Of a stretch of DNA of 64,000 nucleotides, positions 1 through 64,000 are shown piece after piece (within the stretch, counting starts at the first letter, position 1; every line of letters starts with the position of its first letter). Made by a program: the position numbers and the translations under genes. The stretch comes from Prevotella sp. ne3005. GTDB taxonomy: Bacteria; Bacteroidota; Bacteroidia; Bacteroidales; Bacteroidaceae. Where the stretch lies: positions 496,001-560,000 of the forward strand of contig NZ_FOCK01000001.1 of NCBI RefSeq assembly GCF_900110085.1, given 5' to 3'. The notes under the pieces were generated by a model that worked only from the letters and a program-made list of their open reading frames with translations, was not told where the DNA came from and did not search any database.

Positions 1-555
1 ATGGCCGATGGTGAGCTGTTGCAGCACCACCGCATAGACCCCGAAGAAGTTCTCATCACCAATGGTGACACCCCCCGAGATCCTGACGCCCGGCATCAGC
101 ATGTTGTAGGAGCCCACACGGGCGTCGTGACCCAAACAGACCGAGCCGTTCAGGATATTGAAGTCGCCCAACTTCACATCGACGGTCACCGTACAGTTGG
201 CCTGGATGATATTACCACGGCCCATCTGGAAAGTCTCGGGATCAGAGATTGAAAAAGAGGGATGGATCAGGTTGGGGAAGGCAATCTGCGGATTCTGAAT
301 TTTCCCCACCACCTGTCTTAACACCTGGGGATTCCCGATGGCGATGGCCAGTGCCAACGGCTGGGGATAGCGGTTCAGTTCCTCGGTCGTTCCCAGACAG
401 GGTCCGAAATGCAACACGGCCCTCCCTTTCAGGTCGGGGTTATCATCGAAGAAGCCGATTAGACGCCACGTGGGGGCCTGTTCATTGATCCGCTGGATCA
501 GGCAGGCCACTTCCTTTCCCAAGCCCCCTGCCCCGAAAATCGCTATATCTTTCAT
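1..555 (-). CDS. NeuD/PglD-like sugar acetyltransferase (3' end cut by window edge)
   Basis: The frame is open from ATG at 555 to base 1 (185 codons, no stop), so the C-terminus is missing. The N-terminus has a Rossmann-like P-loop (IAIFGAGGLGKEV, residues 4-16) typical of the PglD/NeuD nucleotide-sugar-binding domain. From about residue 105 there is a left-handed beta-helix with hexapeptide repeats (for example NIIQANCTVTVDVKLGD, then GHDARVG). The family N- or O-acetylates amino sugars or sialic acids from acetyl-CoA in the cytoplasm. The start overlaps the stop of the preceding GT2 gene as ATGA. With a WecE-like transaminase in the same operon, N-acetylation of a 4-amino-4,6-dideoxyhexose is possible, but this is inference. 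Confidence 0.85.
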   Translation of the reverse strand, partial: MKDIAIFGAGGLGKEVACLIQRINEQAPTWRLIGFFDDNPDLKGRAVLHFGPCLGTTEELNRYPQPLALAIAIGNPQVLRQVVGKIQNPQIAFPNLIHPSFSISDPETFQMGRGNIIQANCTVTVDVKLGDFNILNGSVCLGHDARVGSYNMLMPGVRISGGVTIGDENFFGVYAVVLQQLTIGH

Positions 556-1487
556 TTTTTCTGGCGATAGCGCATTAAAGAACAATAGATCTGGGGTGCC
601 AAGAGAAAGAGGAGCGAGCCCTTACTGGAGGCATCGCCTGTATGTTTGGCAAAAAAACTGACATACCCTTTCCAATAGTGAAACCGGGTCTTGACATCCC
701 CAAACGACAGCCAGGCCTGGGCATAGGAGAACAGGACATATCGTGCAAAACGACAGGAATCAAAAGCTTTCTGCTGAAAATAACGATACAGTTTTTCGTA
801 GCCTAGGATCTGGAAGTCCAGACGCTTACGCGTCGGTGGCTTAAAGCTGATGTTGTCTTTCCTTACGGAGTAGAAGTACAACTGTTCGGAGGTATAGGCG
901 ATTCGGGAGGCCTGAGCCAGATAGTCGGGAACGATGAAGAGATCCTCCGCCCAATGCGACTCGGGAAAGCGCAGGTGACTGAAGATGGCTTTCCGATATA
1001 GTTTCAGGAAAGTGCTCTCCAAGTCGGTACTATTGCCTAACCTCGCCACGTCGACCACACCGTTCTCAAACACGCTGACGCCTGTATCCGCATGCTCATC
1101 GGCCAACCAGTCGCTGACCACCTTCCGACTACAGAAACTGATATCCGCCTGATGGGTCTGAAGCAGGTCGTACAACCGCTCGTACATCTCCGGATGAATG
1201 GTGTCATCCGCATCGACGAAAGCGACATAGCCGCCAGTCATATGGTCTAACCCGACATTACGCGCCCTACCCGGACCGCCATTTCCCTGACAGTGGATGG
1301 CCTTGAGGCGGGCATCCTGGGCTGATAGCCGGTCGCACAACAGGCCACTGCCGTCGGTGGAGCAGTCGTCGACCAGGATGACCTCCAGCTGCTCGTAGGT
1401 GGACCGGAGGACGGACGACACGCAGTCCTCCAAGTACTTCCCGGCATTGTAGACCGGGATGATGATGCTGATCAGTTCGCGGGGCAT
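552..1487 (-). CDS. GT2 family glycosyltransferase
   Basis: A 311-residue inverting GT-A glycosyltransferase. The N-terminal fold shows ISIIIPVYN (6-14), LVDDCSTDGS (38-47) and the metal-binding VDADD (91-95). The middle and C-terminus are basic and aromatic-rich, as in capsule GT2 enzymes of this length. It should act at the inner face of the cytoplasmic membrane, adding one sugar to a lipid-linked glycan; donor and acceptor cannot be read from sequence. The start overlaps the end of the preceding GtrB-like gene by 16 nt, and its stop overlaps the next start by 4 nt, so translation is probably coupled. Confidence 0.9.
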   Translation of the reverse strand: MPRELISIIIPVYNAGKYLEDCVSSVLRSTYEQLEVILVDDCSTDGSGLLCDRLSAQDARLKAIHCQGNGGPGRARNVGLDHMTGGYVAFVDADDTIHPEMYERLYDLLQTHQADISFCSRKVVSDWLADEHADTGVSVFENGVVDVARLGNSTDLESTFLKLYRKAIFSHLRFPESHWAEDLFIVPDYLAQASRIAYTSEQLYFYSVRKDNISFKPPTRKRLDFQILGYEKLYRYFQQKAFDSCRFARYVLFSYAQAWLSFGDVKTRFHYWKGYVSFFAKHTGDASSKGSLLFLLAPQIYCSLMRYRQKK

Positions 1488-2452
1488 GTCACACTGGATT
1501 CGTCCTTGTCGGCCACGTCCTTGCCCACGATGTAGTCGCGGATCAGATAGGTGGGTCGCTGCTTCGTCTCGTTGAAGATCTTACCGATGTATTCGCCCAA
1601 GATGCCGATGGAGATGAGCTGTCCGCCGCCTAGGAACAGCATGATACAGACCAGCGTGGTAAATCCTTGTACAGGATCGCCGAACAGCAGGCGCTTACCC
1701 AGATAGTACAACAAGAAGGTAAAGGCACCCATGGCGATGATAAAACCGGAGATGGTGGCCAAGCGCAAGGGGGCGGTGGTAAACGAGGTGATGCCGTCGA
1801 TGGCCAGGTTCAGCAGGCTCCAATAACTCCAGTTGCTCTCACCGGCCACCCGGTCGGCCCGGTCGAAGAGAATCTCTTTCTTTCGATAGCCTATCCAGGC
1901 ATACATGCCCTTGGTATAACGCTCGTTTTCGCGCAGCTGTTTCATGGCCTCGATACATTTCCTGTCCAGCAGACGGAAGTCACCGACATTCTTCAGCACC
2001 TCAAACCGCGTCGACTTGTCCAGGATATGATAGTAAGCCAGCGTCAGGTGTTTGCGAAGCCAACTCTCACGGCCCCTGTCTCTCCGTTTGGCATAGACAT
2101 CTTCGTAGCCTTCTTCCCACCAATGCAACATCTCGGGAATCAAGGAGGGGGAGTCCTGCAGATCCGCATCCATGACAATGACACAGTCGCCCTTCACATA
2201 GTCGAAACCGGCCAACATGGCGTTTTCCTTGCCGAAGTTACGGCTCAGGTCGATGTACGACACCCGCCCGTCGATGTCATGGAAATGGCGGATGAGCTCC
2301 AGCGTATGATCCACACTGCCGTCGTTGACAAACAACAACTCGAAAGCATACGCCTCCAGCTCATTGATGGTCTTCACCAACACCTCGTACAGGCATGGCA
2401 AAGCCTCCTGCTCATTAAAACAAGGAATCAATATGGAAACTTTTTTTTTCAT
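1472..2452 (-). CDS. Polyprenyl-phosphate glycosyltransferase, GtrB/DPM1-like GT2
   Basis: 326 residues. The catalytic domain has VSILIPCFNE (5-14), FVNDGSVDHT (41-50) and the DPM1/GtrB hallmark DADLQDSP (95-102). Two predicted membrane helices follow near residues 228-290, as in GtrB and ArnC. Members move a hexose or amino sugar from a nucleotide donor onto undecaprenyl phosphate, so a periplasmic GT-C enzyme can use it. The polytopic protein encoded immediately upstream in transcription order (2467-4203) could be that partner; this is inference. The short gap before its start is filled by an octamer repeat that runs up to the ATG. Confidence 0.9.
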   Translation of the reverse strand: MKKKVSILIPCFNEQEALPCLYEVLVKTINELEAYAFELLFVNDGSVDHTLELIRHFHDIDGRVSYIDLSRNFGKENAMLAGFDYVKGDCVIVMDADLQDSPSLIPEMLHWWEEGYEDVYAKRRDRGRESWLRKHLTLAYYHILDKSTRFEVLKNVGDFRLLDRKCIEAMKQLRENERYTKGMYAWIGYRKKEILFDRADRVAGESNWSYWSLLNLAIDGITSFTTAPLRLATISGFIIAMGAFTFLLYYLGKRLLFGDPVQGFTTLVCIMLFLGGGQLISIGILGEYIGKIFNETKQRPTYLIRDYIVGKDVADKDESSVTCPAN

Positions 2453-2453
2453 C

Positions 2454-2491
2454 CTTTTTTACCTTTTTACTTTTTTACCTTTTTACCTTTT
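2454..2491. repeat. Octamer array (CTTTTTAC type) at a gene junction
   Basis: About four and a half copies of an 8-nt unit close to CTTTTTAC on the plus strand (GTAAAAAG on the coding strand), one unit longer by one base. The array supplies the Lys/Gly-rich last codons and TAA stop of the polytopic-protein gene, and then the purine-rich sequence touching the ATG of the GtrB-like gene. The same octamer recurs at 63506-63534 and 63642-63669. Confidence 0.85.
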
Positions 2492-4203
2492 CTCCCTTCT
2501 TCGATTATTGCTTTGACGTTAAAATAGACCGCCATTTCTGAGATCTTCACGGCTTGAGGGATATCCGTCCGGGTACTGTCATAGTCGGCCGGGTAAGGAT
2601 ATGGAAGGCGGATCGTATCCTTGCCCGCCGCTATCTGCTCCTGGATCCGCGCATTCCGCTGAATCTCGTAGGGCTTCAGATACATGGAGTAAGACAAGGA
2701 GGGCACAATCAGTCGTACGCACAACACACACAGGACCACCGCCATCAGCAGGGGAGCCAGCAACGACCGGTGCTCTTCTGACAACGAGAAAGCCAGATAG
2801 AGAACCGCACAGATGACACCAAAGCTACAGGGCGTGAAGGTAGAGTCGTTAGGCACCGCACCGGCGATGTAGGCCACGGCCGTCAGCAGGCTGATGGCCA
2901 CGATAGCCAGCGAGACTCCGATCTGTCGGAGCACCTTGTCGCGGTGGTCGCTCTTCACATACACATAGACCCCATACAGTAACATCGCCATATACAGGAA
3001 AAAAGCCACCTGCGTGACCCGCCATGCCACCGTCCATAACTCCGGCAGATAGCTCAGTTTGGTTAATAACGGCAGCCCGTACAGGTTATAGGGGATGCTC
3101 CCCCCTACAAAAGGAGAGTTCATGCCACGCACGGAGGCGCCGGGGGTGAACAGCAGCCACGACGCGCCCATCCAGAACGTGATGAGCGACAGATAGTAAA
3201 GAGGTGGTAAAGAGTGACCCTTCAAATATCGCCACAGCAGTTGGGCGAACAACAGGGCCGTAAAGACCACGGCGATGCCTTCTGTCGACAGGCCAAAGAA
3301 GATGGTACACAGGCCAAACAAGGCAATGGTCACCCAGGAATGTGAACCAGTCTCATCGACCCTATAGACATAATAGGGCAGCAACAACATCACGAAGATG
3401 GTGCCATAGATATAATTGGCACAGCCCGAGAAACAGCAGTAGGTGGAGAACCGGACTCCCAGATAGATCATGCAGGCGGCACAGAGATAGAACACCGCCC
3501 CACGGGGGGAGCACCACACCAGCTTGGGCAGTACCAACCGTTTGATGGCCACAGGGAACAGGGCGAACAACAACGGGGTCAGCGTCAGATGAACCCAGCG
3601 GTCGGGCGTCAAGGGGAAAAGGTAGAAAAAGAGTTCCCCGCCACGGGCCACATGGATGTTACTGCACCAGATCCACCGGAGGAACCGCACATAGAAGGGC
3701 TGCCCCGTGTTCAGGGTACAGTAGAAGTCATCGCCGCTCCACCAGGAGTTATAGATGATGGTGTAGCTCAAGGCGAACTGCAACGCCGCCAACACGACCA
3801 GCACGGTCAACCACCCCTTGTTGGCCTCCCGCACTTGGGTCCAGACCTGCTGCGCATATCGGGGCAGCTTGGAGAACCGGGGGATCCAGTAGAAATGGTA
3901 TTGAGAACGCCACGCTTTGACCGGCATGAACAGGAGAAGCACCGACAGACCCAGACAGAACAGGAAGATCTTCCCTATCTGGAAGAACATCTCCTGCAGT
4001 TGCCAGATGGTGGGGATCGTGTCGAGATGGAATTTCTCCTGGATCTTCCCCATCAGGTCGAAGTTCTCCAGAAAGGCGATCGCATGACTGTCGATGGCCT
4101 GGAGGAGCCAGCTGCGACCCAGGGTGTATAGCAGACAGATCAAAGCTGTCAGCAGGCTGGCCACGACCAGTGACCAACCCAAACGAATACATTTATTCAA
4201 CAT
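2467..4203 (-). CDS. Polytopic membrane protein, possible GT-C-type glycosyltransferase
   Basis: 578 residues with many hydrophobic segments, starting with a helix at about 10-30, then about 72-95, 130-150 and a dense series from about 180 to 520. A conserved-looking acidic motif, WWSGDDF (154-160), lies just after a membrane segment, where GT-C enzymes keep their catalytic Asp residues. It resembles the DUF6056-type membrane proteins I remember from polysaccharide loci, but I cannot confirm the family. Lying next to a GtrB-like lipid-sugar synthase, it may transfer a modifying sugar in the periplasm. The C-terminus (KGKKVKK) is encoded by an octamer repeat and may not be part of the original protein. 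It overlaps the WecA-like gene by 11 nt. Confidence 0.6.
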   Translation of the reverse strand: MLNKCIRLGWSLVVASLLTALICLLYTLGRSWLLQAIDSHAIAFLENFDLMGKIQEKFHLDTIPTIWQLQEMFFQIGKIFLFCLGLSVLLLFMPVKAWRSQYHFYWIPRFSKLPRYAQQVWTQVREANKGWLTVLVVLAALQFALSYTIIYNSWWSGDDFYCTLNTGQPFYVRFLRWIWCSNIHVARGGELFFYLFPLTPDRWVHLTLTPLLFALFPVAIKRLVLPKLVWCSPRGAVFYLCAACMIYLGVRFSTYCCFSGCANYIYGTIFVMLLLPYYVYRVDETGSHSWVTIALFGLCTIFFGLSTEGIAVVFTALLFAQLLWRYLKGHSLPPLYYLSLITFWMGASWLLFTPGASVRGMNSPFVGGSIPYNLYGLPLLTKLSYLPELWTVAWRVTQVAFFLYMAMLLYGVYVYVKSDHRDKVLRQIGVSLAIVAISLLTAVAYIAGAVPNDSTFTPCSFGVICAVLYLAFSLSEEHRSLLAPLLMAVVLCVLCVRLIVPSLSYSMYLKPYEIQRNARIQEQIAAGKDTIRLPYPYPADYDSTRTDIPQAVKISEMAVYFNVKAIIEEGRKGKKVKK

Positions 4204-5137
4204 GGAGATGATAGTATTTTCGCATGAAGACCATATACAACATCGACAGGAGGATGAGCTGCAGGAACAGGGTAGTGTTACCGGGATTGGCGATGAGCCA
4301 GATGTTGCAGAGTGCCTGAAGACCCATATAGATGAGCGACACCTTCAGATGACTCATCCCCAGTTCGTTGGCCATCAGCTGATAGGCATGTTTCTTGTGC
4401 GGCATCATCAGGTTCTCTCCCAGGAAGGCCCGATGGAGGATGGTCATACCACCATCGACGGCATAGACGATGATGAGCGACATCCAGTAGAGCTGCGCCT
4501 CCTGCAGGAAGAGCTTCAGGATGAGGAACAGGACGATATACCCGATGGACAAGGCCCCCACATCCCCCGCGAAGCACTTGGCATGGGGGCGGAAGTTGAA
4601 GACGCAGAACACCAGTATCGACGCCATGACGACGATCAACAGGGAGGACTCGACAAAAGGCGTGACATATTCATTCACATACCACAACGACACGATGGCC
4701 ACCAGCGAATAACCGCCGGTCATGCCATTGACCCCATCCATGAAATTGTAGATGTTCACAGCCCCCACACAGGCCACCGACAACAGGAGCAACGGCTGCC
4801 ACGGCTGATTGAACACATGCATCTCGTAAAGCATGATCAGGAAGGCCGCAAACTGACACACCAACCGCACCTTCGGGTTGACGCTATGGATATCGTCGAT
4901 GAAACTCACCAAGGCCAGGATGCTCAACCCTAAGAAGATCATGGGACTGTGCAGGCCTGAGAGGATAAACCAGACCAGGTAGGCGATATAGAAGATGATG
5001 CCCCCACCCCGCACGACAACCCCCGTGTGGGAACTCTGGTGATGGGGACGGTCTACAATCCCTATCTTACTGGCCAGCCAAATATAGACGATCTCCACCA
5101 CCAGGAGGAAGACACCTATCAACAAATAGTCTTTCAT
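4193..5137 (-). CDS. WecA/MraY-family undecaprenyl-phosphate sugar-1-phosphate transferase
   Basis: 314 residues and about ten membrane segments. Family motifs are in the usual order: DRPHHQSSHT (29-38) and RGGG (43-46), the DD pair (81-82), NFMDGVNG (131-138), AGDVGALSIG (190-199) and the cytoplasmic HKKHAYQL (247-254), matching the HIH-like loop of WecA. Members move a HexNAc-1-phosphate from UDP-HexNAc to undecaprenyl phosphate, the first step of glycan assembly. The next gene is a WecG/TagA enzyme, which usually adds the second sugar onto that lipid product. The operon also encodes a PglC/WcaJ-type initiator at 25568-26263, so it has two possible initiating enzymes. Confidence 0.93.
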   Translation of the reverse strand: MKDYLLIGVFLLVVEIVYIWLASKIGIVDRPHHQSSHTGVVVRGGGIIFYIAYLVWFILSGLHSPMIFLGLSILALVSFIDDIHSVNPKVRLVCQFAAFLIMLYEMHVFNQPWQPLLLLSVACVGAVNIYNFMDGVNGMTGGYSLVAIVSLWYVNEYVTPFVESSLLIVVMASILVFCVFNFRPHAKCFAGDVGALSIGYIVLFLILKLFLQEAQLYWMSLIIVYAVDGGMTILHRAFLGENLMMPHKKHAYQLMANELGMSHLKVSLIYMGLQALCNIWLIANPGNTTLFLQLILLSMLYMVFMRKYYHLHVE

Positions 5138-5881
5138 TTATTGATTATCTTTTCTTTTATTACTTCTTTTTCGTTCATCGAGGTACAACCGGGGCAGGGT
5201 GATGAGGATCTTACCCACCCGCTTCAACTGCTTACGAGGTTCCCTGTAAATACGATCGAGCCAGATGAACCGCAGGGCCCCCAGATGAAAACGGGGCTGG
5301 ACGTTATGGCCGATATAGAAATTGAAGGCCGCCCCGACACCCAACAGCACGCCCCGCTGGATATAGGGCAGGAGCCGCGACATGAACAGCTCCTGCTTGG
5401 GCGCGCCCAGCGACACCCAGATCAGGTCGGGGTTCCGCGCATTGACCGCTGCCGCGATGGCCGGATAGTCGAAGTCGTCGACACGGGCAAACGGCACCGG
5501 CAGGTGGGCGATATGATTCACGGAAAAGCCCCTGTGCTGAAGTTCACTTTTCACTTTCTGGAAGACGTCCTCGGTGCTCCCCAACAACAGCTGGCGATAC
5601 TGAGACAGTCTGATCATGTTCTCAAAGAAGTCGGGTCCGTTATAGGCCCTGACACGGGTGTGATAGATCTTGTTGACGATGGCAGCGATGGAGCCGCCGT
5701 CGCAGCTGTTGGCCAAGGACTGTTGCAGCACCGACAGGCACCGCTGGTCTTTCCGGGCGATAGAGAGCATGGTGGCATCGACAAAACAGATATACCCCTT
5801 GCCCCCTTCGCCGACACAATTGTTGACGAGTTGGTGGAGCCGGTTCCGGTCGAACTCGATATCGATATTAAAAACGTTCAT
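5138..5881 (-). CDS. WecG/TagA/CpsF family glycosyltransferase
   Basis: 247 residues, normal for the family (GT26). Visible motifs are FVDATMLSIA (33-42), RVRAYNGPDFFENM (76-89), the strongly conserved WVSLGAPKQEL (155-165) and GVGAAFNFYIG (181-191), then an Arg/Lys-rich C-terminal tail that docks the enzyme on the membrane. TagA adds ManNAc, and WecG adds ManNAcA, to lipid-linked GlcNAc. Its stop and the ATG of the WecA-like gene are directly adjacent (5138/5137), supporting consecutive action. Donor identity is not readable from sequence. Confidence 0.93.
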   Translation of the reverse strand: MNVFNIDIEFDRNRLHQLVNNCVGEGGKGYICFVDATMLSIARKDQRCLSVLQQSLANSCDGGSIAAIVNKIYHTRVRAYNGPDFFENMIRLSQYRQLLLGSTEDVFQKVKSELQHRGFSVNHIAHLPVPFARVDDFDYPAIAAAVNARNPDLIWVSLGAPKQELFMSRLLPYIQRGVLLGVGAAFNFYIGHNVQPRFHLGALRFIWLDRIYREPRKQLKRVGKILITLPRLYLDERKRSNKRKDNQ

Positions 5882-5888
5882 GGTAGGA

Positions 5889-7010
5889 TCAACGATAAAA
5901 GGCCTTGACCGCCTCGGCGATATGGTTCACCTCGGCTTCGGTCAGTTCGTAGTACAGGGGGAGTCTGACCAGACAGTCGCCAAAGTGGTCGCAGGCCGGC
6001 AGGGGCCGGCCATCATGCTGGTCATGATAATAGGCACTGGCGTGCAAGGGCAGATAGTGGAAGGTGGCCTGTACCCCATGCTCTTTGAGATAGGCGATGA
6101 GCCGCGTCCGTTCCTCCAGGGAGGCACAGACCAAAAAGAACATGTGGGCATTGTTGGTGGCATAGTCGGGGATGACAGGCAGTTTTACCCGCGAAGCGGG
6201 AAGGTCTGCCAGCGCCTCGTGATACCACATCCAGATCTGAAGGCGCTTGTGCTGGATATCATCCAACTGCTCCAGCTGAGACCAGAGATAGGCCGCATTG
6301 AATTCCGACGGGAGGAAAGAGCTGCCCATGTCGCACCAGCCGTATTTGTTGACCATGCCCCGGTAGAACTCGGCACGGTTGGTGCCTTTCTCCCACAGGA
6401 TCTCAGAACGACGGACGAAACGGTCGTCATTGACCACCAGCATGCCCCCTTCACCACAGTGGATATTCTTCGACTCATGGAAGGAGAAGGCTCCCAGATG
6501 TCCGATACCGCCCAAGGGGCGACCCTTGTAGAAGGCGTCGATGGCCTGGGCAGCGTCCTCGACCACCAGAAGGCCATGTTCCTGCGCCAAGGCCATGATG
6601 GGATCCATGTCGCAGGCCACACCGGCATAATGCACCACCACGATCACCTTCGTACGACTGGTCACCAAAGGACGGATAGTCTCGGCCGTGATGTCAGGAT
6701 GGTCCGGACCACTGTCGGCAAACACCACCCTCGCCCCTTCGCGCAGGAAGGCCAGGGCCGAGGATACAAACGTATAGGAAGGGACGATCACCTCATCGCC
6801 CGGTTGGAGACGGCAGAGCATGGCACACATCTCCAGGGCATCCGTGCCCGAGGTGGTGAGGAGACATTTTCTGAAGCCATACCGTTCTTCAAAGAACCGA
6901 TGGCATTGTTTGGTGAAATCGCCATTGCCCGACATGGTCGTGGAATGGCATACCTGCTCCAGATAAGCTAACTCTTTCCCTGAGTAGTAGGGCTTATTAA
7001 ATAGAATCAT
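5889..7010 (-). CDS. wecE: WecE/RffA-like dTDP-4-amino-4,6-dideoxygalactose transaminase
   Basis: 373 residues, a fold-type I PLP enzyme of the DegT/DnrJ/EryC1 family. The opening (ILFNKPYYSGKELAY), the GNGDFT segment (29-33), SGTDALEM (54-61), EDAAQA (151-156) and the PLP lysine in SFHESKNIHCGEGG (K181) fit WecE/RffA better than FdtB or ArnB. WecE uses glutamate to aminate dTDP-4-keto-6-deoxyglucose, giving dTDP-Fuc4N. RmlA and RmlB, needed for the substrate, are not in the window. It is followed directly by wecG-like and wecA-like genes, a set reminiscent of enterobacterial common antigen. Confidence 0.88.
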   Translation of the reverse strand: MILFNKPYYSGKELAYLEQVCHSTTMSGNGDFTKQCHRFFEERYGFRKCLLTTSGTDALEMCAMLCRLQPGDEVIVPSYTFVSSALAFLREGARVVFADSGPDHPDITAETIRPLVTSRTKVIVVVHYAGVACDMDPIMALAQEHGLLVVEDAAQAIDAFYKGRPLGGIGHLGAFSFHESKNIHCGEGGMLVVNDDRFVRRSEILWEKGTNRAEFYRGMVNKYGWCDMGSSFLPSEFNAAYLWSQLEQLDDIQHKRLQIWMWYHEALADLPASRVKLPVIPDYATNNAHMFFLVCASLEERTRLIAYLKEHGVQATFHYLPLHASAYYHDQHDGRPLPACDHFGDCLVRLPLYYELTEAEVNHIAEAVKAFYR

Positions 7011-8231
7011 TTATTGTTGTATCAGTGATTGATAGATCTTTTCCAGTTTTCCGAAGATGACATCACCGGCATAACGGCCTACGGCATACTGATGACAAGC
7101 TGCCGAGCGCTCTGGCGTCTTCTTCGGGGTGGTGGCGATGACCTGTGCCAGCGCGGGGATGTCATAGGTCTTCGTAAAGGTGGCATAGTCTGACGGAGCC
7201 ACGTAGGGGGTGCCAGCCTCGGCAAAACCTGCCAACGGCGTGCCACAGCCTAACGCCTCGATACATACATTGGGCATGGTGTCGGCCAGACTCGTACAGA
7301 CGAACAGGTCGCCCAATGCATAGTACTGCGCCAGTTCTTCCTGAGACGAGACATAAGGCACCGTCACCACATGCGGAAGGGTGACCAGCTGTTTCACGTC
7401 ATAGCCCACGAAGACGAAGGTGAGATCTTCCTGATGGGCCAGCAACTCTGCCGCCTGAAGGAAGTAGATGCCACCCTTCCGGGGGTTGCTCATCTGTGCG
7501 ACGGTGACGATCACCCTATGGGTTTCGGGGATGTTCAGACGGGTCCGCAAAGCCTTGACATCACGGGGATGGAAGGTGGTGCCGAAATCAACCGGCTCAT
7601 CCAGTTCGCGGATGTCAAAACCCCGGAGCAGTTGGGAGCGCCTCGCCCTGTCGACCACCCAACCCGGGCCCGTAAAGACGATATGCTCAAACCCCCGATA
7701 GGCACGCGCCTTTGCCTGCCAGATCACTGCCGACCGGTCGAAGAAGAAGCTCTTGGGGTAGTGTTTCTGTTCCGGACAACCGCCTGTGCAACCTGTCAGG
7801 AACTGATTGCAAGAGAAGGAATAGGGGCATTTCCCCATATAGGCATACTCATCCATCATCGTGTAACAGACCCTGTAATGGTGGTCGTTCAGAAACCGGA
7901 TATACGCATGGCTGTTGATAAAATAACCATGCAGGATGTTCAGTTGGACGATATCGGGATGGAACGACTGGGTATATTGGATCAAACGCTTCGTGGCCAA
8001 GGGATGACAGAACCCTTCATAGCCGGTGACCCAGGACAGGAGCCGGCCCACCCCGGGCTCGATGGTGCCAGCCACAGGCTGATAGTCGGGGTTGTCGATC
8101 CGGGGTTCCCGGACCCCACGGTAACAGACACGTACCTCATGGCCACGGGATTTCAGATAACGGTACTGCAGGGTGGTAATCTTTCCCGTGCTGTTCACCG
8201 CACCAAACACATCGACAATCAGTATCTTCAT
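7011..8231 (-). CDS. GT4 family glycosyltransferase
   Basis: 406 residues with a two-Rossmann GT-B layout. The N-terminus (MKILIVDVFGAVNSTGKI) resembles capsule GT4 enzymes, a Cys-rich stretch lies at about 140-165 (YSFSCNQFLTGCTGGCPEQ), and the C-terminal nucleotide-sugar site has EALGCGTPLAGFAEAGTP. The Cys pattern is common in a subset of GT4 proteins and may bind metal. It should add a sugar to the lipid-linked glycan in the cytoplasm; substrates are unknown. The gene abuts wecE and is separated from the upstream gene by 25 nt. Confidence 0.88.
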   Translation of the reverse strand: MKILIVDVFGAVNSTGKITTLQYRYLKSRGHEVRVCYRGVREPRIDNPDYQPVAGTIEPGVGRLLSWVTGYEGFCHPLATKRLIQYTQSFHPDIVQLNILHGYFINSHAYIRFLNDHHYRVCYTMMDEYAYMGKCPYSFSCNQFLTGCTGGCPEQKHYPKSFFFDRSAVIWQAKARAYRGFEHIVFTGPGWVVDRARRSQLLRGFDIRELDEPVDFGTTFHPRDVKALRTRLNIPETHRVIVTVAQMSNPRKGGIYFLQAAELLAHQEDLTFVFVGYDVKQLVTLPHVVTVPYVSSQEELAQYYALGDLFVCTSLADTMPNVCIEALGCGTPLAGFAEAGTPYVAPSDYATFTKTYDIPALAQVIATTPKKTPERSAACHQYAVGRYAGDVIFGKLEKIYQSLIQQ

Positions 8232-8256
8232 CTAGTCTTCATCTTACTCAGTTGCC

Positions 8257-9162
8257 TCATCCCCGATGGAAGAGTTTCCTCAGTTTTTTACGTAAACCTA
8301 TCTTCCGCACCTGCCAGAAGTCGGCCTGGTCATATCGGGCCTGCAGGGGGTCGGGCTGTACCGTATCGTTGTATACCAGGGGCCACGACAGGTGGCCCAC
8401 TTTCAGATGGGCATAGGGGTTGGTGTCGCCCTGTTCGTAATGGGCCCCGCCATCCATGCCGATGTTCACGGCGAGGTTTACACCGGGACAGATCAAGAGA
8501 CCGTCGTGGATCAGGATGCTGAGATACCATCTGAGATCCCAGGTGTCGAAGGGGATGAACTGATGGTAGTCGCCTTTGAAATAGTAGAACATCATCAAGC
8601 CCTCGAACCAACCCAACCGTTTCGTGAGATACCACGGCTTCAAGTTCCTGGCCGCCGCCATGGTCATATCCATCTGTTCCCAGGCCCTACGCCATGTGGC
8701 CCAGCCCCAACAGTTGAAACGGGGCGTGTAGACATAGGAGTTGTTGAGGTCGGTCCGACCGCTGTGGTTCTCGGCAGAGAGGCCCATCACCCTGTGGTCT
8801 TCGGCATATCTGGGGAGCAGCAACTCACAAAACGTAAAAAAGTCCTGTCCCACCAGGATATCATCTTCGATGATGACACCATAGGGCTCATGCTTGAAAA
8901 ACCACGTGATGGCCTCATAGACAGCATGTCCGCAGCCCAGGTTGCTGTCGCGGAACAGGGTATGCACCTCACAATCCCAGGTCACGGCATCCAGCATCGC
9001 CTGCCGGGTGGCTGCCACCAGCTCCGCCTCGCCCGCCTTATGGGCTCTGGGCCCGTCACAGGCCAGGTAGAGGCGTGCGGGCTGATAGGTCTGCACCGCC
9101 GCCATCGCCCTTTTCACATGTTCCGGCCGACTGAATGCCAGGATCAAAACAGGTACCTTCAT
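8257..9162 (-). CDS. GT2-like glycosyltransferase (HlpA-like group)
   Basis: 301 residues. The N-terminus VPVLILAFSRPEHV, the donor-site EDDILVG (99-105) and the aromatic WGWATWRRAW (152-161) identify the group of nucleotide-diphospho-sugar transferases often labelled hemolytic protein HlpA-like. The metal-binding motif appears as EDD rather than DXD. A related protein is encoded at 44539-45480 (TEDDNIF, then AWGVGRW). The C-terminus is basic (KIGLRKKLRKLFHRG), suggesting membrane attachment. The sugar specificity is unknown. Confidence 0.8.
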   Translation of the reverse strand: MKVPVLILAFSRPEHVKRAMAAVQTYQPARLYLACDGPRAHKAGEAELVAATRQAMLDAVTWDCEVHTLFRDSNLGCGHAVYEAITWFFKHEPYGVIIEDDILVGQDFFTFCELLLPRYAEDHRVMGLSAENHSGRTDLNNSYVYTPRFNCWGWATWRRAWEQMDMTMAAARNLKPWYLTKRLGWFEGLMMFYYFKGDYHQFIPFDTWDLRWYLSILIHDGLLICPGVNLAVNIGMDGGAHYEQGDTNPYAHLKVGHLSWPLVYNDTVQPDPLQARYDQADFWQVRKIGLRKKLRKLFHRG

Positions 9163-9165
9163 TCT

Positions 9166-9999
9166 TTATTCATTTTTCCACCACTGGGGGAACAGGCATT
9201 GCAGGTGGATGGAGAGATAATGTTTGAGACCGGTCAGCACCCCATGGTGCTTCCTGTCGAAATAGAAGAATTCGGCGGGAGCCATCCCGGTAGGTTGTCG
9301 TAATGCCTGCCAGCGCGCGCTCAAGGAGAGTTCCGGATCGCGCCAGCGGTCGGCCCTCGGATGCAGGTCGCACACGCCCAAGGGTTTGCCCACCATCATC
9401 ATCGGGATGCCAGCCTCCTGGGCTCTCAGGCCATAGTCGATATCCCCCTTGTCATGCCGGAAGCGGGGATCCAGGTTGCCTAGTACCTGATACACCGCCC
9501 GAGGCACTAACACGACGTTTCCATTGAAGTAGTTGATGGTTACCGGCTGACCAGTCAGAGGGGGTATCACGGCATGGGCCAGGGTGCCCACAAAACCACC
9601 ATAGGTGACGCTGTGGTGATCGCGGTCTTCCGTAGCCCCTACGATGATGGCCCGGTCTTCAGACTGTGCTGAGGTCATCAACAGGGCCTCGATGGCATCC
9701 TCATAGAGGAAGGTGTCGTCGTTCAACCAGAAGTAGAAGTCGAAATCCGCCTTCGCCGCTTCCTGCCAGGCTGTCCACATACCCCGGTTCCAATAGAGGT
9801 CGCCCGAGCCTGTGAGTACCTGTACTGAAGGATACTGGGCCCGTACGGCCTCAGCCGTCCCGTCGGTACACCCATCATCCGTGAGGTAGACGGTCATGGC
9901 ATAGTTGGCAGGCAACCGGTTGGCAAAGAGGTGCTCCAAGCACAGGAGGGTCTTCTCTCGCCGGTTATGCACAGTCATCAGAACGGCTATCCGCTTCAT
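9166..9999 (-). CDS. GT2 family glycosyltransferase
   Basis: 277 residues. GT-A motifs are IAVLMTVHNR (4-13), LTDDGCTDGT (39-48) and WLNDDTFL (91-98), followed by an acceptor-side HDKGDIDYG segment like the EDxD/W region of rhamnosyltransferase-type GT2 enzymes. It starts inside the end of the SGNH gene (ATGA-type overlap at 9996-9999) and ends 3 nt before the HlpA-like gene. Role: addition of one sugar during repeat-unit assembly; donor unknown. Confidence 0.88.
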   Translation of the reverse strand: MKRIAVLMTVHNRREKTLLCLEHLFANRLPANYAMTVYLTDDGCTDGTAEAVRAQYPSVQVLTGSGDLYWNRGMWTAWQEAAKADFDFYFWLNDDTFLYEDAIEALLMTSAQSEDRAIIVGATEDRDHHSVTYGGFVGTLAHAVIPPLTGQPVTINYFNGNVVLVPRAVYQVLGNLDPRFRHDKGDIDYGLRAQEAGIPMMMVGKPLGVCDLHPRADRWRDPELSLSARWQALRQPTGMAPAEFFYFDRKHHGVLTGLKHYLSIHLQCLFPQWWKNE

Positions 10000-10922
10000 A
10001 TCGCTTGACGTAGAATCTCAATCAGATGACCGGTGTTCTGACGCACGCCTTCTTTCGTGACGTGGCCACCACCGTCATAGGAACAGCTGTCGTTGAGGAC
10101 CATGGAGGCAGGCGGTACGACATACCATCGGCCGATGGACTTTAAGGCGGGCTCCAGTTTGGAGCTATAGCCTTCGCGGAAACAGGTCTCCACATCCACG
10201 GGGGGGACCATGAGCACCTTCGCCCCGGCAGCCTCGTACTGCAAGACGATGGTCTGGAACCACTGGAGGAAGTCGGTATCGACATCACGCTCCTCCCGCC
10301 GGCCCGTGGCCCTGGCACCCACACCCTTAAAGGCCAGATGGTTGACCTCGTCGCCATATTCATTAAAACCGTCCTTAAAAAAGGCGTTGCCATTCGACGG
10401 CTTATCCCAGCTTTTCCGGATGGGGTACTTGAGGAGTCGGTTGATATTACCGATCACCGCTGCAGGGACACCCTGCAACACGTTCGACCACTGATGGGCG
10501 TTGAGACGCGTGGCATTCCGCCAGTCGGTGGCTATCATCAACTGCGTAAGATCCCTCACATTCCCGTTACCACCATTGAAGAAGTTGTCGTACTCAATCT
10601 GGAGCACGATGACATCGCCCTTCCGCACATACTGCAGACAATCGTCCAACAGATAACGGATGCCCACCCCCTTATTCAGGCCGAAGTTCACCACATGACA
10701 GTGCAGGGAGTCCATGATGCGACGGGAGTCGGTGCCAAAGGCCACCGTACTGCCACCTATCAGGATGATACGGGGCTGGGGCGTGAAGGCTATCAGCTCC
10801 ACCTTATGGTTGTATTCACATTCATAGGCATTACCATCCTTGGGGATGCCCCATAACAGCACGGCATTGGCCACCACAAACAGGAACACCACCAACAGCC
10901 CTTTCAGCCAGAACCTCTTCAT
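9996..10922 (-). CDS. SGNH-like membrane-anchored protein, partner of the MBOAT acyltransferase
   Basis: 308 residues with one N-terminal membrane segment (about 7-26), so the body should be periplasmic. An SGNH-like block I appears as ILIGGSTVAFG, with Gly in place of the usual Asp before the Ser. A C-terminal DGGGHVTKEG looks like the catalytic Asp-His block. It lies 4 nt downstream of an AlgI/DltB-type MBOAT gene, the arrangement of DltB-DltD and AlgI-AlgJ/X. The likely role is to take acyl groups exported by the MBOAT and place them on the glycan; acetyl is the usual group. This is inference from context and partial motifs. Confidence 0.75.
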   Translation of the reverse strand: MKRFWLKGLLVVFLFVVANAVLLWGIPKDGNAYECEYNHKVELIAFTPQPRIILIGGSTVAFGTDSRRIMDSLHCHVVNFGLNKGVGIRYLLDDCLQYVRKGDVIVLQIEYDNFFNGGNGNVRDLTQLMIATDWRNATRLNAHQWSNVLQGVPAAVIGNINRLLKYPIRKSWDKPSNGNAFFKDGFNEYGDEVNHLAFKGVGARATGRREERDVDTDFLQWFQTIVLQYEAAGAKVLMVPPVDVETCFREGYSSKLEPALKSIGRWYVVPPASMVLNDSCSYDGGGHVTKEGVRQNTGHLIEILRQAI

Positions 10923-10926
10923 CTGC

Positions 10927-12399
10927 TTAGAATCTGAAATAAATAAACTCCGATTTCGTGACCGACATACCGAAGATCATGATCAGCAGACCGACATAGA
11001 TGGCATAGCGCACCCAGGCGTGACGGGCCACAAAGCCACCGCCAGCCAACTGCATCACATGGTCTTGGCGCCTGTTCACCCACTCACTCAGCGTCAGGAT
11101 CACGATAGCGGGAATGATGATATACATCTGCAGGATGACCTCCTGCAGGGCCTCCAACGTGGCTGTCAGCTCCAACAACGACGGACTGCACATGCCCTGG
11201 AGATAACCGATGGCATCATGCATCGTCGACGCCCTGAAGATGACCAGGCCAATGGCCACCAACAGGAAGGTGAGCACCATCTGAACCGCCTCCCGGAGAG
11301 AGGGGAGGCAGCGCTCTGCAGCCACCACGTGCTTGTATTTCGTGTTGATGCCCAACACATTATAAATGGCCAGGAGGGTGCCGTGGAACAAGCCCCAACA
11401 GACATAGGTCCAGTTGGCGCCATGCCACAGACCACTGATGCCCCAGACGATCAGGACATTGCGGACTGCCTTCCAGCGCCCACACCTGCTACCCCCCAAG
11501 GGGAAATACACATAATCGCGAAACCAGGTGGTTAAGGAGATATGCCATCTGCGCCAGAACTCCGGGATGCTCCGCGAGAAATGCGGGAAGTCGAAGTTCT
11601 TCATCAAGTCGAAGCCAAACAGGCGGGCACTGCCGATGGCGATATCGGAATAGCCGGAGAAGTCGCAATAGATCTGGATGGTGAAGAGGATGGCCCCGAA
11701 GAGCAACAGCAGACCTGGCGCCGTCGTGTAATGGTCCCAGATCTGGGACACCACGGTGCCACAGTTGTCGGCCACCACCATCTTCTTGAAAAAGCCCCAC
11801 AGCATCTGCCGACAGCCATCGACCGCCTTGGCATAGTCGAACCGACGGGGTTGTTGGAACTGCGGCAACAGTCGGGTGGCCCTTTCAATAGGACCAGCCA
11901 CCAGTTGGGGGAAGAAGCTGATATAGGCAAAGAACGCCACGGGGTCGTGGGTGGCCTTCAACTTGCCCTGATAGACGTCGATGGTATAGCTGAGGGCCTG
12001 GAACGTATAGAAGCTGATGCCGACAGGCAGGACGATGTGGAGCGTGACCCAGTCCAGATGGAGGCCCATCGCCAGGAACAAGCCATTCAGGCTCTCCACA
12101 AAGAAATTGAAGTATTTGAAGAGGCCCAGGATCAACAGGTTCAGCACGATGTTGGCGGCACTCACATATCTTTGTTGTCGCCGATGCCCCTCGTAACGCT
12201 CCATCAGCACCCCACTCGCATAACTGCAGAAAGAGGTGAGGGCTATCAGAAAGAGGAACCGCCAGTCCCACCAGCCGTAGAACACATAACTGGCCACGAC
12301 AATCAGCAGGTTCTGCCACCTGCGGCCCTTAAAGACGAACCAATAGAGCAGAAAGACGATGGGCAGGAAAAAGAGGAATTCTATCGAGTTGAATAGCAT
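10927..12399 (-). CDS. MBOAT family O-acyltransferase (AlgI/DltB-like)
   Basis: 490 residues, ten or more membrane segments, normal for AlgI. Diagnostic features are the N-terminus (MLFNSIEFLFFLPIVFLLYW), FYTFQALSYTIDVY, the PQLVAGPIER loop, FPHFSRSIPEFWRRWHISL, and the catalytic histidine in GISGLWHGANWTY. It moves an acyl group across the membrane for O-acylation of polysaccharide, together with the SGNH-like protein encoded next. The start overlaps the end of the preceding GT4 gene by 19 nt. Confidence 0.95.
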   Translation of the reverse strand: MLFNSIEFLFFLPIVFLLYWFVFKGRRWQNLLIVVASYVFYGWWDWRFLFLIALTSFCSYASGVLMERYEGHRRQQRYVSAANIVLNLLILGLFKYFNFFVESLNGLFLAMGLHLDWVTLHIVLPVGISFYTFQALSYTIDVYQGKLKATHDPVAFFAYISFFPQLVAGPIERATRLLPQFQQPRRFDYAKAVDGCRQMLWGFFKKMVVADNCGTVVSQIWDHYTTAPGLLLLFGAILFTIQIYCDFSGYSDIAIGSARLFGFDLMKNFDFPHFSRSIPEFWRRWHISLTTWFRDYVYFPLGGSRCGRWKAVRNVLIVWGISGLWHGANWTYVCWGLFHGTLLAIYNVLGINTKYKHVVAAERCLPSLREAVQMVLTFLLVAIGLVIFRASTMHDAIGYLQGMCSPSLLELTATLEALQEVILQMYIIIPAIVILTLSEWVNRRQDHVMQLAGGGFVARHAWVRYAIYVGLLIMIFGMSVTKSEFIYFRF

Positions 12400-13493
12400 A
12401 CTTCAAAAATTTGCCTGACATTGGTCTCCATGTCAAATTCACGGTGGATATAGTCGGATGCCTGTTGCGTGAGACGCTGTTGCAGGGCCGGGTCCTGAGA
12501 CAGTTGTAAGATGGCCTCAGCCAAACGCTCAGGCTGTTCTTCCACGAGAAGAGAACAGTCCCCGTGCTTGTTGAAATCCCACAGGCCAGGCACGTTATAG
12601 AAAACGGCTGGGACGCCACAGGCCATGGCCTCGATGGCCGTAATAGGCATGCCCTCAAAGCGACTTGGCATGACATAGATATCGGCAGCAATCAGATAGG
12701 GGCGTACATCCTTCTGGTTCCCCAGGAAACGCACCGCATCCCCAATGCCCAGCGACGCAGCCAACTGTCGCTCCTCTTCGGTCTTGTCGCCCTCTCCCAG
12801 ATGGAGATAGAGGATCTGAGGACAGGACTGTCGGATCATCGCAACTGCCTGCAGGATATCCTCATGACGTTTGATAGTGCTACATCCGCCAACAGAGATA
12901 ATGACAAAACTCTCAGGACAGATTCCCAGTTCTTGACGAATCAGGCTCTTCTCGCCTTCCCGGGCAGGATAATACTTATTGGAGTTATACCAGTTATTAA
13001 TCAGAATCGTGGAATTATGAAAATAGTTCAGTTCATGCTCATAAACCGAATCACTGATAGTCTGCTGAACCTGATGGAAGAGGTACTTACAAACATAACG
13101 CAGCAACACATGGTAGGGATAGGTCAATACCCTAGAGGGGAATACGTTATGATAGGTATATACCGAACTGACCCCTGCCCGCCAGGCACAATAGGCCATC
13201 GGGCATTTCATATCGGGACGATGCACATGGACCACATCTATCTTGTTACGCTGGATAAACCGGATGGTCCGATTCCAGTAGATGAACTTCTGAAAGAGCG
13301 ACAGATGCTCGTAAGGCCAATGGAGAATCGTGTACCCTGCTTCCTGGAAGAATGGCGTATATTCTCCCAAATGGGTGGCAGTATTCACTACAAACAACTC
13401 ACACCCCATTTCCTGAAACTGCTTCGCTGCTGCGACATACATGATCTCAGCACCGGAGAACTTTAACTCATCCAAAATATGCAAAACTCTCAT
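12381..13493 (-). CDS. GT4 family glycosyltransferase
   Basis: 370 residues from ATG at 13493. An in-frame ATG eight codons earlier (13517) lies inside the end of the upstream gene and would put MPLIGDDA before the natural GT4 start MRVLHILDELKFSGAE, so the later start is preferred. GT-B features are SGAE near the N-terminus, VHVHRPDMK, IISVGGCSTIKRHED, and the donor-site SRFEGMPITAIEAMACGVPAV. It is a typical retaining capsule glycosyltransferase; donor and acceptor unknown. Base composition begins to fall here compared with the GC-rich genes downstream. Confidence 0.9.
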   Translation of the reverse strand: MRVLHILDELKFSGAEIMYVAAAKQFQEMGCELFVVNTATHLGEYTPFFQEAGYTILHWPYEHLSLFQKFIYWNRTIRFIQRNKIDVVHVHRPDMKCPMAYCAWRAGVSSVYTYHNVFPSRVLTYPYHVLLRYVCKYLFHQVQQTISDSVYEHELNYFHNSTILINNWYNSNKYYPAREGEKSLIRQELGICPESFVIISVGGCSTIKRHEDILQAVAMIRQSCPQILYLHLGEGDKTEEERQLAASLGIGDAVRFLGNQKDVRPYLIAADIYVMPSRFEGMPITAIEAMACGVPAVFYNVPGLWDFNKHGDCSLLVEEQPERLAEAILQLSQDPALQQRLTQQASDYIHREFDMETNVRQIFEVCYSTR

Positions 13494-13500
13494 AGCATCA

Positions 13501-14496
13501 TCACCAATAAGTGGCATCCTCTACTTCCTGGGCTTTCTTAGGCTTATAGTCATCACCAGCCTTGACCCAGAACTCGTTCATCATGTTAGAATAAAAACCA
13601 TAAGGCTGTTGCCATTCCCTTACTCCATAGGACGGATTTTCCCAACGTTTTCCACGGATACCAAACAAATGCTGTAAGACACCGCCTAAATGAACAGCCT
13701 TATGCCCTGTTCTTTTGGCCTCAGCAGCCAAAGGGAAGCCATAGGCCCCACAACCTATCAAGGCAACATCGTAAGGCTCCTTTGCCATTTCTCCTTTCAT
13801 CCATTCCAAAGCCTCGAACCAATCGCGAAAGCCATTCGCTTCGCCTCCTATACTCTGTACGGCCTTGACAGTACGTAAATGAAATTCTGGCAAAATGTCC
13901 GGGTTGGAGAACAACTCTTTCCGATGATTGGTGTATTGGGATTCTATCAACTCAGCAAAAGGATGTACCACTAATACTTGTTTGCCATCTAATGCCTTCG
14001 TCCATGGATGCTTACATAAAAAAGGTTCAAGAAGATTCAATTGAGTAATATATACTTTTTTAAAATAATGCTGAACATACTTTTCTAAACTGATCCAACT
14101 TCCCAATATATCCAACTGTTCAATATCCTGTAACATCAACTTGCAGAATCGCACAAGATTATCTTCGGTAACAGGAAAAAAACCCGCATTAGTCTCCATA
14201 CATTTCATCATACCCTTGTTCCACCACCATTCCGGACATCTCCCTGATAAATAGTCTCGCATAGGATATGCGCCATGTTGTATACCAAGATAATTAACCA
14301 GACATCCTAATTCATTACTCCCAAATCTGGCAATCATACAAGGATGATCAAGATTTAGCATCTCAAAAATCTTCCTTGACGCAAATTCTGCATTCAATTC
14401 TGCACAGGGTAAGGTCTGAAACATATCCTGCTCGCCAAACAGACTGCCATAGAATTTCCGGGCGATCTTTAAAAACAGAACCAGCGAGGCTGTCAT
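13501..14496 (-). CDS. GT-D-like putative glycosyltransferase domain protein
   Basis: 331 residues. It carries MIARFGSNELGC (about 54-65) and a C-terminal ALIGCGAYGFPLAAEAKR segment followed by HKAVHLGGVLQHLFGIRGKRW. I recognise these as the two signature regions of GT-D/DUF1792-like domains found in polysaccharide and glycoprotein glycosylation loci. The RFGSNE part replaces the usual DXE/DXD-type site. No signal peptide is evident beyond a mildly hydrophobic N-terminus. It starts with a 4-nt overlap with the preceding GT2 gene. Activity is not established from sequence. Confidence 0.7.
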   Translation of the reverse strand: MTASLVLFLKIARKFYGSLFGEQDMFQTLPCAELNAEFASRKIFEMLNLDHPCMIARFGSNELGCLVNYLGIQHGAYPMRDYLSGRCPEWWWNKGMMKCMETNAGFFPVTEDNLVRFCKLMLQDIEQLDILGSWISLEKYVQHYFKKVYITQLNLLEPFLCKHPWTKALDGKQVLVVHPFAELIESQYTNHRKELFSNPDILPEFHLRTVKAVQSIGGEANGFRDWFEALEWMKGEMAKEPYDVALIGCGAYGFPLAAEAKRTGHKAVHLGGVLQHLFGIRGKRWENPSYGVREWQQPYGFYSNMMNEFWVKAGDDYKPKKAQEVEDATYW

Positions 14497-15422
14497 GATA
14501 TATTTTTAATAAAGCGTTTTAGACCTGCCAATTTACACATCATGTTAGATACAGTCAAGAAACACCATACGGAAAAAGCAGAATAGCCCCTATACGCTCT
14601 AAAATAATACGCATTTGATCGAGACATCATCTTATATACATAAGTGCCAAGATATTTCCGAGTAGTACTTCCATTATCATGAATAACAGTCATGTCAGGA
14701 GCAAAATAGTAACCCAATCCTATCTTACCCATCCTTTCAGACAATATGCAGCCTTCAGCATATAGGAACGTATGAGGATCCATCATGCCACAAGCAACAT
14801 AGTCCTTCAAACGGGAAATGAAGAAACATTCTGCAAAAGTATAATGAAAACCTTCCTGAGCTAAATCACAATATTCTACCGGCTGGTGCTTTATTATTGA
14901 CATCAATGGAGATGAAAGCGTTTCCCATATATTTCTCCATAGATAGGTCTTGGGCATAGGCGTTTGTCTCGTCCCATCAACATGTAAAATATTGGGGCCG
15001 ATAATGCCAACCCCCTCTACGGATTCATACTTGTCGATAAGAACACTCACAACCTGCGGGTCAACGATTCTGATATCATTATTTGTAAACAAGACATATT
15101 CTATTCCTGGGAAGAAGCGCGCAATAAATGCCACGCCCAGATTGTTGGCTATAGCAAAGCCTAGATTCTCTTTTATATCAAGCACATAAACACGATGTCC
15201 ACTCTTATAACCAGAGAAATCTGCTTCTACTATACAGGCATTTAAATTTTCCCTCAAAAAACGACAGCCCTCAACGGTCGATGAGTTGCTTACAATGACA
15301 ACAATCGTCTCGACATCGAGTTTTGACAACTCCTTCTGAACAAATTCAGTTGTCAATTCTTCATTTTTATATCCAACGATAATTGAAGCTATCGTACGAG
15401 ATGCTTTAGCCACATGATCCAT
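14493..15422 (-). CDS. GT2 family glycosyltransferase (rhamnosyltransferase-like)
   Basis: 309 residues from ATG at 15422; an upstream in-frame TTG at 15449 is a poorer start. GT2 features are TIASIIVGYKNEE at the N-terminus, LGFAIANNLGVAFIA, the donor/metal site FTNNDIRI, and an acceptor-side LYAEGCILSERM with a following HDNGST. The pattern (NND, then E near LYAEGCIL) is that of WcaA/RfbN-like rhamnosyltransferases, though the sugar is not certain. The gene overlaps the end of the HAD-like gene by 34 nt. Confidence 0.85.
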   Translation of the reverse strand: MDHVAKASRTIASIIVGYKNEELTTEFVQKELSKLDVETIVVIVSNSSTVEGCRFLRENLNACIVEADFSGYKSGHRVYVLDIKENLGFAIANNLGVAFIARFFPGIEYVLFTNNDIRIVDPQVVSVLIDKYESVEGVGIIGPNILHVDGTRQTPMPKTYLWRNIWETLSSPLMSIIKHQPVEYCDLAQEGFHYTFAECFFISRLKDYVACGMMDPHTFLYAEGCILSERMGKIGLGYYFAPDMTVIHDNGSTTRKYLGTYVYKMMSRSNAYYFRAYRGYSAFSVWCFLTVSNMMCKLAGLKRFIKNIS

Positions 15423-17248
15423 CTTTGCAAATGATAATTCTCTGACCAAACAATCCGATATGAATAATAGATGCTATTCTTTTGGAGACATGCCTTACCC
15501 GTATGCCCCTCATATAGATACCTTAGCAGACCTATGGGGGAAATCGTTTCTATTAAGTTATCACCATCGGGTGTTCTCAAATCCTTCAGCCTTGAATAAT
15601 CTATCAGGTGAACAGCCTTTTTAAACAAAGATATAAAAGCGACTCCCCAGACATCCATAGAGGGGATCATACTGTGATAAGGCATCTCACGTAAATACCC
15701 AAGAACAACCTTGCATACACAGGCATTGACAATAGATACTTTCTGAGAAATGAGATCCTCTTTCTCAAAGACCGGCTCAATACATGAGTTGTTTTCTTGA
15801 TAGCCAATAACTGAAGGATAATAGGATGAGGAATAATAGGACTCAATCAGATATGTCAGATCTGTTGTAACAAATTCCGGGGGGAGAAAGGTATAGAACA
15901 TGCCATATTTCCGACTAAGCACATCATCCCTACAGCCTAAATAAAAGAAAGGTATCTCTGATAAAGAGAACGATGAACGAATGCTATTTACCATTAACCT
16001 CGTCGATCCAAACCAACCGACATCAACCATAGCCATCTTCATGTGACTATCCAAGACCCCCTCTTGCCTGAAATAGTGATACAAGAGAAATCTGGATTCT
16101 TGACGTTTCCTGCTAATCACTTCTTCATGAAGTGCGAGATAAGACAGAAACGCCTTTTCATCCTTTTGGTCCTTGATGACCTTAATAGGGAGCTGTTGTA
16201 TCAGCTCGTCTAATTGTAACTTACGTAATATCGGCTCTGTTTCAAATCCATTCAAGGAATCGTATCCCCCCATTATTTTGCCGATTGATTGGGAGTCCAG
16301 ATCATTCAAAGTTGGAAGAGCCAGCGATCGTCTGGACAAGTACAAATACTTGCATTCGATGTCTGGATATTCTTCACGCAATGACAGGGCCATCTCATAC
16401 AAAAGATAAGAATCCCTAGATAAGAAATAGAGTCGCTCAATATGGTGTAAACGTGCCTGTCTGAAAACATATAAGAGATATGGGATGTATAGAGACGCTA
16501 CAAAGTCGGCAGCATTGGTGTAATCAACATCGCTCTCTGACAGATGAAGCCTTGCACTTCTTTGCATCCCTATTAATACTGACATGGTCTTCCCAAACGG
16601 GTATTTCTTGTATTCCGATTCTATAAACAGCTCAGTTCTTGTATAGGAGGTATCAACATATCTTGCCAGAATACCCTTTTTCCTACAGATGATATAATCA
16701 CTTTGCTTATTATCGCCGAAATGCTCCCAAAAATTGATAGCGCCATAAAAATCCCTGACCGCATCATACAGGGAACCGTCAGCCTTGGACTTTCCATATT
16801 CACAAGATACGAATACAACATCCTGCTTCTCTGCGCAGCCCTCACGAATCAATATCTCCTTTAATAACGAGCTATCGATATACATGTCTGATACGAAACA
16901 TATCGTGAAACCTTCTGAACGTTTGGATGAGATCTTTTCTAAAATGCTCTTATTGGAGGTCAACATCAATGACTCCATGTCTTTTTCGGACTTGATAGCA
17001 TCTTCTTCTGAAACCGTTCCGAAACCCAATGCGCCAAAACCATCATAGATCTCTCTCAAACCGACAATGGACTTGGCAAATCTTTGACATGCTACTTGTT
17101 CTGCCTGAATGCGCCACATATAGAACGAGCGCTGCATCCCCTCATCATCTGGGAAAAGTTGTTTTGACAACAGGAAAAAGACATTCTCCGGCCGACCACA
17201 TTTCCTCACGAGTGTAGTATCGAAGATGTCGAAAGATGCAAGTTTCAT
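15389..17248 (-). CDS. Large HAD-superfamily-like polysaccharide-locus protein
   Basis: 619 residues. The N-terminus MKLASFDIFDTTLVRK holds a HAD motif I (FDIFDT, 6-11) and a Ser/Asp-containing motif II (FVSDMYIDSSLLKEI, about residues 116-131); a later Lys and an EHFGDNKQSDY stretch could be motifs III/IV. The remaining 400 residues are a helical, Tyr-rich region (RLYFLSRDSYLLYEMA, YLYLSRRS). The layout matches predicted HAD hydrolases (COG5610 type) found among glycosyltransferases in capsule loci. No substrate is known; dephosphorylation of a sugar or lipid intermediate is one possibility, a glycosyltransferase-associated domain another. Confidence 0.7.
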   Translation of the reverse strand: MKLASFDIFDTTLVRKCGRPENVFFLLSKQLFPDDEGMQRSFYMWRIQAEQVACQRFAKSIVGLREIYDGFGALGFGTVSEEDAIKSEKDMESLMLTSNKSILEKISSKRSEGFTICFVSDMYIDSSLLKEILIREGCAEKQDVVFVSCEYGKSKADGSLYDAVRDFYGAINFWEHFGDNKQSDYIICRKKGILARYVDTSYTRTELFIESEYKKYPFGKTMSVLIGMQRSARLHLSESDVDYTNAADFVASLYIPYLLYVFRQARLHHIERLYFLSRDSYLLYEMALSLREEYPDIECKYLYLSRRSLALPTLNDLDSQSIGKIMGGYDSLNGFETEPILRKLQLDELIQQLPIKVIKDQKDEKAFLSYLALHEEVISRKRQESRFLLYHYFRQEGVLDSHMKMAMVDVGWFGSTRLMVNSIRSSFSLSEIPFFYLGCRDDVLSRKYGMFYTFLPPEFVTTDLTYLIESYYSSSYYPSVIGYQENNSCIEPVFEKEDLISQKVSIVNACVCKVVLGYLREMPYHSMIPSMDVWGVAFISLFKKAVHLIDYSRLKDLRTPDGDNLIETISPIGLLRYLYEGHTGKACLQKNSIYYSYRIVWSENYHLQRWIMWLKHLVR

Positions 17249-17250
17249 GA

Positions 17251-18045
17251 TTATTCCTGATATAAATCTTTAAACAGGCCCTTTAAGCCAACAGGGTTCA
17301 CCGAAATAATCTCGGTTTCCGGATAATAAAGATTGGCAAACTCCTTCAGATCATTCCATGCCTGTGCCGTTATTCTTGCCCATTCTTCCAGATTATCATC
17401 CCTATCCTTCGCTCTTTTCTTCAATTCATCAACAGTACCCTGAGACTTATCAAAGTGCCCCAACGCAGAACAATCGATTCCGACGAGATAGATACGACGA
17501 GGGTTGGTATATAATATGAATTGCATAGCTTGTAATGACACGCTGTTGAAATTGCCCAAAGGCTGAGATTCTAAATACAAAGCACATTTGCTATATTCAT
17601 GAATATTGATATCCGTCATATATCGACGCACATCCCCCATCTTAAAAATCTCAGACTCTGGTATTTGATATCTGGCGCCTTTATTCTGATCACCTATAAA
17701 CTTGATACAATCTACAGATGCAAAGTCTGAATAGATCTTATCGATTCCCATTTTATCAATTGAAAAAAGATAGTCAAACTTAACTGTTTTCAGCTTACAT
17801 GCGCTATTGAGACCAACATATATACAATTCGGAATTGGTTTAAAGTCCTTGACAGAAGGACCTGCTCCAATCATGACAACATCCCTTCCTGAATAACAAC
17901 CCTTAAATCCTGAAAATGTTTTCTGGTGAAGATTGGAAATGGTCAGTAAACGTTCCACCCTGTCTACAATCGCCTGATCATGCTTGTTGACATAATCAGA
18001 GATATATTGACCACCTAATTTAGTTAATAGCCATTTCATTTTCAT
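17251..18045 (-). CDS. DUF115/GT42-like putative transferase
   Basis: 264 residues. VVMIGAGPSVKDFKPI (about residue 54 onward) is the glycine-rich nucleotide-binding loop seen in DUF115/MptE-like proteins and in GT42 sialyltransferases (compare GNGPSLK). Later NFNSVSLQAMQFI and RRIYLVGIDCSALGHF match the second conserved region (compare SGVYMCAVAIALGY and IYLSGIDFY of Cst-type enzymes). This suggests a nucleotide-using transferase, possibly for a sialic-acid-like sugar, but no CMP-nonulosonate genes are in the window. The start overlaps the flippase gene by 26 nt; a second ATG at 18039 is possible. Confidence 0.6.
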   Translation of the reverse strand: MKMKWLLTKLGGQYISDYVNKHDQAIVDRVERLLTISNLHQKTFSGFKGCYSGRDVVMIGAGPSVKDFKPIPNCIYVGLNSACKLKTVKFDYLFSIDKMGIDKIYSDFASVDCIKFIGDQNKGARYQIPESEIFKMGDVRRYMTDINIHEYSKCALYLESQPLGNFNSVSLQAMQFILYTNPRRIYLVGIDCSALGHFDKSQGTVDELKKRAKDRDDNLEEWARITAQAWNDLKEFANLYYPETEIISVNPVGLKGLFKDLYQE

Positions 18046-19540
18046 CTTTTCTTCTTTTTTTAATAAGCTCTTTCACAAAAATCCAATCAGTCTTGTTCAT
18101 GATAAGCCATAACGACATAAGGAATAGCAATACATATAACGAGCCGAATATCACAATATTCGCAAGATACGATTCTGTATGCGGAACAAAAATACAGATG
18201 CTGAACACGACAGCACCGCCGACAGTACCTGGCATGAGACTATGTACCAGAATACGCCTACTACTTAGTCCGAACAGATGCTTCCAGTAATAATTATAAT
18301 AGAACAGTAGTTGAGACATTGAATAAATCATGAAAGACATAATTGTACCACCAACCTGGAAGTAAGGAATCAGCAACCAACAGGATAACAAGCCCAATAG
18401 GGATGAAAAAGCGGTATTATACATTAAGGGTCTAAGATTGGGCTGAGATAACATTAGAGAAGATATGAAATTGGTATGATTTCCCATAATAAGGAAAAGC
18501 CACAAATAAAGCCAAACCGTCAGATGCTCAAAATCTTCGCCAACATATATCATTAACAAATCATGGCCGATTGTCATGATTCCAAATACCACAAAGGACA
18601 AAAAAATAGAAAGGTATTTAGTACCATCATAAGCAATCCGTTCCAAGGCTTCCTGATTGCCTGATTTCACCACTCTTGAGGCCGTTGGTAACAAAACACC
18701 AAAAAACAAGCCAGGTAGTAAACCCACGACATTGACAATTCCATCAAGTATTCGGTAGTCTGTCACGGACTCAATCTCACCACGCATACCTAGAAAAACC
18801 GGTCTCATATTAAAATATATGAATTGAAAGATCGCAAAAGAGAACATATTAACAGAATAGGGAAGTATCTCCCGAAATATCTTCTGATTAAACTGTGGCC
18901 AAAAGGATATATCTGGTATTTCTCTTCGGATCTTTCTAACCTGTAAAGGGATTGTTATAAATCCTACAGACATAGTCAGAGCCATAAAAGTTTCTATATC
19001 GAACTTAAACAACAATGTGGAAATAAGCACCAATATAAGGAACAATTTGGGTAATATCGCTATCTTCTGAAACCATCCAACATTCTCTGTTGCTCGAATA
19101 ACCTGTTCAATGCATGAGAAATACCAGTTCAGTATAGAGCAAATAATGACAATCCATAAGAGGTGTCTTAATGTAACATTTTGGGCATCAGACACATTGA
19201 ACACGTCTTTTGTATAGACAAGTACGACAGACAACACCAAAACATTCAGAATACCCATCATGCCATAGATGGCAAGACTGGTTTTGAACAGCTCGTTAAC
19301 TTTCCGCCAGTTTTGCTCTTGAATCCATATAGAAAGGAACCGCACATTCGTTGTATTCATTCCGATGTCGGCTAAACCGACACAAACATTCAACGAAGTC
19401 GCCAAACTAACCAGGCCATAATTAGCATTCCCGAAATAACCGATCAGGATAGGAGTCGCAAAGAAACTATATGCAGCTCCAAGTATCGTACAAATCGTAG
19501 ACCAGACTGTACCAGAAAGGATTTTCCCGGACGTACTCAT
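18020..19540 (-). CDS. wzx: Wzx-type oligosaccharide flippase (nearest to the window start)
   Basis: 506 residues with about 12-14 membrane segments. The N-terminus (GKILSGTVWSTICTILGAAYSFFATPILIGYFG) is the standard opening of the MOP-superfamily Wzx group; the C-terminal end is basic and cytoplasmic. It should flip undecaprenyl-diphosphate-linked repeat units to the periplasm. Two more flippases are encoded at 30699-32141 and 48607-50133, which is unusual for a single polysaccharide. The gene is AT-rich, like its neighbours from 13.5 to 20.5 kb. Confidence 0.92.
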   Translation of the reverse strand: MSTSGKILSGTVWSTICTILGAAYSFFATPILIGYFGNANYGLVSLATSLNVCVGLADIGMNTTNVRFLSIWIQEQNWRKVNELFKTSLAIYGMMGILNVLVLSVVLVYTKDVFNVSDAQNVTLRHLLWIVIICSILNWYFSCIEQVIRATENVGWFQKIAILPKLFLILVLISTLLFKFDIETFMALTMSVGFITIPLQVRKIRREIPDISFWPQFNQKIFREILPYSVNMFSFAIFQFIYFNMRPVFLGMRGEIESVTDYRILDGIVNVVGLLPGLFFGVLLPTASRVVKSGNQEALERIAYDGTKYLSIFLSFVVFGIMTIGHDLLMIYVGEDFEHLTVWLYLWLFLIMGNHTNFISSLMLSQPNLRPLMYNTAFSSLLGLLSCWLLIPYFQVGGTIMSFMIYSMSQLLFYYNYYWKHLFGLSSRRILVHSLMPGTVGGAVVFSICIFVPHTESYLANIVIFGSLYVLLFLMSLWLIMNKTDWIFVKELIKKRRKDENEMAIN

Positions 19541-20589
19541 TTTCTTGAAAGCGAGAACCTGGAATACAAATAATTGTAAATGCTGAGCCTTGAGAACCGG
19601 TCAAATATGACAATCAGCATAAAAAGGACCACTCCATACAACAAAACGACCAGATACATATACATATCTGAATAACACGTATGACTATCTGCTATCACAG
19701 ACCTGAGCGGATTGATATATGCAAGGTGGTTTATAAGCCCATTTTCATGCAGTAAATATACTGAAAAAACAGATGGGGAAATCAAAAGGATCCACCTTCT
19801 ATTGATGTTCAACGTCAGGAAGAATATAAAAAACATCACCGATGAGAGCATCACCCATGGTGAACTGTACGCATACATCATTTTGTCAGACACATCGTGC
19901 CCTCTCTGCACCCAGCTATAAGCTAGTACAAATGTGACAGCAACAGACAATAAATACAGCAGGAACCAAAGTGTTCTTTTAAGCCTCAACTTCTCAACCT
20001 TAATCAACCTTATATATCTTCCCAACAAATACAAGACCACAAACTGATAAATGCTATACCCTTGGTAGCCATAAACGCCATAGCAGAAAAAAACACATAG
20101 CAGCGCAGACCAAAGAGCAATATCATGAAGCCAACGTCTTTCACAAAGAAGATTAAGCAAAGGAGACACAAGCATCAACATGAAATAGCTGGGGACGAAC
20201 CAAAGATTGGGGGCATTAAACGGCAATAAAACCCAAATGACATAACCAATAGTAACAGGCTCATGCTGAGACATTTTCTGAAGTAAGAAAATGACAACAG
20301 CAATGAAAGAACAGAACACTACTTGAAACAAAAAAGAAACGAGCGATTTGATTCTAAGCCGAATTGAGAAATAGCCACTGATTAAAATGAAACAATTCAC
20401 TGCAACTATCACAAATGAGTTCACCACTAAAGCGATATTGTTCATTAACACAGACGTACTCTCATTTCGCAAAATCACATTTAAGTTAAAATGAATGATT
20501 AACACGAACAACATGCATACAATCCGCAGAAGTTCAATGTTTCCTTGTCTCTGCGAGCTACCTATCTGTTGTTCGGACAGTCGCTTCAT
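19537..20589 (-). CDS. Acyltransferase 3 family (OafA-like) O-acyltransferase
   Basis: 350 residues with about ten membrane segments. After a polar start, GNIELLRIVCMLFVLIIHFN holds the family Arg and His (R..H in the first helix), followed by a FILISGYFS segment and a LWFVPSYFMLMLVSPLL region. Members use acyl-CoA to O-acetylate or O-succinylate surface sugars in the membrane. Another member lies at 43552-44520. The gene overlaps the flippase start by 4 nt and ends an AT-rich block. Confidence 0.88.
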   Translation of the reverse strand: MKRLSEQQIGSSQRQGNIELLRIVCMLFVLIIHFNLNVILRNESTSVLMNNIALVVNSFVIVAVNCFILISGYFSIRLRIKSLVSFLFQVVFCSFIAVVIFLLQKMSQHEPVTIGYVIWVLLPFNAPNLWFVPSYFMLMLVSPLLNLLCERRWLHDIALWSALLCVFFCYGVYGYQGYSIYQFVVLYLLGRYIRLIKVEKLRLKRTLWFLLYLLSVAVTFVLAYSWVQRGHDVSDKMMYAYSSPWVMLSSVMFFIFFLTLNINRRWILLISPSVFSVYLLHENGLINHLAYINPLRSVIADSHTCYSDMYMYLVVLLYGVVLFMLIVIFDRFSRLSIYNYLYSRFSLSRK

Positions 20590-20598
20590 CTTAACACA

Positions 20599-21687
20599 TT
20601 ATTTCAGCTCATCATATGCGGTTCTTGTTGCCTCTATATAGCCCTTTCCACTTAGTTGATCTGGTTCCATATAGTTGCCTTCCCCCCACTCGTTCCAAGC
20701 TTTGATGAACACCACATTCTGATCGGACGCTCTGCCTATGCACATCTCAAACACCTTCTGACAAAGGGTTTTCCAACGTTCCGGGGTAGAACGGTGGAGG
20801 ATGACGCCCCGGTTTCCACTCCGGGGGGAATGGTCAAAACAGGGCACCAGACACGGCCACACATCCTTGTGCTGGCCAAAGGTCTTCAACAAACTATTGG
20901 CATAGGTATCATACTCATACACCTTGTTGGGTTTCTGGGTGATGGTCCGCATCATTCTCTCCCAGATCTTCCGAGGAAGCAGGGTCTTATTAAACATCTC
21001 CCTGATATAATCCACCACCACATGGTCATATCCCATCTTCTTGATGTTCTCCACCTCCTTATCCTCGAACGTAAAGCCAAAAAACGTAAAACCAGGAAGG
21101 TCATATTGGATGGCGAGCTCGTTCCACGTCTTCTGGAACAACTCAAACCGATCCTTGCCTAAGCCCATGACATTATAAACGCCGAATAACAATTTCCCAT
21201 TCACCTTCATATAACGATGGTCCTTGAAGGCAGGCAACATCTCGTGGAAATGGGCGATAAAATCATCGACACCGGGATAGGTCTGACCTATCAGGAGTTT
21301 GTCGGGCATGTCGGGATCCCAGGTCTTACGATACCAACTATGGTTGGCCCAACAGAGACAGAAGGGGAAGTCGGGCTTTCCCGACTCAACGACCTCCCTG
21401 AAAACCCTGTCCAACAGTCTCCGGCCGGCAAACCAATAATGCCAGTAACAAAAACCCTCTATACCGGCTTCACGGGCCAGTGCTACCTGGCGCTCCCTGA
21501 CCTGAGGGTCTCGCAGGTCGTAATAGCCCAGATCTGCAGGGACACGAGGTTGGTAATGGCCCTTGAACAAAGGCCTTCCCCGTTTGACATTGGTCCATTC
21601 GGTAAAGTCCTTCTCCCACCATTCGTCATTCTCCTTCGTCGGGTAGAACTGTGGCAGATAAAATGCTATCAATCGTGGTTTTGACAT
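20599..21687 (-). CDS. WbsX / GH99-like glycan-processing protein
   Basis: 362 residues. The opening RLIAFYLPQFYPTKENDEWWEKDFTEW and the later GIEGFCYWHYWFAGRRLL, CWANHSWYRKTW and the C-terminal FIKAWNEWGEGNYMEPD are diagnostic of the WbsX/glycosyltransferase-associated family related to GH99. The fold is a TIM barrel; in polysaccharide loci these proteins are annotated as putative glycosyltransferases (WbsX) although a hydrolase role is possible. The gene is much richer in G and C than the flippase and acyltransferase genes on its 3' side. Confidence 0.88.
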   Translation of the reverse strand: MSKPRLIAFYLPQFYPTKENDEWWEKDFTEWTNVKRGRPLFKGHYQPRVPADLGYYDLRDPQVRERQVALAREAGIEGFCYWHYWFAGRRLLDRVFREVVESGKPDFPFCLCWANHSWYRKTWDPDMPDKLLIGQTYPGVDDFIAHFHEMLPAFKDHRYMKVNGKLLFGVYNVMGLGKDRFELFQKTWNELAIQYDLPGFTFFGFTFEDKEVENIKKMGYDHVVVDYIREMFNKTLLPRKIWERMMRTITQKPNKVYEYDTYANSLLKTFGQHKDVWPCLVPCFDHSPRSGNRGVILHRSTPERWKTLCQKVFEMCIGRASDQNVVFIKAWNEWGEGNYMEPDQLSGKGYIEATRTAYDELK

Positions 21688-21690
21688 TGT

Positions 21691-22272
21691 CTATAACGTT
21701 TTGATGATTCTGGCAGGGACACCTGCCACCATACTATTAGCCGGCACATCGGATGTTACAACGGCATTCGCTGCTATAATGGCATTATCGCCAATGTGTA
21801 CACCTGCCAAAATGGTGGCCTTGTCACCAATCCATACATGATTACCAATAATGACCGCACCTTTTGATACCAATTTCCTAGAAATAGGAGGTATGGAAGC
21901 TTCCTCTAGACTTAGACCACCATGGCTATTATCGGAAATCAGCACAAAACGGCCCGTCAACAGACCATCGCCTATGACGATCTTGTTGATGGCGGTAATA
22001 TGGCAATACTCGCCGATGTTACAGTGATTACCAATGGTAATACTCGGGGAAAAGGATTGCTCATGATAACTTGTCCAACAACCAAGAATCGTATGACGCT
22101 GGATGATTGTGTTATCGCCTATGACAATATGTTTCTGCCCCCCTCCCCAAAGCCGACACGAGCGACCGACAACGGAGTTATGACCAAGATGTCCCAGATA
22201 ATGACGTATCCACTTCGAATACAGCGCATCCAAATAGATACCTAGTCTCTGGCACCAGGAATAAGGAATCAT
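21691..22272 (-). CDS. Hexapeptide-repeat acetyltransferase (WcaF/CysE-like)
   Basis: 193 residues from ATG at 22272; an in-frame TTG at 22281 adds only three residues. The protein is a left-handed beta-helix with I/V/L-G-x4 repeats and the acceptor-site stretch LLTGRFVLISDNSHG, then VIIGNHVWIGDKATILAGVHIGDNAIIAANAVVTSDVPANSMVAGVPARIIK, the usual end of sugar O-acetyltransferases. It should transfer acetyl from acetyl-CoA to a sugar hydroxyl or amine. It lies between WbsX and an ATP-grasp gene. Confidence 0.9.
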   Translation of the reverse strand: MIPYSWCQRLGIYLDALYSKWIRHYLGHLGHNSVVGRSCRLWGGGQKHIVIGDNTIIQRHTILGCWTSYHEQSFSPSITIGNHCNIGEYCHITAINKIVIGDGLLTGRFVLISDNSHGGLSLEEASIPPISRKLVSKGAVIIGNHVWIGDKATILAGVHIGDNAIIAANAVVTSDVPANSMVAGVPARIIKTL

Positions 22273-22286
22273 AGCGTGCAATAGAA

Positions 22287-23435
22287 TTATTTCTTAATAA
22301 ATTTATTTAAATCCGGTTTAGCCGTTTTAGAGTAATACATCATAAAATTCGTATGATAGCCATCATTATGAGTCAACGGCAATAACTCCTTACTTACCTC
22401 ATTTTTCCAATAAAGCCAGTCGAACTGCTCACATATATCAAAGAGCGGCTTTAAGTAGGCTGTTTGTTCTGTAACGAAACAGACACCAGCATAATAGTTT
22501 TTCAACTGCGCCTCATCCAGTCCACGGAATTCATCCAGCGCTACCTCAATCAGACCTTTAATATAGGGATACCCTGTACTCAGTTCTGTCAAAGGCCATG
22601 CAATATGGTCACCACCTGGGCGGGCGTTAAACTCTATCAGATAGATCTTGTCATGGACTATTTTTATCTCGGTATGACAAGAACCGTTTTCTACGCCTAT
22701 AGCAGTCAAACCTCCAAAAACAGCTTTCTGGACCGCAGACCTCATCTCTGGAGACAGTTGTGCAGGCTGCCGATGCCCTAACTCCACACAATGAGGGGGG
22801 CCGGAACTGATTTTCTCAGTGATTTGAATCATATAATGTCTTCCCTTGTAAGAAAGACTTTCTACAGAATACTCCTGCCCTCCCTTGATAAATTCTTCTA
22901 TAATAATAGGATCATGCCCTGCAAACTGCTTCGTGTAACCAAATGCAGAGATTAACTCGTCAGGACTATCAACAACTGCAATTCCTCTTTTTCCACCTTT
23001 TGAGGTTGGTTTTAAGATTATCGGGAATTGCCAGTCCTTATCATTAAACACGTCCAAATCATACACTTCCGCATACCTTGGCTGCACCAAGCCTTCTACA
23101 TGCTCGCAGACTTTTCTGTTACGGTATTTGTCTGTTATCACTTTGGCCTTATCGTATGGAATACATGGCAGGCCCATATTCTGAGCAACGTAAGATGCGA
23201 CAGGAACTGTCAGCTCCGTTGTTGCAACGACGCCATGAACTCCTATCTTCCTGCAGATATCAAGAACATCATCTACTTTCATGATATCTACAAGATGGTG
23301 TTCCGTGACAGTTTCCTTGGCAACACAATGGTCGTCAAAAGAAAAAGCATGGGACTCAATCCCCATCTCACTCGCATTTTTGCCAAAAATCCAGGCCATA
23401 CGACCGGAACCAATGATAGCAAGTTTCTTCACCAT
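22287..23435 (-). CDS. ATP-grasp ligase
   Basis: 382 residues. The N-terminus VKKLAIIGSGRMAW looks like the PurK/biotin-carboxylase preATP-grasp domain. The ATP-grasp core shows FPIILKPTSKGGKRGIAVV (Lys-containing P-loop region), PIIIEEFIKGGQEYSVE, and the metal-ligand region IYLIEFNARPGGD. Members join a carboxylate to an amine through an acyl-phosphate. With a PLP enzyme and a second ATP-grasp protein encoded next, it may make or attach an amino-acid-like amide substituent on the glycan; that is inference. Confidence 0.85.
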   Translation of the reverse strand: MVKKLAIIGSGRMAWIFGKNASEMGIESHAFSFDDHCVAKETVTEHHLVDIMKVDDVLDICRKIGVHGVVATTELTVPVASYVAQNMGLPCIPYDKAKVITDKYRNRKVCEHVEGLVQPRYAEVYDLDVFNDKDWQFPIILKPTSKGGKRGIAVVDSPDELISAFGYTKQFAGHDPIIIEEFIKGGQEYSVESLSYKGRHYMIQITEKISSGPPHCVELGHRQPAQLSPEMRSAVQKAVFGGLTAIGVENGSCHTEIKIVHDKIYLIEFNARPGGDHIAWPLTELSTGYPYIKGLIEVALDEFRGLDEAQLKNYYAGVCFVTEQTAYLKPLFDICEQFDWLYWKNEVSKELLPLTHNDGYHTNFMMYYSKTAKPDLNKFIKK

Positions 23436-23440
23436 TCTTC

Positions 23441-24487
23441 CTATGATTTTATAACGTCAACCATCCTTTGCATATCACTAAGGCCATATCTCTGATCGAT
23501 GGGAAGCATCAGGATCTCATCATATATACGTTTGATGCTATCGTTAATCATAACGGCAGAAGTATGCACTGGCCACAATATTGGGGCGTAGATCTCCTTC
23601 TGAGCAAGTTTTTTCTGGAAAGCAGACCTGTCTTTGACATAAATCGGGAAAAACAAAGGAGCACATGTCACTTCCTCCAAATCTCTGCCAACAGGCTCAA
23701 AATCATCACTGCCATAAAGATGATCATGGAGATACTTATAATTCTCAAACCTCTTTCTTTTGGTCTCATCGATATCTATTTGTGACAATAAACCAATGGA
23801 AAGGTCTGACATCCGATGGGGTTCGATTGATTTTGAAATATGACCAATCGCCACATTCCCCACCCGTCTCGATATGTCCTTGATATTCTCGTCACCTGTC
23901 TGGTGGAATACACCCCTTAAATACATGGCATCCGACATGGTGCGAACAAACTCTTCGTTCTCTGTCATCCCATCCATCATGACATCCTGTCCTACCAGGA
24001 AAGCCCCGTCAGGAATCGGGAACCACTTACGATAACTACCTATAAAGAAATCAAAAATAGGACTCTTTTGAGTCGAGAACACACATTGGGTTAAATCCTC
24101 TATCAGAACACATCCTTTTTCCTTGATAACCGACAAAGCCTGAAGTTCCGCTTCATTCAGATCTGCGCCATAATAGGGATGAGCGACACAAAGGGCAGGA
24201 GAGAAACGGTCATATTCACATAACAAACCATCCGTATCAATTCTGAGTTCTCTGGTGATATTATAATAGCAGATATCCCATCCTGATTGCAAAAAAGGGT
24301 CTATAACGGTCTGACAGGTATAGGACGGCAGGAGTACTCGCTTCTGAGCGTTCTCACAATAGTGGGTAACCGCCAAAAGAGCCTCACGGCAAAGTGAGAA
24401 GTATACGGCATTCTTACCAGCCAGAGTCAAAGCACTGCCAGGTTTCGACTCAATTTTCCTTAACGAAAAAATGCTTCCTATCTCCAT
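23441..24487 (-). CDS. DegT-like PLP-dependent aminotransferase, divergent
   Basis: 348 residues, a fold-type I PLP enzyme. Features are LLPSYTCQTVIDPFLQSGW (53-71), the Asp of VLIEDLTQC (127-135) and the presumed PLP lysine in GSYRKWFPIPDGAFL (K154). The C-terminus has YAPILWPVH, typical of the DegT fold. It is shorter and more divergent than the other DegT proteins here, lacking the SFxxxKxxxxGEGG motif. It lies between two ATP-grasp genes and overlaps the upstream one by 10 nt, which suggests joint synthesis of an amino-bearing precursor. Confidence 0.75.
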   Translation of the reverse strand: MEIGSIFSLRKIESKPGSALTLAGKNAVYFSLCREALLAVTHYCENAQKRVLLPSYTCQTVIDPFLQSGWDICYYNITRELRIDTDGLLCEYDRFSPALCVAHPYYGADLNEAELQALSVIKEKGCVLIEDLTQCVFSTQKSPIFDFFIGSYRKWFPIPDGAFLVGQDVMMDGMTENEEFVRTMSDAMYLRGVFHQTGDENIKDISRRVGNVAIGHISKSIEPHRMSDLSIGLLSQIDIDETKRKRFENYKYLHDHLYGSDDFEPVGRDLEEVTCAPLFFPIYVKDRSAFQKKLAQKEIYAPILWPVHTSAVMINDSIKRIYDEILMLPIDQRYGLSDMQRMVDVIKS

Positions 24488-25557
24488 CCGTCATTCTTTT
24501 CAAACACATCCTCCGATTCCAGGATAATGGGTTCCACATCAACATCCCTCAAGAATATATATGGTTTCTGATAATGGAAAAAAGGAGCACGCTCAACATG
24601 GTCGGCATTACCATCCTCCATAATCTTAATCGTGTCCTCTATAAGGTCGAAACCTACATGGGCCATCACACCGGTATAGGCCATATGACGGATATTAACC
24701 TCCGTCACCTTCAGACGACCATCCTTGTCTTCCTTCAAGTCAAACGACAAGATGCCGTGAGCAGGCACATTCAGTTTCTTCTCCAAATATTTGATGCAGC
24801 GATCGCAAAATTCATTGATCCTGTCTTCATTCAGAAAACGGCCAAAAGCTGTATTACCTGTCACATGCGAGGGAGCCGTATTAGCCATGACATACTCTGC
24901 GCACTCCAGAGCTGCACCTTTCACATATTCGCCATGATAATAGAGCATCTCATTGGCAAGATGGCGACCCGTCAGAAATTCGCTGACAGTAAACTCCGAA
25001 ATACGACTATTGATAAACAGCCATGACTTGTAGCTGCTTAAATCCTCCAGTTTCAGGGAGCCTAAGCCACCTGTGCCCTCTGTGGCCCGAATCCAGCAGG
25101 GGAAGCCTATCTCTTTCTCTACATCCTCATATCGGGGATTATCCTGGGTTACTTTGATGGTCTTGGGAATAAACTCCGTATCTTTAAGCAGGTCGGCCAT
25201 GATACTTTTGTCTTTCAGTGACACAGAGAGCAATTTGCTTCCCATGAAAACAGGACAAGGATAATGGCCATGTTTCTCAAAGTAGTCGCCCCACTCCACA
25301 ATTTCACTCTCCGGCTGCACAAACGCATAGTCGATATGCTTTTCCTCTACCAACTTCTCTATAAAGGGGAAGTATGCTTGATCCGTACAACGGGGACACA
25401 CATAATAATCATCGAGTAGCCCCTTCATAAAGAAACCCAAGGCTTTCTTATTCACATCTACACCTATCAGACGATAATCGGGATGGTTTTCCCTGATAAT
25501 ACCCGCTATCGAACGAGGGGTCAGTCCTCCAATTCCTGTAATTAGGATATTCTTCAT
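24478..25557 (-). CDS. ATP-grasp ligase (carbamoyl-phosphate synthase-like)
   Basis: 359 residues. The N-terminus MKNILITGIGGLTPRSIAGI is a Rossmann-like domain as in CarB-type ATP-grasp proteins; the core has FPCWIRATEGTGGLGSLKL, SEFLTGRHLANEMLYY and the metal-ligand segment LSFDLKEDKDGRLKVTEVNIR. The protein is clearly different from the ATP-grasp at 22287-23435, so this is not a recent duplication. Substrates are unknown; amide or peptide bond formation on a sugar or sugar acid is the usual capsule role. Confidence 0.85.
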   Translation of the reverse strand: MKNILITGIGGLTPRSIAGIIRENHPDYRLIGVDVNKKALGFFMKGLLDDYYVCPRCTDQAYFPFIEKLVEEKHIDYAFVQPESEIVEWGDYFEKHGHYPCPVFMGSKLLSVSLKDKSIMADLLKDTEFIPKTIKVTQDNPRYEDVEKEIGFPCWIRATEGTGGLGSLKLEDLSSYKSWLFINSRISEFTVSEFLTGRHLANEMLYYHGEYVKGAALECAEYVMANTAPSHVTGNTAFGRFLNEDRINEFCDRCIKYLEKKLNVPAHGILSFDLKEDKDGRLKVTEVNIRHMAYTGVMAHVGFDLIEDTIKIMEDGNADHVERAPFFHYQKPYIFLRDVDVEPIILESEDVFEKNDGWR

Positions 25558-25567
25558 TGTCCAATTA

Positions 25568-26263
25568 CTATTTAATATTATAACGATCCATTATTTCTTT
25601 CATCTCCTTAAAGGCTTTCTCAACTTTATCATGACGGCCTTCTTTTTCCCATTGCTCACTCCTAAAGTCATAGAAATGGCCAACACCACTTGTATCCACA
25701 CCAACATCGTCACGATGGAGAACCTTGTAAATTGTCAATAGAAAAATCTTCAAGTCAAGTGTGAACGACTGATTCTTGACATACTCCACATCATAATTAA
25801 GCTTCTGATTCCATTTAACAGATTTCCGGCCATTCACCTGTGCCAAGCCAGTAATTCCAGGTAACACATCATGCCGATGTTGCTCCGTTTCATTATAAAA
25901 CGGATAATACTCCACAGGAAGAGGTCTTGGACCTATCAGCGACATGTCTCCTTTTAAGATATTTATCAACTGGGGAAGTTCGTCAATACTTGTCAAACGA
26001 ACAAAACGACCGACCTTGGTCAGACGTTTTGCATCTGGCAACAATTGTCCGTTCTCATCGCGCTCGTCTGTCATCGATTTATACTTATAAATCTTAAAGA
26101 AGCGACCTCCTTTTCCGACTCTTTCCTGAAAAAAAAACACGCCTGCTCCTTTATTGGCAAAGTGCAACCAGAGAGTAATCACCAACAATAGCGGTGAGAG
26201 AACAAGCAGCATCAACAGCGACACACAGAAATCTATAAATCGCTTAACAAATAACTTATACAT
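25568..26263 (-). CDS. PglC/WcaJ-type initiating sugar-phosphate transferase
   Basis: 231 residues, the short monotopic form. A single N-terminal hydrophobic re-entrant segment (about 10-34) precedes FFFQERVGKGGRFFKIYKYKSM, the catalytic Asp-Glu dyad in TSIDELPQLINIL (94-95), GDMSLIGPRPLPVEY and PGITGLAQVNGR. It transfers a sugar-1-phosphate to undecaprenyl phosphate. A WecA-type initiator is also present at 4193-5137. The C-terminal 30 residues (GVGHFYDFRSEQW onward) extend beyond PglC. Confidence 0.93.
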   Translation of the reverse strand: MYKLFVKRFIDFCVSLLMLLVLSPLLLVITLWLHFANKGAGVFFFQERVGKGGRFFKIYKYKSMTDERDENGQLLPDAKRLTKVGRFVRLTSIDELPQLINILKGDMSLIGPRPLPVEYYPFYNETEQHRHDVLPGITGLAQVNGRKSVKWNQKLNYDVEYVKNQSFTLDLKIFLLTIYKVLHRDDVGVDTSGVGHFYDFRSEQWEKEGRHDKVEKAFKEMKEIMDRYNIK

Positions 26264-26264
26264 A

Positions 26265-27851
26265 TTACATTTTAACCCTAAACTGATAATCCAACCAATT
26301 GAAGCGCTCCGTCAGCCATTCTTTCATAGACTGTACCTCGTTGGTATAATTGCCCCAGATGTCATAGTTGGGCCAGGTCTCCTTATAAAGCGTGCCCCAA
26401 CGGTTCTCATTCTCTGCAGCTGCATGGCGTAGATAGACCGCATCCTCAGACATATGGCGGAAAATGTCCCCCTGGTGGTTATAGAAATAAGTAAAACGCT
26501 CCTTCACCTTAGCCACAAAGGCGGGATCCTCAAAGAGACGAGCATACCAGGTGGCATTCTTCACCCAAAAGCCCTCCGTCTTAAAGTTATTGTTGTAATT
26601 CACATTGCCAAAGGCCGTATCAAAATCCCAGATCGGGCCCATCTTCAACTTGCCACCTCTGGTGAGATTCATATAACAGCTGGTAAAGAACACGGCATCG
26701 TTACATCTGGCGATCTCACAGATGAGGTACCAGTCGACGAACGAATCCATATCCATGTATTTCTGCCAACCGTTCTCAGGGTCGGTGAAGTTTGTCGAAT
26801 ACAGTGCGTTCTCGGCCGTCGTGACAAAGTCCTTGACATAGTTATAGTCCTCACTGCCTGTTTCGACACTGGGGGACTTGATGTTGACCGGTCGCTTCAG
26901 GTTGGGCGTACGGAAGACCGCATCTTCGGGCAGGTAATTATCGTCGATCTCAAGGAGGAAGCCATCATCGCCCACATCCACACGATGCTTGGAGCGCTTC
27001 AGCTTCTCACAGAGCTGATAGGTGCCCTGATACCTGCCATTCAACATGAGTTCCACGAAATGGGCTTTCGGCGTATAGTCGAGGTTGCTGATCTCACCCA
27101 TATAGAAAGCGGTGCTGTTGCGCAGCATCGTCTTGTCGGCGTAATTGCCTAACAGTACCCAGGCTTTGTCCTTATGTTCACCCAACAACGGGTAATCCTG
27201 GTCGAGTTTGAGACGATAGGGTTTCTTGGGCATGGCCCAGTTGGAGTTACCACGTCCCTTGATCTGCATGCCTGTCTCGATGACATCGCCTGCAGAACGG
27301 GTTCTGACATCCTCCACCAGTCGGAAGTTGGCATTGACATATTCCTGTCTAGAGACAATCTCCTGTCGGTCCCAGGTCTCTATCCATACCACGGGCAGGC
27401 CAGTAAAAGCATGGACATACACGGTATATTCCTTCGACTTGTTCTGGTTGGTCACCAACAGTTTGACAGGTTTCTTGAAATCATAAGCCGTCGTTCTGCT
27501 GGACGCCGTCGAACCATTGAGTTTGACGGTCTCACCGACGAACTGGAAGTCGGCCACCAGTTTCTTATCCTCCATCACATGGGGAACCCAGCACTCCACC
27601 ACGCTGTCGCCAATGATCTCGCCCTTCACATCGGCTGCCAACAAGGTGGCGTTATCTGCAGCCCAGAAATTCAGGCCCAGAAGGACAGGATCAGCTGGCA
27701 CAGGCTTCTTCATCTCGTCGATCTCATCCTGGAGATGTTTGTTCTTGTCCCTCAGGTCAGACAACTCTTGTTCAATACCACTGAGGTCAGTCTCCTTGCT
27801 ACAGCCTAATAAGGCCATAACCATCATTGTACAAAAGATTAATCTCCTCAT
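26265..27851 (-). CDS. CotH-family lipoprotein
   Basis: 528 residues from ATG at 27851. The chosen start gives a lipoprotein signal peptide (MRRLIFCTMMVMALLGC, Cys17) that a TTG 27 codons upstream would not. A coiled coil follows (about 25-50: heptad-like LSDLRDKNKHLQDEIDEM), then a small beta domain, then the CotH kinase-like region with MQIKGRGNSNWAMPKKPYRLKL, WVLLGNYADKTMLRN and the GPIWDFDTAFGNV metal site. CotH proteins are atypical kinases that phosphorylate surface proteins. Why a secreted one sits inside a glycan operon is unclear. It is GC-richer than the neighbouring GT2 gene. Confidence 0.88.
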   Translation of the reverse strand: MRRLIFCTMMVMALLGCSKETDLSGIEQELSDLRDKNKHLQDEIDEMKKPVPADPVLLGLNFWAADNATLLAADVKGEIIGDSVVECWVPHVMEDKKLVADFQFVGETVKLNGSTASSRTTAYDFKKPVKLLVTNQNKSKEYTVYVHAFTGLPVVWIETWDRQEIVSRQEYVNANFRLVEDVRTRSAGDVIETGMQIKGRGNSNWAMPKKPYRLKLDQDYPLLGEHKDKAWVLLGNYADKTMLRNSTAFYMGEISNLDYTPKAHFVELMLNGRYQGTYQLCEKLKRSKHRVDVGDDGFLLEIDDNYLPEDAVFRTPNLKRPVNIKSPSVETGSEDYNYVKDFVTTAENALYSTNFTDPENGWQKYMDMDSFVDWYLICEIARCNDAVFFTSCYMNLTRGGKLKMGPIWDFDTAFGNVNYNNNFKTEGFWVKNATWYARLFEDPAFVAKVKERFTYFYNHQGDIFRHMSEDAVYLRHAAAENENRWGTLYKETWPNYDIWGNYTNEVQSMKEWLTERFNWLDYQFRVKM

Positions 27852-27877
27852 ATGCTTTATTGTTTTTGGTTTTATCT

Positions 27878-28813
27878 TTATATAATTACTGGCAAAAAAA
27901 AACGCTTTATTTTGCTTGCAGCTGCAAAACAAATATCAATAGGTGCTAGTAAGTAGGCTTTGAGAACCATTCGGTAATAACCAGATATCCCATAATACAC
28001 CTTCATACTCTTCTTGATATTATTTAAGATAAAGGTATGCTTTGTGGGCAAAATCTTTTCATTTTTATAGAGTTTCACCAATAATCCAAACAAATCCTTT
28101 CTAATGACTTCAAAGGTTTCATTACTTATTCGTTGGGCATCTCGAAGTTCCTTGATCAAATCAAGAAAATGGACTGCAAAAGTATCAAAGAGATCATAGC
28201 CTCCTTTACCTGCATCATCAGACATTTGCTCGTATTTCTTATTCCAGATCACGTACTGAGAATCCTTGCGTACATTAAACAATAACGACGCATTAGGGAA
28301 CATCTGATCTAAATGAATACGCCCAATTTGATCCATATCTTTTTTCCAAAAGCCAATTCCTGCACTCCAGCTAGCCCAATAACTCAAATTCTGAAGGAAT
28401 TGATCCATATCCTGACAGTCTATGACATCAGGTCCTTTCACCTGGCCATCAGAACAATATATAATAGGTTGACTTTCCTTATATTTTTCAATCATGGCCA
28501 ACCAATCAGATATTGTACCAGGTAAGAGCACACTACGATGATTGAGCATTTTACAGAAAAGAGCCTTACCCTCTTTCAATGAAGTAACCAGATTCAGAAA
28601 TCCTTCGTCTGTGGTAGGGATATATCGAAGGTTGGGGTAATTATATCTGGGAAGATAATCTGAAATCTTTGAATCCTTGCCATTGTCCGTGATGATGACT
28701 TCAAACTTTGAGAGGTCACAATTCTGGGCATAGATGCTATCCAGGACTGGAAGAATCCACTGAACAGCCCCATTCGTAGGAATACATATTGAGAGAAGTA
28801 TTTGATTGATCAT
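27878..28813 (-). CDS. GT2-like glycosyltransferase
   Basis: 311 residues. The N-terminus ILLSICIPTNGAVQWILPVLDSI and FEVIITDNGKDSKI are GT-A-like, with TDNG where most GT2 enzymes have DDGS or DDxS. No clear DXD is seen: the expected place has KMLNHRSVLLPG. The C-terminal half is helical with a hydrophobic patch (KAYLLAPIDICFAAASKI). It is probably a divergent glycosyltransferase from the same Bacteroidales group, with substrates unknown. The start overlaps the stop of the double-cupin gene as ATGA. Confidence 0.75.
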   Translation of the reverse strand: MINQILLSICIPTNGAVQWILPVLDSIYAQNCDLSKFEVIITDNGKDSKISDYLPRYNYPNLRYIPTTDEGFLNLVTSLKEGKALFCKMLNHRSVLLPGTISDWLAMIEKYKESQPIIYCSDGQVKGPDVIDCQDMDQFLQNLSYWASWSAGIGFWKKDMDQIGRIHLDQMFPNASLLFNVRKDSQYVIWNKKYEQMSDDAGKGGYDLFDTFAVHFLDLIKELRDAQRISNETFEVIRKDLFGLLVKLYKNEKILPTKHTFILNNIKKSMKVYYGISGYYRMVLKAYLLAPIDICFAAASKIKRFFLPVII

Positions 28814-29709
28814 ATTTCTTTCAAATAATTCAAATAATCATCGTAATTTCTGATATAATCATCTTCTGAATAGCCCTCTGATGCTAACACCAGACAGATA
28901 GAGCCTGAAGAAAACCCTTGTTCGGAAGCCCAAATGCCAGGAGGGACATGAAGCCCCCAAAACGGACGATTTAGAAGCACAGTTCGCTTATTGGTCCCAT
29001 CATCAAGAGAAACTTCAAAACTTCCACTTGCGGCAATCAAAAACTGATGGCACTTTTTGTGAGCATGAGCACCACGGTCTTCTCCACCAGGGATATCATA
29101 ACTGTAAAAAACCCTATTGACAGGAAATGGCACATGCACATTCTGATAGATATATGTAAGATTACCCTCTGGGTCGTGCATTTTGTTCAGTTCACAAAGT
29201 GAACAGTCAAAAACGCTCTTTCCTCTATGTGACAGATACTTAGTTATGGGATTATTGACTTTAACGGATGTATCTCCTTTTGAGGAATCAATCATGACGG
29301 TCTTATCCTTTGACCACAACTTATATTCCTCATAGTCCATGATATAATCATTTTTATCGTAATCGGTAGAAGAGAGTACAAGGGCCAACGAATTCGTAGA
29401 AAAATTAGTCATGGTTCGCCAGATCCCCTTGGGCACATAAAGGCCATAATAAGACCTATTGAGTGGAAAGGTCTTTTTCTTTGTACCATCACTAACCTGC
29501 ACATCAAAACTACCAGACAAAGCCACAATAAACTCTTCTGTTTCTTTATAGGCGTGTCCACCGCGATTCACGCCTCCTGGAACATCATAGATCCAATGAG
29601 TCCTTTTGATTTCAAAGGGAATCTGTTTAATTTGCTCAATGATGGACAAATTACCACGCTCGTCGCCAATTTTTGGCAATGATATGATTTTACAGTCAGT
29701 TATTTTCAT
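28810..29709 (-). CDS. Fused tandem FdtA/WxcM-type sugar 3,4-ketoisomerase
   Basis: 299 residues made of two homologous cupin domains. The N-half (about 8-130) has RGNLSIIEQ and RGGHAYK (H52, Y54); the C-half (about 168-299) has EGNLTYIY and RGAHAHK (H215, H217). FdtA/QdtA enzymes isomerise dTDP-4-keto-6-deoxyglucose to the 3-keto sugar using a His-x-His pair. Only the C-half keeps both histidines. The two halves match the separate genes at 37333-37743 (N-type) and 36924-37346 (C-type) respectively, in the same transcription order. Either the fusion came from those genes or the reverse. The final product depends on a 3-aminotransferase such as the FdtB-like one at 35334-36458. Confidence 0.88.
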   Translation of the reverse strand: MKITDCKIISLPKIGDERGNLSIIEQIKQIPFEIKRTHWIYDVPGGVNRGGHAYKETEEFIVALSGSFDVQVSDGTKKKTFPLNRSYYGLYVPKGIWRTMTNFSTNSLALVLSSTDYDKNDYIMDYEEYKLWSKDKTVMIDSSKGDTSVKVNNPITKYLSHRGKSVFDCSLCELNKMHDPEGNLTYIYQNVHVPFPVNRVFYSYDIPGGEDRGAHAHKKCHQFLIAASGSFEVSLDDGTNKRTVLLNRPFWGLHVPPGIWASEQGFSSGSICLVLASEGYSEDDYIRNYDDYLNYLKEI

Positions 29710-30709
29710 ACTTATATAACCCCATTTTCAGCTTTAGCTGCATCAAAAACCTAAATATAACATGATTGGTTGTCCTATTGTTTTCTTCGTGTTCGAAGAA
29801 ATAATCCATATTTAGTTTAGGATTTACCTTAAAATACACATCTGTCATCCTTCTCTTTTTCTCATATACATCCCAGGCTTTAGACCAATAATGATTAATC
29901 TGAATGGTATAATTGGAATCATGATCAAAGTGGCTAAAAAAGATGGGTTCGAAAACAAACCATCCAAATTGATTAACAGGGAACATGGTCCATCTAAAAA
30001 GGCCACCAAGAAGAGGATATCTGACACGTGTAAGATGATGAGTGGAAGTATCAAATACAGATATGTCGTAATCCGTATTAACTAAACATTTTCCGCAATG
30101 ATATAAATGATCCCATGAAACAGAATATTGCTCTATTACTAATTGATCACTCTGATGATAGAGTTGGCCAGAAGTACCAAACATACGCCAATATATCACT
30201 AATACGGGGTACTTATCGTACTTCGCAAGCCAATTTGTCAGCGTTCTCTCGTATCGCGGACAGAAAAACTCATCAATATCAAGAAATGAAACCCATTGAG
30301 TTTCATGACGATAAGTCTCATAGAAGTTCTGATAAGCTTTTATTTGGGCCTGATCATAAGGCCAATCTATTAAAGAGACCAAACCTTTATCCATATAAGG
30401 CTGCAACACCTCTTTATAGTTGTCCTCTGAGTTATTGTTATAAAGATAGAAATGTTCTACTCCTATCATCTCATGAAACTCTATCCACTCCTTCAGAAAT
30501 GGAGCCTCGTTCTTAAAAATGCCACAAATACTAATTCTGTACTTCTTTGTATACTTTGGCTTGCGAAGAAAAAAACGAAGGATAAAATTCTGAAATAAAA
30601 GATTTAAGAATAATGGCAAAAGCATCATTCGATCGTGACACGAAGCAATCACGCCCCTTAGTCTTTTATGTTTCTTTACAAATAATACCAATATATTCTT
30701 AAAAGCCAT
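29696..30709 (-). CDS. GT92 family (DUF23) glycosyltransferase
   Basis: 337 residues. A hydrophobic N-terminal region (about 30-50) comes before ISICGIFKNEAPFLKEWIEFHEMIGVEHFYLYNN, the family signature, and WVSFLDIDEFFCP, the DxD metal site. GT92 members are galactosyl- or similar transferases. It probably adds a sugar to the repeat unit; donor unknown. The gene is very AT-rich and overlaps the double-cupin start by 14 nt. Confidence 0.88.
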   Translation of the reverse strand: MAFKNILVLFVKKHKRLRGVIASCHDRMMLLPLFLNLLFQNFILRFFLRKPKYTKKYRISICGIFKNEAPFLKEWIEFHEMIGVEHFYLYNNNSEDNYKEVLQPYMDKGLVSLIDWPYDQAQIKAYQNFYETYRHETQWVSFLDIDEFFCPRYERTLTNWLAKYDKYPVLVIYWRMFGTSGQLYHQSDQLVIEQYSVSWDHLYHCGKCLVNTDYDISVFDTSTHHLTRVRYPLLGGLFRWTMFPVNQFGWFVFEPIFFSHFDHDSNYTIQINHYWSKAWDVYEKKRRMTDVYFKVNPKLNMDYFFEHEENNRTTNHVIFRFLMQLKLKMGLYKYENN

Positions 30710-32141
30710 ACCTATCTTTTTTATAAACTTGTATCTTCTTGATATAATCCAGGAACAAAGAATCTCTCAGTCCCCAAAGGACTGCGCAATAAACCAAACT
30801 CATGATGATTGTTCTGAAGACTATGTCGACAACACAGTTGAATTGTACAAAATTAGAAAGCGAAAAGACAACTACCGATCCTATCACCCATGCCACGAGA
30901 TACTTCGACACATCCTTTATCTGCTCTATGTATGTATAACCAATATACTTACTTGGAGCAGACATATTTACGATGGTAGAAATTAAGGAAACGATAAACA
31001 TGGCTGCCAACAAACCATACAAGCCAAACTGAAGCAGTAATAAAATGACCAATAAGTAAACTGGTTTTTTGATGAACTCCAACTTTAAAGTATATTCTGT
31101 ATGATTAACGATCTGCAAGATAATAAGAGTCAGATACTGTATATTAGAAACAATGTTACATAATAATAATATCTGAAATATAGAAACCGTTTCAACCCAC
31201 TTCTCACCCCATATCAGGAGAATAAGCGGTCTGGCAACCACTATGAGTATGCCACTTACCAAGGTCATAACGCAAGTTATCATCATGGTAAGATCTCTGT
31301 ACTTTTCCTTCAGCAAAATAGTATCACCCTGATATTTAGACAGCAATGGAATTGCGACTTTCTGCACGACACCATTGCAGATATTGTCTGTTTGAGTGGA
31401 TAGTGACCGGCCTTTAGAATATAAGCCCAGATCGCTTTTTCCAACATATTTTCCTATGAGCACAGAATAAATTTCATTAAACACGGTTCCCAAGAAATTG
31501 GCACCAATGAGTTTTGAACCAAATCCCCATAAATAACTCATCGACTCTTTACTAAATTCCATCGTGGGCAACCACTTGGCCACAATCCAGAACATCAGAG
31601 TCCTGATAAAAGCAGAAAGGACGGAAAATACCACCAAAGAATATACTCCCAAACCACGATAGGCCAAATATATAGCCACTAAACCTGATGGAATCTGAGA
31701 AGCTATATTGATAAATGCCTGTTCCTTCATCCTCAACTCTGCTGTCAATATAGCATTCTGGACAATACACAAAGAATTGAGTATTACGGTGATGCTTACG
31801 ATACGAGTCAGAAGAACCAGCTGTTGATCCTCAAAATAATCAGCTATAAAGGGTGATGAGATATATAGAACCAAATACATGACCACACCCATTATTACAT
31901 TAAAATGGAATGCAGTAGAGTAATCTGTTTGAGTCCTATCAAGTTTACGAATTAATGCATTTGAAAAACCTGCTTCTATAAATACATTGGAAAAAGTAAT
32001 GAATATCGTACTGATACCCACTAAACCATAATCTTCAGGAGTAAGTAGGCGTGCGAGGACAATTCCTATAAAGAGACCTACTATTTGGGACCATACCCTA
32101 TCTAGCACACTCCAAATAGTTGCCAAATATGATTTTCTCAT
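30699..32141 (-). CDS. wzx: Wzx-type flippase (middle copy)
   Basis: 480 residues with about 12 membrane segments. The start (SYLATIWSVLDRVWSQIVGLFIGIVLARLLTPEDYGLVG) is the WzxC/TuaB subgroup signature (LLxPxDYG). The C-terminus is cytoplasmic and basic. It would flip a lipid-linked repeat unit. Together with the flippases at 18020-19540 and 48607-50133 it makes three in one operon. It is AT-rich. Confidence 0.93.
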   Translation of the reverse strand: MRKSYLATIWSVLDRVWSQIVGLFIGIVLARLLTPEDYGLVGISTIFITFSNVFIEAGFSNALIRKLDRTQTDYSTAFHFNVIMGVVMYLVLYISSPFIADYFEDQQLVLLTRIVSITVILNSLCIVQNAILTAELRMKEQAFINIASQIPSGLVAIYLAYRGLGVYSLVVFSVLSAFIRTLMFWIVAKWLPTMEFSKESMSYLWGFGSKLIGANFLGTVFNEIYSVLIGKYVGKSDLGLYSKGRSLSTQTDNICNGVVQKVAIPLLSKYQGDTILLKEKYRDLTMMITCVMTLVSGILIVVARPLILLIWGEKWVETVSIFQILLLCNIVSNIQYLTLIILQIVNHTEYTLKLEFIKKPVYLLVILLLLQFGLYGLLAAMFIVSLISTIVNMSAPSKYIGYTYIEQIKDVSKYLVAWVIGSVVVFSLSNFVQFNCVVDIVFRTIIMSLVYCAVLWGLRDSLFLDYIKKIQVYKKDRYGF

Positions 32142-33325
32142 TTTGTAGTAGACATTTTAATCATTATCCTATCCACAACTCGTTCTGAAGCATGCCCATC
32201 ATCTATACTACCATACCATTTCATGAAATCATCAGAATAAGGATGATCGAAGTCCAAATCTTTCAGAGATGCTACTAATTCTAAATTATTTTTGCAATGA
32301 GGGAATGGTAGTTTATAATACTCCGGTCTTATTCCTCTATGGGCAACATACGCCTGCTCGTCAGTAGCAAACAACAGAACAGGTTTATGCATCAACAAAA
32401 AATCTATCATTATGGAGGAATAATCCGTTATAAGGATATCTGTTATCAAAAACAACTTTTGAGCATCAGGGTAAGATGTTACATCTCTTATGGAATCAGA
32501 GTATTCAAAATCCAATGATTTTCCTGATAAAAAGAATACATTAGGATGAGCTCTTACTAAGAGTATCCAATCTTCTCCTGTCTTCCGCTTCAGCTCATTT
32601 AGAAGCATATTGGCATCAAGACAATAACAACTAAAATCGCCATTATCACGAAACGTAGGAGCATAGGTTACAATCTTTTTTCTATGGTCTATACCAAGTT
32701 CCTTTCGAATATCCTGCTTATCTGTATCCTTCCAATTGAAATAAATATCATTACGAGGGTAACCACTTTCCATGATTTCTCCATGATACCACAAAGCCTT
32801 GCGACAGAAGTTGCTTGTCCATTCACTATCAGACAACATTAAATCCGTCAGTTTGGAGTCTATCTTACTGTATTTAACATACACCTCAGGAAGTTTCTCC
32901 TCACATTCCGCTTCTACATATTTAAGAGGAAAGGATCCATGATGAGTTTGTATCAAATATTGTTTTCCTTTCTTTGAGTATCTTATTCTGTCTCCTTTGC
33001 TATTCATGACAAGAACTCGAGCTGTTGAAAGATGATAAACCGCTTTTATTCCTGTTTTTTTTACTAATTTAATAGGATGAGGAATATCTTCAATCTTATA
33101 ATTGGATAACCAGATCAATTTCGCCCTTATTCCACGTCGTAATATTTCTTCTGCAATAGCTTTAGGATTACAGCTATAATCTTCGTTTATAAATACGATT
33201 TTGTCATTCTGCACCCGACAAAGGGCAAAAAGATATTTATATAAGAATATCTTGCTTTCAGAAAAGATTCTTAAAACAAGACAACAACTAATTGTCAAGG
33301 CTGATTTTGTCAATCTTATCAGCAT
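32138..33325 (-). CDS. TagB/TagF-like polyol-phosphate transferase
   Basis: 395 residues. Conserved teichoic-acid glycerophosphotransferase motifs are QTHHGSFPLKY, VTYAPTFRDNGDF, the nucleotide-binding LITDYSSIMIDFLLMHKPVLLFATD, and RPEYY near the C-terminus. The N-terminus contains a membrane-associated helix. Members take glycerol- or ribitol-phosphate from a CDP-polyol. The next gene encodes an IspD/TarI-like cytidylyltransferase, which could supply the CDP donor, so a polyol-phosphate (or similar) substituent on the glycan is likely. Confidence 0.9.
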   Translation of the reverse strand: MLIRLTKSALTISCCLVLRIFSESKIFLYKYLFALCRVQNDKIVFINEDYSCNPKAIAEEILRRGIRAKLIWLSNYKIEDIPHPIKLVKKTGIKAVYHLSTARVLVMNSKGDRIRYSKKGKQYLIQTHHGSFPLKYVEAECEEKLPEVYVKYSKIDSKLTDLMLSDSEWTSNFCRKALWYHGEIMESGYPRNDIYFNWKDTDKQDIRKELGIDHRKKIVTYAPTFRDNGDFSCYCLDANMLLNELKRKTGEDWILLVRAHPNVFFLSGKSLDFEYSDSIRDVTSYPDAQKLFLITDILITDYSSIMIDFLLMHKPVLLFATDEQAYVAHRGIRPEYYKLPFPHCKNNLELVASLKDLDFDHPYSDDFMKWYGSIDDGHASERVVDRIMIKMSTTK

Positions 33326-33356
33326 ATCATTTATGCTTTAAAACAGTAAGTAGTCT

Positions 33357-34079
33357 CTATTTCAGCCATGTATCTTTATCCATTTTTAGATAGCCTTTAA
33401 ACAACTCAAGGTCATCTTTGGTCGTTAGTTTAATATTCTTATCAGACCCTGCGGCAAAATGAAGGGTTTCTCCAAGTTCTACCATCATTGTATTTGTATA
33501 AGCTGAGCCATAAATACCAATCTCTTTTTCAAAAGCTTCATGATAAGCAGAATCTAATCTTCCATATTTATAAGCTTGAGGTGTAGAAACCCTACGAAGC
33601 GTTTCTCGAGGGATATATTGTTTGGTCGTGTCAGGGTCATCGGGATTGACAATAAAGATTTGTTCATTATATGGTAATGAGGTAACACCATTTCCATATT
33701 TCATGGCAGTATTTATCACATCAGTCAATACTTCTGCATCCACTAAAGGACGAATACCATCATGAACAATAATAATATCATCACCACCTGCTTTTCCTTC
33801 TAGATTATAAACACCATTACGTATGCTCTCCTGGCCTGTATGGCCTCCAGAAACAACCCATTTTAATTTTGAAATATTAAACTGATGGGCATAAGCCCAC
33901 AAAACATCATGCCAACCATCTAAACAAACGACTTCAATGGCATCAATCATCGGATGCTTTTGAAAGCCTTCAAGCGTATATATCAAAACTGGTTTGTCGT
34001 AGACATTGATAAACTGCTTAGGAATATCCTGGCCCATACGATTGCCTGAACCACCAGCTATAATTAAAGCTATATTCAT
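33357..34079 (-). CDS. IspD/TarI-like cytidylyltransferase
   Basis: 240 residues. It has the CTP-binding ALIIAGGSGNRMGQDIPKQF (4-23), VVSGGHTGQESIRNGVYNL, the metal/substrate IVHDGIRPLVDAEV and RVSTPQAYKYGRL. The protein is closer to TarI/DarI-type pentitol-phosphate cytidylyltransferases in its short C-terminus than to housekeeping IspD, though I cannot settle this by eye. Its neighbour encodes a TagB/TagF-like transferase. TarJ-type dehydrogenase, needed to make ribitol-5-phosphate, is not visible next door. Confidence 0.85.
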   Translation of the reverse strand: MNIALIIAGGSGNRMGQDIPKQFINVYDKPVLIYTLEGFQKHPMIDAIEVVCLDGWHDVLWAYAHQFNISKLKWVVSGGHTGQESIRNGVYNLEGKAGGDDIIIVHDGIRPLVDAEVLTDVINTAMKYGNGVTSLPYNEQIFIVNPDDPDTTKQYIPRETLRRVSTPQAYKYGRLDSAYHEAFEKEIGIYGSAYTNTMMVELGETLHFAAGSDKNIKLTTKDDLELFKGYLKMDKDTWLK

Positions 34080-34097
34080 ATACTAGAATTTTATCAT

Positions 34098-35327
34098 TTA
34101 AATGATACTGTCTATCACCTTCAGTTCCTGTGCGGCCAGTTTTTGATAATCAAAACATGCTGCCGCCTCACGTACGCGTTGACACATCGCACGATACTCA
34201 TTCACAGGCTGTTCTGCCAAGCGTCTGATCTCCTGGGCCAGCTCTGTAGGCGTATCCATATCACGCGCAACACCCAGCTGATGATCAGTGATGATATCAT
34301 CGTAGGCGATATGGATATTACAAACAATCGGTTTACCGGCTGCCAGGTATTGGAACATTTTTCCCGAGCTCACCCCCATATAGCCAAACCCTCTTTCATA
34401 GGTCATAATATTGACTGATGCTTGACTTACAACCCACGCCACTTCACATAATGGAATATGCCTTTCCTTAAAATGAACATTCTTGATATGGTGTTGCTTG
34501 GTATACTGCTCCAATCGTTCCCGGTCGGAGCCATCACCATAAATAAAGAATTCATATTTCTCATCACTTTCCAACATAGCAGCAGCATCAATCAACATTT
34601 CCACATGATTGGCAAAGCTGATAGTACCCATGTAAACGATCTTATAGACATCCGGACGATTGAAATCTTCATCAGGTCGTGGATAAGCATTCTTATCTGC
34701 ATCAAACTGCCTTAAATCAACACCATTATTAATATAATGTACGTGAGAAAGATCTATTTTCCCTCCTGAATCAGTCGTCCACCCTTTATTCTTCAAATAA
34801 TGTTTGGCTCCAGCAAGTGTAAATACTAACTGATCGGCGTGTTCATAAATCCACCGCTCCACACGATAAAACACCTTCATGATAGGGTTTTGAGCTGATA
34901 CGAGTCCGAAGTTGACGAAATTGTCAGGCCACAGATCCCATACTTCTGAGATATACTTCGCATGAAGCCTCTTGGCTGCCAGGACTATCGGGAAGTCAAA
35001 TGGTGCATGGACATTATGCAAAATGACATCAGGCCGTTCAAACGTTTTGCAATGGCAGAAGATCCGCCATGCAAACATCCATATAGAGAACATTCTTCTG
35101 AGTCCATTACCTTCATAATGGGGAGCCTTGACATGTACATATTGATACTCCCCATATTTCCGCCTAGTGAAAAGAGACGTCTCCGGACCAGACTGATGGT
35201 CTGCGTTAAAGGTCATGACCTCATAACCCGCCTGACGGAAATAATGAGCGAACTGCACATACCGGGGGTTGGAGGCATCTGCAGGTGTTCCTGTATAGTA
35301 ATTGACTATCCAGATTCTCTTACCCAT
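34098..35327 (-). CDS. GT4 family glycosyltransferase (WbuB-like)
   Basis: 409 residues. The N-terminus KRIWIVNYYTGTPADASNPRY and KYISEVWDLWPDNF are typical of the WbuB/WcaI group that acts on UndPP-sugars; the donor site shows VYMGTISFANHVEML and FQYLAAGKPIV. It likely adds the second or third sugar to a lipid carrier. It sits between a DegT aminotransferase gene and the cytidylyltransferase gene. Confidence 0.88.
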   Translation of the reverse strand: MGKRIWIVNYYTGTPADASNPRYVQFAHYFRQAGYEVMTFNADHQSGPETSLFTRRKYGEYQYVHVKAPHYEGNGLRRMFSIWMFAWRIFCHCKTFERPDVILHNVHAPFDFPIVLAAKRLHAKYISEVWDLWPDNFVNFGLVSAQNPIMKVFYRVERWIYEHADQLVFTLAGAKHYLKNKGWTTDSGGKIDLSHVHYINNGVDLRQFDADKNAYPRPDEDFNRPDVYKIVYMGTISFANHVEMLIDAAAMLESDEKYEFFIYGDGSDRERLEQYTKQHHIKNVHFKERHIPLCEVAWVVSQASVNIMTYERGFGYMGVSSGKMFQYLAAGKPIVCNIHIAYDDIITDHQLGVARDMDTPTELAQEIRRLAEQPVNEYRAMCQRVREAAACFDYQKLAAQELKVIDSII

Positions 35328-35333
35328 TACTTA

Positions 35334-36458
35334 TTACTTAAATGCATTGACCAGTCTGACAACCTCTGCCACCTCCTCCAGGGTGATGGCAGGGCCGATG
35401 GGCAGACTCAGCTCCTCATCAGCCAGGCGTTCGGTGATGGGCAGACTCAACTGAGGCGTATTCCACCCTTCCTTAGCATAGCACTCCTGCTTATGTGGGG
35501 CGATGGGATAATGGCAGACCGTACCCACCCCATTCCGGTCCAGGTAGTCGTGCAGGGCATCGCGCCGGCCATCACCCACCAGGATGGGGAACAGATGATA
35601 GGCGTTCTGCTCATCGGGAAGGAGATCAGGAAGCGTTACCAGAGGATTGTTGAGGTGCTCGTAATAATAATGGGCCACCTCCTTACGATGCAGGTTATCA
35701 GTCACCAGATACTTCAACTTCACATCCAGAACGGCCGCCTGGATCTCGTCGAGACGACTGTTACGCCCCGCGTACTTGAAGACATATTTCTTTTGAGAAC
35801 CGTAGTTGGCCAGGGCACGGACAGCTGCAGCCAGTTCAGGATCGTTTGTGGTGACAGCGCCACCATCGCCCAGAGCACCGAGGTTCTTGCCGGGATAGAA
35901 GCTGTGACCAGCTGCATCGCCGATAGAACCAGTCATCCGACCATCGGTATACTGGCATCCATGGGCCTGTGCATTGTCTTCGACCAGCTTGAGGTTGTAT
36001 TTCTTACAGAGCTGGTCTATCTTCTCAGTATAGGCGATACGGCCATACAGGTGGACAATGGCGATAGCCTTGGTCCGGGGTGTGATGAGCCCTTCGATGC
36101 GCTCATCATCTATCTCCAACGTGTTGGCCTTCGGTTCACAGAGAACGGGTATCAACCCATTCTCCGTGATCGCCAGAATCGTGGCGATATAGGTGTTGGC
36201 CGGAACGATGACCTCATCGCCCGGTTGCATGACGCCCATCTCGATATAGGCGCGGAAGATCCAGATGAGCGCATCAAGGCCATTGGCGCAACCGATGGTA
36301 TACTTGGTTCCGATAAACACGGAGTAGTTGGTTTCAAACTGTTCATTCTCCTTGCCCTGGAGGTACCACCCCCCATTGACGACCCTTGAGACAGCCTCAT
36401 TGATCTCCTCACCATGAAGGGCTGTGACGTCTTTTAATGATAAAAAAGGTATCTTCAT
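35334..36458 (-). CDS. fdtB: FdtB/QdtB-like dTDP-3-keto-6-deoxyhexose transaminase
   Basis: 374 residues. The opening [40 protein letters not shown] is the classic FdtB/QdtB start. PLP features are ANGLDAL (58-64), VEDNAQAHG (159-167) and the lysine in [17 protein letters not shown] (K191). It aminates dTDP-3-keto-6-deoxy sugar with glutamate to give dTDP-Fucp3N or Quip3N. The substrate-making isomerases and an N-acetyltransferase are encoded directly upstream at 36466-37743, which makes the assignment strong. Which epimer (Fuc or Qui) cannot be decided from this window. Confidence 0.9.
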
Positions 36459-36465
36459 TTTTCAA

Positions 36466-36927
36466 TTATTTTAACTCTATTTTTCTAGAAAACCTGGCAG
36501 GATTGCCTATCCACAGCTCGCCTGCCGGCACATCCTTGGTCACCACCGAGCCAGCCCCGATCATAGCCCCTTCGCCAATGGTCAGCCCAGGAAGGATGAC
36601 AGCCCCGGCTCCTATAGAGGCACCCTTGCACACCTTGGTACGCAACAACTTCCAGTCTTCGTTTTTGGATTTGGGATACATATCATTCGTAAAGGTGACA
36701 TTTGAACCCACCATCACATCATCCTCCAAGGTGATGCCATCCCAGACCTGGACACCACATTTGATGGTGACATTATTACCAATGACCACATCGTTCTCGA
36801 TGAAGCAATGGGAACAGATATTACAATTCTCCCCTATCTGAGCATGCGGGAGGACCACACAGAACTGCCAGATGTTGGTACTCTCCGGCACGTTCGGGTT
36901 CATACAGTCGGCTAATGGGTGTATCAT
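36466..36927 (-). CDS. fdtC: FdtC/QdtC-like dTDP-3-amino-sugar N-acetyltransferase
   Basis: 153 residues, hexapeptide left-handed beta-helix. [62 protein letters not shown] is the WxcM N-terminal/QdtC opening, and the later [10 protein letters not shown] and [42 protein letters not shown] complete it. It acetylates the 3-amino group made by the neighbouring transaminase, giving dTDP-Fuc3NAc or Qui3NAc. Its ATG overlaps the stop of the FdtA-like gene (ATGA). Confidence 0.9.
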
Positions 36928-37346
36928 AATTGTTGGCGGAAACTCATAAACTCGTCATAATCCCTGATATAATCCTCGGGCTGATAGACCTCTGAGGCCA
37001 GAACCATACAGACGGCACCGGAAGAGAAATCGTCGAGGTCACGCCAGATGCCCGGCTTGACAAGCAGGCCCTGGTAGGGGCGGTTCAAGACAAAAGCCCT
37101 TTTGGCAGTGCCATCGTCGAGCACCACCCTGAAGCTGCCACTGGCAGCCACGATCAGCTGGCTCAGTTCACGATGGGCATGGGAGCCACGGCTCTCACCC
37201 CCAGGGACATCATATAAATAATAGACGCGCTTGATATCGAAAGGCACGGTAACGCCATTCTGAACCACCGTGAGGTTACCCTTGCGGTCGCTATGGTGTT
37301 TGTTCAAGTCCAACACCGAACAGTCGTTGACACTATATTTCTCCAT
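36924..37346 (-). CDS. fdtA: FdtA/QdtA-like dTDP-4-keto-6-deoxyglucose 3,4-ketoisomerase
   Basis: 140 residues, one cupin. GNLTVVQ (23-29), [19 protein letters not shown] (42-60, catalytic His pair H56 and H58), [20 protein letters not shown] and [19 protein letters not shown] are the full set of FdtA/TylX1A motifs. It is the counterpart of the C-terminal half of the fused protein at 28810-29709. It gives the 3-keto sugar for the FdtB-like transaminase. It overlaps the second FdtA-type gene upstream by 14 nt. Confidence 0.92.
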
Positions 37347-37743
37347 TCCTCTTCAGTTTTAGGAACTCATCATAATCACGGATATAGTCGTGGGCATCGT
37401 AATCGGTAGAAGACAAGATCAGTGCCAGAGAATTGGTAGAGAAGTTCTCCATCTCACGCCATAAGCCCTTGGGGACATACAGGCCATGGTAAGAGCGGTT
37501 CAAGGAAAAGACCTTCCTCTCCGTCCCATCATTCAATACCACATCGAAACTACCTGATAAAGAGATGATAAACTCCTCATTATTCCGATAAGCATGGCCA
37601 CCCCGGCACTCGCCTCCAGGAACATCATAAATCCAATAAGCCCGTTTGATGACAAACGGGATATGCTTCTCCTGTTCTATAAAAGACAGGTTCCCCCGTG
37701 CATCCAGGAACTTGGGGAGATTGATAATCTGTGGTCCGTTCAT
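37333..37743 (-). CDS. Second FdtA/WxcM-type cupin, His-to-Tyr variant
   Basis: 136 residues from ATG at 37743; an in-frame GTG 24 codons earlier lies inside the deacetylase gene and is rejected. The cupin motifs ([64 protein letters not shown]) are the FdtA family set, but the catalytic His-x-His is His-x-Tyr (H50, Y52). It corresponds to the N-terminal half of the fused protein at 28810-29709, which has the same change. It may be a partner subunit, or an isomerase with altered outcome. Confidence 0.88.
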   Translation of the reverse strand: MNGPQIINLPKFLDARGNLSFIEQEKHIPFVIKRAYWIYDVPGGECRGGHAYRNNEEFIISLSGSFDVVLNDGTERKVFSLNRSYHGLYVPKGLWREMENFSTNSLALILSSTDYDAHDYIRDYDEFLKLKRNGEI

Positions 37744-38522
37744 AATTTCATATATAGCCCCCGGTAAAGACGGCTGATTTCTTCTTTCATATTCACCCGT
37801 ACTGGAGAATTCCACTGTCGGGGATGCGTTAACAATTCCAACACAGGCTCTCCCCGTTGTATGGCAGCAATAGCATTATCCGTAAATCGCCCCATTTCCT
37901 TCTGGTCTGCAATCCGACAAGTCAGCATGCTCATTCGTTCGTCATCATACGCCTCACGGATAATACCGCATGCTGCCCTCACCCTCTCATCCATCAATAT
38001 CATACTTCCAGCTTTCACTATTTCATTGACAAAATCACCATGAGCGGCCACAGTCAGACAAGGCTGGCCTGTAGTCTGCTTGAAACGATGATACTGACGA
38101 ATAAAGAAATCCCGAATGTTCTCCATGTGGGACAGCATCACATCATGCGACTTGATATGATGCTTGTAACAATAGGAAGCAATCTCTTCATAATGGTAGG
38201 AAGCCTCGCCTCCTGCCTTGGCAATCTCATGCATGAGAGCAATGTTCAAGGTATTCCACCGGAAATAATAGGTACACCTGGCGCCATACTTCTGCTCAAG
38301 GACCAACATCTTACGAAGGATACCGAAATCGGCGGTATCAATGTCACGGCGCAGAATCAAATATTTCTTATCTGCTTCCCGACCTTGAGCGACAACATGC
38401 TCAAAGGACAGAATCGTATGGAACTCATAACCTGCCTCTTGAGCTGTTCGTAAGATCAGTTCATAATCAGCCTCTTTAGACGGCCTGAAGAAATCGTTAT
38501 AAAAACGCTGTCTGAGATTCAC
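37740..38522 (-). CDS. Polysaccharide deacetylase-like protein
   Basis: 260 residues. Translation starts at GTG 38522, which forms a GTGA overlap with the stop of the GT4 gene; no better ATG precedes the conserved part. YLILRRDIDTADFGILRKMLVLEQKYGARCTYYFRW followed by ASYHYEEIA is the pattern of CE4-like polysaccharide deacetylases in capsule loci (RRDID in place of HDVD). LLTHPRQWN near the C-terminus supplies the late His. It lacks a signal peptide, so a cytoplasmic role on a sugar or lipid-linked sugar is likely. The missing first His of the HDxD motif makes activity uncertain. Confidence 0.75.
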   Translation of the reverse strand: MNLRQRFYNDFFRPSKEADYELILRTAQEAGYEFHTILSFEHVVAQGREADKKYLILRRDIDTADFGILRKMLVLEQKYGARCTYYFRWNTLNIALMHEIAKAGGEASYHYEEIASYCYKHHIKSHDVMLSHMENIRDFFIRQYHRFKQTTGQPCLTVAAHGDFVNEIVKAGSMILMDERVRAACGIIREAYDDERMSMLTCRIADQKEMGRFTDNAIAAIQRGEPVLELLTHPRQWNSPVRVNMKEEISRLYRGLYMKL

Positions 38523-39724
38523 TTGATAATGGAATTAATATAATGTTCTGCTACTTTCTCGTCAGTGAGTTGCTCAGCTGTCAAAATAGCATTTTCTGAA
38601 ATACGTTGTCGCTCCTTGGGTGAGAGACTGTTTATCTTCTTTATTAATCCGGCAAGATCGTCTGTACTACCAGCCTCACAAAGGAAGCCATTTTCTCCAT
38701 CCACTATAACTCCATCGAAGCCTTCTCGTTTCGATGCAATAACGATACAGCCACGAGACATCGCCTCTAAATAGACCAATCCATATGCTTCATATTTACT
38801 AATCATCACCATACAATCAGCCTTATCGTACTCTTCTAATATTTGATCACGAGGGATACGACCAAGGATGGAAACTTGTTGATGCAACTGACAACTATCG
38901 ATCTTTCGAGCTATATCAGAGAGTAGATGACCCGCGCCAATATAGGTTAAATGAAAATCCTTTTCCGGATATGCTTGACAAAGCGCTCCTAATACCTCCT
39001 TAGGAAATTTACGTTCAATCATCTCACCAACAAATACGAAACGGCGCAAGGTACCAGAATAGTTATGCGTATTATGAGTCGTAATATAATATGGCGGAAC
39101 TCCAGAATAACATATAAATGACGTTTTTTTCTGTCCTACAGCCGACTCAAACTCCTCTTGCACAGTCTTACTACGGAAACCCCATATATCAATATCTGCC
39201 ATTAAATCTGACAACTTTTGACCATACACTTTTTGCATAATATTAATATCGCCATGCATAACCAAACAGGTTCTCGCTCTTGAATATCTTCTTTTCAACA
39301 AACTCAACAGCTCAATCTGAGGATTAGGGAAGTGACCTATGATGACATCAGGCTCGAAACTTCTTTTTTGATTATCCAAAAGGATCTCAGCGATTGTTTT
39401 TTTGATTGATTTACTTGGATACGCCCCATGAGGCCATCGTTTAAAAACAGGTATCCGACTAATCATCACGCCATCCATCTCATAATGTACGACCTTATTA
39501 TCTCGATGCGTATAAACCACTGCACCAGTTTTAGCTGCAATGAGATTCCTGGCCAAACGAGCTAACCAATAAAAAAAGAGAGGGAAAACCGCTTGTATAT
39601 GTACGACTCGGACATGATACCCACTCTTGACCCATTCACGAGCGAAAAAATGGCATACTGACGTACCTTTATTTCCTTTCGGTAGTGGATAAATGGTTGA
39701 AATAAGCAATATATTTTTACTCAT
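38519..39724 (-). CDS. GT4 family glycosyltransferase
   Basis: 401 residues. The start SKNILLISTIYPLPKGNKGTSVCHFFAREWVKSGYHVRVVH and the donor-side RFVFVGEMIERKFPKEVL, GRIPRDQILEEYDKADCMVMISKYEAYGLVYLEAMSRGCIVIASKREGFDGVI are strong GT4 signatures. An LPMH-like stretch (LVMHGDINIM) sits at the domain junction. It acts on the lipid-linked repeat unit in the cytoplasm; donor unknown. The gene is AT-rich compared with those at 35.3-38.5 kb. Confidence 0.9.
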   Translation of the reverse strand: MSKNILLISTIYPLPKGNKGTSVCHFFAREWVKSGYHVRVVHIQAVFPLFFYWLARLARNLIAAKTGAVVYTHRDNKVVHYEMDGVMISRIPVFKRWPHGAYPSKSIKKTIAEILLDNQKRSFEPDVIIGHFPNPQIELLSLLKRRYSRARTCLVMHGDINIMQKVYGQKLSDLMADIDIWGFRSKTVQEEFESAVGQKKTSFICYSGVPPYYITTHNTHNYSGTLRRFVFVGEMIERKFPKEVLGALCQAYPEKDFHLTYIGAGHLLSDIARKIDSCQLHQQVSILGRIPRDQILEEYDKADCMVMISKYEAYGLVYLEAMSRGCIVIASKREGFDGVIVDGENGFLCEAGSTDDLAGLIKKINSLSPKERQRISENAILTAEQLTDEKVAEHYINSIIK

Positions 39725-40859
39725 AAATGGCGTGATTGAATTTCTCGATTGAATGACCTGTCAGATAATCTTCCCTTTTCATACTATATTCTGGGGTGTT
39801 ATTCATCAAATAACGAAGAATCCAACATATAGAACCTTCTGACGAATCGCGTAAGAGATGTCCCAATCTCCATTTTCGTACTATTTTCCCAATGACGCCT
39901 TTTCCCACGACAATAACCGGTTTACCATAATAAACGGCATGACCAACGATACCACTACTCTGTCCTTTGGCCAAATACGGAATTAACACATAATCACACG
40001 TTTCAAACAAATCCGCCATCTTCTCAAAAGGCAAATAGCCCTCCAACAACACCAAATGGACTTTTGTATTAACTTTCTTGTACAAGAATTCGAAATCCTC
40101 TTTAATATCCTTTTTGACTTGACCTGCAAAAATAAACACCATATTCTGCAAATCACTTCTATCCATGGAATATAAAGCTCTCAAGATTCCCAAAGTATTC
40201 TTATAGCAATTCATGCTTCCAGGATGTAAAAACACTTTGTCCGATTGAGATATACCCAACTCTTCACGAATGCTACGTCCTGCATAGCCTTGCAAAGCCC
40301 CCACCGGATCAGGCATATAACGGAATTTGGTGGTATGGAAAAGGCGATTGAGATAATGTGCCGAAACAGAGTCGTTACACATGAGGACACGATGGAACAC
40401 CCTGAAGCGACTCAAGAGAAAATACTTAAATGCATCCTGCCATCTCATCAGGCGAGACTCATGCTGCCACTCATATAAATAGATTCTGTAAATGATACCA
40501 CAGACCCGAACACGCCTATGGAGGAATAACGGCAGAAAGGGCAGATACTCCATCAACGTGATAACCACCACATCAGTCACATGATACTGACGGACATATT
40601 TCCGGATGGTCTTAGAGTTGCGCCAGCCCTTGGACAGCAGCCCACAGTCGGACGGTACCTCGTCCTCCGGATTCATCACCAGGATTTGGATGTGTTCCGC
40701 CTCCGGCCACTCAAGTTTGGCAGAGTCGATGGTAAACCGGCTAGGGACGGCAAAGAAAAACCTGTCGGACGGCCGCTCCAGAGCACCCAGATATAGATGA
40801 TGCAGATACTCTAACTGATGGCCTCCAATAGTTTGCGAATGTATCAAATAGGTTTTCAT
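39717..40859 (-). CDS. GT-B family glycosyltransferase
   Basis: 380 residues. The N-terminus KTYLIHSQTIGGHQLEYLHHLYLG, the middle VFLHPGSMNCYKNTLGILRAL and the donor-side LLEGYLPFEKMADLFETCDYVLIPYLAKGQSSGIVGHAVYYGKPVIVVG form a GT4-like GT-B fold, with the usual E(x7)E changed to a QSSGIVGHA loop. It resembles capsule glycosyltransferases of this size found beside Wzy genes. Its ATG overlaps the polymerase stop. Confidence 0.82.
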   Translation of the reverse strand: MKTYLIHSQTIGGHQLEYLHHLYLGALERPSDRFFFAVPSRFTIDSAKLEWPEAEHIQILVMNPEDEVPSDCGLLSKGWRNSKTIRKYVRQYHVTDVVVITLMEYLPFLPLFLHRRVRVCGIIYRIYLYEWQHESRLMRWQDAFKYFLLSRFRVFHRVLMCNDSVSAHYLNRLFHTTKFRYMPDPVGALQGYAGRSIREELGISQSDKVFLHPGSMNCYKNTLGILRALYSMDRSDLQNMVFIFAGQVKKDIKEDFEFLYKKVNTKVHLVLLEGYLPFEKMADLFETCDYVLIPYLAKGQSSGIVGHAVYYGKPVIVVGKGVIGKIVRKWRLGHLLRDSSEGSICWILRYLMNNTPEYSMKREDYLTGHSIEKFNHAIYE

Positions 40860-42082
40860 CCGTTTTCAACAGGTTGTTCTTCGGGGAAACTAAAATTGTA
40901 TATATAAGTCAGTACAAACCAAAAAAGCGGCTCGTATGTATATGAACTAGAAAAAAGGAGCTCCGTGAATGCGTAAATAGCAAATGGCATCAAAAGTATT
41001 TGAGATTTGTCAAACTGTAGCATTTTCCTATATTTTCCATACGACATGACTAACATGAAAGAGAATACCGCCAAGAAGAGGAGTCCTCCCTGCAATAATA
41101 TCTCCAAAATAATGTTATGTGGAAACATTTCCATTTTTCTGAGATATGCATATAGCCCATAACCGTAGACTGGTCTATCTGAGATAAAGCCAAGCGCTTC
41201 ACCATATAATTCATCTCTTCCAGAGGTTGCATTACTAGTATCCATATTTTGGAAATCCACAAGAGCCGTAATTCTATTAAAATTGCCAACAAAGAAGTCC
41301 ATGAGCTCGCTGTCTTCGTCAAGCATACTCCCCCCTACAACAAGAGCTAAAATCACGCCTAGCGTCGCGATAACAAATCGCTTCATTAATTTTGCGTTAT
41401 GGATTAAGAGATCTATATTAAACAATAAGCCTACCAGTATTGTAACAAATGCCCCACGACCACCTGCGAAGAAAGCCATCACAATAAAATAGGGAAGAAG
41501 ACATATTTTAAAAATCCTATACCATTTTTTATTGAGGAATTCAAAAGGTGACACTAAGTGACCATAACGCAAAAGAAAAACATCTACAAGGAAGCAAAAA
41601 GCTATTCTATAAGAAGCAGATTGGCTATAAAAGCTACCACCCTCCAGCTTACTTAAATATATCTCATAAATCTGAAAAAGAAAAGAAAGTGAAAAAAGAG
41701 GAAGAAAGAGATCCAGCCACTTCATCATCCCTGCCAATGTATCATATTCTTTCATATTAAGTGCAATACATAAGGCCGGTAGAGAAAAACAAATCATCAT
41801 TAAATAAACAACATTTGTTTCGTATCCCTGAATATAACCATCAATGATATATATAACAAGAATTGATAACGGGAGAACCTCTTTGAGAGTAAAAACCCGT
41901 CGATTATACAAGCCACGCAAGAAATAATAAAAGCCCACAACAAGAAGCAATGCCATCATTATCTTATATTGTATTCCTGCGCCTTCTTCTTCAGTAGTTT
42001 TAACACCTATCAATGGCGCTATACTAAAATAAAAGAGTGGGCCGTTTAAAACAAATGTATTAATGATATTTCTTGTTTCCAT
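40856..42082 (-). CDS. wzy: Wzy-type O-antigen/capsule polymerase
   Basis: 408 residues, about 11 membrane segments with a large periplasmic loop. The Wzy/WaaL-type loop region carries ATSGRDELYGEALGFISDRPVYGYGLYAYLRKMEMFPHNIILEILLQGGLLFL, with GYG and PHN hallmarks. It should link lipid-borne repeat units in the periplasm using the reducing-end pyrophosphate. It is the only clear Wzy in the window, although three flippase genes are present. Confidence 0.88.
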   Translation of the reverse strand: METRNIINTFVLNGPLFYFSIAPLIGVKTTEEEGAGIQYKIMMALLLVVGFYYFLRGLYNRRVFTLKEVLPLSILVIYIIDGYIQGYETNVVYLMMICFSLPALCIALNMKEYDTLAGMMKWLDLFLPLFSLSFLFQIYEIYLSKLEGGSFYSQSASYRIAFCFLVDVFLLRYGHLVSPFEFLNKKWYRIFKICLLPYFIVMAFFAGGRGAFVTILVGLLFNIDLLIHNAKLMKRFVIATLGVILALVVGGSMLDEDSELMDFFVGNFNRITALVDFQNMDTSNATSGRDELYGEALGFISDRPVYGYGLYAYLRKMEMFPHNIILEILLQGGLLFLAVFSFMLVMSYGKYRKMLQFDKSQILLMPFAIYAFTELLFSSSYTYEPLFWFVLTYIYNFSFPEEQPVENG

Positions 42083-42093
42083 TGACAGACAAA

Positions 42094-42717
42094 TTATTGT
42101 GGCATATTATTGTATCTGATAATCCTGCAAGGATTACCACCTGCGACGCAATCTGCAGGTATATTCTTTGTCACGACACTTCCCGCCGCTATAATAGAGC
42201 GGGCACCAATATGTACTCCCTTCAAAATAATGCACCGGGCTCCAATCCAAACATCATCCTCTATCACCACAGGAATAGCTGGGATAGAAGGATGACACTG
42301 AACATCATGGAACCGTCTTCTACTAAGATAATTGATTGGATGGGCATCATTGTCCATGATCAGTGTATCACCACCGATATTAACATCATTACCAATGGAT
42401 ATCCTGTTGTCGGCCCACAGACATGACGCACTGATACCCACCCGGTCTCCAATTTCTATACAAGCATTGGAATTACCCAAATAAAAAGCTCCTCGAATAT
42501 TCCGATGAATGGGATTGAAACTATCGTCAGAAAAGTATTTGAAGTCATCGCCAATCTTCACCTGACCAAAGCCACAGACATACACCTTATTATATACCTG
42601 CAGGTTTTTGCCATATTTGATTCCTATCATAGAGAGCCAAAAACGGTTGTAATGACGATAAAACACCTGTTTCAAGAATCGGGGGACACGAAACAGCAGA
42701 TAACGATATCTATTCAT
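42094..42717 (-). CDS. Hexapeptide-repeat sugar acetyltransferase
   Basis: 207 residues. Repeats start around NLQVYNKVYVCGFGQVKIGD and build to VNIGGDTLIMDNDAHPINYL, then IPVVIEDDVWIGARCIILKGVHIGARSIIAAGSVVTKNIPADCVAGGNPCRIIRY, a full beta-helix acetyltransferase end. The DNDAH loop is the catalytic His site of the group. It probably O-acetylates a sugar on the repeat unit. It is located 11 nt after the Wzy gene in the + coordinates and 13 nt from the DUF4422 gene. Confidence 0.9.
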   Translation of the reverse strand: MNRYRYLLFRVPRFLKQVFYRHYNRFWLSMIGIKYGKNLQVYNKVYVCGFGQVKIGDDFKYFSDDSFNPIHRNIRGAFYLGNSNACIEIGDRVGISASCLWADNRISIGNDVNIGGDTLIMDNDAHPINYLSRRRFHDVQCHPSIPAIPVVIEDDVWIGARCIILKGVHIGARSIIAAGSVVTKNIPADCVAGGNPCRIIRYNNMPQ

Positions 42718-42730
42718 CTCAACATAAATT

Positions 42731-43555
42731 TCAGATAAATATTTGGTCTGCCTTCAGACCATCTCTTAAAGCGGCCAAATCTGGAATCCCCTCGTCTTTC
42801 CAAAGACGATAAAGCCCTTTTTTGAGCATCTCATAGACAATACGTTTAAGCTTATTGCCTGCTTCTATATCTCCTACCACAGGAACCCAATCATCGTATC
42901 TGACCTTCAACCTATTGTATTTACAATAGAGGGGTAACATGATTTCAGACACATAGCCATACAGACGTCGGCAACGGGTATAGCCAGGCAGCTTCACATA
43001 CTTCTCCATCTCCTGAAGAACAGCAAACTGCCAGGATGCGAAATCATCAAAAAGAGACTTCTTCATCACAAACATATTATAAGGGACGACCTTATTACCT
43101 CTTAAATATTCTAACGCCAACGGCTTATACTCCGGGAAGAGCTTGACGAAACAGAGGTAAAAGATATAGACATCCTCCGAACAAGTTGCCAGTCGCAAAC
43201 GATTGGCCACACTGTTGCGTTCATAAAGCGGATGAACAAGCATGACATCATAGTGACTACCCAGCAGCTGATCCACATTCTCAGGTGTCACCTTAGTCTG
43301 GAAGTAGCGCCTATAATGACAAAGCCCTATATAATCGACATCATTCAGATTTTTCCACCCCCAATATTGGGCAGTGAGCTCACTATAAAAGGGATTCTTC
43401 TCACTGATATGGACACCAGTGTCGTCACCAATCATATCCGACATCTCATCCTTGTATCTGGAGATGGCACGTCCCACATGTATTGGCGTGTAGACCTCAT
43501 CATGGTATACGGTGTCTGGCTTATGACACGCCACTAAAATTTTAACCCGACTCAT
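42731..43555 (-). CDS. DUF4422 putative glycosyltransferase
   Basis: 274 residues. VKILVACHKPD, GDDTGVHISEKNPFYSELTAQYWGWKNL and DYIGLCHYRRYF are the unmistakable DUF4422 motifs; the family is common in capsule loci and thought to be glycosyltransferases (for example galactofuranosyl- or glucosyl-transferase annotations). NMFVMKKSLFDDFASWQFAVL fits the acceptor-side segment. No signal peptide. Substrates unknown. Confidence 0.9.
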   Translation of the reverse strand: MSRVKILVACHKPDTVYHDEVYTPIHVGRAISRYKDEMSDMIGDDTGVHISEKNPFYSELTAQYWGWKNLNDVDYIGLCHYRRYFQTKVTPENVDQLLGSHYDVMLVHPLYERNSVANRLRLATCSEDVYIFYLCFVKLFPEYKPLALEYLRGNKVVPYNMFVMKKSLFDDFASWQFAVLQEMEKYVKLPGYTRCRRLYGYVSEIMLPLYCKYNRLKVRYDDWVPVVGDIEAGNKLKRIVYEMLKKGLYRLWKDEGIPDLAALRDGLKADQIFI

Positions 43556-44520
43556 ATTCTTATCAACGAATTGAAGTACTTAATATGCATTAAGATATAC
43601 GATATCAGTATAGATATCAACACCACTATGGGCCAACTGACTGGTCTTGTCAACATTCCGACAGAAGGCTGAACCATGTTAAACACAGGATTGATCAGGA
43701 AGATGTGAATCGTAAAAACTGGCAAGAACAAACTGGACAGTTCTGAGATGACTCTCCTGACAGGCTCGTGTTCATAATTGAACTGCGATATATATATAAA
43801 GATAGTAATACAGCATACCATCACGACAAAAGAAGAATAGAAAAATTCACACCTGACATCATTCATATATGGAGTCAATAGGAATTGGAACATACCATTT
43901 ATTCCCACAACAAAAAGAACAAACCATAGCTTGACAGATGGCAGCCTATCCATAAAAGACTTCATGACACCTCCCATTAAACAATAAAAGATCCATGTGT
44001 ATAGCCTATAGACTTGGGGAATTCCTGCTTCAAAAGGACGGCCTTCGTTTTTCAACAAGTTTAAAAGAAAAACAACTTGTAAAAAGAAAAATAAGACTGA
44101 CACAACAAGAAAGTTACAACTCTTTTTTATTTTAAACAAAGGAAGTATCATATAAACCAGCAGCAAGGAGCCGAAGAACCAGAAATGCCAGAAAGGCGGC
44201 TCACCCAATATTGATATACTGGATATAAAGGAATTAAAATTAAAAGACTTATATGAAATGCCTACAATCAGCCAATAAACCAAGTTGGCTATCACAACAT
44301 ACTTTAAGACATGGAATATCTTCCACATGATGTATTTCCATGAATAATCTCTATCGTACATCAAAAAGCCTGTTGACATGAAAAATAATGGAATTGACAT
44401 ACTACAAGTTGCATATATCAAGGGAACGCCTGCGGTGGTATGTAATCCCACGACACCAATCATCGCAACTATTTTAATAACGTCAATGAATTGGATTCTT
44501 TCGGTAGTCTTATTTCCCAT
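43552..44520 (-). CDS. Acyltransferase 3 family protein (second copy)
   Basis: 322 residues, about ten membrane segments. RIQFIDVIKIVAMIGVVGLHTT carries the His of the first helix, and IPLFFMSTGFLMYDRDYSWKYI the FF.xSGF segment; EPPFWHFWFFGSLLLVYMILPLF completes the family core. It would O-acetylate or acylate a sugar at the membrane. Another member is encoded at 19537-20589. The gene is very AT-rich and its ATG overlap joins it to the DUF4422 gene. Confidence 0.88.
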   Translation of the reverse strand: MGNKTTERIQFIDVIKIVAMIGVVGLHTTAGVPLIYATCSMSIPLFFMSTGFLMYDRDYSWKYIMWKIFHVLKYVVIANLVYWLIVGISYKSFNFNSFISSISILGEPPFWHFWFFGSLLLVYMILPLFKIKKSCNFLVVSVLFFFLQVVFLLNLLKNEGRPFEAGIPQVYRLYTWIFYCLMGGVMKSFMDRLPSVKLWFVLFVVGINGMFQFLLTPYMNDVRCEFFYSSFVVMVCCITIFIYISQFNYEHEPVRRVISELSSLFLPVFTIHIFLINPVFNMVQPSVGMLTRPVSWPIVVLISILISYILMHIKYFNSLIRI

Positions 44521-44538
44521 CCTTGATCATCTGTGTTA

Positions 44539-45480
44539 TTAGAACCTGCGAGTCATTCTATACTTCATATACCAACCTCCAATCATTAGTACCGAGAGAA
44601 GCCTCTTCATAGTTTTTTTAGACAACGTACAAAAAAATAAATCTACCCTATTTTTGAATGTCTTTGAAGAATTAATCTTTCCTAATACAATAGAAGACCT
44701 GTCATCAATCACCTGTTTAGAATACAAATCCGACGAAGCTACTCCACAATGTTCTCCAGAGCCATCATGGCCCATATTCTTGCTCATCGAAATAGCGGGT
44801 GCTAACTCATATCTGTCTTCCACTATATTAATGATACAACGTGCTACATCATTCCATACCACTTGATCTTGTGCCATTCGCATCAACAATCTCAAGTCAG
44901 AAGCATTCGTTATAAAGACTTTCCAAGAGAGGCGCCAAGAACCCAAAACTTTTCTAAAAAAATCCATGGTCATTTTTGACTCCAACTCTTTGTCTTTATC
45001 AAACCATCTCCCTACCCCCCAAGCCGAGCAAACAGGTCTATAGAAGAAATCGCAACCATTTTGATCATATAACTCTACAAAATTGTATCCAGAAATACTT
45101 GTAACACGGGGGTTTCCAGAAAACTTATCCAATCCAAGATTTACATACTCCAAAAAATTAGGAGAAAAAATATTATCGTCTTCCGTCAGAATATATGCTT
45201 TATAATACCGAGATACATAAGATTTTAAAAATGAGCAGTTCTTCTCAGAACCCAAGTTTTCTTCTTGTTCAAAAACAGTAACTGTCTTAAAACCGTTTAT
45301 TGTTGGTAAATACTCTTTTATCTTATTATAACCATCTCGGTATTCCTCAGTTGGAGGATAGTCCAGACTAATATATAGAGGTGTATTTTCTGCTCCTTTA
45401 CATCTTGCAAGCGAATCAATGCAATCTTTTAGATGTTCATATCTATTGAGAGTCGGAATGATGATTGGATAATAATTCAT
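44539..45480 (-). CDS. GT2-like glycosyltransferase (HlpA-like group, second member)
   Basis: 313 residues. YPIIIPTLNRYEHLKDCIDSL opens a GT-A fold; the metal site is LTEDDNIFSPNFL and an aromatic VCSAWGVGRW follows. These match the protein at 8257-9162 in order and spacing, so both belong to the same family, though they are not recent copies. The C-terminus is basic. It likely adds a sugar to the repeat unit. Confidence 0.8.
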   Translation of the reverse strand: MNYYPIIIPTLNRYEHLKDCIDSLARCKGAENTPLYISLDYPPTEEYRDGYNKIKEYLPTINGFKTVTVFEQEENLGSEKNCSFLKSYVSRYYKAYILTEDDNIFSPNFLEYVNLGLDKFSGNPRVTSISGYNFVELYDQNGCDFFYRPVCSAWGVGRWFDKDKELESKMTMDFFRKVLGSWRLSWKVFITNASDLRLLMRMAQDQVVWNDVARCIINIVEDRYELAPAISMSKNMGHDGSGEHCGVASSDLYSKQVIDDRSSIVLGKINSSKTFKNRVDLFFCTLSKKTMKRLLSVLMIGGWYMKYRMTRRF

Positions 45481-46415
45481 GAAAACACCTCTTCGTACTT
45501 TTTAATGATAATCCTTTCTTCAATATCAATACACGAATCAATTTCGTCACCAGTGAAGCATCTCATATGATTAGTTACCATATCATAACCAGACTTTTCA
45601 GAAAAAGCAATTCCTGCAGAGAAACGAGGATTAATATCAATAAGATAATAGTTATTTCGACAGAAAATAAACTCCATATTTACACAACCGTTAATATTGA
45701 GACTTTTTCCTATATGCCTAACAAGACTGATTAGCTTAGGATCATTGCACGTCCTGATTGTAAGTCCTGCGCCATTTGATGTACGTAATAATTCCTGGCG
45801 AGGAACACATGCATCACAACCACTGGCAGAGGTCCTAACATAATCTACCGTAAATATTTCTCCATGCAACTGCTCTTGTACAATATAATCCCTCTTATCT
45901 ATAATCGCCAAAACTTGTTCTTTAGAAGCATTTCTCAATAATCCCTCACTACTTCTTCCATGACATGGTTTCGCGACACATGGATATCTAAAGGTATCTG
46001 GTATTTTTGTTGCCAAATGCGTCTCAATAGTTGGCACTAACTCATCATTCCTAAAGAAAGCATATAATTCATATTTATCTCGTACAACGCTTAGCACTTG
46101 TGAGGATTGCATACATAACTGTATCTTTTCCTTAACAAAACCATCTCTATGACGATTAATGACGTCTATCTCCAAATCTGTCAGAGGTAAAAGGGCATCA
46201 AGATGGTTCTCTGAACAGGTTTTTAATAAAAAAGAAATGTATTCATCTTCGCATCTAGTGGATGGTGCTTGATAAAACATGTCACAGAGTTTTGACTCCA
46301 AATGCCACTCCTTGGGATAGATGTCACATCCCACTACATAATAGCCGTCTTCTTTTAATCTCTTAATCGTACACTCGGCAGACATGGAGCCTATAGCAGT
46401 CACAAGTATTCGCAT
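45477..46415 (-). CDS. ATP-grasp ligase (third in operon)
   Basis: 312 residues. The N-terminus MRILVTAIGSMSAECTIKRLKEDGYYVVGCDI is a CarB-like preATP-grasp Rossmann domain; the ATP-grasp core has YPCVAKPCHGRSSEGLL, IVQEQLHGEIFTVDYV and the metal-ligand region YYLIDINPRFSAGIAF. Such proteins ligate amino acids or carboxylates to amines. It lies beside a DegT aminotransferase gene, which may provide the amino group on a sugar. Overlaps the GT2-like gene by 4 nt. Confidence 0.85.
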   Translation of the reverse strand: MRILVTAIGSMSAECTIKRLKEDGYYVVGCDIYPKEWHLESKLCDMFYQAPSTRCEDEYISFLLKTCSENHLDALLPLTDLEIDVINRHRDGFVKEKIQLCMQSSQVLSVVRDKYELYAFFRNDELVPTIETHLATKIPDTFRYPCVAKPCHGRSSEGLLRNASKEQVLAIIDKRDYIVQEQLHGEIFTVDYVRTSASGCDACVPRQELLRTSNGAGLTIRTCNDPKLISLVRHIGKSLNINGCVNMEFIFCRNNYYLIDINPRFSAGIAFSEKSGYDMVTNHMRCFTGDEIDSCIDIEERIIIKKYEEVFS

Positions 46416-46418
46416 GGT

Positions 46419-47531
46419 CTATCTTTTTATGCAATTGAGTACACGATCTATATCTTGATCAGTTAAAACATGATGGATTGGCAAACATATAACCTCTTCT
46501 GCCATCTTAGTAGCCACAGGCAGATTTTCACGGGAGGCACTTGGTAAACTGCGATATGTCGAGAATTCGGAAATCAAAGGATAAAAATATCTTCTCCCAT
46601 AAACGCCCTGCTTTTGCATTTTAAAGTAAAGATCGTCACGAGTCATACCATACCTCTCTGCATCTACAAATATTGGGAAATAGCCATAATTATGTCTTAC
46701 ACCTACCATGTCGTTCCAATAAGTAATACCATCTACATCTTTCAATTCCTGGCGATATCTGATTGCAACCTGATGACGAGCCTCAATGGCCTTATCAACC
46801 TGTCTTAGATTCAATAGGCCATAAGCACTCCGAATCTCATCCATCTTCGAGTTAATACCAGGAGCGACAACTTCTGTCTCACCAGCAAAACCGAAATTCT
46901 TCAAATAATCTATACGCTGCTTCATCTTTGCGTCATGCATCACCATTGCTCCTCCTTCAATCGTATTATAGACCTTTGTGGCATGGAAACTAAGGGTTGA
47001 AAGATCTCCTGCGTTCAATATACTCTCACCATTAACTTCTACACCAAAAGCATGAGCGGCATCATAAATGACCTTAAGACCATATTTATCGGCAATATCT
47101 TGGATACTCTTAACATCGCATGGTTTTCCATAAACATGGACAGGCATAATAGCCGTAGTCTTGGGTGTAATAGCTGCTTCTATTTTATTGGGATCAATAC
47201 AACCTGTTTTTTCATCAATATCAACAAATACAGGTTTAATTCCATTCCACCACAAAGCATGAGTTGTTGCAACAAAACTATAGGGCGTCGTAATCACCTC
47301 GCCTGTAATACGCAATGCTTGCAAAGCAGTTATTAGCGGCAGCGTGCCATTTGTAAACAAACTAACATACGGAACCTTCAGATAATCAACAAGAGCACTT
47401 TCCAGTTGCTGATGAAAGCTTCCATTGTTGGTAATCCATCGGCTTTTCCATATTTCCTGTAGCATCTCGTTAAAATCTCCCAAATCTGGTAATAACGGAG
47501 AGGTTACAGTTATTTTTTCATTTGTTTCCAT
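46419..47531 (-). CDS. DegT/DnrJ/EryC1 sugar aminotransferase
   Basis: 370 residues from ATG at 47531; a TTG two codons earlier is not needed. TNGTLPLITALQAL (60-73), VIYDAAHAFGV (154-164) and the PLP lysine SFHATKVYNTIEGGAMV (K186) place it in the DegT family, like VioA/DesI-type 4-aminotransferases. It would aminate a keto sugar nucleotide. It should not be an AEP:pyruvate aminotransferase, which belongs to a different PLP branch (class V). It starts 3 nt after the sulfotransferase-like gene. Confidence 0.9.
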   Translation of the reverse strand: METNEKITVTSPLLPDLGDFNEMLQEIWKSRWITNNGSFHQQLESALVDYLKVPYVSLFTNGTLPLITALQALRITGEVITTPYSFVATTHALWWNGIKPVFVDIDEKTGCIDPNKIEAAITPKTTAIMPVHVYGKPCDVKSIQDIADKYGLKVIYDAAHAFGVEVNGESILNAGDLSTLSFHATKVYNTIEGGAMVMHDAKMKQRIDYLKNFGFAGETEVVAPGINSKMDEIRSAYGLLNLRQVDKAIEARHQVAIRYRQELKDVDGITYWNDMVGVRHNYGYFPIFVDAERYGMTRDDLYFKMQKQGVYGRRYFYPLISEFSTYRSLPSASRENLPVATKMAEEVICLPIHHVLTDQDIDRVLNCIKR

Positions 47532-47533
47532 CT

Positions 47534-48610
47534 TCAAAAAATCTTTTTCCTATCTTTTCCTAATGTCTTATAAAGATAAAAGGGGTATAATGATTCTGGC
47601 AACATGGATTCTATTTTCTTAATATCGTCCTTATAATCATCATAAAGATTAAATAGTTGCGTATTATTAATTGACTGCTGAGGACTGAAGAATTCAAATT
47701 TGCGAGCATGGTTCTTTATACCGACAAAAGCCTCTACCTTCTTCTTCGTTTGTTCATACTGATAGATGATATCCTCATAATTGATACTTAAGACAGAATC
47801 ATCATCTTGTAGTTTCGTATCTTGAATGATCTGTTTATAATACAATATAAAGTCATCAACATTCTCCACAGGTATGGGAATTTCAGAATGATATGTTTGT
47901 TTTGCCAGAAGATACATATCTCGTGGATCTCGTCGAACAATCATACATTTAATGGGCTCATTCACATATTTAAAAAACAACTTTGGGCAATCTGGAGGGA
48001 ACAACTGGTCCGTAACCAAAGGATATGACCTATCACTCCTAGAAAAGGACAGCAACTCATCCATGAACTGCTGAGTTCGTTCCAAAAAATGATCCGGATT
48101 GTAGGAGACTGCAATCGTATTCATATTGGGATGAGTTAGGAATGTTGACAAATCACAATGAAAGAGGTTCTTTATATAATGGTTTCCCAACAACAGTTTA
48201 ATAATGTGATTATAGCGCGATAAGATCCTCTCTTTCAGGTCTGGAAACATGATTTCCTCAAAAGTACGTCCTTTAAAACGGAACTGAACTAAATCATCAA
48301 TATAACGTTTACATATTTGATAATATTTCCCATTGAATTGCTCATCATAATGAAGAAAAGGAGTACGGTTCTGCGCATCTACCAGACGAAGAAAACGTTT
48401 TATTGCCGTACTGGAATCACCACAACGACAGTGTTTAAAACATAATTTATGTTCCAGATCATAAATGCCATCCGCTTCCCATAGAATAGTAAACTCCCAA
48501 TCATGTTTTTTCCAGTCCACCGCTAAAAACCTAAGGTCATCATACTCTCTAAGCATATCTTCAAGAGCGCCTGCACCAGACCATCCAAAACCTGTAACAT
48601 CAACTATCAT
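47534..48610 (-). CDS. Sulfotransferase-like protein
   Basis: 358 residues. A P-loop-like DVTGFGWSGAGALEDML (4-20) resembles the 5'-phosphosulfate site of PAPS sulfotransferases, and IKCMIVRRDPRDMYLLAK (about 230-247) resembles the 3'-phosphate site (RxP/S). A late INYEDIIYQYEQTKKKVEAFVG is the conserved helix. The family transfers sulfate from PAPS to sugars. A related kinase-like role is possible. Neighbours are a DegT gene and a flippase. Confidence 0.72.
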   Translation of the reverse strand: MIVDVTGFGWSGAGALEDMLREYDDLRFLAVDWKKHDWEFTILWEADGIYDLEHKLCFKHCRCGDSSTAIKRFLRLVDAQNRTPFLHYDEQFNGKYYQICKRYIDDLVQFRFKGRTFEEIMFPDLKERILSRYNHIIKLLLGNHYIKNLFHCDLSTFLTHPNMNTIAVSYNPDHFLERTQQFMDELLSFSRSDRSYPLVTDQLFPPDCPKLFFKYVNEPIKCMIVRRDPRDMYLLAKQTYHSEIPIPVENVDDFILYYKQIIQDTKLQDDDSVLSINYEDIIYQYEQTKKKVEAFVGIKNHARKFEFFSPQQSINNTQLFNLYDDYKDDIKKIESMLPESLYPFYLYKTLGKDRKKIF

Positions 48611-50133
48611 CTCAGAAATCTGTTTCGTAAAACATTTTTGACGTATATCTTTTCTGACTTATCCAAGCCTGCATAATAAATAACCATCAGAATGGAAAAG
48701 AATGACAGGATTGTTATCACCACAATAAATAACAGAGGATTCATATTGTCATGAAAAGAATGATGCGTAGCCCATAAGGGAACAAGCATTGAAACGAAAA
48801 TAACAATAGAGGGGCGAAAGACGACTTTCGAGAAATAATCAGAAATTGGTAAATGAAGATATTTATGTGCAAAAAAAACACGATTAAAATGGCAAGCAAT
48901 TCCACATATTATCATGATGATAAATACAGATTGTGGTCCATACCCTAGTTTCAAGGCAACATAAGACAACGGAAAATTCATCACAAGAATTGTACCACCT
49001 ATAATCTCAGGATATTTAATCTTTCCTCTTGCTCTTACTGCCATATTCAGAGGGTTTGCACCGGACTCAACAAGATTAAATATCAGTACAAGTTGCAAAA
49101 AAATGGTTGTATAATCAGGAACTTCTACAAGCCAGATCCCCAGTATCTCATCCATACAAAGCATGATGGGTAAAGAAAAAAACCAAAGCAGATACAACGA
49201 GAAACGCGAACTATTATATATAAGCAAAAACAATCTACTATCGTTTCCTACAGCATAGGACTTAGTAATCTGAGGAGATACTGCCGACTGAAAATTATTA
49301 CTAAAACCACTAACTGCACTGGAGACCCTTAATGCGACCCCACGAGCTGCATTTACAACTGGAGAGAAGAAAACATTAAGCATCATATTTTGTGCAGAAG
49401 TATTAATGATATAAGATATGTGTCCTAACAATCCCCAAGACGCAAAGATAGTCATTTCCTTATAAAGGGCATCAAAGCGATAAAACCTAAAAGAACATTC
49501 CTCAAAATGGCTTTTACAATAGATAACATAAACCCCTGTAACAACTACTTGTGCTACTACTATCAAAAAAGAATAGAAAACGAGTCGATCAAAACTGACA
49601 ACAGATATAATATATGCAATAAGTAATTTAAAAATAACATCAATGATAGAGATATATGCAAATGTACCCATACGCTCTCTGGAAATAACCAAAGCATCAA
49701 AAGGGACAGTTATAATGGTAATAAATGCAGCTATCAATGACAACTGGAATGACCAAAAGACTGCTAACTCACGACCTGCGGGGATAACCATCTCATGATA
49801 TATAAACCACAAGCCAAAGACTTCACATATGACTACAATTCCTATTCCTATCAAAGAATGGATAACAAGACTAACATTAAAAATCTTATGTAATTGTAGA
49901 GTATCGTTACGACCTACCGCTATGGATAGATAACGTTGGGTAGAAGAATACATCGCTGTGTTTAAAAAAGAAAACATGGCAGCAACACTCCCCACAACAT
50001 TGTACAATCCAAAATCAGATATCCCCAGATTCTTAAGTATGATTCTGCTTGTATAGAGTGATATGATCATCACCACAAGCATCCTCATATATAATAATAA
50101 GGTATTTTTTGTAAGTCGTGAATTATCACTCAT
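48607..50133 (-). CDS. wzx: Wzx-type flippase (nearest the operon start)
   Basis: 508 residues with 12-14 membrane segments. NTLLLYMRMLVVMIISLYTSRIILKNLGISDFGLYNVVGSVAAMF is the Bacteroidetes Wzx start (LG..DFGLYN). The loop and C-terminus are basic. It follows the phosphonate and LicD genes in the transcript and may carry a phosphonate-bearing unit, which is inference. Two more flippases are encoded downstream. Confidence 0.93.
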   Translation of the reverse strand: MSDNSRLTKNTLLLYMRMLVVMIISLYTSRIILKNLGISDFGLYNVVGSVAAMFSFLNTAMYSSTQRYLSIAVGRNDTLQLHKIFNVSLVIHSLIGIGIVVICEVFGLWFIYHEMVIPAGRELAVFWSFQLSLIAAFITIITVPFDALVISRERMGTFAYISIIDVIFKLLIAYIISVVSFDRLVFYSFLIVVAQVVVTGVYVIYCKSHFEECSFRFYRFDALYKEMTIFASWGLLGHISYIINTSAQNMMLNVFFSPVVNAARGVALRVSSAVSGFSNNFQSAVSPQITKSYAVGNDSRLFLLIYNSSRFSLYLLWFFSLPIMLCMDEILGIWLVEVPDYTTIFLQLVLIFNLVESGANPLNMAVRARGKIKYPEIIGGTILVMNFPLSYVALKLGYGPQSVFIIMIICGIACHFNRVFFAHKYLHLPISDYFSKVVFRPSIVIFVSMLVPLWATHHSFHDNMNPLLFIVVITILSFFSILMVIYYAGLDKSEKIYVKNVLRNRFLR

Positions 50134-50138
50134 TTGTC

Positions 50139-51320
50139 TCAGCCGACAATATTTGGTTTAATTATTTTCTCAATCAACAGGTTAGCTACATCCCAAGCTT
50201 CTCTCAGATGAACTTTCTGGGGCAATACTACATTAAAGCGACTTTTTACTTTACTGATTAATTCATCAGTGTAAATCAAATAACCATCCTCAACGTTCTT
50301 AATGCCATCACAATATATCGAATTTCTGTTCACCTGTTCCATCTCCTCCAAAGAATAACCAGAATAGAAATTGCCCTTAACCTCTTCTCCTCTTCCATCA
50401 ATGAGGTAAGGATAGCCACCAATACGACCTTCAACTCCAGGTGTATGGATCTTTATGACCTTTTTTTCTCGAATAGCGCTGAGAATGCCATAGACGATAT
50501 CAAAGTTGCTGGAAGCATTCATCATGTTACGCTTCTGGTCGGTTGGCATTGGAATTCCACAAGCCTTATAGACTTCCTCATGATTAACATCCAACTCCTT
50601 GCCCTGATACTTGATGCTAAGCAGCAGTTTTACACCTTCCGTATGACCTTCCTTACTGATAACTACGTCATGGAAATGACTGGCAACAAGTGTAATATCG
50701 ATATCATTCAGGTTCTCGATACCATATTTCTCCGCTACGTAAAATTTCATACGAGGAATAAGGTGATTCAGATTGCCACTGCCAAAATCAAAATAGGCCA
50801 TGCCTACACTCTTCAACCATGGAATAACAGCATCTGAATAAGAGGTGTTAATGCTGATAGCATTGCAGCCAACGTTCTCATAAGCCTCCATGATGTTCTT
50901 CCCCAGAAGAACTGACATCGGTGTCCATATACCATAAGCTCTAAGATTTGACCAAGATATTGTTCCATACTTCAAACCAGCAAACAAGCGACTGCTATTC
51001 ACAATAATGTCGGGCTGGATCCGGCGCAGGACAGCCTCGATTGACTTAACGTCCCTGAAATCACAATTGCCCTCAACCACTATCTCACTGCACATCTGCC
51101 GGCGAATAGTTGCTGCAGTACGGATGATATTTACATCCTTCTGCATCTTCTCTGCATTACGACCGACTACAACCAGACGAAGCTGTGGATCATGCAAAGA
51201 TATGAGATAATCAAGCAGATAACAACCCACACTGCCCAATCCAAATATTGCAATTGTTATAATTTCATTATCCTCAATCTTTTGTTTAATCAGATTGAGT
51301 TTTTCATTAATTAATTTCAT
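50139..51320 (-). CDS. Rossmann-fold NAD(P)-binding protein of unknown function
   Basis: 393 residues from ATG at 51320 (preceded by GAGAAA); a GTG at 51371 lies inside the LicD gene. IAIFGLGSVGCYLLDYL is a clear GxGxxG dinucleotide loop, followed by LRLVVVGRNAEKM and, further on, IQPDIIVNSS, as in saccharopine-dehydrogenase-like proteins. The later GSGNLNHLIPRMKFYVAEKYG and PGVEGRIGGYPYLIDG are distinctive. I do not recognise the family. Located next to LicD and the phosphonate genes, it might reduce a phosphonate or sugar carbonyl. No experimental function can be assigned. Confidence 0.65.
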   Translation of the reverse strand: MKLINEKLNLIKQKIEDNEIITIAIFGLGSVGCYLLDYLISLHDPQLRLVVVGRNAEKMQKDVNIIRTAATIRRQMCSEIVVEGNCDFRDVKSIEAVLRRIQPDIIVNSSRLFAGLKYGTISWSNLRAYGIWTPMSVLLGKNIMEAYENVGCNAISINTSYSDAVIPWLKSVGMAYFDFGSGNLNHLIPRMKFYVAEKYGIENLNDIDITLVASHFHDVVISKEGHTEGVKLLLSIKYQGKELDVNHEEVYKACGIPMPTDQKRNMMNASSNFDIVYGILSAIREKKVIKIHTPGVEGRIGGYPYLIDGRGEEVKGNFYSGYSLEEMEQVNRNSIYCDGIKNVEDGYLIYTDELISKVKSRFNVVLPQKVHLREAWDVANLLIEKIIKPNIVG

Positions 51321-51327
51321 TTTTATA

Positions 51328-52179
51328 TTATTTCTCACCAAAACTAATAAACGACACCTGGGCATGTCCACAACGTTTATCCTCAGGAGGCAATTTCATA
51401 TAATCACCAAATTTCCACCTCAAGAATCCGTCGTAATCACGAGAACCATATAAAGGAACACCTTCAAAGATATATTCTGCTCTTTCGGTAATCCACTTCT
51501 TGGTCATGCCGTAACGATCGTTTAAGGGTTTCTTTGTATATTCCCTGCCAGGAGGTATGAATAATAACAATCTAACCCGATTTGTGGAACTATTTCGACT
51601 TCTACTCGTATAGATACTTAGAAAATCATATACGGTTTTTATAGAAATATGCGACAATAGACTAAACCACAGTTTCTTAAAACCGCTGGTATTTTTCTTT
51701 GCGACCTCTGACCATAATATCTTTCTACAACAGAAACAATAAAAATTCTGAATCAACTGCAAACACAAATTATGCGGAATATCATCATAAGGCATGATAT
51801 CAATAAAGATACCTGTCTTACATTTTAAATGCTCTTGCCCTACTCTGATATGCTGGGTGCCTGATCTTCTTAATTTAGCATAACCCCACCTGTAATAAGG
51901 ATCGGTAGTATTATCCTGAAAGAAACATATATCAGGATTCAGATCCTTCATTGCTTCCTTTTTGAATCTTTCATAATCCTCGCGCAACATACAAATGTCT
52001 GCATCATCATCCCATGGGATAAAACCATGATGCCGTACTGCACCAAGCATTGTACCATCAGTAATGACATACGAGATATTATGAAGACGGCAAACCCTAT
52101 CGAACTCTTTTAATAAATCAAGTTCAATAAGTTGCATTTTCCTAAAATCCTCTTTCGAAAGTTCAAGTTCTTTACTCAT
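51328..52179 (-). CDS. licD: LicD family phosphotransferase
   Basis: 283 residues from ATG at 52179, which overlaps the stop of the cytidylyltransferase gene (ATGA). A leading in-frame TTG (52224) lies in that gene. The motif FRKMQLIELDLLKEFDRVC then YVITDGTMLGAVRHHGFIPWDDDADICMLREDYERF is the LicD signature with the WDDDAD metal site. LicD moves phosphocholine from CDP-choline to glycans; homologues move phosphonates (CMP-2-aminoethylphosphonate) in some loci. Beside PepM, Ppd and a LicC-like enzyme, a phosphonate donor is the best inference. Confidence 0.9.
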   Translation of the reverse strand: MSKELELSKEDFRKMQLIELDLLKEFDRVCRLHNISYVITDGTMLGAVRHHGFIPWDDDADICMLREDYERFKKEAMKDLNPDICFFQDNTTDPYYRWGYAKLRRSGTQHIRVGQEHLKCKTGIFIDIMPYDDIPHNLCLQLIQNFYCFCCRKILWSEVAKKNTSGFKKLWFSLLSHISIKTVYDFLSIYTSRSRNSSTNRVRLLLFIPPGREYTKKPLNDRYGMTKKWITERAEYIFEGVPLYGSRDYDGFLRWKFGDYMKLPPEDKRCGHAQVSFISFGEK

Positions 52180-52925
52180 ACAGTCAAATTCATAGCGCCA
52201 CGATAATCTGAGACAGTATTGCAATTATACCATGAAACAACTTTAACTATATCTATTTGTAACAACTTAAGGACACCGAAATACTTCTGTATAATTACCA
52301 AATTAGTGCTCTGTTTTTCCTTAGGAGTAAGGAACTGGCATATCTCGTACACCCTTTGGGGATTTTTGAACTTCCACATCTGACCTGAATTATAGATAGC
52401 AACAAATGGCTCTGGGATTATCAAACATGAATGACTGGTGTCGTAAATGTAGTGAGGATAATTATTGGAATCAAAATAAAGAGCAACCGCCTTACTAGAA
52501 AGAATGGGCTCATTATTCACGGATATAACATCTTTTGAGGATGTAATAATTCTCTTCACACTTTCTGTGTCAAAAAACAAATCACCTTCGATAAAGATAA
52601 TCTCATCTGCTTTGTCGGATACGACCTCGATGCCTTTCAACAAGCTATAGCCGGAACCATAATCATGATAATGATCATTATAAACCAACTTTGTTTTATG
52701 GTTAACATCCTTCATCTCTTGGCGAATAAAGGTTTCAAGATCATCGTATTTGTAACCGCCAACCACTATTATCTCGTCCACAAGATCAAAACACTTGTGC
52801 ACCTGAATATTAAGAAGGGAGTTTGCTGGGGTTCCCTCGTAATAAAGACATTTCAGAACATCCTCTTTTGTGTCTTTATTAAATCGACTGGACATACCAG
52901 CCACTGTAATAATCAGACTCTTCAT
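52176..52925 (-). CDS. LicC-like cytidylyltransferase
   Basis: 249 residues. LIITVAGMSSRFNKDTKEDVLKCLY (4-28) is a nucleotidyltransferase motif like LicC's GLGSRF...K; EIIFIEGDLFFDTESV is the GD metal-binding site. It is shorter and more divergent than sugar-1-phosphate nucleotidyltransferases and sits just before LicD, so it is expected to make a CMP-linked phospho- or phosphono- donor. It could replace the degenerate nucleotidyltransferase-like domain of the PepM fusion. Substrate unproven. Confidence 0.82.
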   Translation of the reverse strand: MKSLIITVAGMSSRFNKDTKEDVLKCLYYEGTPANSLLNIQVHKCFDLVDEIIVVGGYKYDDLETFIRQEMKDVNHKTKLVYNDHYHDYGSGYSLLKGIEVVSDKADEIIFIEGDLFFDTESVKRIITSSKDVISVNNEPILSSKAVALYFDSNNYPHYIYDTSHSCLIIPEPFVAIYNSGQMWKFKNPQRVYEICQFLTPKEKQSTNLVIIQKYFGVLKLLQIDIVKVVSWYNCNTVSDYRGAMNLTV

Positions 52926-53924
52926 TTACCTTTCGATTGAAGCTACACACATCTCTAAGCCCTTATCAAGCGTAATGATAGGGAACCAGTCTGTACGCGT
53001 CCGAATCTTCTCCGTATTCAAGATACGGCGTTCCGGGTCTGAGCTGCGATAACCTTCAAAAATAATATCAGGCTTAGGCAGCCCCATTTTCTCAGCAATC
53101 TTGTTGGTTAGATCAATGATGGTGATTTCCTCGTCTGTAGCGACATTATAGACAGTTCCATCAAGTGCCTTCTCTGAGTTGATCAGTGCCATCACTGATC
53201 GGCAGGAATCAATATTGTGTAAGAATGCACGACGGTTCTTCTTGGAGTTCTCCAACAACTTGACGGAATTCTTTTCCAGTAACTCATTGATAATATGAGG
53301 TATAATATGTTTGGCAAAGCGTTCATGTTTGCTGTAGACATTGGCAAAACGAATAGAACAGCCTTTGATCTTACCTTTATCCACAGCGTCCTTCATAAAG
53401 AACTCGGTCATCAGTTTTCCACAGGCATAACTAGTACGCTGACTATGTTCAGCTGTTGACATCATCAAATAATCACTTTCACGAACACCACCATTCTCGT
53501 TCCAAGACTGCATCGAGTACACCTCTGAGGTAGAGCAGTTAATATAAATATCAGCCTTCACACGGATAGCCTGCTCAAGGAAAGATTTCATAGAAATAAC
53601 ATTGGTCTCCCAAGTGTGTTCCACCTCGTAGAAATGCTCAGTATGAACAACTGCGGCACAATTAATATATACAACTCTATCAAAAGCACCTTTTTCTCGA
53701 ACTACCTCTTCTTCAACAATACGCATCTTAGAAGCATCATTTATATCATATTCATTAAAGGCAAAACGCGAATTATCAAGAAAGTCCCTGATAGTATCAA
53801 TGCTACTAGCGAAGAAATTGTCAAAGCCGATAATACGACTGTCTTTCTCTGATTCCAAAATCTGACGCACAAGTTCGCTACCCGTCATGCCCGATGCGCC
53901 ACTCAATATATATAAACTTTTCAT
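52926..53924 (-). CDS. NAD-dependent sugar epimerase/dehydratase
   Basis: 332 residues. LYILSGASGMTGSELVRQIL carries the GxxGxxG cofactor loop; the catalytic SDR-type YACGKLMTEF has YxxxK, with the preceding INCSTSEVY supplying Ser/Thr. It belongs to the extended short-chain reductase group of sugar-nucleotide epimerases and 4,6-dehydratases. Its position between the phosphoesterase and LicC-like genes suggests modifying a nucleotide sugar, but a phosphonate carbonyl substrate cannot be excluded. Overlap with the phosphoesterase gene is 4 nt. Confidence 0.85.
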   Translation of the reverse strand: MKSLYILSGASGMTGSELVRQILESEKDSRIIGFDNFFASSIDTIRDFLDNSRFAFNEYDINDASKMRIVEEEVVREKGAFDRVVYINCAAVVHTEHFYEVEHTWETNVISMKSFLEQAIRVKADIYINCSTSEVYSMQSWNENGGVRESDYLMMSTAEHSQRTSYACGKLMTEFFMKDAVDKGKIKGCSIRFANVYSKHERFAKHIIPHIINELLEKNSVKLLENSKKNRRAFLHNIDSCRSVMALINSEKALDGTVYNVATDEEITIIDLTNKIAEKMGLPKPDIIFEGYRSSDPERRILNTEKIRTRTDWFPIITLDKGLEMCVASIER

Positions 53925-54652
53925 ATTCCTAATGTTAACCTATCTTTATAAAAAGAATCTACTTTGTCACTAAACAGTTTTTGTTCCTCCTTTACGTCAT
54001 ACCACACTGAGCGATGTTCATAGTTACCTGTTTGGGTATCCAATATACCATACTGGGCATAAGGATTATGATTACGAGGTTGACCAACCGATCCCGGGTT
54101 GATAAATACAGTACGTTTCTTGTTGCGATACGCTTTATTATCAGAAGGGAAAAGAAACTCCACATAATGAGGGACATGGGAATGGCCACTAATAACAAAG
54201 TCATATGGGGCAAAACGTTCATCGTTTATCTTATCAACTCCAAACTTGCCCCAAAATGGATCGTCCAAATTACCATGGATAAAAAGAAAAAATTTTCCTT
54301 CGATGGAGCATTTTTCATAGCCTTGATGATTCATCTTGCCATCCAGATACTCCCTGGATTCCCTTGTCAGAATGGTATTAGTATATTGCAAAACGGCCCG
54401 ACCTCTGTCTGTGGCAAACCGATCAGGACTTCCTCCAAAAATGGAATACTCATGATTACCCCAAAGATTAACACAAACATCCTGAGAAAGATGTTGTACC
54501 ATATCAATGGTCTCATTGGGGCGGGGACCATAGTTGATCAAGTCTCCAAGTATTGCACAAGCGTCAACCTCACCAACAGTCTGAATATCGTTTATGACAG
54601 CCTGAAAGGCAGTTAAATTGGCATGGATGTCTGAAAGAAGAACTATACGCAT
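53921..54652 (-). CDS. Metallophosphoesterase (YfcE/MJ0936-like)
   Basis: 243 residues. The full set of calcineurin-like motifs is present: LSDIHAN, ILGDLINYGP, LWGNHEYS, FIHGN and SGHSHVP, near the usual spacing, with INPGSVGQPR just after. It hydrolyses phosphomono- or diesters using two metal ions. Its place between phosphonopyruvate decarboxylase and a sugar epimerase suggests a cleavage step in the phosphonate or nucleotide-sugar route; no known AEP pathway needs it, so its role is open. Confidence 0.88.
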   Translation of the reverse strand: MRIVLLSDIHANLTAFQAVINDIQTVGEVDACAILGDLINYGPRPNETIDMVQHLSQDVCVNLWGNHEYSIFGGSPDRFATDRGRAVLQYTNTILTRESREYLDGKMNHQGYEKCSIEGKFFLFIHGNLDDPFWGKFGVDKINDERFAPYDFVISGHSHVPHYVEFLFPSDNKAYRNKKRTVFINPGSVGQPRNHNPYAQYGILDTQTGNYEHRSVWYDVKEEQKLFSDKVDSFYKDRLTLGI

Positions 54653-54655
54653 AGT

Positions 54656-55798
54656 TTACTTTTTCAGGAATGCCATTAACGCTTCTTTATTCTGGATGGG
54701 CGTGGTGGTGGGTCTGCCCAGATCCTTGCGATTACCTTTCTTGACTTTGACTTCTAAAAAGACAGGGGCGTCAAAAATTGAAAATTGAAAATTGAAAATT
54801 GAAAGAATCTCCTCCAACTTTTCCTTATTATCAACACTGTAAACAGTTTTGTAGCCTACTGCCTTTGCCACAGCGGGGAGGTCTATCTTGAGTCCGACGG
54901 TGGGCTGGCCTCCTACAGAGTCGTGGGCACCATTGTTGAAGACGACATGAACATAGTTCTTAGGGGCCTTGCTGGCAACGATGGCCATACTGCCCATGTG
55001 CATAATGGTTGCACCATCGCCGTCGAAACACCAGACCCGGCGGTCTGGCTTTGCCAAGGCGATGCCAAGGGCTATCTGAGAGGCGTGCCCCATGGAACCT
55101 ACCGTCAGGAAATCGCGCTCATGACCCTCGTTCTTCACAGTGCGATACTCAAAGAGTTCACGGGAGATCATGCCTGTGGTGCTGACGATACAATCCTTTT
55201 CGCCCAAGGCGGCTGCTACCGTCTGGATAGCCTCCTCTCTACTTAATTGAAAATTGAAGATTGAAGATTGAGAATTTAGTTGATAGTTTTCGAAGGTGTC
55301 TTTCTCAATCACCAGGGCGTAACACTGTCTGGTGGCCTGCATATGGGCTACAGCCTTCCGAATCTGGGCCTCAGCCTTATCCTCTTCTTTGGAGAGAACG
55401 GTATAATCAATACCCATCACATTCAGTAGTCCAGTTGTGACCTTACCTTGTTTCACATGCTGGGGTTCATCATGGACACCGGGTTTGCCACGCCATCCAA
55501 TGACCAGCAACACCGGAATGTTATAGACATCAGGATCCGTCAGAGAAGCCAGGGGGTTGATGATATTACCCTCCCCTGAGTTCTGCATGTAAACAACGGG
55601 AATATGACCAGTTGCCAGATAGTGTCCTGCAGCCAGACCCATAGCGCCACCTTCATTGGCTGCAATAATATTATGGGCAGCATCTGCATGGTCAGTGATG
55701 TAGGCACAAAGATTCTTCAATAAAGAATCAGGTACGCCCGCATAGAAATCAATACCACAGTTGGCTAATGTATCATAAAAGAATTTCGGAGAAATCAT
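54656..55798 (-). CDS. aepY: Phosphonopyruvate decarboxylase
   Basis: 380 residues from ATG at 55798. It is a ThDP-dependent enzyme: catalytic Glu region AANEGGAMGLAAGHYLATG, pyrimidine-binding GVPDSLLKNL, and the Mg-ThDP motif CFDGDGATIMHMGSMAIVASKAPKNYVHVVFNNGAHDS, followed by VGGQPTVG as in AepY/Ppd. It decarboxylates phosphonopyruvate to phosphonoacetaldehyde, pulling the PepM equilibrium. Two heptamer arrays lie inside the gene in frame, giving SSIFNFQLS (about 175-184) and SIFNFQFSIFD (about 331-341), at a domain linker and before the conserved APVFLEVKVKKG. A third heptamer array sits before the start codon. Confidence 0.93.
   Translation of the reverse strand: MISPKFFYDTLANCGIDFYAGVPDSLLKNLCAYITDHADAAHNIIAANEGGAMGLAAGHYLATGHIPVVYMQNSGEGNIINPLASLTDPDVYNIPVLLVIGWRGKPGVHDEPQHVKQGKVTTGLLNVMGIDYTVLSKEEDKAEAQIRKAVAHMQATRQCYALVIEKDTFENYQLNSQSSIFNFQLSREEAIQTVAAALGEKDCIVSTTGMISRELFEYRTVKNEGHERDFLTVGSMGHASQIALGIALAKPDRRVWCFDGDGATIMHMGSMAIVASKAPKNYVHVVFNNGAHDSVGGQPTVGLKIDLPAVAKAVGYKTVYSVDNKEKLEEILSIFNFQFSIFDAPVFLEVKVKKGNRKDLGRPTTTPIQNKEALMAFLKK
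54777..54804. repeat. Intragenic heptamer array (ATTGAAA)4, decarboxylase 3' region
   Basis: Four perfect ATTGAAA units in the plus orientation (28 nt), inside the phosphonopyruvate decarboxylase gene. On the coding strand they supply residues of SIFNFQFSIF, between helix KEKLEEIL and the conserved APVFLEVKV. Confidence 0.92.
55246..55273. repeat. Intragenic heptamer array, decarboxylase linker
   Basis: Four ATTGAA(A/G)-type units (ATTGAAA, ATTGAAG, ATTGAAG, ATTGAGA). They are read in the decarboxylase gene as SQSSIFNFQLS, between the pyrimidine-binding domain and the next domain. The 28-nt length matches the other arrays. Confidence 0.9.
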
Positions 55799-55801
55799 AA
55801 C

Positions 55802-55829
55802 TTTCAATTTTCAACTTTCAATTTTCAAT
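55802..55829. repeat. Heptamer array before the decarboxylase start
   Basis: Four units on the plus strand (TTTCAAT, TTTCAAC, TTTCAAT, TTTCAAT), the reverse orientation of the intragenic copies. They occupy most of the 38-nt gap between pepM and the decarboxylase gene. In the mRNA the last unit runs to 3 nt before the ATG, so it forms the ribosome-binding region. Confidence 0.9.
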
Positions 55830-55836
55830 CTACTAA

Positions 55837-57150
55837 TTACCCTTTCCTTGTTCCCGGAATCAGATTCAGTATCTGTTTGATGGGCATGCAATACTCCTCA
55901 GAGGCCTCCAAACTGCGAGACGTTTCCAGAATACGCTCAGCGCACTTCACCATAGCGGGGTAAGCACTGCGTAGCATGTGGTTAGCATAGATGACGATGT
56001 TGATGCCCCACGCTGCCAACTCCTCTTCCGTAAACTGATTATAAGTGGTAGGTACAGCCACAATAGGCGTATGAGGATCCTTCTCACGGAAACGCAAGCA
56101 GAACTCCTTGATATCCTCACCACTCTTGTTCTTGGAATGGATCATCACGCCATCAGCACCTGCTGCCACATAAGCATGACAACGCTCCAAGGCGTCCTCG
56201 ACAGGCTTTCCTGCTATCAGAGACTCACACCGGGAGATGATCATAAAGTCGCGCGTGATCTGGGCTTCCTTACCGGCCCTGATCTTATTACAGAAGCCCT
56301 CGATGGTATCCTGAGTCTGGATAGCATCTGTTCCAAAGAGAGAATTCTGTTTTAAACCGACCTTGTCCTCAATGATAATGGCTGAGATACCAAGTCGTTC
56401 CAAGGTGCGTACCGTAAACACGAAATGCTCCAGCTTGCCACCCGTATCGCCATCATAAATGACTGGCTTGGTGGTTACTTCAAGGGTATCATTGAGGTCA
56501 TGCAAACGAGTGGTCAGGTCGACAGCCTCAATGTCAGGCTTACCTTTAGAGGTAGAGTCTGTCAAAGAAGAAGCCCACATACCATCGAACTCACGATGCT
56601 GACCATTCACTTCAACAGAGGTATGCTCTACTATTAGACCTGTCAAGCCACTGTGAGACTCCAGAATACGAACAATCGGCTTGGCTGTAATCAGTCTTCG
56701 CAATGAAGCCAGACGGGCCTGTGGAGTAACCCCTAACGAGTCTATCTCATCTTTAAGACTTGAAGAGGATATTCCTTTTGTATATGGAATCTCTATTACC
56801 TCTCCACCAAGTGATTCCATCACCTTATATACTTCGTCACGGATAAATTTCTGAGATCCATACTGCCAGTCATCACCATGAATGATATAGTCAGGCTTGT
56901 ATTTCAGAAGGTTTGGAACATAACTCCATTCATCCTGAGGGACAATGGATGATACGCCCTTGATATTCTCTATAACATTCTTTCGCTGTTCATAAGTTAG
57001 GTAAGGCAATCTGGAATGTGTGGCTATCGCCTTATCTGTGAAGAGACCAATCATCACATTGCCATACTTGGCACCTTGATTGATAATATTGATTAGTCCC
57101 GGATGCATGATATCACCTATCATTCCCAAATATACTGTTTTTGCCATCAT
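55837..57150 (-). CDS. aepX: PEP mutase fused to an N-terminal nucleotidyltransferase-like domain
   Basis: 437 residues. N-domain (1-135): a cytidylyltransferase-type fold, KTVYLGMIGDIMHPGLINIINQ, where the usual HxGH is HPGL (16-19), with GISSSSLKDEI (126-136) as the ISSSxx motif. C-domain (about 150-437): PEP mutase with YDGDTGG (232-238), the diagnostic EDKxxxxxNS motif EDKVGLKQNS (261-270), and DGVMIHSKNK. It converts PEP to phosphonopyruvate, the step that makes the C-P bond. The next gene encodes phosphonopyruvate decarboxylase. The lost second His suggests that the N-domain may not work as a nucleotidyltransferase. An alternative start is Met2 (57147). Confidence 0.93.
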   Translation of the reverse strand: MMAKTVYLGMIGDIMHPGLINIINQGAKYGNVMIGLFTDKAIATHSRLPYLTYEQRKNVIENIKGVSSIVPQDEWSYVPNLLKYKPDYIIHGDDWQYGSQKFIRDEVYKVMESLGGEVIEIPYTKGISSSSLKDEIDSLGVTPQARLASLRRLITAKPIVRILESHSGLTGLIVEHTSVEVNGQHREFDGMWASSLTDSTSKGKPDIEAVDLTTRLHDLNDTLEVTTKPVIYDGDTGGKLEHFVFTVRTLERLGISAIIIEDKVGLKQNSLFGTDAIQTQDTIEGFCNKIRAGKEAQITRDFMIISRCESLIAGKPVEDALERCHAYVAAGADGVMIHSKNKSGEDIKEFCLRFREKDPHTPIVAVPTTYNQFTEEELAAWGINIVIYANHMLRSAYPAMVKCAERILETSRSLEASEEYCMPIKQILNLIPGTRKG

Positions 57151-57158
57151 TAATCAAA

Positions 57159-58220
57159 TTACTTCAAGCCAAGAAGAGATTTTAAATGTTTTTCTTTATA
57201 CAACACATATATGGTGATAAATAAAGTGGCTAAGAAAAGATATAAAAGAACTATCTGCCCTCTTCTAGGTCCTGAAGGTCCAAGAGGAACCGTCGCAGAC
57301 TGGAGAGGGGTAAAGGCTGGAGTTACTTCCTGTACTTTTGCCTTTGCCGTCAACACCTGTGCACTAACGGCAAGAAAGTTATTATACTGTAATTGCATCT
57401 CGTTCTCCAAATCTACCTGTTTCTGCTTGGCAGTCAATAAGGATACTTCCTGATTAGCATCCATATACTCCACATATAGCCTCCGGGCATGTTCATAGTC
57501 CTTCTTAGCCTGTCTGTAGAGTGTTTCCGCATACTCCAAATCATGTCGAGCCTTATTGGTCTTATATTCAGTGATAAAATCCTGTAAACGAGTTTTAACA
57601 GAATCCGCCAGTAATGCAGCAATATAAGGATCTTGTTCAGTAACTTGAATGGTTATCAAGAATGTTTTCTTATCAAGTACACATACGACATTTTGATTGA
57701 CTAAACTCATAATACGTGCCTGTTCTCCCGTCAATTCAAAAGTATTAACAATTGTATCATTTTGTTTGGGAGGCTTCGTCAAACCAAAAAAATGTGACCA
57801 CCAAGGGTATTTCCACTCATTCTTAAGATAATCATAATAAGTCATAGAATTCTTTTGACCTTTCTTCCTAACTTTTACAGGGAAAAGAGAGGTCTTAAAA
57901 TCTACACTCTGCGTTAACTGAGGATACACTGAAGGTCTGATGGCATTCCCACTTTGATTTCCTTCTCCTACATTAACTCCAAAGGAAGAAGCCAAAGAAG
58001 CCAAACCACTCATCCCCTGATTGTTTCCACCAATCTCTGGTGCCAACAGAATTCTACATGTGTAATAATTGGGAATTGACTTGGCTATCACAAAAGCAAA
58101 TACAAATGTAATTGGCAAAATGATATAGTACAGCTTCCGATAATGCTTAATGGATTTCCAGATAGCCTTGAAATCTACAGAATACTTTTCTGCTGGCATT
58201 TTTTTAATCTCTTCGCTCAT
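57159..58220 (-). CDS. Wzz-like chain-length determinant
   Basis: 353 residues with N- and C-terminal membrane helices (about 32-52 and 325-345) and a long coiled-coil periplasmic part, the PCP layout. FVIAKSIPNYYTCRILLAPEIGG opens the periplasmic region; the end has PLGPSGPRRGQIVLLYLFLATLF, the conserved Pro/Gly region before TM2. No Walker kinase domain follows, so a BY-kinase partner would be separate, and none is seen here. It should regulate polymer length with Wzy and Wza. Confidence 0.9.
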   Translation of the reverse strand: MSEEIKKMPAEKYSVDFKAIWKSIKHYRKLYYIILPITFVFAFVIAKSIPNYYTCRILLAPEIGGNNQGMSGLASLASSFGVNVGEGNQSGNAIRPSVYPQLTQSVDFKTSLFPVKVRKKGQKNSMTYYDYLKNEWKYPWWSHFFGLTKPPKQNDTIVNTFELTGEQARIMSLVNQNVVCVLDKKTFLITIQVTEQDPYIAALLADSVKTRLQDFITEYKTNKARHDLEYAETLYRQAKKDYEHARRLYVEYMDANQEVSLLTAKQKQVDLENEMQLQYNNFLAVSAQVLTAKAKVQEVTPAFTPLQSATVPLGPSGPRRGQIVLLYLFLATLFITIYVLYKEKHLKSLLGLK

Positions 58221-58221
58221 A

Positions 58222-60669
58222 TTAGAATGACTTGATCAAGTTGGTGACCGTTGCAATCATGGTAACCATCGTAGCGAGAGAGGTGCCGAGGTTAGCAATC
58301 ATGCTGATATTGTCGTTGGCAGAACGGGTCTTGTTGGGGATGATGATCTCACAGCCCGGCTCCACCTTACCCTTGGAGGCCTTGGAGACCTTACCGTTCT
58401 GGTAGAGGATGAAGGCCTTGGAGCGCTTGGCACCATTTCCATAACCACCTGCCTCGTTGATATACCACTTGTAGCTCTTACCCTTGCTGTAAGCCACGGT
58501 GTTGGGGTACATGACATTACCGTTGATCTTCACAGTACCAGAGTACTCAGGCACCACCAGGCGGTCGCCCTCACGGAGGATGACATCATAGTCGCTGCCG
58601 GGATTAGCCAAAGCCTTGTCGAGTTCGATACCGACATAGTAGACTGTGTCTTGAGACACCTTACCGGCATCAAGACCAGAGCCACCCTGCATCTCGACCA
58701 TCTTGAGCAAGCGGTTGAGACGGAACTTCTCGTCCTCGTTCAAGGGGCGCTCGATACGGGCACCACGGACATAAGCCTCATCGGTGACACCACCTGCTGC
58801 CTTGATGAGTTCGCTGATGCGCTGGTTTTTCTGACTGAGGGCATAGGTGCCGGCAAACATCACCTCACCATCGACGGTGACATTACGCTGGGGCACGAAG
58901 CCCGGGCTCTTGCGGACATAGACCTCATCGTAAGGCTGAAGGGTGAAGCTGCGGTCACCACCGATGAGCAGACCGTCACGCATGGTGAAACTGAAGGTCT
59001 GGGCAATCTCCTTGGAGTCGGTGGTACGAGAGGGGTCGATGATACGACGCGACACATCGACCTTGGCGGTAGAGGCAGCGTCGGTCAGACCACCTGCCAG
59101 AATAATCAGGTCTTCGATGGTCTCATTGTCAGAGTATTCGTAGGTTGCGGGGAACTGTACCTCACCAAAGATGGTAACGGTGCGCTGGTTCATCTTATCC
59201 TTCCGGACGGAGATGAAAAGCACGTCCTCGTTCTCCAGGGGGAGGTCAGCGACAGTACCATTGAGGATACCCTCCACATCGACAGAGACAGTACGCCAAG
59301 TGCGATCTTCCTTCATACGACGGAGGACGGCATGGGCACCAAAAGCCTCCTCGGTGAGACCACCGGCATTCTCAATCAGAGAACGGACAGTAGGTGTGCT
59401 GCCCAGGTCGTACTGTCCCGGGTGATAGACAGCACCCTTGATGCCCACCGTGTTCTCATAACGGTGGAGAATAGTATCGACGGTCACAGAGTCACCGTCC
59501 ATCAGCTTAAAGCTGGCCATCTCGAACTCAGGCACATTATAGGCAGAATATTTCTCACCGGCAATACGATTCAGACGGACAGCCTTCTGGTAGGCACCTG
59601 TGGAAAAGCCACCGGCATATTTGAGCAGTGTAGCCACACTCTCATTCTTCTTCATCTCATAGGCCATCGGGCGCTTCACGTTACCGGCAATGTCGACGAT
59701 ACAGTCGTAAGGACCAACCATGACAACATCGTTGTCGGCGAGGCGGACATTCCCTGAAAGCTTGCCATTGAGGATATAGTCGTAGATATCGACTGAGGTC
59801 ACCTGACGGCCACCACGGAAGACCTTGATGTCACGAAGGGTACCCAGCGAATTGACACCACCAGCCATGTAGAGGGCATGGAACACAGAGGCAAAGGCGC
59901 TGAGGGTATAAGTACCGGGGGCTACGACCTCACCCATCACGTTGATGGAGATGGTACGGGTCTGACCGACGGTCATGCGGATCTCCGAACTACTGTAGCG
60001 CTGACCCAGCGTACGACGGATCTTAGCATTGGCGGCATCAACAGTAAGACCACCGATATGAATGGGACCAAAGCCCGTCACAATGATCGTGCCATCGGGA
60101 GACACCTCCAGTTGCTCAGATTTTGCAGAAGCGCCATAGACATCAACGAACACCTTGTCGCCAGGACCTACCACATAACTGGCAGGGGTAGCGATGTTCA
60201 TATTGGGTTCGAAAGAGAGCTTGTCGTGGTTGAAGATATCACGGCCAAAGACGTGCTTGCCATTAATGGTATTGTCGGTTGGATTGACATAAACCTTGGC
60301 GCGGGTAGTGGCGTCAATGGTAGAGGACGTTGCCTTCACGTCCTGAGTGGAGAGGGCATTACCTGCAGAATCCGTACGAATAGCGCCATTGGCATCGCGG
60401 AGACGGCTGTCTTGTACCAGCACATCGGTGCTGGAGCCGCTGGAACGGGTGGAGCGGCCGCCATTGAGCGTTTCGTATTGTGAACGGACGCGCTGCAGCT
60501 GCTGCATCGTCACACCACGCTGCATCAGGCGCGTGGCAATTTGAGACTGAGAGGCACCAGATTTCATCTCACGCTGTACGTATTGCATTACCTGCGTGTC
60601 ACTCATCTGGGCAAAACCAGTCATCACCCCCAAAACAACGAGGGCACATGTTAAAAGAATTTTTTTCAT
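58222..60669 (-). CDS. Wza-like SLBB outer-membrane exporter
   Basis: 815 residues from ATG at 60669; a GTG 16 codons earlier has no signal-like start. The signal peptide is MKKILLTCALVVLGVMTGFAQ. A poly-export domain (TPASYVVGPGDKVFVDVYGAS) precedes several SLBB-type repeats, each with a V-G-x-V-xxPG(T/Q)Y pattern (ISINVMGEVVAPGTYTLS, VGIKGAVYHPGQYDLG, VTIFGEVQFPATYEYS, VTVDGEVMFAGTYALS, VKINGNVMYPNTVAYS). A C-terminal hydrophobic helix ends the protein. It should form the outer-membrane export channel. It is the first gene of the operon, 170 nt after the promoter. Confidence 0.93.
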   Translation of the reverse strand: MKKILLTCALVVLGVMTGFAQMSDTQVMQYVQREMKSGASQSQIATRLMQRGVTMQQLQRVRSQYETLNGGRSTRSSGSSTDVLVQDSRLRDANGAIRTDSAGNALSTQDVKATSSTIDATTRAKVYVNPTDNTINGKHVFGRDIFNHDKLSFEPNMNIATPASYVVGPGDKVFVDVYGASAKSEQLEVSPDGTIIVTGFGPIHIGGLTVDAANAKIRRTLGQRYSSSEIRMTVGQTRTISINVMGEVVAPGTYTLSAFASVFHALYMAGGVNSLGTLRDIKVFRGGRQVTSVDIYDYILNGKLSGNVRLADNDVVMVGPYDCIVDIAGNVKRPMAYEMKKNESVATLLKYAGGFSTGAYQKAVRLNRIAGEKYSAYNVPEFEMASFKLMDGDSVTVDTILHRYENTVGIKGAVYHPGQYDLGSTPTVRSLIENAGGLTEEAFGAHAVLRRMKEDRTWRTVSVDVEGILNGTVADLPLENEDVLFISVRKDKMNQRTVTIFGEVQFPATYEYSDNETIEDLIILAGGLTDAASTAKVDVSRRIIDPSRTTDSKEIAQTFSFTMRDGLLIGGDRSFTLQPYDEVYVRKSPGFVPQRNVTVDGEVMFAGTYALSQKNQRISELIKAAGGVTDEAYVRGARIERPLNEDEKFRLNRLLKMVEMQGGSGLDAGKVSQDTVYYVGIELDKALANPGSDYDVILREGDRLVVPEYSGTVKINGNVMYPNTVAYSKGKSYKWYINEAGGYGNGAKRSKAFILYQNGKVSKASKGKVEPGCEIIIPNKTRSANDNISMIANLGTSLATMVTMIATVTNLIKSF

Positions 60670-60716
60670 ATCGATATAAAATTTTTGTTTGTTTTTCGGA
60701 CCAAAAGAGGGGGTCA

Positions 60717-60736
60717 CCGCCTTATGACATAAGCGG
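60717..60736 (-). promoter_or_regulatory. Leader hairpin
   Basis: Read on the minus strand the RNA is an 8-pair stem (CCGC then TTAT) with a single bulged G and a 3-nt loop. It lies 48 nt before the ATG of the SLBB exporter gene. The following bases are pyrimidine-rich but not a U-run, so it is not a simple terminator. Confidence 0.45.
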
Positions 60737-60844
60737 AGAAAATAGGGGTTCCCGTCTATAACGATATTTATATTGCACTGATTTTCAGCGACATTATGAT
60801 ATCGAGGCGGTGCTCAAATTACTGAGGCACAGCCATTTTGCGTG

Positions 60845-60876
60845 CAAAGGTACAACATTTTACCGATATAGCCAAA
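60845..60876 (-). promoter_or_regulatory. Bacteroidetes-type promoter of the capsule operon
   Basis: On the minus strand, TTTG (+ 60873-60876) is followed after 20 nt by TACCTTTG (+ 60845-60852), a full match to the Bacteroidetes TTTG / TAnnTTTG consensus. Transcription would begin near 60838, leaving a leader of about 170 nt. It is the only such pair I noticed before the first gene and no obvious internal promoter was found. Confidence 0.8.
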
Positions 60877-60881
60877 TATTT

Positions 60882-60897
60882 CTAAAGAAATCTTTAG
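60882..60897. promoter_or_regulatory. Inverted repeat upstream of the operon promoter
   Basis: CTAAAGA and TCTTTAG are separated by 2 nt, just upstream of the -33 element. It could be an operator for the operon or a weak terminator for the galactosidase gene. Sequence alone cannot decide. Confidence 0.4.
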
Positions 60898-60959
60898 GCA
60901 GCATTAACTTTAAGGGTTAAAATTTACAGGGGTTCCCTACAGGGTCATAACCACCCGCG

Positions 60960-63461
60960 CTAGTAAACGAAGATTTTGAAGTTCTTAATACTGCCGGGGG
61001 CGGAGGATTCGGCACGGGGGAGGTAGTCGAGGGCGGAGATGGTTTGCTCACTGCCGAGGTCGATGACGAGGAGGTGAGGAAGCGGAGACTTCCTCGCAGA
61101 CTGCCAGTAAGTGGACTCCTGGAGATCGAAGACTTTATCACCGGTGAAGTTACCACGATTGATTTCCTCACTGTCAGCATATTCCACCGTCCACGATTCA
61201 CGAGAAAGACGATTCCCATCGGCATCACGGACATAGAGTTCGGCTATGGCAACCTCCGGTTTTTCGCTCTGAGACGATAAAGCCTGAATAGCGACGAATC
61301 TACCACGTTTAGAACCATTAAACCGAATGGTCTGCCAACCATTGCCCGGGGCGAACTGACCTTCGACTACCGGTGTAGCAGAATTAAGGTCTGGACAGTC
61401 GGCAGGATTGTTATGAAGTCGGGATTTTTCAGTATTTAGTTTATCCAACTCCGGATGATTCTGGGAGAAGAGTGAAGGGGAGAGAGACCTTTCGACTTCG
61501 CTCAAGGTGACAGAGGGGGCGCTCGAGGCGGCAGAGGGGGCGCTTGAGGCGGCAGAAGAGGAACGAGGTGCGCGCTGGGAGGGGATCTTCCTGGTGGAGG
61601 TCAGTTTGAGGGCATTGGTGATGGAAGGGGCGTAAGCCTGAAGGGAGGGACCGACGACATCGAGGACGATGATCTCGTTCTTACCTTTTTTCAGCCAACA
61701 ACCGGGGACATAGAGGGTCTGTTGGGGACCAATAGACCAGAATCGGCCAATGGCGTGGCCATTGATATAAACCTGGCCTTTGCCCCAAGCCTCCATGTTG
61801 AGGAAGGTATCACCGGTCTTTTTGAGGGTGAAGTAGCCACGGTAGTAGCCGGAACCTTTGAAGATTGAAGATTGAAAATTAAACATTGAAGAAGAATCAC
61901 GCTGGGCAAGGTCAAGGGCACGGCGGGCGGTGGCGAGGTTGTCGGGGATGGTGAAGATGTTCCAGCGCTTGAGGTTCCAAGAGAGCTCATGACCATCCTG
62001 TTCGGTGGTGAGGGTGACACTCTCGGTGATGCCCTTATAGTCTTTGATGGCACGACCGAAGTTGATACGGCCCATGGCTTCGACAAGGATTCTGAGTTCC
62101 TGCCCTTTCTTCACTGCCGGAAGACGGAGGCTCTTCTCATTGCGCACACGGTCGATCTTTCCGATATAAGCGGTATCGACAAACACCTGGGCATAGTCGT
62201 GACACTCGTTGAGGGTGAGCACACTCTCGGAGGTAATCTCAGGCAACGTGGCAATATAGAGCATCGAGCCCCAGCCCTGACCCATCTCTTCCATGGTGAG
62301 CAGGGGTGAGTTCATCACCAGACTGTCGGCTCCGAGGATGATATCAGCACGCTCCGTAAGTTCGAAGGGAGGGATGGAGATCATCATGGCAGGGGGTGCA
62401 GGAATGGCAGGGAGAGGCTCCTTGCTGTACTTCTGCATCATCTTACGGAGTCTGAAGAATTTCTCCGTGGTACCGCCATACTCGTTGATGGGAGCATCGT
62501 AATCATAGGAGGTGACATCGGGTGCAAAACCGGGGGAGTTGGCTCCGGCCCAGTGGCCAAAGGAGGTGCCTCCGTGGGTCATATAGAGGGAGAAACTGAT
62601 ATTTTTGGAGAGCATCTCTTCGATACCATCGACCATATCCTTGGCTGGGCGGGTCTCGTGGTTGGCACCCCACTTGTCGAACCAGCCACTCCAGAACTCA
62701 GAGCACATCAGCGGGGCATCAGGGCGGAGCTGTTTGAGGCGCTTGAACTGTTCGTCGATGTTAGCGCCTGTACCGAAGTTCATGGTCCAGACGAGGTCGT
62801 CGAGACCGTTGAGTTCGAAGTTGGAGGACCAGTCGCATTGGAAAAGTGTTTGTTTTGCGCCATATAAATGGCGTAAACAATCACGTATCTCAGCGATATA
62901 TGCTTTATCTTCACCGTAGGAGCCATACTCGTTTTCGACCTGGACCATGATGATGGGACCTCCGTTCTGGATGGTCAGAGGGGCGAGTTGTTCGGCTACT
63001 TTCTCTTCGAAGATACGGACACGTTCCATGAAGTAGGGATCCTGTTCACGCAGGCGGATATCCTTCTTTTTGAGGAGCCACCAGGGCAGACCACCCATCT
63101 CCCACTCTGCACAGACATAGGGTCCGGGGCGCACGATGACGTACATACCGTTTTTCTGGGCCAAACGACAGAACTCTGCCACATCGCTGTTGCCAGTAAA
63201 GTCGAACTGACCTTCGCGGGGCTCATGGAGGTTCCAGAAGACATAGATGCAGAGGGTGTTCATGCCCAACGACTTACACATCTGGATACGGTGCTCCCAG
63301 TATGGACGGGGGATGCGGGGGTAGTGCACTTCGGCTGCCTTCACCACGAAAGGCTCACCATTGAGCAGGAAGGTCTTGTGACCTACAGTGAAGTCACCGG
63401 CCTGCATCATCAGTGGAAAAACGAGTAAAAGCGTCGCTAGCAGTAGTCTTACCTTTTTCAT
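60960..63461 (-). CDS. GH35 beta-galactosidase with C-terminal discoidin-like domain
   Basis: 833 residues. Signal peptide 1-21. The GH35 barrel has WNLHEPREGQFDF, RPGPYVCAEWEMGGLPWWL, the acid/base Glu in VQVENEYGSYG (E178) and the nucleophile in LMCSEFWSGWFDKWG (E255). Beta-sandwich domains follow, and a C-terminal F5/8-type domain (about 690-833) likely binds sugar. Two repeat elements are in frame: SSSMFNFQSSIFKG (about 523-535, heptamer) and a Ser/Ala-Pro stretch ending in VTLSEVERS (about 634-660, 21-nt element) in a linker. It would release terminal galactose outside the cytoplasm. Confidence 0.93.
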   Translation of the reverse strand: MKKVRLLLATLLLVFPLMMQAGDFTVGHKTFLLNGEPFVVKAAEVHYPRIPRPYWEHRIQMCKSLGMNTLCIYVFWNLHEPREGQFDFTGNSDVAEFCRLAQKNGMYVIVRPGPYVCAEWEMGGLPWWLLKKKDIRLREQDPYFMERVRIFEEKVAEQLAPLTIQNGGPIIMVQVENEYGSYGEDKAYIAEIRDCLRHLYGAKQTLFQCDWSSNFELNGLDDLVWTMNFGTGANIDEQFKRLKQLRPDAPLMCSEFWSGWFDKWGANHETRPAKDMVDGIEEMLSKNISFSLYMTHGGTSFGHWAGANSPGFAPDVTSYDYDAPINEYGGTTEKFFRLRKMMQKYSKEPLPAIPAPPAMMISIPPFELTERADIILGADSLVMNSPLLTMEEMGQGWGSMLYIATLPEITSESVLTLNECHDYAQVFVDTAYIGKIDRVRNEKSLRLPAVKKGQELRILVEAMGRINFGRAIKDYKGITESVTLTTEQDGHELSWNLKRWNIFTIPDNLATARRALDLAQRDSSSMFNFQSSIFKGSGYYRGYFTLKKTGDTFLNMEAWGKGQVYINGHAIGRFWSIGPQQTLYVPGCWLKKGKNEIIVLDVVGPSLQAYAPSITNALKLTSTRKIPSQRAPRSSSAASSAPSAASSAPSVTLSEVERSLSPSLFSQNHPELDKLNTEKSRLHNNPADCPDLNSATPVVEGQFAPGNGWQTIRFNGSKRGRFVAIQALSSQSEKPEVAIAELYVRDADGNRLSRESWTVEYADSEEINRGNFTGDKVFDLQESTYWQSARKSPLPHLLVIDLGSEQTISALDYLPRAESSAPGSIKNFKIFVY
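61486..61561. repeat. Degenerate 21-nt repeat element in the galactosidase gene
   Basis: A 15-nt lead-in (61486-61500) comes before three diverged 21-nt units (61501, 61522, 61543), the first being close to the perfect units at 63930-64000. The lead-in matches that at 63915-63929 at 12 of 15 positions. It is on the antisense strand of the galactosidase gene, in a linker. Confidence 0.85.
61857..61891. repeat. Heptamer array in the galactosidase gene
   Basis: Five diverged ATTGAAA/G units (TTTGAAG, ATTGAAG, ATTGAAA, ATTAAAC, ATTGAAG). The peptide read is MFNFQSSIFK, similar to those from the decarboxylase arrays. It lies between two beta-domains. Confidence 0.88.
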
Positions 63462-63489
63462 TTTGTTTCGTAAATTTGTATATTTGGTG

Positions 63490-63497
63490 CAAAAATA
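63490..63497 (-). promoter_or_regulatory. Putative -7 element for the galactosidase gene
   Basis: TATTTTTG on the minus strand, 28 nt before the ATG at 63461, matches TAnnTTTG. No exact TTTG is found at the -33 position; the octamer array lies there. Confidence 0.5.
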
Positions 63498-63505
63498 AGA
63501 AAAAA

Positions 63506-63534
63506 GTAAAAAAGTAAAAAGGTAAAAAGGTAAA
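63506..63534. repeat. Octamer array between divergent promoters
   Basis: About three and a half 8-nt units (GTAAAAAA, GTAAAAAG, GTAAAAAG, then GTAAA) on the plus strand. It sits where the -33 elements of both divergent promoters would fall. An inverted copy lies at 63642-63669. Confidence 0.9.
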
Positions 63535-63550
63535 ATTTAGATTATTTTTG

Positions 63551-63558
63551 TATATTTG
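63551..63558 (+). promoter_or_regulatory. Putative -7 element for the GH67 gene
   Basis: TATATTTG matches TAnnTTTG and lies 38 nt before the ATG at 63596. The -33 position falls on the octamer array and has no TTTG. Confidence 0.6.
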
Positions 63559-63595
63559 CACTGCGAATTTGCTGAAACTTTAATTTAAAACCGTT

Positions 63596-64000
63596 ATGAG
63601 AATAAAAAGTTTGTATCAAAACTGGGTAAAGTGGGTTTTGCCTTTTTACCTTTTTACCTTTTTACCTTTCAGCGTGAGCGCTGAGGATGGCCACCAGCTG
63701 TGGCTGAGATATCAACCCGTGAACAAGGCCAAGGTGACAGGGCCTGAGTGTATCGCTGCCCAGGAGTTGAGGACTTACAGTTGCCAGGATGTGGTACTGA
63801 CACTCGACGCTGCCATGGAGCAGGATGCATACCGGATCTCCGATGGCGTTATCACAGCTAAGGACGAGATCGGATTGCTGTATGGAGCGTATGAGCTTTT
63901 AAGGAGACAAGGGAGATCTCTCGACTGCGCTCGAGATGACAAAGGGGGCGCTCGAGATGACAAAGGGGGCGCTCGAGATGACAAAGGGGGCGCTCGAGAT
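63596..64000 (+). CDS. GH67 alpha-glucuronidase, N-terminal part (runs off window)
   Basis: 135 codons are visible from ATG 63596. A signal peptide (WVLPFYLFTFLPFSVSA) is followed by EDGHQLWLRYQPV (the EDGyxLWLRY start of bacterial GH67), an acidic helical domain and IGLLYGAYELLRRQG, the conserved end of the N-terminal domain. The enzyme removes glucuronic acid from xylo-oligosaccharides. The signal peptide is partly encoded by octamers, and after LLRRQG the sequence becomes RSLDCARDDKGG followed by ARDDKGG repeats from a 21-nt element, where GH67 proteins normally go on with conserved sequence. This may be an in-frame insertion. Confidence 0.85.
   Translation, partial: MRIKSLYQNWVKWVLPFYLFTFLPFSVSAEDGHQLWLRYQPVNKAKVTGPECIAAQELRTYSCQDVVLTLDAAMEQDAYRISDGVITAKDEIGLLYGAYELLRRQGRSLDCARDDKGGARDDKGGARDDKGGARD
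63642..63669. repeat. Inverted octamer array in the GH67 signal-peptide codons
   Basis: Three CTTTTTAC units plus CTTT, the reverse complement of the array at 63506-63534. They encode FYLFTFLPF in the signal peptide. The two arrays share over 20 bp of inverted identity and flank the -7 element and start codon. Confidence 0.9.
63915..64000. repeat. 21-nt tandem repeat in the GH67 gene (continues past window)
   Basis: A 15-nt lead-in (63915-63929) and three identical 21-nt units (63930-63950, 63951-63971, 63972-63992) plus the first 8 nt of a fourth. Each reads in frame as the heptapeptide ARDDKGG (cyclically). The copies show no variation, suggesting recent expansion. Confidence 0.95.

Follow-up and report, generated by a model that had tools for sequence, protein, structure and literature searches.

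We analyzed a 64,000-nucleotide stretch of the genome of Prevotella sp. ne3005 (termed the window), which carries a series of neighboring genes on the minus strand. Their features, with the short names used below, are as follows.

55837..57150, minus strand: pepM fusion, encoding an N-terminal cytidylyltransferase-like domain (aa 4-136) and a PEP mutase domain (aa 150-434) (PF01467 and PF13714)
56341..56370, minus strand: EDKVGLKQNS, the PEP mutase signature, from the translation
57094..57102, minus strand: P-G-L part of HPGL, a degenerate HxGH with Leu for the second His, from alignments and the motif table
54656..55807, minus strand: ppd, phosphonopyruvate decarboxylase (TIGR03297); likely start 55798 by family alignment
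53921..54652, minus strand: MPP, calcineurin-like metallophosphoesterase (PF12850)
52926..53924, minus strand: SDR of the nucleotide-sugar dehydratase/decarboxylase type (PF01370), with TSE and YxxxK
52176..52925, minus strand: NTP, PntC/LicC-like nucleotidyltransferase of family DUF6564 (PF20202, 352 bits)
51328..52224, minus strand: LicD-family transferase (PF04991), associated, non-core; likely start 52179 by family alignment
50139..51371, minus strand: Ross, an oxidoreductase of the LDH/MDH fold that falls in no Pfam family; likely start 51320 by family alignment
48607..50133, minus strand: probable flippase, in a capsule context, non-core (MatE, 18 bits, E=0.002, under the cut-off of 25)

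The genes named in the initial annotation were all found at these coordinates and on this strand, and EDKVGLKQNS was confirmed in the PEP mutase. Several labels gained in precision: the LicC-like gene is PntC/LicC-like, but its actual family is DUF6564, and the "Rossmann" protein is more exactly of the LDH/MDH fold. PepM scores 405 bits on TIGR02320 (cut-off, 320), which upholds its PEP mutase label, but the N-terminal Fom1-like cytidylyltransferase (CyTase) domain had been overlooked. PepM also carries EDKxxxxxNS, described as the PEP mutase motif by Rice et al. 2019 (PMC6697681). Ppd scores 508 bits on TIGR03297 (cut-off, 312) and LicD 125 bits on PF04991 (cut-off, 22.6). Family membership thus supports the assignment of phosphonopyruvate as the predicted product of PepM and of phosphonoacetaldehyde (PnAA) as that of Ppd. 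Profile matches of MPP in the PDB are 3rqz (6.7e-27) and 3qfm (8.4e-18), and the solved structures nearest to SDR are dTDP-glucose 4,6-dehydratase first and UDP-glucuronate decarboxylase second.

The initial annotation had suggested comparing gene neighborhoods, and this comparison revealed that the set recurs. Ross was used to search contigs by a scan that was seeded by two short peptide patterns and misses relatives lacking them; it yielded 53 loci, the majority on MAG contigs, from Bacteroidota, Fibrobacterota, Bacillota, Spirochaetota, Planctomycetota, and Methanobrevibacter. Six core genes (pepM, ppd, MPP, SDR, NTP, and Ross) are complete in 41/53 loci and in 32/33 of those with more than 6.5 kb on both sides of Ross, an arrangement that is nonrandom; one locus, L107, is without SDR. 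The six genes are linked in five phyla of bacteria and one genus of archaea, and their order takes several forms. Cultured carriers include Hoylesella saccharolytica JCM 17484 (L085) and Prevotellaceae bacterium HUN156 (L066). Within the genus, Ross is present in 5/398 genomes and all 6 copies adjoin pepM, while in a 395-genome sample of the phylum the genome's own copy was the sole match, apart from one partial match of 59 positions. LicD and the flippase had been counted as members of the set, and both are present in the window, but neither belongs to the conserved core, as their position and presence differ between loci. A licD gene is common (34/41 all-six loci), with no LicD match in the other 7 within the available DNA, some stretches of which are short; a relative of the flippase (36%) adjoins one other module, L058. 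Inspection by eye of the 22 groups listed gave licD and sugar genes as the recurrent extra neighbors.

We confirmed that the window contains no class V transaminase (AEPT) for 2-aminoethylphosphonate (AEP). The initial annotation had left room for an aepZ elsewhere in the genome, which whole-genome searches led us to reject as far as profiles allow: none of the five module-bearing genomes of the genus, own included (two of them merely 82% and 87% complete), has an AEPT above the TIGR03301 cut-off. In the Prevotella sp. ne3005 genome (99.88% complete), TIGR03301 matched below cut-off only, at 41 and 25 bits; these matches are SufS and SerC, which are also the two best for Aminotran_5, the remaining six scoring 22 to 36 bits. 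The genuine AEPT of a sister cluster reaches 466 bits (cut-off, 361), and the genome search could therefore detect such an enzyme. A co-conserved aepZ just outside the set was likewise not found in the available flanks (≤10 kb) of the 53 loci, two of which contain weak class V relatives (23% identical, below the family cut-off). Could AEP be made after all, with a general or unlinked transaminase such as the DegT enzyme at 46419-47537 aminating PnAA and the four extra genes serving otherwise? DegT proteins ∼70% identical lie near many Fibrobacter modules, and one 82% identical lies near the Fe-ADH cluster L037. However, a similar DegT was not seen near the modules of Bacillota, Methanobrevibacter, or other Bacteroidota, and the DegT of the window is, by its scores, related to sugar aminotransferases. 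Together with the profile searches, this makes AEP a very improbable product.

The pepM-ppd stem carries alternative sets of genes. Among 59 pepM loci of the genus, 30 have AEPT and PntC, 16 have Fe-ADH (L161, with a 26% Fe-ADH ∼6 kb from pepM, not being counted), and 6 have the Ross module. Some AEPT or Fe-ADH sister clusters in the same genus have a PepM that is more than 90% identical, and the PntC of a sister cluster from this genus is near 6pd1 (E=1.2e-47). In a PepM tree built by a quick method, which omits 3/99 copies with a stop inside the matched span, module rows are interleaved with AEPT rows, and the module label amounts to 10 changes, at least 4 of them forced by starred branches. 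This comparison backs the earlier proposal that PnAA is directed to a non-amino head group, since the same genus stem carries AEPT, Fe-ADH, or the cassette of the window. We rejected Ppd as a module-specific carboligase, as the module, AEPT-type, and Fe-ADH-type proteins are close in a nine-row alignment.

The CyTase part of the window's PepM matches 5x3d (E=2.6e-44), which we take to be the Fom1 CyTase. Rice et al. 2019 (PMC6697681) give 2-hydroxyethylphosphonate (HEP) as the substrate of the Fom1 domain. The module shares the PepM-CyTase fusion with the Fom1-type branch, in which Fe-ADH converts PnAA to HEP and the fused CyTase forms CMP-HEP. We considered CMP-HEP made by the fused domain, as suggested by the 5x3d match, and dropped this candidate after tabulating the HxGH and ISST motifs. 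None of 44 module PepM retains both motifs, a count that includes three loci with Ross more than 7.5 kb away (L057, L063, and L067), one copy with HxGH unread that is counted for missing ISST (L095), and one with ISST unread that is counted for the lost His. The window's copy reads HPGL in place of an intact HxGH. Both motifs are retained in 11/19 Fe-ADH copies (including the second pepM of L102, which adjoins Fe-ADH), and no PntC-like gene was found near these 11; HxGH is lost in 29/29 AEPT copies, 28 of which have PntC near. The table omits six loci duplicating contigs and the truncated pepM of the AEPT locus L207, which falls under the score limit. The module copies from Bacillota and Methanobrevibacter keep an intact HxGH (HDGH/HEGH, 15 copies) and miss ISST, so that calling the domain dead in these organisms rests solely on ISST loss.

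The product might also be plain HEP, with Ross as a non-orthologous PnAA reductase replacing Fe-ADH, DUF6564 forming CMP-HEP, and SDR and MPP as accessories. The dehydrogenase fold of Ross and the 5x3d match fit this scheme, as does the lack of a cluster-type Fe-ADH in all five module genomes searched, where the best Fe-ADH has 25 to 29% identity. However, one reductase and one nucleotidyltransferase are enough in Fe-ADH clusters, which work without SDR and MPP, so the retention of these two genes would be unexplained; that two activities suffice for HEP elsewhere is the only hint of a head group more elaborate than HEP. The loss of at least one signature motif from the Fom1-like domain in 44/44 module copies also argues against HEP. 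Fe-ADH is absent from module loci, the copy in L102 adjoining a second pepM, and the Fe-ADH cluster there, which is distinct from the module and lies ∼4 kb from it, suggests two products. We consider plain HEP unlikely, although with an appreciable chance of being correct.

We propose DUF6564, rather than the fused domain, as the likely activating enzyme, from its resemblance to PntC and LicC. Aligned to the PntC of sister clusters with hhalign, DUF6564 gave a probability of 96% and an E value of 1.8e-9 over the N-terminal 125 columns; its C-terminal half has no reliable alignment to PntC. Profile matches in the PDB were LicC best (E=0.008) and PntC second (E=0.63, near chance matches at 0.9), and a single-sequence search of the PDB gave nothing informative. 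We rejected an equivalence between the amine-binding Glu196 of PntC and Asn208 of DUF6564, for which a global alignment gives no support. Of MPP, SDR, and NTP, the one searched for by itself was NTP (DUF6564): in the 395-genome phylum sample, the own match was the only strong one, the next scoring 36 bits. These data bear on another scenario, in which MPP, SDR, NTP, and Ross make a nucleotide sugar, either as the acceptor of the phosphonate or as its companion, and housekeeping enzymes process PnAA. SDR is of the nucleotide-sugar type and capsule-type genes surround the set, but none of the 33 loci with sufficient flanking DNA, from six phyla, showed Ross without pepM, and the DUF6564 profile aligns to PntC, an enzyme with a phosphonate substrate. 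This scenario appears improbable.

Ross has no Pfam match at an E value of 0.01. Its AF2 model (pLDDT, 92.4) adopts the lactate/malate dehydrogenase fold: comparison to LDH/MDH with VIA gave a Z score of 22.2 and an rmsd of 3.6 over 294 aligned residues, and Foldseek gave a best E value of 4.4e-10. The link stands at the level of the predicted fold alone. Identity to the LDH/MDH rows listed is 11 to 17%. With 39 Ross members tested, no LDH family was seen among 25 of 26 Pfam families listed; hhalign against 12 rows from MDH loci, one of which (L215) is probably in the wrong frame, was non-significant (probability 1%, E=0.05). The fold matches listed contain neither GH4 nor other enzymes of the LDH fold, although such a kinship may still exist, and a single-sequence PDB search was uninformative. 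H216 and a GxGN motif are conserved out to distant homologues, and R191 is invariant in the 39 module members and not conserved in distant homologues. H216 and R191, matched by eye, may correspond to the His of the LDH catalytic His/Asp pair and to the substrate Arg. Ross is a candidate new oxidoreductase family.

We propose that MPP-SDR-DUF6564-Ross stands in for AEPT and PntC, which yield CMP-AEP, or for Fe-ADH and CyTase, with CMP-HEP as the expected product. Ross, as an LDH/MDH-fold reductase that is probably NADPH dependent, would together with SDR convert PnAA into a hydroxylated non-amino phosphonate, which DUF6564 would couple to CMP; MPP may split a phosphoester or phosphoanhydride en route, and LicD, where present, may move the phosphonate onto a capsule-type glycan. 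We infer every reaction downstream of PnAA in this scheme, and also infer attachment to glycan, from LicD and the capsule-type neighborhood. Next to the two other sets carried by the common phosphonate stem, the genes are probably a third cassette for the head group, leading to a CMP-activated product other than AEP. The chances seem about even for the fuller proposal, namely a third PnAA branch via Ross, SDR, and DUF6564 that ends in a CMP-phosphonate neither AEP nor HEP, with the cassette having spread between methanogenic archaea and bacteria of the rumen and gut for surface decoration. The head group could be new or could be hydroxyethylphosphonate made by another route. Such a third branch is undescribed in the literature searched, and existing inventories may list these clusters as unknowns; Li and Horsman 2022 is reportedly an inventory of phosphonate branch points.

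With the AepX-AepY-AepZ/PntC system for AEP (Bacteroides fragilis capsule and Treponema denticola PntC), the module has in common the pepM-ppd stem, a LicC/PntC-type nucleotidyltransferase, a nearby LicD, and a capsule-type setting, but it lacks the AEP transaminase, has DUF6564 for PntC, and adds MPP, SDR, and the LDH/MDH-fold protein. The proposed likeness to the lic phosphocholine pathway is CTP-dependent activation followed by LicD transfer, although the donor here would be a PepM-derived phosphonate instead of phosphocholine, and the presence of LicD varies. According to an excerpt of Rice et al. 2019 (PMC6697681), cell-surface tailoring takes most of the bacterial phosphonate capacity, and the tailoring steps after PEP mutase are enigmatic. 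The module offers a defined four-gene cassette, including a candidate function for DUF6564, and the AEPT or Fe-ADH sister clusters of the same genus serve as a natural control, which makes the head-group question directly testable. In the rumen, a surface chemistry common to bacteria and methanogens may play a part in recognition involving phages, hosts, or protozoa.

Viral contigs searched gave no relative, and megablast against plasmids gave nothing informative. The plasmid matches listed for SDR (10 of 553) are sugar enzymes. Distant homologues of Ross are found on rhizobial and Planktothrix plasmids, in neighborhoods with no annotated phosphonate genes; the wider Ross family is therefore not restricted to phosphonate metabolism.

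The set occupies positions 50139-57150 on the minus strand of the window, in a genome of 3.57 Mb with 99.88% completeness. The order on that strand is two capsule-export-type genes (wza- and wzc-like, judged by eye), pepM, ppd, a metallophosphoesterase gene (MPP), an SDR gene, a nucleotidyltransferase gene (NTP), licD, a gene for a Rossmann protein (Ross), a probable flippase gene, and further capsule-type genes. The initial annotation had the genes and coordinates of the set right, and the gene that it called LicC-like is present, but its family, DUF6564, was overlooked. Also overlooked were the N-terminal fusion of PepM with a cytidylyltransferase-like domain close to 5x3d (presumably the Fom1 CyTase) and the lack of any Pfam family match at E 0.01 for the Ross protein of the window.

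Among 398 genomes of the genus, we found six copies of Ross in five genomes, and pepM, ppd, MPP, SDR, and NTP adjoined every copy. A wider, pattern-based scan with the Ross alignment, covering one genome per species (84,980 genomes), yielded 53 loci from Bacteroidota, Fibrobacter, Lachnospiraceae and other Bacillota, Methanobrevibacter, a Treponema, and a Thermoguttaceae MAG; most are from MAGs, and L066, L085, and L105 carry isolate-type names. The gene neighborhood comparison proposed in the initial annotation revealed that the six-gene set recurs: tblastn detected all six genes in 41/53 loci and in 32 of the 33 loci flanked on both sides by over 6.5 kb, the exception being L107, without SDR. 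L082, which starts at a contig end, has no MPP or NTP between the end of ppd and SDR. Gene order varies among loci; MPP, SDR, NTP, and Ross keep their relative order, interrupted in some by licD or other genes, and licD lies within the retrieved DNA of 34 of the 41 complete loci. One genome harbors two six-gene copies ∼20 kb apart in a single surface-polysaccharide region (L055 and L056, G412:C4).

We then looked at what accompanies pepM in the genus. With a threshold of E 1e-50, PEP mutase turned up at 59 places in 56/398 genomes, beside a 2-aminoethylphosphonate (AEP) transaminase gene (AEPT) in 30 cases, an Fe-ADH gene in 16, and the present module in 6. No cassette was accepted at the remaining seven, six of which reach a contig end. 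The seventh (L180, G275:C52:1900-18400) has more than 6 kb retrieved on either side of pepM and no recognized ppd, AEPT, Fe-ADH, or Ross. On a PepM tree of 96 rows built by a quick method, module and AEPT rows were intermixed, and the module label changed 10 times (at least 4 changes forced by starred branches) versus a shuffled mean of 32. At L188, a window-like PepM (94%) and Ppd (86%) precede AEPT-PntC. The mixed tree and this locus argue that the stem, whose two enzymes were identified by family, is common to the clusters and that the cassette is exchanged, which would place the branch point at phosphonoacetaldehyde. One Salinivirgaceae contig (L102) carries the module and, ∼4 kb beyond the final module gene, a distinct pepM-FeADH-ppd cluster whose CyTase motif is intact, so that two phosphonate branches adjoin:
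L102:5105-6403, phosphonate locus
L102:15457-18979, phosphonate locus

The initial annotation had noted that the set lacks an AEP transaminase, and this was borne out: TIGR03301 gave no match over the cutoff in any of the five genus genomes found with the module (own genome included; two are 82% and 87% complete). As to its alternative that AepZ lies elsewhere, no match over the cutoff was found in the own genome, where the two weak matches were SufS and SerC; a true AEPT from a sister cluster scored 466 bits against a cutoff of 361. Cluster-type Fe-ADH was likewise found in 0/5 module genomes (best identity, 25 to 29%; two without any match), and in two genomes that do have Fe-ADH clusters the identities were 100% (the query's own) and 66%. 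Three loci have, close to licD or pepM, a class V aminotransferase that scores 147 to 165 bits, below the AEPT cutoff; the family that scored best for it, also under cutoff, was aspartate-glyoxylate aminotransferase. A DegT aminotransferase (∼70 to 82% identical) recurs near phosphonate clusters that differ in type and in phylum, Fibrobacter loci such as L070-L076 among them, and licD genes often accompany it.
L107:3810-4910, class V aminotransferase
L036:5276-6331, class V aminotransferase
L092:13362-14426, class V aminotransferase
window:46419-47537, DegT aminotransferase
L037:17120-18262, DegT aminotransferase

The HxGH and ISST motifs are important in the superfamily of the domain fused to PepM, and their state sorted with cassette type (counts are after reassignment of certain loci between classes). 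Both were present in 11/19 Fe-ADH copies, with no PntC-like gene found nearby; the other eight have HxGH without ISST, and seven of these have a PntC-like match near or fused. The eighth, L037, had no PntC-like gene detected, and the N terminus of its 669-aa frame is MobA-like by eye. HxGH was lost in 29/29 readable AEPT copies, 28 of which have PntC, the last lying near a contig end. Both motifs were present in 0/44 module copies: Bacteroidota-Fibrobacter types lost the second His of HxGH, and 15 Bacillota and Methanobrevibacter copies kept HxGH (HDGH/HEGH) with ISST absent. This distribution points to one intact nucleotidyltransferase per cluster, which in the module would be DUF6564. DUF6564 matched the PntC of sister clusters (hhalign probability, 96%; E 1.8e-9); against solved structures, its profile matched LicC best (E 0.008), with PntC second at E 0.63, no better than the chance matches below. 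PntC of one sister cluster matched 6pd1, the characterized Treponema denticola PntC (Rice et al., PMC6697681), at E=1.2e-47. The same genus also has PepM frames of 669 to 677 aa that carry an additional domain at the N terminus, judged PntC-like from a match or by eye, and all classified ones sit with Fe-ADH; they include:
L037:11343-13349, long PepM fusion
L041:3222-5228, long PepM fusion

The AlphaFold model of Ross, built from 39 sequences (mean pLDDT, 92.4; pTM, 0.92), best matched lactate/malate dehydrogenases (Foldseek E 4.4e-10; VIA-align Z 22.2, rmsd 3.6, 294 aligned, 14% identity), a link seen at the level of predicted fold alone and not reached by sequence methods. By general rules of cofactor recognition, the GLGSVG motif of Ross and a GRN that closes its second strand would fit NADPH. 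Distant homologues (∼25 to 27% identity; 15 records, mostly from rhizobial and Planktothrix plasmids) have in common, in six aligned, the glycine motif, N159, D164, GxGN, and H216. In the six neighborhoods inspected, genes for alanine racemase, HAD, transport, and SDR were among those present, and none was annotated for making phosphonates. In four rhizobial plasmids (L220, L221, L222, and L225), the homologue lies near alanine racemase and a TIGR01459 HAD hydrolase, with a DMT transporter in three, an uncharacterized, possibly catabolic locus.

The SDR is closest to dTDP-glucose 4,6-dehydratase and UDP-glucuronate decarboxylase; because it retains T-S-E, YxxxK, and an acidic residue after the second strand, it is probably redox neutral with bound NAD. 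MPP is closest to 3rqz and 3qfm, the latter of which we take to be the Ap4A hydrolase SapH. Since the sister clusters need just two activities to arrive at activated AEP or HEP, the presence of four genes in the module suggests a non-amino phosphonate that is modified further. For the reactions past phosphonoacetaldehyde, all of which we infer, we propose that the module would make this compound, that DUF6564 would activate it with CTP, and that LicD would usually hand it to a glycan.

Titles and abstracts among the matches listed contained no description of the module neighborhood, and no mention of DUF6564 was found in the literature searched. Excerpts of the Methanobrevibacter millerae SM9 paper describe in strain ZA-10 a four-gene cluster including PEP mutase and phosphonopyruvate decarboxylase and suggest cell wall polysaccharide modification (PMC4987999). 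In Methanocorpusculum vombati, PEP mutase, the decarboxylase, and a phosphonoacetaldehyde-reductase-like adh1 are described as sharing one cluster (PMC10035134).

A 7-base repeat (AATTTTC-like) recurs in the window, both where pepM meets ppd and within the reading frames of ppd and beta-galactosidase (54774-54803, 55243-55272, 55799-55830, and 61861-61890), with 8 overlapping matches (≤2 mismatches) versus 0.01 expected, and makes the Ppd of the window longer than most of its relatives.
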